28,574 nucleotides of DNA from a virus, in the IMG/VR virus record IMGVR_UViG_3300020125_000134, positions 1 through 28,574 of that record, one strand, 5' to 3'. Under the pieces are notes generated by a model, which saw only the letters and a list, made by a program, of their open reading frames with translations, searched no databases and was not told where the DNA came from. The position numbers were made by a program, and so were the translations under genes. The first letter of the stretch is position 1, and each line of letters starts with the position of its first letter. This document shows positions 1-28,574 of the stretch, piece after piece.

Positions 1-1070
1 AATACGCACAAGCTGATCCTGGCGCTCCACCACCAAGACCATCTAGACAAGGCGCAGGTGCTGCCAAGCAAACTGTTGCTCCAACTCCAACTGCTACAAC
101 TCCAGCGACAACCGATACTACACCTGACGTAGTTGGTGGGCCTCCAAGCCGTCCAAGTACAACTAAACAAGTTCCAGGTCATGGTGGCGGTCATGGTGGT
201 AGCAATATCAACATCATTGCTATGCAGCATGCTCTACAAGATTTAGCACAGGCGGTGTCCTCGCAGATTAATCTGCAAGACGCCTTCAGTGGTGATCCAA
301 GAAAAGAGCAAGAGGCAAAGGCTCGTGATGCCTTCGGTGTGTTCTTAACTAAGAACTACATGAGGAACACTAAGGTATCGGGTATTGAGTATGATCCTGA
401 CCCCAACATAAAAAATATGCCAAACAAAGAAAAGTCTGCTAAGGATCCAACTCGTATGAGTATCGTTATGGATACTATGAATCGTATTGGTAATCCTAAA
501 AAGGGCGAAAACTTTAATGATGGTTCTTGGGGCCCTCGTACCAATGCTGCCGTTCGTGATGCATATGCATTCGCTTCTGGTCTATTGGATTTCGTAGACG
601 ACGTTAATCGCTTTGCCACAAAGAGGATGTCAGTTTCATATGACAGAGCATCTCTAGCCGAATTAGAAAAGGCGGCCACTCCAGACAACACTTTAACTCC
701 ACAACAAAAGATTCAGGCCGCTCCAGTCGTTACTCAACATGTCAAGGCTATCAAGAAGATGTATGATGAAGTAAAGAACAGTATCTTGCAACACCCTGCC
801 TACCAGCAGTTTATTGAAGACTCTGTCCCATTCAAGTCATATAAGTCTCCAGTAACTCAACAGCAGGTCGATACTGTTAAGCAGAATTTCCCTCAGGGAT
901 TCACGGTTGATCTTGGTGCTGGTCCAACAACGATACCTATAGATAGTCTCCTCAGTTTAAATGCTTTGAAGAAAATCATACCACAAGACTCTAAAGTAAC
1001 TCCACAACAAGTTGTTGAACAGATTTGGAAACAACAAGAGAAACTATTGGGACCGGACATAGGATATTAA
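1..1070 (+). CDS. Unknown large-phage protein with peptidoglycan-binding-like motif (5' truncated)
   Basis: The reading frame is open from base 3 with no stop, so the gene begins before the window; the in-frame ATG at 222 is probably internal. About 355 residues are visible. The first ~70 are a low-complexity linker rich in Pro, Thr, Ala and Gly, ending in a Gly/His patch (GHGGGHGG). A mostly helical, charged region follows. Around visible residue 170 the segment FNDGSWGPRTNAAVRDA resembles the DGxxGPxTxxAV core of PG_binding_1 domains, which bind peptidoglycan in endolysins and cell-wall hydrolases; no catalytic domain is visible beside it. The stop lies one base before the next gene's start, so the two are probably co-transcribed. 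Position upstream of the capsid gene suggests a head, neck or internal virion protein, but this is inference. I do not recognise the whole protein. Confidence 0.8.
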   Translation, partial: YAQADPGAPPPRPSRQGAGAAKQTVAPTPTATTPATTDTTPDVVGGPPSRPSTTKQVPGHGGGHGGSNINIIAMQHALQDLAQAVSSQINLQDAFSGDPRKEQEAKARDAFGVFLTKNYMRNTKVSGIEYDPDPNIKNMPNKEKSAKDPTRMSIVMDTMNRIGNPKKGENFNDGSWGPRTNAAVRDAYAFASGLLDFVDDVNRFATKRMSVSYDRASLAELEKAATPDNTLTPQQKIQAAPVVTQHVKAIKKMYDEVKNSILQHPAYQQFIEDSVPFKSYKSPVTQQQVDTVKQNFPQGFTVDLGAGPTTIPIDSLLSLNALKKIIPQDSKVTPQQVVEQIWKQQEKLLGPDIGY

Positions 1071-1071
1071 C

Positions 1072-2556
1072 ATGCCCCTTATTCACGACAATCCTTGGCT
1101 GGTAAGCCAGCTTATACAAGCCGCATTGGACTCTGAGAATAAACTCTCAAAGAAGGGTCAAGCTGCGCCCGCGCAAGAACAGCCGGTGGCTACTGGATTA
1201 AAATCCATTTTGAACAACCTGAGGAATCAAATAAATCCAGGCAGTGACTCTACAGGAGCCATTTCACACGAGACCAGTGGTGCTGATGTATTTAGTCACA
1301 ACATGGACAGTATGGGCGATTTGGTGCAGTGGTTGGCAAATAATGGAACCAGAGTTGGCGGTAAGGCTATCGTATATGCTGGCAATGTCGCCCGTCCTGG
1401 TGAAGAGTACGGGTATTTCAAAATCGAGCCAGGTACTGAAATTTTAGTAAGAGATAATCCTGCTAGACCAGATAGAGGCAACGCATCTTTAGTTGGATTC
1501 TGGATTAACCCTGAAGCTCTAAAGAACTACCTAGTTTCTCTACAAGCAGACGAAAAACTAAAGACTAACGTTATGTTCCAGGTTCAGTTACTAAAATTGA
1601 TCCAAGACGCTAACAAGCAGTTAGACTTGGATGTTAGTGAGCAATACAAAGCACCAGAGAAAACTCTACCAGATACTCAAGTACTAGATACTGTTGTAAA
1701 GGATATGGATCCTCAGCAGTGGTTTAATCCTGGCAATGTTCCATTGACTATTGGCGATCTCAAAGATGCAACAACATTCAATGCTTGGTTAAGCAAAAAT
1801 AGTATTTCTATCAAGGTTGGTGAACGTAGAATGATGATCAACCATCCAGAGTTCGACCGTTGTGCTATTCTCAAGATTCTAAATCAAAGAGTAAAGTACA
1901 CCTCTGACAGGGCTCAGACCGCAGAAGCCAAACAAGTTGCCGTAGTATATGGACAAAAAATAAAGGCTCTTGCCGTAGAAGTACAATGTGATTTAGGTGC
2001 GCAACCACAGCAGCCAGGTCAAGAGAAACCAGGTGATCAAGGCGGTGGTCTTGCAGCAGCTTCTCCACAGATTTTGCAAAAGCTATCTTCTCTCAGACCA
2101 TTCAATGCTCAATACATCAGCTTCCCAGAAATTAAGAAGTTTGTAGATTTGTATGCCACATATGCTAACGATCCAACTGTTACACAATTAGCCGGTAATA
2201 TCAATCAGTATATGGATACTGCTAAGAATCAATATTTTGGAACCGATACGCTTCAAATCAACAATATTGACAATAGCAGATTTAAAGCTTTGCTCAAGAA
2301 TCCATCAACGGGTGGAGGCTCTGCAGCAATGCCTGCTTGTAATCTCCTATACGATGTTGTAGTATATGCTGGCCAATTATATCAGCGTCTAGTTATCTCC
2401 CTACAAACCGTTGCTCAGGATCCTGAAAGAGGCAAATACATTGACTATCGCTCAATGCAACAGCAAATAACTCCAGGTGGCCCACAGCAGACTAACGTAA
2501 CCACACTTCATGATCTAAGCGAAAGTTTAATGAGAGAATGGATGGCTCGCAGATGA
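1072..2556 (+). CDS. Unknown protein, 494 aa, upstream of capsid gene
   Basis: The ATG lies two bases after the upstream stop, with an AGGA about nine bases before it inside the previous gene. The protein is soluble-looking with no clear membrane segment. A mixed region (~60-165, with WLANNG and GYFKIEPGTEIL) could be a small beta-rich domain. A Gln/Pro/Gly-rich linker at about 310-325 separates it from a C-terminal helical part. The end overlaps the next gene by an ATGA, which indicates translational coupling. The four genes from the window start to 4980 form one apparent transcription unit on the head-gene side of the capsid gene, so a role in head assembly or as internal virion protein is plausible. 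I do not recognise a family. Confidence 0.8.
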   Translation: MPLIHDNPWLVSQLIQAALDSENKLSKKGQAAPAQEQPVATGLKSILNNLRNQINPGSDSTGAISHETSGADVFSHNMDSMGDLVQWLANNGTRVGGKAIVYAGNVARPGEEYGYFKIEPGTEILVRDNPARPDRGNASLVGFWINPEALKNYLVSLQADEKLKTNVMFQVQLLKLIQDANKQLDLDVSEQYKAPEKTLPDTQVLDTVVKDMDPQQWFNPGNVPLTIGDLKDATTFNAWLSKNSISIKVGERRMMINHPEFDRCAILKILNQRVKYTSDRAQTAEAKQVAVVYGQKIKALAVEVQCDLGAQPQQPGQEKPGDQGGGLAAASPQILQKLSSLRPFNAQYISFPEIKKFVDLYATYANDPTVTQLAGNINQYMDTAKNQYFGTDTLQINNIDNSRFKALLKNPSTGGGSAAMPACNLLYDVVVYAGQLYQRLVISLQTVAQDPERGKYIDYRSMQQQITPGGPQQTNVTTLHDLSESLMREWMARR

Positions 2557-3653
2557 TATCTAATAGTGAGGTCAGCTTTTGTGTTGATACACTCCTTGTA
2601 GAAACCGTATTAGCGGATCCAAAATTCTACAAGAAGGCTGGCTTTGTCCAAGATTTGCTCGCCAAAGTCAAGGACTACTTTAGTCATCAGATTGATCAGA
2701 AGAACCCTGTTAGCAGCGTTCTCAGCATTCTTGCACCTGGTGCCTTATGGTTGTTGTTTCAAACATTAGGAATCGGCAAGTGGGGATTTCTGCTTGGTCT
2801 ACTTATGGATGTATTTCATGTAGACGTGGGCGGTATGCTATCTTCTTTGTACAACAAAGTCAGAGCAATGATTAGTGGCGGTAAGAAAGTATCTTCCGCT
2901 GAAGTTGATGAGGCCGCTGAAGCTACCACTCAAGAATTTAACAAACCACCTACTCCTCAAGAAGAAGAGCAGGGAATGCAAGACCTGAAATCGAGAACTC
3001 CTGCAGCCGCACAACCAGCCGATGACAACAAGGTCTATAGCTCACTTGAGCTGTTGAGTGATGCCAGAATGTTTAGCTTGGCCCTTATTGACTATGAAAA
3101 TCAAAAGCTGAGATTGACCAAAGATGGTGTTATCAAAATTGCTGGATTTTTCGGCAGTTCAAAATCCAAGGGCACAAATTTGCTCGGTAAGATTTTTGGA
3201 TGGGTTATCAAGTTAGCATTAGCCTCTGCTGGTTTGATGGTAGCAGGCGATGTAGTCAATGAGATGGTCGGTCGTCCAAGCGCACTTAGTGGTACGTACC
3301 AACGTGGCCAAGAAAGCTCTGAAGCCCCATCAGCTCCAGTTGGTCCAAAATCAACTCAAACTAAATTCCCACCTAAGGCCGATGGTCCATTACCAAGTAG
3401 CATGCCAATAGTCAACAATCCTCAAAATATTGAGAATATGATGATTCAAATTACCAAAGACGTATATGGTGGCCTTGATGGTAAAGATAGTCTTATACGA
3501 AGCAGCCCTGCGTTCCAGGCCGTTAAAGAGAACATTGTTTGGTACAATACTCATAATGAAGGATCTGCCATCACATTTATACCAGGTTTGTTTAAGTCTA
3601 AAAAACAATTGGTGGACTACTTTATCGACGATGTGGCCAAAAGTGCTCCTTAA
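2553..3653 (+). CDS. Unknown protein with two hydrophobic membrane-type segments
   Basis: I chose the ATG at 2553 because it forms an ATGA overlap with the previous stop and has a GGATGG seven bases upstream; an in-frame ATG at 2538 would add five residues. Numbering from 2538, residues ~58-95 are strongly hydrophobic (VLSILAPGALWLLFQTLG then KWGFLLGLLMDVF) and ~215-243 form a second segment (LLGKIFGWVIKLALASAGLMVAGDVV). Between them is an acidic, Pro/Ala-rich linker; a Ser/Pro/Gly linker follows at ~250-285. This could be a membrane-embedded phage protein or a virion protein that inserts into membrane during DNA entry. It resembles its downstream neighbour only in having hydrophobic segments. 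No family recognised. Confidence 0.8.
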   Translation: MISNSEVSFCVDTLLVETVLADPKFYKKAGFVQDLLAKVKDYFSHQIDQKNPVSSVLSILAPGALWLLFQTLGIGKWGFLLGLLMDVFHVDVGGMLSSLYNKVRAMISGGKKVSSAEVDEAAEATTQEFNKPPTPQEEEQGMQDLKSRTPAAAQPADDNKVYSSLELLSDARMFSLALIDYENQKLRLTKDGVIKIAGFFGSSKSKGTNLLGKIFGWVIKLALASAGLMVAGDVVNEMVGRPSALSGTYQRGQESSEAPSAPVGPKSTQTKFPPKADGPLPSSMPIVNNPQNIENMMIQITKDVYGGLDGKDSLIRSSPAFQAVKENIVWYNTHNEGSAITFIPGLFKSKKQLVDYFIDDVAKSAP

Positions 3654-3702
3654 ATCGGGCATATCGGAACATATCAATATAATTTCTTTTAGGTGAAACC
3701 AC

Positions 3703-4980
3703 ATGAGAAAAAGTGAGATATTTGAAAGTTTTGTTAAGATTGCCCAAGAGAGGGGACTCGTGTCTCAAGCGGAAAAGCCTGAGCACACTGAGACAGATTT
3801 CTCTGAGACGAATCCAAGATTCGATTCGTTAACTATTGAGCAAATTAGCAAGCTATACAATACCAAACCGGAACAACCAAAGGATATGGAATACAAGCGT
3901 AACATCATCGAAGATGCGCATCCAGATTCACTTGTTATTGCTCCTTCTTATGATAAATTGAACGGTCTCGTTGAAAACGAAAACGAAGGTCAGAACATTA
4001 GACTTCGCATCGTAATGAAGGACCCGGACGGTCACCTCGTCAATCGTAAATATGCTAGGAAGAATTTGCTGCTTTCTTTAGTGCGTGTTGGCAACGAGCT
4101 TGACGCCCGTAACAGCGAAGAACTTCGTAAATTGGCTGACGCCTGCCTCGAACAGATGGCTCAAAAAAAAAGTATTGAAAAAAGAGCCTATGTACAAATT
4201 GCCGTCGCTGCAGTTGTAATTGTATTGGGCGCTATTTACGCCAAGCAGCATTTGCGTTTCCACAGTGATGGATGGCAAGCTGACTACAATAAAGCCATGG
4301 CAGAGATTGACGATTTGATGAATTCTAACACGAATTTCGAAGTTGGTTATTCTTACACTCCAGCATTCATTCAGACTCTTACTCAATTGAAGACTGAGCT
4401 TGGTAATCTTAACGCTGCCGTTATGAAAGCCATTCCAATTCTTGACAAGATGCAAACTCCTAAAAACGCCGATGAGTTGAAGAAGATGATTGATGAACCA
4501 GAGACTAAGGACGCTATTAAAGCAGTGCAAGAGTTGCAGGCTCAAATGGCCCAGTCTTATCCATTCATCAACACTACCATCAATAGCTTTGGTAATGAAG
4601 CATACAAGCAGCGCGCTATTGCACAAAAGGGACTATTATCTTCAGTCATAGACTCTGCTGAAATTCTTCATGGCGGTGGTGGTTTGGTGGCTGACGATTT
4701 CGATGATGTCAAGCACGCCTTACAGACTTTGAAAGTTGACTTGTCTAATCTAGGAAAGATTATGCAAGGTGTTGAAAGTATCAAGCAGAAAGCTCAACAA
4801 GATTTGACTGCCAGTCAGTCCGAGGTCTCATCAAGCTTTACTGCTCCAGAAGCTAAACCAACCGCTACAACTGGAGAGGCAGGTGGAACCCCAGCTACTG
4901 AACCGGGCGAGAAGAAAAGCCCATTTGATGCTCTTGAAGAAGAGAGCAAAGGGCTATTTGGCGGTCTTTTCGGCAAATAA
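3703..4980 (+). CDS. Unknown single-span membrane protein with helical C-terminal part
   Basis: The start has an AGGTGA six bases upstream. The 425-residue protein has a charged N-terminal part, one clear membrane span at ~163-180 (VQIAVAAVVIVLGAIYA) flanked by Lys/Arg on the N side, then long helical, probably coiled-coil stretches (~195-390). It ends in a Thr/Pro/Ala-rich linker and a short tail GLFGGLFGK. The glycine-phenylalanine end could be an amphipathic or docking peptide. The strong Lys/Arg cluster before the span predicts the N-terminus in the cytoplasm. Membrane spans are uncommon among capsid-proximal proteins, so this may be an assembly-site anchor or an ejected internal protein; both are inference. 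It is the last gene before a 147-base regulatory-looking gap. Confidence 0.8.
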   Translation: MRKSEIFESFVKIAQERGLVSQAEKPEHTETDFSETNPRFDSLTIEQISKLYNTKPEQPKDMEYKRNIIEDAHPDSLVIAPSYDKLNGLVENENEGQNIRLRIVMKDPDGHLVNRKYARKNLLLSLVRVGNELDARNSEELRKLADACLEQMAQKKSIEKRAYVQIAVAAVVIVLGAIYAKQHLRFHSDGWQADYNKAMAEIDDLMNSNTNFEVGYSYTPAFIQTLTQLKTELGNLNAAVMKAIPILDKMQTPKNADELKKMIDEPETKDAIKAVQELQAQMAQSYPFINTTINSFGNEAYKQRAIAQKGLLSSVIDSAEILHGGGGLVADDFDDVKHALQTLKVDLSNLGKIMQGVESIKQKAQQDLTASQSEVSSSFTAPEAKPTATTGEAGGTPATEPGEKKSPFDALEEESKGLFGGLFGK

Positions 4981-5007
4981 TCTAGGCATAGCCAGATATC
5001 TTTGCAA

Positions 5008-5013
5008 TATAGG
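5008..5013 (+). promoter_or_regulatory. Possible -10 element (TATAGG)
   Basis: TATAGG lies in the 147-base gap before the abundant virion-protein gene at 5128. Similar TATAG/TATAA hexamers occur before several other genes in this window (near 7106, 10442, 22144, 22914, 24764, 24793, 28538). No convincing -35 box is seen, and the element is unproven. Confidence 0.25.
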
Positions 5014-5064
5014 CAACTTTTTATTTGAAAACATATCAATAAACGAGTATGCTTTATGAATTTT

Positions 5065-5086
5065 GTAAGTTAAAGGTGTAAGTTAC
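5065..5086 (+). promoter_or_regulatory. GTAAGTT direct-repeat motif upstream of virion gene
   Basis: GTAAGTT occurs twice here (starting at 5065 and 5079) in the leader of the 5128 gene. Closely related arrangements occur at 10449-10465 and 19705-19721, each upstream of another probable abundant virion gene. This suggests a shared regulatory element, either a DNA-binding site or part of the mRNA leader. Confidence 0.4.
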
Positions 5087-5087
5087 C

Positions 5088-5106
5088 ATGCCCCAAAGGG
5101 CATTTT
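5088..5106 (+). terminator. Short hairpin plus T-run between 4980 and 5128
   Basis: ATGCCC pairs with GGGCAT around a CAAA loop, followed by TTTT. The six-base-pair stem is perfect, but the T-run is short, so it could be a weak or partial terminator of the upstream operon, or a hairpin in the 5' leader of the gene starting 22 bases later that protects or regulates it. Confidence 0.45.
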
Positions 5107-5127
5107 CAGATTAAATAGGAAACTAAA

Positions 5128-5877
5128 ATGTCTCTAAAACTATTACAACCAGGCACTCAGCCTTTAGGTCAGTTTGACGGTTATGACTCTGATGTTCTAA
5201 CCCTCAAGGGTGGTGAAGTGGTATCTTTCGCCCAAGTAACTACTTCCGGTCAACCAGGAGTATCCTCCGGTGGTCTCGACCAAGCAGCATATGATGTATT
5301 TGACGGTTACGTCAATGCAACTGGCGTTCTCAAGCGTCCAGTAGTATCTCGTAGATACGATGGTAACGCAGGTAGCGTATCCGCTTCCAGCCGTCCATTG
5401 ATGCTATCTGACGATGGTATTACAGGATACGGAACTCTATTCGGCTCAGTAGTCGGTGGAACCGTAGGTCAACAGGTCAACGGACCAACCACCTTCACTG
5501 GTGCAATCCTTGGACCACACACTGCAACCGGCTCTGGCAAGGTAACTTGCTGGGATAAGCCAGGTCTCTACGCTGTCTCCCTAGACGCAGTAGACACCAA
5601 CGCTGTCTCTGGTTTGCAACCAACCAACACCACATTGGCCGTTGGAACTGGACTAACCTTCACTAGCTTGGGTCTATTGACTCCAGTTGGTTCTGCTGGC
5701 GCACTAGGTGGCGCTCCAAAGGTAGCTAACCTAGTAGAGTTCAACACTAACCAGTCTTTGGTAACCACTCCAAACTACTTGGTTGCTGCTTTGAACAGCC
5801 CATCTGGTAACGTATCATCGGTTCAACCAAGAGCCTTTGCATTCGCAACCATCTACTTCGCACCACCAACCGCCTAA
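5128..5877 (+). CDS. Probable abundant virion protein (possible head decoration)
   Basis: The start has an AGGA eight bases upstream in a long leader. The 249-residue product is rich in Gly, Val, Thr, Ser and Pro and has few charged residues and one Trp (in CWDKPG), as expected of a beta-rich structural protein. Codon choice is strongly biased (many CTA, GTA, AAC and ACC codons), like the capsid gene and unlike the fibre genes at 11919-18996, which suggests very high expression. It directly precedes the capsid gene, separated by a folded RNA element. Position, composition and codon bias suggest a capsid decoration or other high-copy head protein, but no specific family is recognised and a tail protein cannot be excluded. 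Confidence 0.6.
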   Translation: MSLKLLQPGTQPLGQFDGYDSDVLTLKGGEVVSFAQVTTSGQPGVSSGGLDQAAYDVFDGYVNATGVLKRPVVSRRYDGNAGSVSASSRPLMLSDDGITGYGTLFGSVVGGTVGQQVNGPTTFTGAILGPHTATGSGKVTCWDKPGLYAVSLDAVDTNAVSGLQPTNTTLAVGTGLTFTSLGLLTPVGSAGALGGAPKVANLVEFNTNQSLVTTPNYLVAALNSPSGNVSSVQPRAFAFATIYFAPPTA

Positions 5878-5891
5878 CTAGGCTAAGTAAA

Positions 5892-5974
5892 CTTCTCTGG
5901 CCGAGAGGCTGGAGGAGATGCCAAGCGCAAGCTTGTCATTCTCGAAGTCCGAAAGGACCCCTCTCACCCTTTTA
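5892..5974 (+). ncRNA. Three-way-junction RNA element upstream of the capsid gene
   Basis: GAGAGG (5903-5908) pairs with CCTCTC (5960-5965). Inside it are two arms. Arm one pairs GAGATG (5915-5920) with CATTCTC (5937-5943, one bulged T) and CAAGC (5922-5926) with GCTTG (5931-5935) around a GCAA tetraloop. Arm two is GTCC (5947-5950) and GGAC (5955-5958) around a GAAA tetraloop. The unpaired junction bases are CTGGAG, GAA and C. CTCT (5895-5898) can pair with AGAG (5904-5907) instead, excluding the closing stem, so two mutually exclusive folds exist. CCCTTTT follows the closing stem. It lies about 60 bases before the capsid start (AGGAGA at 6015-6020). It may be an mRNA leader element, a processing site or an attenuator. 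I recognise no Rfam family. Confidence 0.55.
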
Positions 5975-6024
5975 ACGTAAGAATATCAAGCTGGTAAGAC
6001 TGGCAAATTTTTCTAGGAGAAACT

Positions 6025-7038
6025 ATGAATATGTTTAGCGGCAAGGGCGAAATTAACGCCTCATCTTTCAAGGATGCATTGCAAGCCTTGGTAAAGTACG
6101 CAGCCATTCTCGAAGAGAATGTCCCTGCAAACCAAGGACTAGCTGGTCAACCAGCGCTGAGCGATGAGAAGCGTGATGAATTGATCACTCGCGCAATCAT
6201 GACTCAAGACGGAAAGATTGCTTTGGCACAGGCCATGGCAAACCCAATCCGTAGAAACCTCGATTACCATGGTATCGCTCGTCGTGCCTTGGTTGTTGAC
6301 CCACTACCACAGGGAGCAATTCCAACTTACGATAGAGATATCGACGTTGCCGCAGTTGTTATCTCTTCCAACGGTACTGGTCCAGAGTCCCGTGTATTCG
6401 GTGACCGTGTAGTTGTACCAGAGTTTGAAATCTACGCGAACCCAACAGTTCGTATCGCTGAAGTCAAGCGTCGTAGATTCAACGTAATCGACAGAGCTGT
6501 TCAAAAGGCACGTCAGGAAATCATGGCTCAAGAAGATGCAAACATCTTTGCCGCCTTGGACGCCGCTGCCTCAGTTGAGAACACTCTAACTGACATCGCC
6601 GATGCAGGTCTTCTAAAGAGAGACTTGGTCGAAATCAAGCAACAGATTGATCGTTGGGACTTAGTAACTACTAAGTACTTCATGAACATCAACGAGTTCA
6701 CTGACATCCTCAAGTGGGGTTCTGGTGGTGGACAAGGTGTTGGTGGTGGTGACTTCGATCCAGTAACTATGAGAGAAGTTCTACAGACCGGTCTATACGC
6801 CCACATCTGGGGTACTGATATCATGGTCAGCAAGATTGTTCCACCTGGAACTATCTACGGTGTAGCCGATCCTGAGTTCGTTGGTGTAATGCCAATCCGT
6901 CAGGACATCGAAGTTCTACCAGCAGACGAGCCAAAGCAATTGAAGCTCGGATGGGTAGTCTCTGAGATTATCGGTATCGCTATCGTCAACCCACGTGGTT
7001 GCGCAGCCGGCCGTAAGTCTGTCGTAATCGGCGCCTAA
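6025..7038 (+). CDS. Major capsid protein, HK97-fold type
   Basis: This 337-residue protein has the makeup of a phage major head protein. A charged helical N-arm (1-60) is followed by a segment with NPIRRNLDYHGIARRALVV and PLPQGAIPTYDRD, a beta strand pair with VPEFEIYANPTVRI, and a long helix with RAVQKARQEIMAQEDANIF that matches the HK97 spine helix in character. A Gly-rich loop lies near 230-240 (GGGQGVGGG), and hydrophobic strands form the C-terminal part. The start has an ideal AGGAGA four bases upstream, and codon choice is among the most biased in the window. It is flanked by a structured leader and a strong terminator, consistent with heavy independent expression. No maturation protease is in view, and the N-terminus shows no obvious cleavage site. 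A related abundant shell protein is the only real alternative. Confidence 0.85.
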   Translation: MNMFSGKGEINASSFKDALQALVKYAAILEENVPANQGLAGQPALSDEKRDELITRAIMTQDGKIALAQAMANPIRRNLDYHGIARRALVVDPLPQGAIPTYDRDIDVAAVVISSNGTGPESRVFGDRVVVPEFEIYANPTVRIAEVKRRRFNVIDRAVQKARQEIMAQEDANIFAALDAAASVENTLTDIADAGLLKRDLVEIKQQIDRWDLVTTKYFMNINEFTDILKWGSGGGQGVGGGDFDPVTMREVLQTGLYAHIWGTDIMVSKIVPPGTIYGVADPEFVGVMPIRQDIEVLPADEPKQLKLGWVVSEIIGIAIVNPRGCAAGRKSVVIGA

Positions 7039-7059
7039 TAAGCCTGATTGAGTAATTCC

Positions 7060-7099
7060 GAAATGCCTTCTAGAGAAATCTAGAGGGCATTTCACTTTT
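7060..7099 (+). terminator. Strong hairpin terminator after capsid gene
   Basis: GAAATGCCTTCTAGA (7060-7074) pairs with TCTAGAGGGCATTTC (7079-7093) over 15 base pairs with one G-T wobble, closed by a GAAA tetraloop, followed by ACTTTTC. The stem is long and stable, though the T-run is short. It should end or process the capsid transcript. Confidence 0.8.
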
Positions 7100-7112
7100 C
7101 TGGCATATAGAT

Positions 7113-7664
7113 ATGGATCCCAAGAAACTTCGAAAGCAATACATGCACCTCATGCCCAGTCTGAACAAGGCTATGCAGCACGTGCAGTCTCAGCTTGCAG
7201 ATTTGCCGCCACATGATTTTCTGTTGGAAACCAACTTAAAGCCGTACCTTAGTATCAAGAAGAAAATGCTCCGAGACCGTGAATCCGATCCCAGCATCCT
7301 TCCAGATTTGGCCAGAGGTAGACTTTTCTTTTCTCAAGACTATAACCCTAAAGAGGTTGTAGATTTACTCAAGAAGATATTCCCAGGCCAACTTACAGGG
7401 TCTAAGAAAAAAGACACTAACGATTGCGGACTTGAATATCCTGGAGTAACTGATGTTAATCTGGATATTGATGGAGTCCAATTCGAATTGCAATTAATGC
7501 CATTGAACTATAAAGACTCTCAAGAACTATCTCATCAGATTCATGATCAATTACGTAGTGATAAAGATAAGCTAACTGATGTTCAGAAAGAGTTTTTGAA
7601 GAGTACTCACAATAAACTCTTTAAGGCCCTAGATGTAAAATCCAAGGCCCCAAAGAGCGACTAA
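7113..7664 (+). CDS. RelA/SpoT-like nucleotidyltransferase-fold protein
   Basis: The 183-residue protein matches the layout of a minimal RelA/SpoT (ppGpp synthetase-like) domain. A helical N-terminus is followed by LSIKKKMLRDR (46-56), resembling the SxxxK nucleotide-binding segment; PDLARGRLFF (64-73), with Asp65 where the metal-binding Asp sits and Arg70 following; and YPGVTDVNLDIDG then FELQLMP, with Glu125 where the catalytic Glu sits. The usual GYxSxH G-loop His is replaced by Thr or Asp, so ppGpp synthesis is doubtful. Some small RelA/SpoT-family enzymes instead pyrophosphorylate tRNA 3' CCA ends. It converges on the CCA-adding-type gene, the stop codons overlapping by four bases. There is no clear ribosome site: TATAG ends three bases before ATG, suggesting a leaderless transcript. 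An inactive or non-RelA protein remains possible. Confidence 0.5.
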   Translation: MDPKKLRKQYMHLMPSLNKAMQHVQSQLADLPPHDFLLETNLKPYLSIKKKMLRDRESDPSILPDLARGRLFFSQDYNPKEVVDLLKKIFPGQLTGSKKKDTNDCGLEYPGVTDVNLDIDGVQFELQLMPLNYKDSQELSHQIHDQLRSDKDKLTDVQKEFLKSTHNKLFKALDVKSKAPKSD

Positions 7665-8896
7665 AACTGACGAGCGACTTCTAACAAACGATACTTGGTA
7701 TTACTCTGCGGGTCACGAAGAATCTCCAAGTAACATCCGTCCAAAGCCTTCTTGATTCGAGGCCCAGCCGCCATTCCAGCCGCCAACAGGTCGTCCCCGT
7801 TGATGGCCATTTCCTTGCGAGCTAGGACCACCAATCCCTTGTATTCCTCCAGCAAGCTACCAGATGCCAATCCCATAGGCTCAGTCAAATGTAGAAATTG
7901 ACGGAGGGTCTCTTCCCAAGGGTCGGGGCTATGGTTCTTCAAAGCCGCCATAAAGCTCTTATAGGCAGGAGCCGTATGTTGCTCTTCGAACGTATAGAAT
8001 TGCTCTACCATATTCAAGAGAAATACCACCCTCTTGATCTCCTTGCTGGAGAACTTGAGGTTGATGAGTTCTTCCTGAACCTGTTGAGCTGGAAGCTTGT
8101 TGTATAGAAATGCCAGCTTGGTTTCCAAGGTTCCCGCGCATTGCTCCTGTTGAGAAAGCAATGGAAGCTGCCTTCCCGCCAGAAGCGGGCAAGCAATGTC
8201 CAAAGCTCCAGAATCTCTCAAGAGTTGCAATCCATAAGAAGAGTGCTGAGACATCAGTGTCTTGCTAAGCTCGTCACTGATGCGCTCCTTAGAAACCTTC
8301 TTCAAGGTCTCCAAGCTTTGCTTCATACCCTCGAAAGTGGAAGGATCAACTGCATAGCCGAAGCGTGCAGCGAAACGAGCCACTCTCATGATACGAAGTC
8401 CGTCTTCTTGGAAGCGAACCAAGGGGTTGCCAACTGCTTTAATCACGCCCTCCTTGAGATGTTGAACTCCACCAAAAGGGTCAACAAATCTGTGGGAGAG
8501 TGGGTCATAAGCGATGGCGTTGATGGTAAGGTCTCGTCGAGCCAAGTCTTGTTCCACATTCATGACGAAGAAGACTTCATCGGGTCTACGACCGTCTGAG
8601 TATTCTCCTTCGATTCTGAACGTAGTAACCTCGAAGTGGTTTTCGACACCTTCGCCCATACAGACCGTTACCGTGCCATGTTGCAGGCCGGTTGGAATGG
8701 TCTTAGGGAAAAGCTCCAGGACCCTTTGGGGGCTGGCGTCAGTGGTAATATCCCAGTCCTTGGGCGTCTGCCCCAGGAGAAGGTCTCGCACACATCCGCC
8801 CACAATAAAGGCTTGGTATGAGTTTTCGTTTAATACCCGACATACCTCAATCGCCAAAGGGTGAATAAGGTGCGGGGAAATAGGTCGGTGTTCCAT
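7661..8896 (-). CDS. CCA-adding enzyme / poly(A) polymerase family nucleotidyltransferase
   Basis: This is a class II CCA-adding/poly(A) polymerase family protein, which adds nucleotides to RNA 3' ends, classically CCA to tRNA. Numbering from a GTG at 8905, the motifs are GGCVRD (36-41), DWD (50-52, metal-binding carboxylates), the flexible-loop region FRIEGEYSDGRRPDE (96-110), RRDLTINA (123-130), DPFGG (142-146) and EDGLRIMRVARFAARFG (167-183), the base-selecting motif. A helical tail follows. All key catalytic residues are present, so it is probably active. Length (~411 aa) fits bacterial enzymes without an HD domain. I use ATG 8896; GTG 8905 is equally possible, and neither has a good ribosome site. 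CCA-adding, A-adding and poly(A) activities cannot be separated here. It may repair host or phage tRNAs. Confidence 0.9.
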   Translation of the reverse strand: MEHRPISPHLIHPLAIEVCRVLNENSYQAFIVGGCVRDLLLGQTPKDWDITTDASPQRVLELFPKTIPTGLQHGTVTVCMGEGVENHFEVTTFRIEGEYSDGRRPDEVFFVMNVEQDLARRDLTINAIAYDPLSHRFVDPFGGVQHLKEGVIKAVGNPLVRFQEDGLRIMRVARFAARFGYAVDPSTFEGMKQSLETLKKVSKERISDELSKTLMSQHSSYGLQLLRDSGALDIACPLLAGRQLPLLSQQEQCAGTLETKLAFLYNKLPAQQVQEELINLKFSSKEIKRVVFLLNMVEQFYTFEEQHTAPAYKSFMAALKNHSPDPWEETLRQFLHLTEPMGLASGSLLEEYKGLVVLARKEMAINGDDLLAAGMAAGPRIKKALDGCYLEILRDPQSNTKYRLLEVARQF

Positions 8897-8960
8897 GTCA
8901 AGCACTCTAAAACTTAAAAATTACGTGTCAAGCGGGGCGGCGTGTAATAAAAGGGCATTA

Positions 8961-8976
8961 TGATAGAGTTCTATCA
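8961..8976. promoter_or_regulatory. 16-base palindrome (possible operator or hairpin)
   Basis: TGATAGA and TCTATCA are perfect 7-base inverted arms around GT, in the divergent gap between the CCA-type gene (minus) and the 8991 gene (plus), ending 14 bases before the plus start. It overlaps a TATGATAG stretch that could be a -10 box. It may be a repressor site or an mRNA hairpin. Confidence 0.4.
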
Positions 8977-8990
8977 AAAGACAGAGGAAA

Positions 8991-9701
8991 ATGAGTTTGC
9001 TAGAGGTTACCGAGCTTTACAATTTGATTTCCAGGGGTTCCGAACATGTGAGTTCCAGGAAGCAATCCAGGCAACTTAGAAAAGTTGCTTTGTCAACCAT
9101 TTCTTCTGGCCAAGGTTTTACCAAAATGGCTTTCGATACTCGCCGTATTGATCAAGAGACCGAATACAATCCACGTAGAGGTCTTCAAAACTATAACCGT
9201 AGTGAGATGTTCCTTTCGGAAGGTTTAGCACAAAGAGTTAAGAACTTTGCCAAGCTACGTAACTCGCTTAATGCTCTCAAGAATGTTTACGGTAGAGAGC
9301 ACGAATGGCAAGATAGCAATGCTCGCATTTTAGTAACCGCTGTTGATAAGGGTATGCGTACCGGTATCGATGATGGAGAGTTTGCAGCACAGAACCAACC
9401 AGGTGTTGGAAGTTTTGATTATCTAGAAGAGCTATTGAATGTCAGATATCGTTTGAGCCATGATGATTTAACTAGAATGAGTGAAACAGATTTGACTAGA
9501 GTTATATTGGCCAAGGATGAAGACCTTACTCGTAAGGATGTTAAGCAAGCTTTAGAAATCACTAAGAGCGATGTGGCCACTAAGGGATACGATTCGTTAA
9601 TCGAAAAACTATTTGACGGATGTAAAGCCAGTGCAGACAATCCAGATGTTGAAAGAACAATTACTATCACTATTAGAGACCGATTCCATAAGGAGGGTTA
9701 A
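8991..9701 (+). CDS. Unknown phage protein, 236 aa
   Basis: The start has an AGAGGA about four bases upstream. The protein is soluble, charged and mainly helical, with no membrane segment and few Cys. A stretch with RRIDQETEYNPRRGLQNYNRSEMFLSE is polar and may be extended. The C-terminus contains repeated LTR-type turns (DDLTRMSETDLTRV, EDLTRKDVKQAL), a helical pattern. It ends in ERTITITIRDRFHKEG. The TAATG overlap with the next gene, preceded by AAGGAGGG, shows a two-gene operon. The partner looks virion-associated, so this may be a head-tail, neck or baseplate component, but the sequence alone gives no family. Confidence 0.75.
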   Translation: MSLLEVTELYNLISRGSEHVSSRKQSRQLRKVALSTISSGQGFTKMAFDTRRIDQETEYNPRRGLQNYNRSEMFLSEGLAQRVKNFAKLRNSLNALKNVYGREHEWQDSNARILVTAVDKGMRTGIDDGEFAAQNQPGVGSFDYLEELLNVRYRLSHDDLTRMSETDLTRVILAKDEDLTRKDVKQALEITKSDVATKGYDSLIEKLFDGCKASADNPDVERTITITIRDRFHKEG

Positions 9702-10399
9702 TGAGTAGTGAAAGTAATTTTGCGTATTCGTTAAAGTACAATACACACTTTATCGTTAAAAACACTTGCACAGATCGTAGGAAGACGATCTCTATTTTCA
9801 ACTATCCGATTAACTTTGGAGACACCAGAGACCTACTTCAGATTCCAGGTGTAGAAGAATCGGACATCAGAGCATCTCTTCTCAAGGGAGTTCTGCGTCA
9901 CAAGCTTTTGAATGGTGACATTCAATTAGTTTCCAGCAACATTGATTTGCTACAGTTCAGCGATAGACAACGTAATTTTTTGTTGCAGTTCGGATTTACA
10001 GAGGGAGTACAAATTGGATATGACGAGTTAGATGGTTACGTCCAAAGTTTGATTTCTTCTGGAGGTGGTGGCGGTGGTATCACACCTTCTCAGCACGAAA
10101 CTCTCAGGCAACTCATTCATTTTATTGATGAAGGTCCGGGAGATGGCTTTGCGTCAGGCGCCTTCAAAGAAACCCTTCCAACTGGTAATCCATTCCCAAC
10201 ATCTATTACTTGGTATCTTGATGTTGGAAAAACTAAAAAGTTAGTTGAAAAGTTCTTGATTTACAACTCATCGAAATTTCCAGTTACAATTCACTGGAAT
10301 ATGTATGATACGGATGGTGTCACCATTATTCATACAGTTATTGACACTATCACTTATAGTACAGCCTTCGAATCCACTAGAACTAGAGCAATTACCTGA
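9701..10399 (+). CDS. Probable virion protein with N-terminal docking domain and C-terminal beta domain
   Basis: An AAGGAGGG four bases before the start, plus a one-base TAATG overlap, show strong coupled translation. Residues ~1-125 hold a compact domain with IFNYPINFGDTRDLLQIPG, EESDIRASLLKGVLRHKLL and DIQLVSSNIDLLQF. A six-glycine linker (~126-131) leads to SQHETLRQLIHFIDEGPG and a beta-rich C-terminal part (FKETLPTGNPFPTSITWYLD, VEKFLIYNSSKFPVTIHWNMYD). This N-domain, Gly-linker, beta-domain build is typical of phage tail or adhesin proteins. The N-domain has the same pattern as the 24327-24761 protein. A gap with regulatory motifs separates it from the fibre island. Exact function unknown. 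Confidence 0.7.
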   Translation: MSSESNFAYSLKYNTHFIVKNTCTDRRKTISIFNYPINFGDTRDLLQIPGVEESDIRASLLKGVLRHKLLNGDIQLVSSNIDLLQFSDRQRNFLLQFGFTEGVQIGYDELDGYVQSLISSGGGGGGITPSQHETLRQLIHFIDEGPGDGFASGAFKETLPTGNPFPTSITWYLDVGKTKKLVEKFLIYNSSKFPVTIHWNMYDTDGVTIIHTVIDTITYSTAFESTRTRAIT

Positions 10400-10441
10400 T
10401 TTCTTGTATCTGCTTATCACATTCTATTATTTTTAGAGTAT

Positions 10442-10482
10442 TATAGGTGTAAGAGTAAGTTTAACCTCTTATAAATAGGTGA
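10442..10482 (+). promoter_or_regulatory. Leader of first fibre gene: TATAG, GTAAG repeats, TATAAATA
   Basis: TATAG (10442-10446) may be a -10 box. GTAAG and GTAAGTTTAAC (10449-10465) echo the repeats near 5065 and 19705. TATAAATA (10470-10477) equals the T4 late-promoter octamer, but it overlaps the ribosome site AGGTGA (10477-10482) and lies only nine bases before ATG, so its match may be chance. Confidence 0.35.
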
Positions 10483-10486
10483 ACTC

Positions 10487-11815
10487 ATGTCAGGCGAATC
10501 CCCAGCAGCAATTTTATATGATAGCAATGGCGTAGCGTTAGCGGTCTATAACAATACCGCTATTCCAGCTAGTACGCCAGCAATTCTATTTGCCGGTTCC
10601 GATGGGGTAAACTCCCAATACGCAAAGATGACCAACTACGGCGCTTTGTTTGGTACACAGGCATCCACCAATGTTGTAGTTCAAAGTGCGGCCGTAGTTA
10701 CGACTAGCGGTTCCAGCATAATCACAACTGATTTTTTCGGTAGCCAACAAATCAATTTGATTGTCAATGCAGGCACAGTAACAGGTGCCGGCTCCATTCA
10801 ATACACCATTCAAGAAATTGATCCAGGTGATGGAACGACACTATTTGGCAATAGCGCCAGCACTGTAGTTATCAATACTGGTAATGCTCCCGGCGTCTTC
10901 CTTGCTACCTTGCCATTAACGCACAGCTCAGCTATCAAAGTTACATGGACTGTAACTGGCACGTTTAGCTCGACTATCTACTCTACTATCACTACCAAGA
11001 GCACCCCAGACACTCAGACAATTTCTGGTAGCATTACAGCAACCAACCCATCTGTAGGTACAGACGGTGCGGCTGTTCTCGGTTTCGATACTCAAATTGG
11101 TGGCTCGGTAACAACTGCGGCTCCAACCTATACAACTGGAAACTTGAATGCCCTTTCTCTAACCACTCTTGGTGGTTTGCGTATTGATGGCGTTTATGCA
11201 AGCGGCACTGCTAACGCAACTGCTGCCGACTTGATGGCTAATGGTGGTTATGTAACTACTGCGGCTCCAACCTATACAACTGGTCAGCTCAGCGCTTTGT
11301 CTTTGACGACTGCTGGTGCCCTACGTATCGATGGTTCGGGAACTACTCAGCCAGTCAGCGGAACAGTAACTGCTAACCAAGGAACTTCTCCTTGGGTCAC
11401 CAGCGTATCTGGTACAGTTGCTGTAACTCAGTCTACCAGCCCATGGATCGTAGCTGGTGGTGGAACCGCAGGTACCCCAGCTTCTGGTGTAGTAACTGTT
11501 CAAGGTATCTCTGGAATGACTGCGTTGCAAGTTGTTACCAATAAGGCCACAACTTCTTCCGTAACCAGCGTCGCATCTTCCGCAACCAACGTAACATTGC
11601 TATCCGCCAATCCAAATAGACTATTTGCTTCTATCTACAATAGTTCTAGCAAGACAGTATACATCAAACTAGGCACTACAGCCAGCAGCTCTAGTTTTAG
11701 TATCTTTTTGATGCCTAACTCCTACTGGGAAGTACCAGTTGATTGGACTGGACAAATTGATGCAATTTGGACCGCTGCCAACGGAAACGCCCTTATTACC
11801 GAACTAACTCCATAA
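10487..11815 (+). CDS. Tail fibre/adhesin-like structural protein, 442 aa
   Basis: Residues 1-45 form an N-terminal module (MSGESP, LYDSNG, IPASTP, GSDGVNSQY) shared with the 11919 protein, probably for docking to the virion. Residues ~64-172 are a beta-sandwich-like domain with the signature QEIDPGD (109-115) and KVTWTVTG. Residues ~200-290 hold two copies of a 48-residue repeat (VTTAAPTYTTG...LRIDG), then short SGTVTANQG-type repeats. Residues ~360-442 are a C-terminal domain (NVTLLSAN, KLGTTASSSS, YWEVP, GQIDAIW, ITELTP) shared with the 14174 protein. Codons are much more biased than in the next fibre genes, suggesting high copy number. A strong terminator follows. Length and modularity fit a receptor-binding or decoration fibre; the receptor is unknown. 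Confidence 0.8.
   Translation: MSGESPAAILYDSNGVALAVYNNTAIPASTPAILFAGSDGVNSQYAKMTNYGALFGTQASTNVVVQSAAVVTTSGSSIITTDFFGSQQINLIVNAGTVTGAGSIQYTIQEIDPGDGTTLFGNSASTVVINTGNAPGVFLATLPLTHSSAIKVTWTVTGTFSSTIYSTITTKSTPDTQTISGSITATNPSVGTDGAAVLGFDTQIGGSVTTAAPTYTTGNLNALSLTTLGGLRIDGVYASGTANATAADLMANGGYVTTAAPTYTTGQLSALSLTTAGALRIDGSGTTQPVSGTVTANQGTSPWVTSVSGTVAVTQSTSPWIVAGGGTAGTPASGVVTVQGISGMTALQVVTNKATTSSVTSVASSATNVTLLSANPNRLFASIYNSSSKTVYIKLGTTASSSSFSIFLMPNSYWEVPVDWTGQIDAIWTAANGNALITELTP
11114..11283 (+). repeat. 26-base direct repeat, 144-base period, inside fibre gene
   Basis: Bases 11114-11139 and 11258-11283 are identical. They mark two copies of a 48-residue protein repeat, with AAPTYTTG, ALSLTT and LRIDG conserved. 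DNA identity at the repeat start exceeds that of the rest of each unit, consistent with recent duplication or recombination. Confidence 0.85.
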
Positions 11816-11849
11816 TCTAATTGATTGGAATGGCAGGATAAACTATTGA

Positions 11850-11884
11850 GAAGCTTGCTAGAAATGGCAGGCTTCTTTTTGTTT
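11850..11884 (+). terminator. Strong hairpin terminator after first fibre gene
   Basis: GAAGCTTGCTA (11850-11860) pairs with TGGCAGGCTTC (11865-11875) with two G-T wobbles around a GAAA tetraloop, followed directly by TTTTTGTTTT. This is a typical intrinsic terminator that isolates the strongly expressed 10487 gene from the next fibre genes. Confidence 0.88.
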
Positions 11885-11918
11885 TCTCCATAATTTAGCA
11901 TCTTAGTTAGGAGTATGA

Positions 11919-14174
11919 ATGAGTGGTGAGTCACCAGTAGTAGAATTATATGATTCGACCGGCAATCCGTTAGCCGTTCAGGATGGTGTGGCTATTCCTG
12001 CCAGTACACCAGGACTCCTATCTATGGGTTCTGATGGAACCAATTCGAGATACATTACTATTGATTCGTCTGGTCGTCAAATTGTAGTGGGTGCTGGCAC
12101 GGCCGGCACACCTTCAGGTGGCGTCATTACTGTACAAGGTGTTAATGGTGGAACTCCATTACCAATATCTAGTATTTCAAATGTCGATGCAGGAAACTCT
12201 TCCACTACACCATTGGCTGGTAACGGTACATTTTCTGGAACTGGTATTGATGTTTCTAATTATGGTGTTATTTCTGTTTTTGTATTTGCCGATCAGGCAG
12301 GTACATTGAATATTGAGTTTTCAACTAACAACACTAATTGGGATGATATCAATTCATATGCTGTTTCAGCTTCTACTGCACTAAGCGTACAATTCGGTCC
12401 ACAAGCCAGATTCTTTAGAGTAGTTTATCAAAATGGATCTTCGGCACAATCAGTTTTTAGATTACAAACAATTGAAAAACCAATTACATCTTTTCCTGAA
12501 ACGGTTCCAGTTTCATATGTTGTTAATGCGGCCGATGATGCTATTTTAACTAAATCTGTTATCACCGGCAAAACTACCGCAGGTGGCGGAAGTTATGTTG
12601 ATGTAAAAGTCAATCCATCTGGAACTTTGACAGTGGATGCCTCAGGCAGTACTGTTACTGCTAATATTGGTACGACTGGTGGTCTTGCACTAGATGCTAC
12701 GCTAACTGGTGGAACACAAACTACACGTATTACAGATGGAACTAATACGGCCACTGTCAAGGCTGCCTCTACGGCCGCTGTTGCTGCTGATAAAGCATTG
12801 GTCGTTGCTGTCAGCCCAAATAATATTGTTTCTACAACCAATGCCAGCATTGGAACTAATAATACTACCATTCCATCATCTTCAACTTTAATTGGAGGTT
12901 CTGATAATATCAATATCACCAGACCAATCAAAGTTGATAAATCCGGAAATGTTCAGGTTGATATTGCAGATTCCGCAAATGTAAGTGCATTTGGAAGAGT
13001 TCGTGCATCTAATCCTTTAGCTATTTTTTCCAACAAACAAATTTTTGATAGTCAACCATTATATTGGGACGACCAACAAACTTCTGGAGCAAGTACATCA
13101 AGTGCATTTCAATCTAATAAAGCAGAAACGTTAATGACCGTCACTAATAACGTCGCTGGCACTCGTGTTAGACAATCATTCAGAAGAATGAATTATCAAC
13201 CAGGCAAATCTCAATTATGTTTATTCACCGGAGTACTTGTTAATGAAGGTGGAACTGGTAATGCTGCTGTTAATAGAAGAATTGGTTTATTTGATTCAAA
13301 CAATGGTTTTTATTTTGAGCTAACTGGCACCACTATGAATGTTGGAATTAGAACGTTTACCAGTGGATCGGCAGTATCTACTCTCACTCCACAATCAAGT
13401 TGGAATATTGATAAACTAGACGGCACTGGAGAAAGCGGTTTCACATTAGATGTAAGCAAGGCTCAAATTTTCGTAATCGATTTCCAATGGTTAGGTACAG
13501 GACGTATTAGATATGGGTTTGACTTGAATGGAGTCATTATATATTGTCATCAAACAGTGGTTGCTAACAATCAATCTTTAGTTTCTATATCTAATCCTAA
13601 TTTACCAGTTAGATATGAGATACAGAGCTTGGGTACTGGCGCTGCTACCACTTCTTCTTTGGCGCACATTTGCGCGTCCATAATTTCTGAAGGCGGACAA
13701 GAGGATGTTGGTTTTACATATGGAGTAGATATGGGGGCGGCCTCAATTACTACTGGAAATAATACCAACACTTATACGTTACTAGCAATTCAATTACAAA
13801 ATGGTTTCATGAGTGCTACTATTGAACCAACTTTTTTCTCTGTAGTTTCTGGTACGGCGAACGCTCAATTCAAAGTTGCTTTGATATTAAACCCTACAGT
13901 AGCAGGAACTGCATTATCTTATACTCCAGTTACTAATAGCGCTTTACAATTTGCTGTTGGAGTAGCCAATAACACAATAACTGGCGGCACCATCATTTAT
14001 TCTGGATATTTCCAAAGCAATAAAAGTAATTCAGCTACAGATAAGCTATCGATAGACGTTTCATTGGGATCAAGTATTGCTGGAGTAAGTGATACTATTG
14101 TTTTAGCGGTGCAGCCGACCCCTTCTGCTGCGCTTCTTTTCTTAGGAAGTCTTAACTGGAAGGAACAAATCTAA
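11919..14174 (+). CDS. Large modular tail fibre/adhesin protein, 751 aa
   Basis: AGGAG lies six bases before the ATG. Residues 1-50 repeat the N-terminal module of the 10487 protein (MSGESP, LYDSTG, IPASTP, GSDGTNSRY), so the two probably dock at the same kind of virion site. Residues ~90-190 are a module with GTFSGTGIDVSNYGVISV, NWDDI and FRVVYQNGSSAQ...FRLQTI that is also in the 15263 protein. DGTNTATVKA-type repeats follow (~255-310). Residues ~366-751 are a large beta-rich domain (IFDSQPLYWDD, RVRQSFRRMNYQPGKSQL, GLFDSNNGFYFEL, SSWNIDKLDGTG, FDLNGVIIYCHQ, LPVRYEI), probably the receptor-facing tip. Codon use is ordinary. The stop overlaps the next start as TAATG. I recall similar domains in large viruses but cannot name the family. 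Confidence 0.8.
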   Translation: MSGESPVVELYDSTGNPLAVQDGVAIPASTPGLLSMGSDGTNSRYITIDSSGRQIVVGAGTAGTPSGGVITVQGVNGGTPLPISSISNVDAGNSSTTPLAGNGTFSGTGIDVSNYGVISVFVFADQAGTLNIEFSTNNTNWDDINSYAVSASTALSVQFGPQARFFRVVYQNGSSAQSVFRLQTIEKPITSFPETVPVSYVVNAADDAILTKSVITGKTTAGGGSYVDVKVNPSGTLTVDASGSTVTANIGTTGGLALDATLTGGTQTTRITDGTNTATVKAASTAAVAADKALVVAVSPNNIVSTTNASIGTNNTTIPSSSTLIGGSDNINITRPIKVDKSGNVQVDIADSANVSAFGRVRASNPLAIFSNKQIFDSQPLYWDDQQTSGASTSSAFQSNKAETLMTVTNNVAGTRVRQSFRRMNYQPGKSQLCLFTGVLVNEGGTGNAAVNRRIGLFDSNNGFYFELTGTTMNVGIRTFTSGSAVSTLTPQSSWNIDKLDGTGESGFTLDVSKAQIFVIDFQWLGTGRIRYGFDLNGVIIYCHQTVVANNQSLVSISNPNLPVRYEIQSLGTGAATTSSLAHICASIISEGGQEDVGFTYGVDMGAASITTGNNTNTYTLLAIQLQNGFMSATIEPTFFSVVSGTANAQFKVALILNPTVAGTALSYTPVTNSALQFAVGVANNTITGGTIIYSGYFQSNKSNSATDKLSIDVSLGSSIAGVSDTIVLAVQPTPSAALLFLGSLNWKEQI

Positions 14175-14812
14175 TGCCGACGTTTGATTTTGCATTAAAT
14201 GACCAGACGGTCACCTCTAGCGGATCATTTCTTCATGATGGAGATACCAGTCATGAACATGTTCTATTCTGGAATATTGTGGGGCCAATTACTGGAAGCT
14301 CTCCCACTATTACATTTTCTCTTCAAGAAATAGATCCAAATGATAGAGTTTCTGCTGTTGGTCAATTGATAACCAGTCCTATTATCAACACAACTGGTAC
14401 TGGACAAATTACTTTAACATTAGGTATTAGTCCATTAATTTCTGTCATATGGACTGTAACTGGTGGAAGCCCTTCTTTCAGTCACACTAGTGCTGGTATA
14501 GTAAGTAGAGAAATTGGTAATACTATTGTTGGGGCCCCACCATCTGATACGACCAATGTTACGTCTGTTGCTGCCTCTGTAACTAATGTCACTTTACTGA
14601 GTGCTAATACAAAAAGACGAGGAGCCACTATTTGGAATGAATCAAATGCTTCTACCCTCTTTGTTAAATTAGGCTCTACGGCGTCTGCCTCTAGTTATAC
14701 TGCACAAGTGTATCCATCTGGGTATTATGAGGTCCCGTATGAGTACACTGGTCGAATTGATGGCATTTGGTCTTTAGCCAGCGGAAACGCTCGTATTACT
14801 GAATTGACATAA
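14174..14812 (+). CDS. Small fibre protein: EIDPGD-type domain plus shared C-terminal domain
   Basis: Translation is coupled by the one-base TAATG overlap. Residues ~10-112 are a copy of the beta domain seen in the 10487 and 17599 proteins (SLQEIDPND at 49-57, SVIWTVTGGSPSF). Residues ~129-212 are the same C-terminal domain as in the 10487 protein (NVTLLSAN, KLGSTASASS, YYEVP, GRIDGIW, ITELT). It is therefore a 10487-type fibre without the N-terminal docking module and middle repeats. It may bind to the large fibre made from the gene before it, or be an accessory tip or decoration. Codon choice is ordinary. There is no sign of frameshift or decay, so it is a real, shortened paralogue. Confidence 0.78.
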   Translation: MPTFDFALNDQTVTSSGSFLHDGDTSHEHVLFWNIVGPITGSSPTITFSLQEIDPNDRVSAVGQLITSPIINTTGTGQITLTLGISPLISVIWTVTGGSPSFSHTSAGIVSREIGNTIVGAPPSDTTNVTSVAASVTNVTLLSANTKRRGATIWNESNASTLFVKLGSTASASSYTAQVYPSGYYEVPYEYTGRIDGIWSLASGNARITELT

Positions 14813-14819
14813 GGAAGAT

Positions 14820-15233
14820 ATGCCATTAGTAAATCCACCAGTCATAATCCAAGATGAAGGCACTACGCAAGGTGCTGTTAATACAGTAAATTTTGTTGGT
14901 AGTTCTGTTACTGCTACTGTTTCTGGTAATGTAGCTACTGTAACTGTCACCGGAGGTGGCGGTGGTGGTTCTATGACAGAAGTTGAGATCGATTTTGGTT
15001 CATCTCCAACTAGAACTAAAACTTTCACAATAATTGACGCCAGCGTTTCTGCAAGTTCAAAACTAATGATTAACCAATCAGGTCATGCAGCTACTGGTCG
15101 TCAAGCTGACGAAAATGAAATGGATCCTATTCTGTTTTCTGGTACCCCTGGTTCAGGTCAATTCATTTTAATTGCCAACGCGCTGACTGGTCCAGTGGCA
15201 GGTAAATACAGGGTAAATTATACTGTGGCATGA
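14820..15233 (+). CDS. Small fibre/tip protein with Gly-rich hinge, 137 aa
   Basis: AAGGAAG lies four bases before the ATG. Residues 1-50 contain repeated short strands (VNFVGSSVTATVSGNVATVTVTG), a pattern common in trimeric phage fibre shafts. A six-glycine hinge follows (~51-56), then a compact domain (MTEVEIDFGSSPTRTKTFTI, SASSKLMINQSG, GRQADENEMDPILF, GKYRVNYTVA). The C-terminal domain resembles small domains found at the ends of phage tail proteins, but I cannot name it. It lies within the fibre island between two larger fibre genes, so a short fibre or tip component is likely. Confidence 0.72.
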   Translation: MPLVNPPVIIQDEGTTQGAVNTVNFVGSSVTATVSGNVATVTVTGGGGGGSMTEVEIDFGSSPTRTKTFTIIDASVSASSKLMINQSGHAATGRQADENEMDPILFSGTPGSGQFILIANALTGPVAGKYRVNYTVA

Positions 15234-15262
15234 GCCGCTAACTAATAAGAAAGCATTAAATC

Positions 15263-17281
15263 ATGGCTGTTATTCAATCAGGCGCTTCCGCTACACAATG
15301 GACAATCGATACCACATCTGACGCTGGTAGAGTGACGTTTTACGATACCAATGGTAATCCTATGTCCAATGTTTCTTCATTGGGCAACGTTCTTAACGCA
15401 CTCAATGCTGCTGTTACCATTACTCTGGGAGGTCAGTCCACTGCCGGAATCAATATTTCTGGTACGACAGGTACATTGACTTTAAGTTTTGAAGCTACCA
15501 TTGACAATACTAACTGGTTTGCTATTAGCGCCACTCCACTCCCTTCTGGGGCTACTGCAACATCTACTTCTGCTAACGGACAATGGGTAGTTGACTTGGG
15601 TGGATTCTATGCTGTTCGTACTAGAATATCAGCATTTACTTCCGGCTCTATGACTGTTAGTGTTGTAGTCAGTCCTAACAACTCTAAAAACATTTCTCAG
15701 GCAGTTACATTTACTGGTGGAGTTTCTCAAGGCGCTCCAAATACAATTGCCAACTCGTGGCCAGTTGAAGTAACAGATGGCACTAACATTTTGGGCACGC
15801 CAACCCATCCAGTTCGTACAGATCCAACTGGTACAACTACTCAGCCAGTTTCTATATCTGGAACTGTTCCTGTATCTGGAACTGTAACATCTAATCAAGG
15901 AACCGCTAATACGATTGGAAATTCCTGGCCAGTCGAAGTAACTGATGGAACTAACGTTCTTGGAACATCAGCCCATCCCGTACGTACGGACCCTACTGGT
16001 GTAACTACACAACCTATTTCTGGTACAACCACTGCTAACCAAGGAACCGCCGCTGCGTTATCTGGTCACTGGCCAGTTCAAGTAACTGACGGTACTAACG
16101 TTATGCCAACCGGAGACGCCGTTGGTAGGGCTATCTTCGAGAAGATTACAGACGGCACCAATACGGCCACTGTAACGGCCTCTAGCGCGTTGAAGGTAGA
16201 TGGTAGTGCAGTTACTCAACCAGTTTCTGGAACTGTCACTGCTGCTCAGGCAACAGCGGCAAACCTTAATGCTACAGTAGCTCAGGGGGCGCCTGCTGCA
16301 ACTGGAAACTCTTGGCCAACTAAAATCACAGATGGTACTAACGGCCCTGTTTCTGTAACACCTGCATCTACATCACCATCTGCAACTGATCCAGCTTTAG
16401 TAGTTACTATTAGTCCTAACTCGCCACCTTCCGCAACTAATACTGGTGTCATATCTACAAATAACAGTTCCACCGCCACATTGGGTGCTGGCGCTACTTT
16501 TACTGGTACCGGTGAGTCTACGTTAAGTTATGAGTCAATTTCGATAACAGTAATGGCAATTGCCGCCTCTGCTCCTCCAGGAACTCTGATTGTTGAACAA
16601 TCATCTGATGGAACTAATTGGGATATACAAGACTCATTTGCTGTTACTGGTGGTACCGCTTCACCAACTGGTGAATTTGATATTATAGTTCCACTAGAAG
16701 CTTCTAATTTTAGAATAGTTTATACCAACGGCGCTACAGCCCAAACTGCTTTTAGGTTGCAAACCATCAAATGGCCAATCAAAACATCTGTACCAAATGC
16801 AACGCAAAAAGGCGTTCAACCGGCAGTATTTACCGCAACGCAGGACGCTAAAGATTCTGGGCGTGTTGTAAAAAATTATCAAGCAACTGCTATCGCCACT
16901 ACAACTACTGATACTATGGTTACTTTAACACCATCATCTGATTTTGCTACTGGAGGTTCTGGTACTAGTTTTACTGTTACTGCTGGAAAAAGACTTAGAA
17001 TTCAGACAATATCAGTAGCATTTAGAGCGGGAACGGCAGCTAACCTTGCAGCCAATTTTAGATTTAGAGTATCTACTTCTGGTGCAGTTACTACGGCTAC
17101 AGCGGTCGCAGTATCACTTGCTTCACAATCTACTAACGCTACTATTGGATCCATTGGTGTTGGTTTTGTTAACTTCCCTGATGGATTAGAATTATCTGGA
17201 ACTATGCAATTTGGAATATCTCAACTTTCAACTCTAACAACATCAACTGTTGATGTTTCAATCGTTGGATACGAGTACTAA
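15263..17281 (+). CDS. Repeat-rich tail fibre/adhesin protein, 672 aa
   Basis: The N-terminus (MAVIQSGASATQWTID, VTFYDTNGNP) is a module often seen at the start of phage structural proteins and probably anchors it to the virion. Residues ~60-135 form a beta domain with NTNWFAI. Residues ~160-360 carry degenerate repeats based on NSWPVEVTDGTN, HPVRTDPTG and TTQPVSGT. Residues ~400-505 repeat the module shared with the 11919 protein (GATFTGTG, DGTNWDIQDSF, FRIVYTNGATAQ, FRLQTIKWPI). The last ~130 residues are a beta domain ending FPDGLELSG...VDVSIVGYEY. No catalytic motif is seen. The ribosome site is weak (AAGAAAG). Probable long fibre or receptor-binding protein. Confidence 0.8.
   Translation: MAVIQSGASATQWTIDTTSDAGRVTFYDTNGNPMSNVSSLGNVLNALNAAVTITLGGQSTAGINISGTTGTLTLSFEATIDNTNWFAISATPLPSGATATSTSANGQWVVDLGGFYAVRTRISAFTSGSMTVSVVVSPNNSKNISQAVTFTGGVSQGAPNTIANSWPVEVTDGTNILGTPTHPVRTDPTGTTTQPVSISGTVPVSGTVTSNQGTANTIGNSWPVEVTDGTNVLGTSAHPVRTDPTGVTTQPISGTTTANQGTAAALSGHWPVQVTDGTNVMPTGDAVGRAIFEKITDGTNTATVTASSALKVDGSAVTQPVSGTVTAAQATAANLNATVAQGAPAATGNSWPTKITDGTNGPVSVTPASTSPSATDPALVVTISPNSPPSATNTGVISTNNSSTATLGAGATFTGTGESTLSYESISITVMAIAASAPPGTLIVEQSSDGTNWDIQDSFAVTGGTASPTGEFDIIVPLEASNFRIVYTNGATAQTAFRLQTIKWPIKTSVPNATQKGVQPAVFTATQDAKDSGRVVKNYQATAIATTTTDTMVTLTPSSDFATGGSGTSFTVTAGKRLRIQTISVAFRAGTAANLAANFRFRVSTSGAVTTATAVAVSLASQSTNATIGSIGVGFVNFPDGLELSGTMQFGISQLSTLTTSTVDVSIVGYEY
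15752..16342 (+). repeat. Degenerate protein-coding repeats (SWPVEVTDGTN type)
   Basis: Four copies of a NSWPVxVTDGTN-like unit start near 15752, 15920, 16067 and 16307, spaced 168, 147 and 240 bases. The first two also share the HPVRTDPTG and TTQP segments. They are diverged at the DNA level and likely form a repeated shaft. An extra DGTNTATV copy lies between units three and four. Confidence 0.8.
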
Positions 17282-17292
17282 AAGTAATAACT

Positions 17293-17595
17293 ATGGCTAA
17301 TAAATTAACTCTACTATGTTCTTTTCAATTTGATTACGATGGAACAACTAATACAATCTCAATTAACCCCAAAACTGGCCCCGCCTTTTTGAATAATGAA
17401 ATTGGTTTTACAGGATTAACACCTGCTTTTAATACTACCGTTACAGGAGTAATTTCTGGAACAGTATCAGTAACAGATAATGTTACTCAACCAGTTGCAA
17501 CAACCGCTTCAGTATCAGGCGGTAATTTAACTGTTACCATTCCTGCTGGGTTTAGTGCTGGCCCTCTGTATGTTACGGCAAGAATTTCTTTTTAA
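17293..17595 (+). CDS. Small structural protein in fibre island, 100 aa
   Basis: The ATG follows the previous stop by 11 bases with no good ribosome site, so translation probably depends on the upstream gene. The protein is almost all predicted beta strands with no Cys after the N-terminal region (CSFQFDYDGTTNTISINPKTG, then VISGTVSVTDNVTQPVATTASVSGGNLTVTIP). The middle VSGTVSVTDNVTQPV resembles shaft repeats of the neighbouring fibres. The C-terminal PAGFSAGPLYVTARISF looks like a packed strand pair. It may be a short fibre subunit or cap. No family is recognised. Confidence 0.68.
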   Translation: MANKLTLLCSFQFDYDGTTNTISINPKTGPAFLNNEIGFTGLTPAFNTTVTGVISGTVSVTDNVTQPVATTASVSGGNLTVTIPAGFSAGPLYVTARISF

Positions 17596-17598
17596 ACT

Positions 17599-18996
17599 AT
17601 GTCAATAAGTATTAATACACCGGTAACGGTTCAGAAATTTTGGATTGATTTCAAAGATTTAGTTATCACTTCGAAAGCATTATCAATTCAGTATGAGATT
17701 GAGACCGCTACTGATTTTCAGCATTATATTATTTTCGCACTAGATGATAGTATTGCGTACATTTGTTATATTTGGTTAAATACCATTCCACCAGATCAGC
17801 TTCTTTATTATTCGCAAGCTCAAAATGATATTGATAAAGCAGATTTTGTAAATAACTATTTGCCAATTGCCAATGGTCGCCTTAATCCTGGATTAGTGCA
17901 AAACAATATACTAGAGAACACAGTAGTCACATCAGCAGGAAGTAAAATTCTTACTGGACTTGGTAATCGTCAAGTTAATCTTTTCATCAACTGTTCCCAA
18001 GCTGCAACTGGAACTGGGCCAGGTATTCAATTTACATTGCAAGAGGTTGACCCTGGAGATTTAACCACTCCAATTGGGACTAGTGTTACTGGTGCTGCAA
18101 TTTTTGCTTTCCCAGCCACCCAGGAGATTTCTCTTAATTTAACTACCTCTAGCGCTCTGCAAGTATCTTGGATTATTGTAGGAAGTAGCTCTCCAACTTT
18201 CCCCGGAACCTATGCTACCTTAACATCTAAGCCAACTACAGTGTTTAGTGGAGTAGATGCTAATGGTGTTGAGAGAGTATTCCAGCCCGACAGTTCTGGA
18301 CGTCTTTTGGTATCAGGCTCTAATGCTATTAGCACTGCGGTTACCGTTAACCCAGTCATAGTTGGAGGAGTAAATCCTGGTGGAGTGGCTGGTTATATGC
18401 AGCTATCTTCTGATAACTCTCAGATCATTTCACAGGGTATTAACAAACAACCGCTATTTATTAACGGAACTATTACCGCCAGCGGAATTTCGAATGTCAC
18501 TGGTCTTGGTGTTCCAATGGTTAATCTATTCGTCAACATCAAGAATGCACCCACTGGAACCAATCCATCTATATTATTTTCAATGTACGAAATTGATCCG
18601 GGTGACCAGGCAACTCAAATTGGAACAGTGGTAACTGGAAAACTTATTACGGGCGTAACTACCCAAATACTAAGTCTACCTCTGACAACATCAGGTATGG
18701 TTCAGGTCAGTTGGACGGTTAATGGAGTCAGCCCTTCATTCACTGGAGTTTATGTCACAGCACTTATGAAGGATGCCAATATGATTACAGGCCCCACCGC
18801 AGTGGGCAGCCAAATGATTGGAAATCCTATCATTAATGGTGCGGTTGATCAATTAGGCAATGTGCAAGCAATGTCTCTCAAACTGATGAATGGTTTAATG
18901 AATACAATAGTTCATGATGAAACTGTAGCAAATAAACTTGATGAAATTATACTACTTTTAACGGATATAAGAGATAGAAATCTTTTAGGAGAATAA
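17599..18996 (+). CDS. Fibre-like protein with two EIDPGD-type beta domains, 465 aa
   Basis: The ATG lies three bases after the previous stop and has no ribosome site, so it is probably translated by coupling. Residues ~1-100 are a distinct N-terminal region with aromatic segments (IDFKDLVITSKALSIQYEI, IIFALDDSIAYICYIWL). Residues ~105-210 and ~285-390 are two copies of the beta domain also found in the 10487 and 14174 proteins, with QEVDPGD (148-154), EIDPGD (331-336) and VSWTVNGVSPSF. The linker has DSSGRLLVSGSNA, and the C-terminus is a helix (DEIILLLTDIRDRNLLGE) that could trimerise or dock. Codon use is ordinary. Possibly a collar, neck or fibre-network protein. Confidence 0.75.
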   Translation: MSISINTPVTVQKFWIDFKDLVITSKALSIQYEIETATDFQHYIIFALDDSIAYICYIWLNTIPPDQLLYYSQAQNDIDKADFVNNYLPIANGRLNPGLVQNNILENTVVTSAGSKILTGLGNRQVNLFINCSQAATGTGPGIQFTLQEVDPGDLTTPIGTSVTGAAIFAFPATQEISLNLTTSSALQVSWIIVGSSSPTFPGTYATLTSKPTTVFSGVDANGVERVFQPDSSGRLLVSGSNAISTAVTVNPVIVGGVNPGGVAGYMQLSSDNSQIISQGINKQPLFINGTITASGISNVTGLGVPMVNLFVNIKNAPTGTNPSILFSMYEIDPGDQATQIGTVVTGKLITGVTTQILSLPLTTSGMVQVSWTVNGVSPSFTGVYVTALMKDANMITGPTAVGSQMIGNPIINGAVDQLGNVQAMSLKLMNGLMNTIVHDETVANKLDEIILLLTDIRDRNLLGE

Positions 18997-18997
18997 C

Positions 18998-19642
18998 ATG
19001 AGTGTAGAAATTTTAGGTAGAGTTGGACCGGGATATGGTGCAGACGGCACTAATAACAATCCACGTCTAACTAAAGATTTGGGCGTTGCCACCCAAAGTC
19101 TACATGGTAACTACTATGAGGGCACCTATCGTGGTAACGTATGGACTCTGTCCACTGCTGCCGGTGGTGTAACTGTGGCTGCTGCTAACGTTATTGCCGC
19201 TTCTGCTGGCTCTCCAATCGTTGGTGTATTTAATCCAGTAAACAGTGGAAAGAACTTGGTAATTGTTCGCGCTACTTCTCTATGGGCATCTGGTACGGCT
19301 GGTGCTGGTGGTTTGGTATGGGGCATCATCCCTCCAAACGCTGGTGTTACGGCTACAGGTGGTAACGGCGCAATCAACAATGCAACCTTCACTACTGGTG
19401 GCAGCGTAGCTAAGACGTTTACTGGTTCAGCACTAACTGGTGCCGGTGTAAGTACACTGTTTAGATTCTTGGGCGGTCCAACTACTGGCGCTCTTGCAGC
19501 TAACGGATCTCCAACTGTAAACGAAGAAACTGCTGGTGACATCATCTGTCCTCCAGGTGCAGTTGTTGGTTTGTTCGCGGCTGCTGCTGGTACATCTCCT
19601 ATCGTTATGGCGAGTATGACTTGGGAAGAAGTCGCAGTCTAA
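18998..19642 (+). CDS. Probable abundant virion structural protein, 214 aa
   Basis: A good AGGAGA lies about six bases upstream. The protein starts with VEILGRVGPGYGADGTNNNPRLTKDL then LHGNYYEGTYRGNVW, a pattern seen in phage structural proteins. It is rich in Ala, Gly, Thr and Val with few charged residues, and ends in IVMASMTWEEVAV. Two probable beta segments (GKNLVIVRATSLWAS, IICPPGAVVGLFAAA) suggest a jelly-roll or sandwich. Codon choice is strongly biased, like the capsid and 5128 genes, which suggests high copy number. It could be a fibre-tip, decoration or tail-surface protein. No terminator follows; the next gene has its own leader with the GTAAGTT repeats. Confidence 0.7.
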   Translation: MSVEILGRVGPGYGADGTNNNPRLTKDLGVATQSLHGNYYEGTYRGNVWTLSTAAGGVTVAAANVIAASAGSPIVGVFNPVNSGKNLVIVRATSLWASGTAGAGGLVWGIIPPNAGVTATGGNGAINNATFTTGGSVAKTFTGSALTGAGVSTLFRFLGGPTTGALAANGSPTVNEETAGDIICPPGAVVGLFAAAAGTSPIVMASMTWEEVAV

Positions 19643-19704
19643 TTCCGATTCCTCGTCCGACATTTTTTGTGCATAATTTGTAATGTTCTGTGGAAGAAGT
19701 TTTT

Positions 19705-19723
19705 GTAAGTTGTAAGTTAACTT
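19705..19723 (+). promoter_or_regulatory. Double GTAAGTT with AAGTTAACTT palindrome
   Basis: GTAAGTTGTAAGTTAAC contains two direct GTAAGTT copies, the second overlapping a perfect 10-base palindrome (19714-19723). It lies about 35-50 bases before the start of the next fibre gene. Related sites occur near 5065 and 10449. Confidence 0.42.
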
Positions 19724-19756
19724 TTAACACAATACACAAATAACATGGGGCAAAAA

Positions 19757-21163
19757 ATGGCAACACCAACCGGACCAGCCGGCGGTGATTTGGGCGGAAG
19801 TTATCCGAATCCTACCGTTGTACAAACACATCTTAACAATGGCACTGTAACCGCGCCTTCACTAACTTTCTCTTCTGACACTGGACTTGGAATGTACCAC
19901 ATCGGTACTGGTCAATTCGGTGTCACAGTTCCAACTAACGGCAAAATTGCTGAGTTCGGAACTTTCACAACTACCAATTTGGTACCAAATCCATATGGTC
20001 CAAATACTGTAAAGTATTCTTCTAGCCTAACTACCCAACCACTTGGTTCCGCTGTTGAGAGCACCGCTCTTTACATCAAGATGAATCACAGCGCTGGTCA
20101 AATGGTGTACGGCATCTATGGAGAAATTGACTCCAGCCAAAGCCTTACTGGCGGATCTTTTACCAGAGTAACTCATCTTGGTTCCGGTGACGCTCACTAT
20201 GTAGCTCAGTTCGGAAGTGGCGGCTGCATCGGTTACGAAGCAGCATCTTGGTCCAACGGTTCTACTGGGTTCTTGGCTGACGTTCAGAAAGATGGTCTAG
20301 GAAACAGTATTCTATTTAACGCTTTGTGGCAGCAACCAACCGTACCAAACTACGGTTTGTTCGTAGCTACTGACGTTCCAGGAAACGCTCTAACTATTTC
20401 TAAGCTAGCTGGCGCTGATGATGGTCAAGTCCAGATTCGTATCACTGAGCCAAGCTACAGCTACAACCGTTATGAAGTATTCAGCAGCGGTCAAGTAAAT
20501 CAAAAGGCCACTCGTTCTACTTCTACTGTAACTACCAATAATGCTCCAGAGCATCGTTTGGTTTCTACTTATTGGGATGGCACTCAAAACGTCGAAAGAC
20601 ATGCAGTCATCGGTCATGAGATGTTTGATACTTCTCCAAACTCTGCTATTTATTTCAGAGTTGGACCATATGCTGCTGAGCAGACAGTTTGTATGATGTC
20701 TCCAGGCCTATTTGATCTACAGGCTTCCCAGATCGTTGCTTGTGGCGGTCTAACTATGAAGGCTGGCGGAGCTAATGTTGATATGCAAACTGGCTCTATC
20801 ATTACTCTAGGTGGTATCACCATGAAGGCTGGCGGTGGTAACATCGACATGCAAACAGGTTCAGTTGTTACTGCTGGCGGTTTGAGCATGAAGGCTGGTG
20901 GTGGTAACGTTGATTTGCAAGGCGGAGTTGTTGTAAACTGCAACAGTGTACAGACTCAATCTGCAATGACCTTTGCTGCTAATGGATTTAACGTTGCTCA
21001 ATTTAGTTATGACAGCGTAAACGCTACTGGTCAAGTTAACTTGAACATTGCAACTACTAACGTAGCTACCGCTGGAACTACTGTAGTACCAGCTCTTGCA
21101 GCAGGATTTATGATTGTAATGTTGAACGGTAACTTCGTCAAGGTCCCTTACTACAACGTATAA
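19757..21163 (+). CDS. Tail fibre/collar-like protein with beta-helix-type repeats
   Basis: I prefer ATG 19757 (468 aa) because GGGG lies six bases upstream; an in-frame ATG at 19745 lacks any ribosome site. The N-terminus has GPAGGDLGGSYPNPTV, a motif common in phage fibre proteins. A beta-rich body follows (LTFSSDTGLGMYHIGTGQFG; GQMVYGIYGEIDSSQ; CIGYEAASW). Near the C-terminus, three tandem 22-residue repeats (GGxxMKAGGxNxDxQxG) are likely to form a triple-stranded beta-helix shaft. The end (VATAGTTVVPALAAGFMIVMLNG) resembles a fibre tip cap. Codons are biased toward high expression. A strong terminator follows, so this gene probably closes the fibre operon. Confidence 0.82.
   Translation: MATPTGPAGGDLGGSYPNPTVVQTHLNNGTVTAPSLTFSSDTGLGMYHIGTGQFGVTVPTNGKIAEFGTFTTTNLVPNPYGPNTVKYSSSLTTQPLGSAVESTALYIKMNHSAGQMVYGIYGEIDSSQSLTGGSFTRVTHLGSGDAHYVAQFGSGGCIGYEAASWSNGSTGFLADVQKDGLGNSILFNALWQQPTVPNYGLFVATDVPGNALTISKLAGADDGQVQIRITEPSYSYNRYEVFSSGQVNQKATRSTSTVTTNNAPEHRLVSTYWDGTQNVERHAVIGHEMFDTSPNSAIYFRVGPYAAEQTVCMMSPGLFDLQASQIVACGGLTMKAGGANVDMQTGSIITLGGITMKAGGGNIDMQTGSVVTAGGLSMKAGGGNVDLQGGVVVNCNSVQTQSAMTFAANGFNVAQFSYDSVNATGQVNLNIATTNVATAGTTVVPALAAGFMIVMLNGNFVKVPYYNV
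20744..20941 (+). repeat. Three tandem 66-base repeats
   Basis: Units start at 20744, 20810 and 20876 and are in frame. Each codes GG(L/I)(T/S)MKAGGxNxDxQ followed by GxxV/I. The first two are most alike at the ends. They probably form coils of a beta-helix in the fibre shaft and could vary in number between related phages. Confidence 0.9.
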
Positions 21164-21185
21164 TTAAATAAGTTGAAAGCTTTAG

Positions 21186-21221
21186 ATGCCCGCTGGCTTT
21201 GTCGGCGGGCATTTTCTTTTT
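21186..21221 (+). terminator. Strong intrinsic terminator after fibre island
   Basis: ATGCCCGC (21186-21193) pairs with GCGGGCAT (21205-21212); inner T-G and G-C pairs extend the stem around a short T-rich loop. It is followed by TTTTCTTTTT. Confidence 0.92.
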
Positions 21222-21274
21222 CAACCACTTAACTGATATATTGTTAATAGAGGCTGTGAAGTTAGAGAGGTTGG

Positions 21275-22135
21275 ATGAGAGCGCTAGTGTTGAGTGGTGG
21301 CGGCTCTAAAGGTAGTTATCAGGCCGGAGCATTAAAATATATTTTGGGCGAGAAGGGCGTAACCTACGATGCTTTGTGTGGCGTCAGTGTAGGAGCAATC
21401 AATGTTGCCTTCTTAGCCATGTACAAGACCGGACAAGAACTAGAATCCTCAGATAAACTGGCCCAAATGTGGTCTCAGTTAGACAACTCCTCAATTTACA
21501 AGCGCTGGTTTCCCTTTGGTCGCTGGCATGCTATTTGGAAGAAGAGCTTTTACGATAGCTCACCGCTACATGATCTCCTTAAAACAGAGATTGACCTTGA
21601 AAAGATTAGAGAAAGTGGCAAACAAGTCAATGTAGGTACCGTCTCACTCAGCTCGGGCAAGTATACCATTTTTGATCAGACCTCCGACCATTTTATTGAT
21701 GCTGTTATCGCATCTGCATCCTTCCCCGGCATGCTAACACCAGTCAGTTTCCTAGGTCAGCTATGGACAGACGGTGGAGTTAAGGAAATTTCACCCATTA
21801 AGAAGGCAGTTGAGCTGGGTGCAGACATTATTGATGTCATCATAACCAATCCGGCCGTTAGAACTAAGAAATTCATCGAAAATCCAACCACTGTTGATAT
21901 TCTAAAACGTAGTATTGACCTATCTACTGATAAGATTATGGCAAATGATATTGAGAAGGTAGAAATGTACAATATACTAGCTCAAAATAGGCTAACTCAC
22001 AAGAAATATGTCAAGCTGAACATCATTAGGCCAGAAAGTAATTTGATTGAGGACCTTTTGGATTTTAGGCCCGAGAAAATACGGGAAATGATGGAAAAGG
22101 GCTACAAAGATGCGGTAGCCAACTACATAATGTAA
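21275..22135 (+). CDS. Patatin-like phospholipase
   Basis: This is a patatin-family serine lipid hydrolase (PNPLA), which cleaves fatty acids from phospholipids with a Ser-Asp dyad. The oxyanion loop GGGSKGSYQAG is at 8-18, the nucleophile motif GVSVG at 36-40 (Ser38), the SASFPG segment near 147-152, and DGG at 166-168 (Asp166 the general base). All key residues are intact. The 286 residues match the compact bacterial/phage type, with a helical C-terminal tail and no signal peptide or membrane span, so it should act in the cytoplasm on the inner membrane. GAGAGG lies four bases before the ATG. It stands alone after a strong terminator. It may aid lysis, membrane remodelling or entry. Patatins also occur as abortive-defence effectors, but no nucleotide-sensing domain is visible. 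Confidence 0.92.
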   Translation: MRALVLSGGGSKGSYQAGALKYILGEKGVTYDALCGVSVGAINVAFLAMYKTGQELESSDKLAQMWSQLDNSSIYKRWFPFGRWHAIWKKSFYDSSPLHDLLKTEIDLEKIRESGKQVNVGTVSLSSGKYTIFDQTSDHFIDAVIASASFPGMLTPVSFLGQLWTDGGVKEISPIKKAVELGADIIDVIITNPAVRTKKFIENPTTVDILKRSIDLSTDKIMANDIEKVEMYNILAQNRLTHKKYVKLNIIRPESNLIEDLLDFRPEKIREMMEKGYKDAVANYIM

Positions 22136-22143
22136 TAATTCTG

Positions 22144-22149
22144 TATAGT
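22144..22149 (+). promoter_or_regulatory. Possible -10 element (TATAGT)
   Basis: CTGTATAGT lies 16 bases before the 22165 start and immediately before its ribosome site GGAGAGG. It matches the TATAG-type elements near other gene starts here. No -35 box is visible. Confidence 0.3.
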
Positions 22150-22164
22150 AGGAGAGGTATTTCC

Positions 22165-22503
22165 ATGGGTTTTCCTAACGACCGTTCTAACGATCCAAAA
22201 GCACCTATTACTTGGGGTAGGGACTTCAATTTTTTCCAGAATGCTACCATTACGGCGTCTACTTTTGCGACTGATGCCGATATGGTCATCACGTTCCCAA
22301 GCTACACCGTTACTTTCGTGCTAACTGGTGGTGGAAAGCTTCAGTATTCTTTCAATGGCAATACCATTCATGGTGACATGGACAGCGCTGCCGGTTCCAA
22401 TACAGCTACATTGACATTTCAAAATAGACAGATTACTAAGATTTGGTTCAAAAATACTTCTGGAACCACAAACATCCGTGTAGAAGCTTGGGGCATTAGA
22501 TAA
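22165..22503 (+). CDS. Small probable virion protein, 112 aa
   Basis: GGAGAGG lies seven bases before the ATG. The product is a compact beta-rich domain with segments WGRDFNFFQNATITASTF, MVITFPSYTVTFVLTGGGKLQYSFNGNTIHGDM, ATLTFQNRQITKIWFKN and IRVEAWGIR. There is no Cys, signal peptide or membrane span. This alternating-strand pattern fits a small virion or tail-surface protein. It lies nine bases before another beta-rich small protein in the same operon. I do not recognise a named family; the call rests on composition and context. Confidence 0.62.
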   Translation: MGFPNDRSNDPKAPITWGRDFNFFQNATITASTFATDADMVITFPSYTVTFVLTGGGKLQYSFNGNTIHGDMDSAAGSNTATLTFQNRQITKIWFKNTSGTTNIRVEAWGIR

Positions 22504-22512
22504 GGGGCGGTA

Positions 22513-22881
22513 ATGTCGACAACTGTATTATCGTATATGCCTGGCCAAACGGCAACCATCGTTCAACAGACTTTTAACTCAGATGGTTATAGAGCTGATG
22601 GTTATTCTCCATATGGATTTGGAGATCCTGTCATATCCAGAATAATCTTGCCCGATCAAACGTTTGCAATTGGTTATCCAGTTCCGATGAACAAATTAGA
22701 TGTTGGTCTTTTCAACTATAGTTTCAAACTACCTGTTGGAGCGGCTGCTGTTGGAACATACATAGTCGATATATATTGGTATCATCCAACTACAGGACAA
22801 TTGCAACAAGATATAGTTTTGGTTCTCGTGACAGCTCCGTTTGGACTGTACGGCGTAACCGTTCCTTCGGTACCGCATTAA
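22513..22881 (+). CDS. Small beta-sandwich probable structural protein, 122 aa
   Basis: AAGGGG lies a few bases before the ATG, inside the end of the previous gene. The protein has YMPGQTATIVQQTFNSDGYRADGY, then ISRIILPDQTF, MNKLDVGLFNYSFKLP and GTYIVDIYWYHPTTGQ, ending VLVTAPFG. The order of strands (extender region, Pro-x-x-x, GLYxxxF, GTYxVDIxW) is also seen in the N-terminal part of the 24808 protein, suggesting a shared immunoglobulin-like fold. A tail, baseplate or fibre-attachment subunit is possible. No catalytic residues or membrane segment are visible. Confidence 0.62.
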   Translation: MSTTVLSYMPGQTATIVQQTFNSDGYRADGYSPYGFGDPVISRIILPDQTFAIGYPVPMNKLDVGLFNYSFKLPVGAAAVGTYIVDIYWYHPTTGQLQQDIVLVLVTAPFGLYGVTVPSVPH

Positions 22882-22911
22882 ATAGTTACACGCCGGATTC
22901 CCTAATAATCT

Positions 22912-22919
22912 GATATAGT
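22912..22919 (+). promoter_or_regulatory. Possible extended -10 promoter (TGATATAGT)
   Basis: A TG one base before TATAGT (TGaTATAGT, 22911-22919) fits an extended -10 box, 8 bases before the HNH gene start and just before the AGG used as ribosome site. The transcript would have a very short leader. Confidence 0.4.
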
Positions 22920-22926
22920 AAGGCAC

Positions 22927-23253
22927 ATGAGTAAGTTAGTTAAGAATAAATGTGAAATCGAATCATGCAATGTTTGCGATCCTAAGCTATTAGAATTGCA
23001 TCATATTATAGAAAGAACAGAATTAAACACTACCAACCATGACTTCAATCTAGCAATTTTATGCGCTAATTGTCATGCACTGACGCACACCGGCCGTCTC
23101 AAAATTATCGGTGTCTATCCATCTACCCGGCCGCCAAATGGGCGAACCCTTATTTATGAGTTAGATGGCAAGAGAAACATTGAAGGCATTGATAAGCCTT
23201 ACGTAGAGTTCAAGAATAAGTCTTTCAAAATCGGGAGTGTAAAGAATGAGTAA
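22927..23253 (+). CDS. HNH endonuclease-like protein, 108 aa
   Basis: The layout is that of a small HNH nuclease with a zinc site. C14-x2-C17 pairs with C46-x2-C49, and LELHHIIERTE (22-32) gives the first His (H26), FNLAIL (40-45) the central Asn (N41), and CANCHALTH (46-54) the last His (H50). These form the beta-beta-alpha metal core. The C-terminal half (~60-108) is an unknown basic, beta-rich extension, possibly DNA-binding. The gene is free-standing and not inside another gene, so it is not an obvious intron or intein homing enzyme; it may still be a free-standing homing nuclease or a host-DNA or packaging nuclease. It overlaps the next gene by eight bases. Confidence 0.88.
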   Translation: MSKLVKNKCEIESCNVCDPKLLELHHIIERTELNTTNHDFNLAILCANCHALTHTGRLKIIGVYPSTRPPNGRTLIYELDGKRNIEGIDKPYVEFKNKSFKIGSVKNE

Positions 23254-23590
23254 GAATAATCTTCAGATGGACACAACTAATCCAGATGAGCTAAGCAACA
23301 AGGTAACCAGTGAGAAAGAGACTCGTAAAAAGTTTCTTACGGTTGCGAAGTGGGCTGGTCGTGAAAAGGACATGCTTGTTCTTTTTGCTAAATTTGATAG
23401 GCTCCAACGAGAAGCAAATACCCCAGAAAAAATGAAGGACATTGCTAAGTTTGGTGCAACAGAAGTATACAAACTGCTCGGTGAATGCTTTGCTTCATTG
23501 AAGAATAGCGGCGCCTTAGTCATTCCAGGTTTGGACTCTCATATGGGAGAACTTTGGGTGGATGGCGAGTTAGTATATAAGGATAAGTGA
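23246..23590 (+). CDS. Unknown small protein in HNH/cold-shock operon, 114 aa
   Basis: The ATG lies inside the end of the HNH gene (eight-base overlap) with GGGAG upstream, indicating coupled translation. The protein is soluble, helical and charged. An N-terminal polar tail (NNLQMDTTNPDELSNK) is followed by helices with KKFLTVAKWAGREKDMLVLFAKFDRLQREA and KFGATEVYKLLGECFASLKN, and a short C-terminal strand region (LVIPGLDSHMGELWVDGELV). No known motif is seen. Its place between HNH and cold-shock genes suggests an accessory nucleic-acid role, but this is inference only. Confidence 0.65.
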   Translation: MSKNNLQMDTTNPDELSNKVTSEKETRKKFLTVAKWAGREKDMLVLFAKFDRLQREANTPEKMKDIAKFGATEVYKLLGECFASLKNSGALVIPGLDSHMGELWVDGELVYKDK

Positions 23591-23593
23591 AAT

Positions 23594-23827
23594 ATGACCG
23601 ACGAAAAGTTTTACGGTGAAGTACTATGGTTCGATCCAAAGCGTGGCTTTGGATTCATTGGTTGGGAAAAAGAAGGCGTCAAACAGAAAGACATGTTTGT
23701 GCACTTCTCTGATGTTGCTTGTGAAGGATTCAAAACCCTTTATAAGCATCAGAAGGTTTCCTTTGGTCTTGGTGTTAACAAACACGGAACTCCCAAAGCG
23801 ACTAATGTGGAAATAATGAAGAACTGA
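23594..23827 (+). CDS. Cold-shock domain protein (CspA family)
   Basis: This is a 77-residue single cold-shock domain. G8-x-V-x-W12-F13 starts the first strand, RNP1 is KRGFGFI (16-22), and RNP2 is DMFVHFS (33-39) followed by the CEGFKTL loop and GxPKATNV. Aromatic residues F13, F19, F21, F35, H37 and F38, which bind single-stranded nucleic acid, are all present. An insert WEKEGVKQK (~24-32) lengthens the loop between RNP1 and RNP2. Such proteins act as RNA chaperones that melt mRNA structure and can cause antitermination. It sits three bases after the previous gene, and its stop abuts a convergent gene. In a phage it could help late translation or protect RNA. Confidence 0.92.
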   Translation: MTDEKFYGEVLWFDPKRGFGFIGWEKEGVKQKDMFVHFSDVACEGFKTLYKHQKVSFGLGVNKHGTPKATNVEIMKN

Positions 23828-24139
23828 TTACTTCTTCATGAAAATTTGAATAATCTGAGCTACCAATGCGAGTAAGCCGGTGACGAAAAGTACCTGGATC
23901 TTAAAGAGATCCTTAGAGGTGTCCTTTGCGTGTTCTAAGATTTCATCAATCTTCTCTTCAATCTTTTCTTGAGTGTCTTGGTTGTCGTTAAGCAAGCCAA
24001 TGATCTCTTCATTCTGTTCGGCTACCGCCGTTTCGATTTCAACAGCCTTTCTGTTGACCTCTAGAATGATCTCTAGGTCCTTCTTATTGATTTGATCAAT
24101 AAGAGGAATGATTCTATCTTTGTCCCTATTGTCAGGCAT
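23828..24139 (-). CDS. Coiled-coil, C-terminal membrane-anchored protein
   Basis: The 103-residue protein has a long, highly charged coiled-coil region (~20-78, heptad-like Glu/Ile/Leu pattern) and ends in one membrane span (~79-99, IQVLFVTGLLALVAQIIQIF) with a KK tail. The N-terminus is cytoplasmic by this arrangement (tail anchor). GGAG lies five bases before the ATG. The coiled coil plus C-terminal span is the layout of XhlA-type haemolysin/lysis proteins and of some phage membrane-associated proteins, but sequence similarity is not clear. The start overlaps the upstream stop (TAATG), so it is coupled to the 61-residue gene. It meets the cold-shock gene tail to tail with no gap. Confidence 0.72.
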   Translation of the reverse strand: MPDNRDKDRIIPLIDQINKKDLEIILEVNRKAVEIETAVAEQNEEIIGLLNDNQDTQEKIEEKIDEILEHAKDTSKDLFKIQVLFVTGLLALVAQIIQIFMKK

Positions 24140-24324
24140 TATTCTCCAGATTGTTGGATGGTTTTCTTGCCTTTCCTCTTCTTTATCTTAACAATAACCG
24201 CATCACACTTGTCGTTCAACTTTTTATAGTCTTCAACTGTGGATACCTCGACTGTTTCTAACTTCTCTTGCTCTGAAGTTAGAATCTGATCAATAACGTT
24301 GGCTAACCGTTTACGAGAATGCAT
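24139..24324 (-). CDS. Small charged protein, 61 aa
   Basis: It is a short helical protein, rich in Lys, Glu and Asp, with a basic C-terminal stretch (VKIKKRKGKKTIQQ). No signal peptide or membrane span is present. The start has a GG-rich site upstream, and the stop overlaps the next start on the minus strand (TAATG), so it lies inside a three-gene operon. It is probably real given the tight overlap, but no function is visible; the basic tail could bind nucleic acid or a protein partner. Confidence 0.62.
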   Translation of the reverse strand: MHSRKRLANVIDQILTSEQEKLETVEVSTVEDYKKLNDKCDAVIVKIKKRKGKKTIQQSGE

Positions 24325-24326
24325 AG

Positions 24327-24761
24327 TTATACCTTTTTAGGTGGGTTGATTACGCTTCTCTGCAAGTCAAGCTCAGCTAGATCAGCGTTTTCTTGGGCAT
24401 AGATTTCATCTTGCTTTTTCTGATCTTCATTAGAAACTTTCAGCTCTTCGTACTCTTCTTCATTCACGTTGTAGAGAGAGCGTACCCTATCTGGGATGAT
24501 AGAGCCATATACGATTTGAATTCTATTCTTTTCTGGATCTGGCGGCGCCACATCGCGCACTACTATTCTGTCTCTCTTTTTGAACAGGGAACCTGACTCT
24601 TTAGACTTTAGAAGCTGTTCTATTGTGTACTTGTAGTGTTTGTCATCTAACAAGTTAACAGTAGAAAAAGCCCTAATATTCAAAGCCAAATCTGCCAATG
24701 TAACATTCATTGGAGACATATTGGTTACCCAAAAAGCGCGCTTTGTGGAAGGGGTTTTCAT
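24327..24761 (-). CDS. Unknown phage protein related in pattern to the 9701 N-domain
   Basis: The 144-residue protein has a compact N-terminal domain (~8-72): FWVTNMSPMNVTLADLALNI, STVNLLDDKHY, IEQLLKSKESGSLFKKRDRIVVRDVAPP. It aligns in pattern with the 9701 protein's N-domain (ISIFNYPINF, RDLLQI, IRASLLKGVLRHKLLNGDIQLVSS). The C-terminal half is acidic and helical (EEEYEELKVSNEDQKKQDEIY). The ATG has no ribosome site; TATAGT directly precedes it, so it may be leaderless. If the domains are homologous, both may attach to the same virion structure or be assembly factors. It is the first gene of the minus-strand trio and divergent from 24808. Confidence 0.68.
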   Translation of the reverse strand: MKTPSTKRAFWVTNMSPMNVTLADLALNIRAFSTVNLLDDKHYKYTIEQLLKSKESGSLFKKRDRIVVRDVAPPDPEKNRIQIVYGSIIPDRVRSLYNVNEEEYEELKVSNEDQKKQDEIYAQENADLAELDLQRSVINPPKKV

Positions 24762-24807
24762 ACTATAATGTAAGTATATTCATAATTGAACATATAGAAG
24801 AGGCACA
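24762..24807. promoter_or_regulatory. Divergent promoter region
   Basis: Between oppositely directed genes lies TATAAT (24764-24769, plus), TATAGT on the minus strand (24767-24762, just before the minus ATG), ATACT/AGTAT inverted arms (24762-24776 region), and TATAG (24793-24797) before AGAGG and the plus ATG. This 46-base gap probably holds both start sites. No -35 box is evident. Confidence 0.5.
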
Positions 24808-25707
24808 ATGGCAATCAAAGCACGTGGGGAATTGATCGACGTTACAGACCAGGTCAATCTAACTGTAAAATATACGGATGCGACGGGTAGTCCAGTGGAC
24901 ACCGACTCGTTCCCAACAATTTCTATTGTTCAGCCAAGTGGCTTGGTGGCCCTTGCTCCAACCTCGGCTGGAGTAAGCCATCCCTCGACTGGTGTGTATT
25001 CTTTTATATTTACCATTCCAATCAACGGCCCCTACGGAGCCTTCAACGATATCTGGGTTGGCTTTGTCAACGGATTCCGTGTGGAAGCGACTCTGACCTT
25101 CGTAGTTGACCATACGCAAATTCCAAGCATTAACTCTGACGGCTATGTCCACTTGGGAGATGACCCAGGGTTCAATTACTCCCAGTGCGCTACCATCAAC
25201 ATCAACAAGCTAATCAAGTCTCTAAAAGCTAGACTCAACAGCGCTGGTAAGGCTAAGTCAGCCGATGCTTATGGAAATACCATCTATGTCGATTGCGATA
25301 TTTTCTCTATTGCTATGCTTACAACTTTTATCGCTACTGCTCTATGGGATTTCAACCAGGTACCTTACTTTACATTCTTCAAATTCGACGATGATGATTT
25401 CGTTGATCAGTTTGGTGAAATTTTAGTCGAAGGTGCTACTCTCTACGCTCTCGCCTCCAAGGCGCTAATCGAGCGTGGCCGTGAATTTCAAATCACGGAT
25501 AACGGTTTGAACTTCAACCCACCAACCGTCTCTGAACTAATGCAGACTCAGTACAGCACTCTACTCGCCCATTACTGGGAGAAGTTGAAGTACATTAAGA
25601 ACAGCCTACGTCCAGCTCCAAGAGGCTTGGGTGTATTCAGCATGAACAGCGCTATCAATCCGGCCTTCGCAAGACTTAGACACTTGCGTGCTCGTAGATT
25701 GATTTAA
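24808..25707 (+). CDS. Probable virion structural protein with Ig-like N-domain, 299 aa
   Basis: AGAGG lies five bases before the ATG. Residues ~1-100 form a beta-sandwich-like domain (VDVTDQVNLTVKYTD-type strands, ISIVQPSG, STGVYSFIFTIPIN, FRVEATLTFVV) similar in order to the 22513 protein. Residues ~115-299 are mainly helical (INKLIKSLKARLNSAG, IFSIAMLTTFIATALWDFNQVPYFTFFKFDDDDF, EILVEGATLYALASKALIERGREFQI, TQYSTLLAHYWEKLKYIKNSL), ending in a basic tail. This two-part build with biased codons suggests a high-copy tail or neck component. The basic tail may bind DNA or RNA. Its stop overlaps a convergent gene's stop by four bases (TTAA). Confidence 0.7.
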   Translation: MAIKARGELIDVTDQVNLTVKYTDATGSPVDTDSFPTISIVQPSGLVALAPTSAGVSHPSTGVYSFIFTIPINGPYGAFNDIWVGFVNGFRVEATLTFVVDHTQIPSINSDGYVHLGDDPGFNYSQCATININKLIKSLKARLNSAGKAKSADAYGNTIYVDCDIFSIAMLTTFIATALWDFNQVPYFTFFKFDDDDFVDQFGEILVEGATLYALASKALIERGREFQITDNGLNFNPPTVSELMQTQYSTLLAHYWEKLKYIKNSLRPAPRGLGVFSMNSAINPAFARLRHLRARRLI

Positions 25708-26321
25708 CGTTCGATTTTTCTGCGCTCTTTAGATGGAGTCAAGTAATCCTGCAAAGGATTGCCCGCAATCTTCTCGAAGATTTCAACCTTCTTGAGAAGC
25801 AATGCATTCTTGTCCATTTTTGGACCCGCTAATGGGAATGTCACAAAGATTCTATCATCTCCGTGGTCGCCTCCCCACAATACAATTTCCGAAACTACGA
25901 ATTCAACCGCATGAAACTTTTCTTCATCTGGTTTCTCTTCGGAGTAAGCTAATGTCACATGTGGCTTGAAGTCTTTGTGTGTTTTGGAGAAGTCGATGTT
26001 CTCATCATCAAAGTTCTCAGCCAACTTTTTGCGAAGCTCCATTAGGTCATCCGAATCAACTCTGCCGATAACAGGTATGTTGCCTTCTGGATTTTTCGGG
26101 AAGGAACTGACCTTGTTAATCTTAGCAAGGAATGGATGAAACTTAGAGACTACCTCATAAGTAGCTTCTAAGGATTTGGCCAATTCAGAGATAGGCCATT
26201 CGCTTTGGAAGTGCAAAAGGGTGATGTGCATCTCAGATGTAGCGGTTTTTTCGCCCGGTACGTCAATCTGTGCCAGTAAGCGTGCCGTTTCGTGTGGTAT
26301 TCTGATTCCTAGAAAAGCCAT
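25704..26321 (-). CDS. 2H phosphoesterase (2'-5' RNA ligase/LigT-like)
   Basis: The 205-residue protein has the two hallmark HxT motifs of the 2H superfamily: MHITLLHF (H32, T34) and FKPHVTLAYS (H121, T123). The usual spacing and order of a two-lobe LigT-like fold fit. Relatives hydrolyse 2',3'-cyclic phosphates, join or cleave 2'-5' RNA links, or, for the T4 Acb1 type, cleave cyclic dinucleotide/trinucleotide defence signals. The catalytic tetrad is intact, so the enzyme is probably active; the substrate cannot be read from sequence. A helical C-terminal tail (~170-205) is extra. GAGG lies four bases before the ATG. It is a single minus-strand gene among structural genes. Confidence 0.85.
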   Translation of the reverse strand: MAFLGIRIPHETARLLAQIDVPGEKTATSEMHITLLHFQSEWPISELAKSLEATYEVVSKFHPFLAKINKVSSFPKNPEGNIPVIGRVDSDDLMELRKKLAENFDDENIDFSKTHKDFKPHVTLAYSEEKPDEEKFHAVEFVVSEIVLWGGDHGDDRIFVTFPLAGPKMDKNALLLKKVEIFEKIAGNPLQDYLTPSKERRKIER

Positions 26322-26358
26322 GTGTCCTCGATAATATGACTATTTAACCATATCTGGT

Positions 26359-26883
26359 ATGGGTTCCGAAAAAGAAGAGAAGATTCCACTTTCTCAAGTC
26401 AAAAAGCTTCCTTACAAGTCTTTAAACCGCATGATTAAGAAAATGCGCGAATATTTGAAGACAAATGAGGTCGTTCAAAAGATGTTTGACGAATATGAAG
26501 TGGATATTTCAGAGATTGAATACATTCCAATGATGTTTGGCAACTTAGACGTCTCCGCCAAAACAGATCATGGTGTTATTATTTTCAATTACAAGCTTTT
26601 GACTGATGGAGACTTCTTCAAAGACTTTTCTTATGGCGTTCATGAGATGACTCATTGGTTGCAGCAAACAACTGGCACCAAAGCTACTAAGAGTTCGGAT
26701 GACGGAAGCTACTTAGATAACCCTTATGAGCAAGAAGGATTCCAGAACCAAGTACAGTACATTGCCGACCAATTTGGTGACCATGAGGCCGAGCAGTACG
26801 TTGATGATTTGCTAGAACACCACGAAGTTGAAAATAAAAAAGAAGTCAAGGAAAAGAAAGAGACCTTGATGGCAAAAGTATAA
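26359..26883 (+). CDS. HExxH metallopeptidase-like protein, 174 aa
   Basis: HEMTHWLQQ (H95, E96, H99) is a zincin signature; YLDNPYEQEGF (118-128) lies ~25 residues later and supplies a likely third zinc ligand (E124 or E126), the spacing of glu-zincins. The region before it has a short strand pair (HGVIIFNYKLL) expected in the upper lobe. A charged coiled or flexible C-terminal tail (~145-174) follows. No signal peptide. It may cut a virion precursor, a host protein, or be an inactive structural relative. No ribosome site is visible, with TATCTGGT just before ATG. It is divergent from the 2H gene with a 37-base gap. Confidence 0.78.
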   Translation: MGSEKEEKIPLSQVKKLPYKSLNRMIKKMREYLKTNEVVQKMFDEYEVDISEIEYIPMMFGNLDVSAKTDHGVIIFNYKLLTDGDFFKDFSYGVHEMTHWLQQTTGTKATKSSDDGSYLDNPYEQEGFQNQVQYIADQFGDHEAEQYVDDLLEHHEVENKKEVKEKKETLMAKV

Positions 26884-26938
26884 TCATTCCGCCGTCACTT
26901 GTCCAGCCCGCCGGCTAATAAAATCGAATTAGAGTATC

Positions 26939-28516
26939 ATGGTGCATTACTCTAACCCTATCATGTCTGGCTTGGACGCTGTTACGTCCCTTGGAGACGG
27001 CTATACCATAAATATGGCCTGGTTTCCTGCACAGCCAAACGTATTTACCAACAAGATAGCTTATCATCTGTATTACTCTACAGATAAGAGAACCGTCTTT
27101 TCTGAAGGGGTTAAATTCGTCATTGTGGATGGCACTACATCGGCCAACATCATTGATCTCACTCCTGGCCAAGATTATTGGTTTTCCATGAGACCAGTTG
27201 AGTATAATCCAGCTACCATTACGTTTTTGCAGAATCTTCCAATCGCTCACGACAATGTTCGATTCTATCCAAGTAGTATGCTGCGTAGCGACATCACCGC
27301 CACCGATTTGGTGATCCCATTAGTGGATGTTGAAGGATTTCCAAATAGCGGAGTCATCAAAATTGGAATTGAGCTTATTCAATACCTAGCTCTTGACCCC
27401 GTCAACAAAAACTTGATTGTTCCAAGTACTGGCAGAGGTTTTAACCTTACTCCAATCACTTTTCACACGACCTCTGGATTTGACGGATACAATACTTACA
27501 CCCCAATTGTAAGCATGTATGCTTTTGAAGAGGATACTGGCTGGGATGCTATTTTCGTTTGCGAGTCTCGCTTTGAATATCCAAACTTTCCGTTTACGGT
27601 TATTGACGGATACCACCAAGTTACTAAAGACTACTTATCAACTGATTTGAGCGCTGCTGATGCTGCCAACGTCACTTTCCCATTGTATGATTTTGCTGGT
27701 TATCACAGAACTGATCCAGTTCAGCTTCTTAATGGTACCTGTGTAGGAAGTTACATCGGTGGAGAGCAGGGATGTATTGACGCTTTTGGTAACTTCAATA
27801 TCACTCGTGGACTATCGCTACAAGATCAAAATACTCAGCGTCAAGATATTTTGTTGTCTGTAACTGGTCGTCCAGCCGTTCTAGTTAGAAGAGTTCAAAC
27901 CGGAATTACTTGTTCTTGCTATTTGATTAACAGTGAGTATCCAGATGATCGTTGTCCATTCTGCTATGGAACCAAATTTGTGTTTGGATACGAACAATAC
28001 TTCAATCCAAGAAGATCAGATGGTAGAATTCTAGTTCGTCCAGGACCAACCGCCGAAAATCTCAAGATGCATGAGGCCGGTTTGGAATCCGAGTTCCCTC
28101 TTGATATTTGGACATTGACTGTACCCACCATCAAGACTAGAGATATCCTAATACTTTTTGATCAGGATGATAACGAAGAGTTTAGATATGAAGTTGCTGA
28201 TGTTATCAGAAACAACACCATCAATGGTTTGGACGGCGGTCAACATCTCAAGACCTTTAGAGTTCGTAAGACAGATCCGGCTTATCAGATTCGTGTCTTC
28301 AGAAATACAGCGGACTTCCCAGCCAAACTCAACACCAGCCTTGGATTTGCTCCTGGTATACCACCTCACAGTCACGAAATTGTCATTAATGAAAAAGTTT
28401 TGTCAGTTTCTCAGATAAATCAAACTACTGCGCTCTCACAGGGCCATAACCACCCGATTGTAAATGGTCAAGTAATGGAAGTTCTAGGACATACTCACAC
28501 AATCATCTTGCCGTAA
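26939..28516 (+). CDS. Virion protein with FN3-like N-domain, zinc cluster and HxH C-terminal motifs, 525 aa
   Basis: Residues ~10-95 look like a fibronectin-type beta domain (GYTINMAWFPAQPN, IAYHLYYSTDK, IIDLTPGQDYWFSMRPVE). A mixed region follows (VIKIGIELIQY, GRGFNLTP). A likely zinc cluster is C325-x-C327 with C339-x2-C342 (RCPFCYGTKFVFGYEQY), then NPRRSDGRILVRPGP. The C-terminus carries three HxH motifs: H477/H479, H503/H505 and H518/H520, reminiscent of the metal-binding HxH repeats in phage tail-tip and long-fibre proteins. The protein is probably a baseplate, neck or tail-tip component. The gene is plus-strand between an HExxH protein and the next gene; an AGAG is five bases before ATG. 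Confidence 0.75.
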   Translation: MVHYSNPIMSGLDAVTSLGDGYTINMAWFPAQPNVFTNKIAYHLYYSTDKRTVFSEGVKFVIVDGTTSANIIDLTPGQDYWFSMRPVEYNPATITFLQNLPIAHDNVRFYPSSMLRSDITATDLVIPLVDVEGFPNSGVIKIGIELIQYLALDPVNKNLIVPSTGRGFNLTPITFHTTSGFDGYNTYTPIVSMYAFEEDTGWDAIFVCESRFEYPNFPFTVIDGYHQVTKDYLSTDLSAADAANVTFPLYDFAGYHRTDPVQLLNGTCVGSYIGGEQGCIDAFGNFNITRGLSLQDQNTQRQDILLSVTGRPAVLVRRVQTGITCSCYLINSEYPDDRCPFCYGTKFVFGYEQYFNPRRSDGRILVRPGPTAENLKMHEAGLESEFPLDIWTLTVPTIKTRDILILFDQDDNEEFRYEVADVIRNNTINGLDGGQHLKTFRVRKTDPAYQIRVFRNTADFPAKLNTSLGFAPGIPPHSHEIVINEKVLSVSQINQTTALSQGHNHPIVNGQVMEVLGHTHTIILP

Positions 28517-28537
28517 TGCAATAACCCTGCATATTAC

Positions 28538-28543
28538 TATAAT
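28538..28543 (+). promoter_or_regulatory. Possible -10 element (TATAAT)
   Basis: ACTATAATTT lies 14 bases before the next gene's start and just before its AAGGCG ribosome site. No clear -35 box is seen. Confidence 0.35.
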
Positions 28544-28556
28544 TTAAGGCGAATAA

Positions 28557-28574
28557 ATGAGTCCAATAAACCCT
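28557..28574 (+). CDS. Start of next gene (3' truncated)
   Basis: ATG at 28557 is preceded by AAGGCG at a suitable distance and by a TATAAT. Only MSPINP is visible before the window ends, so the product cannot be named. Confidence 0.5.

Follow-up and report, generated by a model that had tools for sequence, protein, structure and literature searches.

An H-type pseudoknot ahead of the major capsid gene in phage-G-like jumbo phages

In phage-G-like jumbo phages the major capsid gene follows a decoration-like gene, and the intergenic leader of the pair carries a cis-acting H-type pseudoknot. Its structure and layout were established by covariation and by comparison of relatives with the same gene order. 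The element was analysed in a window of 28,574 nt (28.6 kb of a large uncultivated phage), where a reading of the sequence alone (the sequence-only reading) had placed in the capsid leader a structured RNA that no coding gene accounts for; both lines of evidence uphold that proposal. Since the pseudoknot is swapped for a terminator and promoter in sister phages, it probably helps to separate and tune the output of the two neighbouring shell genes. A probability of about one half is given to the reading that it is an intercistronic leader element that replaces a terminator and promoter and sets the segmentation, stability or translation of the capsid mRNA. The features of the locus are listed in the table.

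Table. Positions of the leader element and flanking features in the window.
Feature	Position	Strand	Remarks
Promoter-like TATCAATAAACGAGTATG before the upstream gene	5034..5051	+	motif type common to all leader classes
Upstream 249-aa structural (decoration-like) gene	5128..5877	+	blastp 50-84% identity in relatives
Helix A, 5′ strand CUCUGG	5895..5900	+	pairs with 5909-5914; covaries in 33 leaders
Pseudoknot loop 1 (CC)	5901..5902	+	crosses helix B; mostly CC in relatives, few UC/C/U/UU
Helix B, 5′ strand GAGAGG	5903..5908	+	pairs with 5960-5965
Helix A, 3′ strand CUGGAG	5909..5914	+	abuts helix B; covariation
Inserted hairpin H1	5915..5943	+	outer GAGA/UCUC, inner CAAGC-GCAA-GCUUG; outer 4 bp covary
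Joint GAA	5944..5946	+	last two A near-invariant
Inserted hairpin H2, GUCC-GAAA-GGAC	5947..5958	+	covaries GUC/GAC, UCC/GGA, CUC/GAG, UUC/GAA
Helix B, 3′ strand CCUCUC	5960..5965	+	pairs with GAGAGG; covariation
A/U-rich single-stranded linker (ACCCUUUUAACGUAAG...)	5966..5989	+	18-28 nt in relatives
Second hairpin GCUGGU-AAG-ACUGGC	5990..6004	+	common to all leader classes
Capsid-gene ribosome binding site (RBS) AGGAG	6015..6019	+	read from sequence
Major capsid protein gene	6025..7038	+	phrog_2522 major head protein, E 2.9e-81
Terminator-like hairpin 3′ of the capsid gene	7060..7093	+	15-bp stem

The capsid gene product is 53.7% identical to gp27 of phage G. No match to the 249-aa upstream protein was found in Pfam, PHROG or PDB, nor did phage G gp26 match it, so this gene is called decoration-like by its position only. 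The promoter-like TATCAATAAACGAGTATG, which has its only exact match in the window at the listed site, is presumed to start a two-gene message, and the hairpin behind the capsid gene is presumed to end it. In all of the leader classes described below, a promoter-like motif of the type AATAAnnnA(A/G)TATG and a conserved leader lie 5′ of the upstream gene. This gene's own leader (5034-5127) is highly conserved across the classes and runs in the order promoter-like TATCAATAAACGAGTATG, AUUUUGUAAGUUnAGGUGUAAGUnACC, a hairpin AUGCC..GGCAU (5088-5103) and the RBS.

The strand partners of helices A and B were found by aligning the capsid leaders of relatives, 33 of which were segmented by hand, with each segment string checked against its source sequence. 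The GAGAGG/CCUCUC stem, the arms capped by GCAA and GAAA and the CCCUUUU tail described in the sequence-only reading are where it had placed them, and the helices covary. The arrangement of these parts is another matter. The three-way junction that had been proposed is neither the minimum-energy fold nor the covarying structure, which is a pseudoknot with inserted hairpins; GAGAGG finds its partner CCUCUC 51 nt downstream, and the upstream CTCT, once thought to compete for GAGAGG, belongs instead to CUCUGG, the covarying partner of which is the CUGGAG just after GAGAGG. Helix A has no base in common with helix B; the two abut and interlock around a short loop 1, as is characteristic of an H-type pseudoknot. 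Across the 33 segmented leaders helix B is 5-7 bp long and zero bases separate B from A; loop 1 is usually CC, being reduced to 1 nt in three leaders and extended to 4 nt in one. Within the long loop lie a nearly invariant AA and either one or two hairpins, which covary. Of the hairpins, H1 varies in length and is missing in four leaders (L063, L073, L076 and L367). From this geometry we infer that helix B stacks on helix A across the 2-nt loop, and the adenines of the joint (loop 3) likely lie in the minor groove of helix A.

Covariation among homologous leaders, the lack of which had been named as grounds for abandoning the idea, was found for every helix. In a 27-sequence alignment, 96.9% of cells held standard pairs, compared with 81.7% in shuffled controls and 41-62% when partners were slid, a control that leans towards the structure because the segmentation had used it. 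How many double changes there are, and of which kind, is independent of this structure-guided segmentation. In the same alignment double changes occurred at 14/19 pairs, double-change cells numbered 85 (26 when shuffled) and the covariation score was 0.551 (control, 0.254). Helix A was paired in 95.6% of cells, with double changes at three pairs, and helix B in 99.4%, with double changes at five of its six pairs. Pair 4 of helix B, for example, was A-U in 12 leaders, U-A in 8, G-C in 12 and U-G in 1, and pair 1 of H2 was seen as U-A, G-C, C-G or G-U. A tree of the capsid gene, a source independent of the RNA element, shows that pair types changed repeatedly, with up to five purine/pyrimidine flips at a single pair. 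A purpose-written pseudoknot scan recovered A and B in nearly all aligned leaders. A covariance model built without L063, L064, L073, L076 and L078 recovered all five with the same fold, and it also found a previously unseen leader, L367, again with that fold but with a single inserted hairpin (AUCCUG-CC-GAGGGA-CAGGAU-UAA-(hairpin)-A-UCCCUC). At the level of comparative analysis, these data demonstrate the interlocking-helix structure.

The folding energy of the segment was -31.5 kcal/mol, against a shuffle mean of -23.8 kcal/mol (z -2.24; 6 of 200 shuffles were as good). The single-sequence minimum-energy fold consists of three successive hairpins, and for the window's own sequence a non-pseudoknot fold with an extended-A hairpin was computed to be lower in energy; estimated energies of the pseudoknot and non-pseudoknot folds nonetheless differ by less than the error of the model. 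Two mutually exclusive folds had been suggested; in fact A and B can form together, and only a 2-bp extension of helix A (CC:GG), possible in 26/33 leaders and impossible in 7/33, competes with B. Since the fold energies are comparable, a dynamic equilibrium is possible, though not required.

Several known identities for the element were tried and rejected. The window element had no match in Rfam 15 above the gathering score or at E<=10, and 13 relatives had none within the element at E<=1. A hammerhead ribozyme had been entertained from the order of its junction strands; the core CUGANGA ... GAAA is not conserved, CUG(G) is paired within helix A, and the joint varies among GAA, AAA, UAA and GCA. 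A riboswitch ligand core was discarded, as outside the helices only the joint AA and most of loop 1 are conserved. A recoding pseudoknot (frameshift or readthrough) requires a fixed spacing of 5-9 nt from a slippery site or leaky stop, with an open frame beyond, whereas the spacing here is 9-26 nt; stop codons are moreover repeated, the first in the window being followed closely by another in frame. A 20-codon leader peptide (GGAGGAG-AUG...UAA) has no ATG in L002 and a changed frame in L001. Sequestration of the RBS by helix B was likewise rejected, since no more than a few members have CUCCU and the covariation of B is with its own partner strand. Pairing of the 5′ strand of helix A with the downstream GCUGG hairpin is broken in L053 and L033, in which A has changed and the hairpin has not.

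A capsid scan of viral contigs yielded 285 relatives, of which 80 loci were kept (89-100% identity; contigs up to 481 kb); two further capsid scans mostly gave the same contigs. With the covariance model, 22 records of up to 481 kb were searched. Those bearing the pseudoknot had one convincing copy per genome, before the capsid gene, and no second convincing copy elsewhere; the class II and class III records among the 22 had no copy. In exact-sequence scans of viral contigs the element was found before capsid genes alone; the matches were to other capsid leaders, or to unrelated sequence that lacks it. The leaders with a pseudoknot (class I) share the order 249-aa gene, pseudoknot, A/U-rich linker, second hairpin and capsid RBS. 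Helix B ends a near-constant 57-63 nt before the capsid ATG, the exception being a composite leader (L039), and the distance from the upstream stop codon to helix A is variable (9-26 nt), with several stop codons clustered between the upstream gene and the pseudoknot.

The linker is A+T-rich in relatives (0.62-0.95). A pyrimidine-rich tail ending in UUUAA is conserved just 3′ of helix B, UUUA or UUUUA is present in 25/26 distinct linkers, and GUAAG is present in 14/26 (0.4 expected from shuffling); the same GUAAG is found in the leader of the upstream gene. The third pair of the second hairpin is U.G in 56/58 distinct leaders drawn from all classes. This hairpin lies directly 5′ of the capsid RBS and is also present in a more distant phage (L247). 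It may serve as an operator of the capsid gene or as an enhancer of translation.

The same upstream gene precedes the capsid gene in many members of three classes that differ in what lies between. The second condition named for abandoning the idea, absence from relatives with this gene order, likewise came out in its favour: related phages of this order do have the element (class I), although classes II and III use other solutions. In class II the gap holds a different, covarying element, in which a hairpin of 11-13 bp is followed by CUAU and then by another hairpin; in class III it holds an intrinsic terminator, mostly accompanied by a promoter that can be recognised. Intrinsic terminators were identified in the gaps of 0/27 class I, 0/11 class II and 12/13 class III loci, and promoter-like sites, assigned by a crude pattern, in 9/13 of class III compared with 1/38 of classes I and II together. 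The class II element had no match in Rfam and no pseudoknot in its consensus fold, which was derived with RNAalifold, a program that cannot show pseudoknots. Conserved UYAA before the hairpin and GAUURA in its loop were noted in class II leaders (L021, L030, L054 and others). In the composite leader (L039, 1-151) a class I pseudoknot is followed in tandem by a class II element, and in six loci (L042, L319, L356, L372, L374 and L380) the upstream gene and a terminator are followed by DNA unrelated to the usual capsid leader. Capsids of class II and III phages are up to 97% identical to those of phages with the pseudoknot. The three classes interleave on the capsid tree, requiring 19 changes, at least seven of which are forced by well-supported branches, and sister pairs of classes I and III occur (L078/L080 and L017/L023). 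As reconstructed on this tree, the leader classes were exchanged repeatedly.

This alternation is the main basis of the functional reading favoured here, in that the element appears to do by RNA what a terminator and promoter do by transcription. The upstream and capsid genes would be transcribed as one message, and the pseudoknot would mark and protect the start of its capsid portion. It might do so as a roadblock and stabiliser beside a cleavage-prone A/U-rich stretch, as a barrier between capsid translation and the ribosomes that reach the end of the upstream gene, or as both. A processing signal, one of the roles named in the sequence-only reading, thus belongs to the interpretation favoured here. 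The pseudoknot would thereby take the place of the sister phages' terminator and second promoter, and capsid output could differ from that of the upstream gene. The exact role may be definition and stability of a 5′ end, insulation from ribosomes or an operator. The near-constant distance from pseudoknot to ATG, beside the variable one to the upstream stop, supports the favoured reading but would also fit a translational operator; the pattern-based promoter assignments and the energy estimates given above weigh against it as well.

Such an operator, modelled on that of T4 gene 32, where the gene's own product binds and represses translation, is the foremost alternative, although it is held only tentatively. 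A phage protein, for which the candidates are the capsid protein, the product of the upstream gene and a single-strand binding protein, would nucleate on the pseudoknot, spread along the linker and repress capsid translation. The layout is very similar to that of T4, with helix B ending 57-63 nt before the ATG and an A/U-rich linker containing UUUUAA. The pseudoknot is, however, absent from class II and III phages with near-identical capsids, so a capsid-binding operator would more likely be the hairpin common to all classes; its presence also tracks the absence of a terminator and promoter, which an operator does not predict. A bolder and doubtful reading, separate from the operator, is that the knot belongs to a new phage RNA family and actively cuts or marks the message, by self-cleavage or by recruiting a phage or host nuclease.

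The knot could alternatively be a ribosome insulator with no role in mRNA processing, keeping ribosomes that complete the upstream gene from slipping on to the capsid start site or becoming coupled to it. Its position shortly after the upstream stop codon and the clustered stop codons there suit this proposal, which we consider unlikely given that the spacing to the stop varies and that to the capsid start is constant. Partial termination at the knot and its CCCUUUU tail, setting the ratio of the two proteins, had been put forward earlier and draws on the conserved pyrimidine-rich tail; it is very unlikely, as no intrinsic terminator was detected in any class I gap, unlike class III, the window tail (ACCCUUUU) has 4 T in its first 8 bases, and capsid protein is needed in large amounts. 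A self-cleaving ribozyme splitting the message between the two genes would substitute directly for a terminator and promoter, and pseudoknotted folds are common among small ribozymes; the failure to match Rfam up to E 10, the unconserved hammerhead core and the few conserved unpaired bases (the joint AA and a loop 1 that is mostly CC) leave this earlier suggestion unsupported and highly improbable. A switch had also been suggested before. One that responds to a ligand or to temperature and alternates between the pseudoknot and extended helix A gains from the near-isoenergetic folds and the competing pairs of most members and is scarcely probable, since some members cannot form the extension, no ligand-type pocket is conserved, the RBS lies outside both folds and, with A and B able to coexist, no switch is required.

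Among described systems the closest layout is the gene 32 operator of T4: its pseudoknot is 67 nt ahead of the start codon, and the unstructured, A+U-rich sequence behind it contains UUAA(A) repeats (PMC3014915). The gene 32 leaders of T4, T2 and RB69, which like the present one belong to phage mRNAs, have an H-type pseudoknot, its helices stacked coaxially, some 60-70 nt before the start and then an A/U-rich single strand (PMC3014915). A 2010 review considered that no viral pseudoknot other than that of T4 gene 32 may be known to act in translational autoregulation (PMC3014915). By our analysis the resemblance is one of layout only: the downstream gene here encodes the major capsid protein rather than a single-strand binding protein, and the present element is intercistronic, with hairpins in loop 3 and a second conserved hairpin by the RBS. 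The preQ1-II and preQ1-III riboswitches are H-type pseudoknots whose long loop accommodates an additional hairpin, as here, but the capsid-leader element has no Rfam match, conserved ligand-type pocket, RBS sequestration or link to queuosine genes. RNase III sites of T7 are intercistronic structures for the processing and stability of phage messages, and share with the element a position between co-transcribed genes (co-transcription here is inferred); they are long duplexes rather than compact pseudoknots. The hammerhead ribozyme also has three helices, and the order CUG / GAA / C is present in the window sequence, but here CUG is base-paired, the joint is not a conserved GAA(A) and the topology is that of a pseudoknot.

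No described capsid-leader pseudoknot was found in the literature that was searched. The class I element is accordingly rated a new RNA family of a general kind, the cis-acting leader pseudoknot, that is already known. To our knowledge, hardly any structured leader RNA that controls capsid synthesis has been described from large DNA phages. At one junction, before nearly identical capsids, the pseudoknot gives way to a hairpin element or to a cassette of terminator and promoter, and these exchanges amount to a natural experiment on how the ratio of two shell proteins is set; a knot that cut or marked the message would, if confirmed, be an interchangeable RNA alternative to a terminator and promoter in the structural operons of jumbo phages. 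Beyond the capsid operon, a gene for a CCA-adding tRNA nucleotidyltransferase (7661-8905; PF01743, E 2e-37) lies on the opposite (-) strand.
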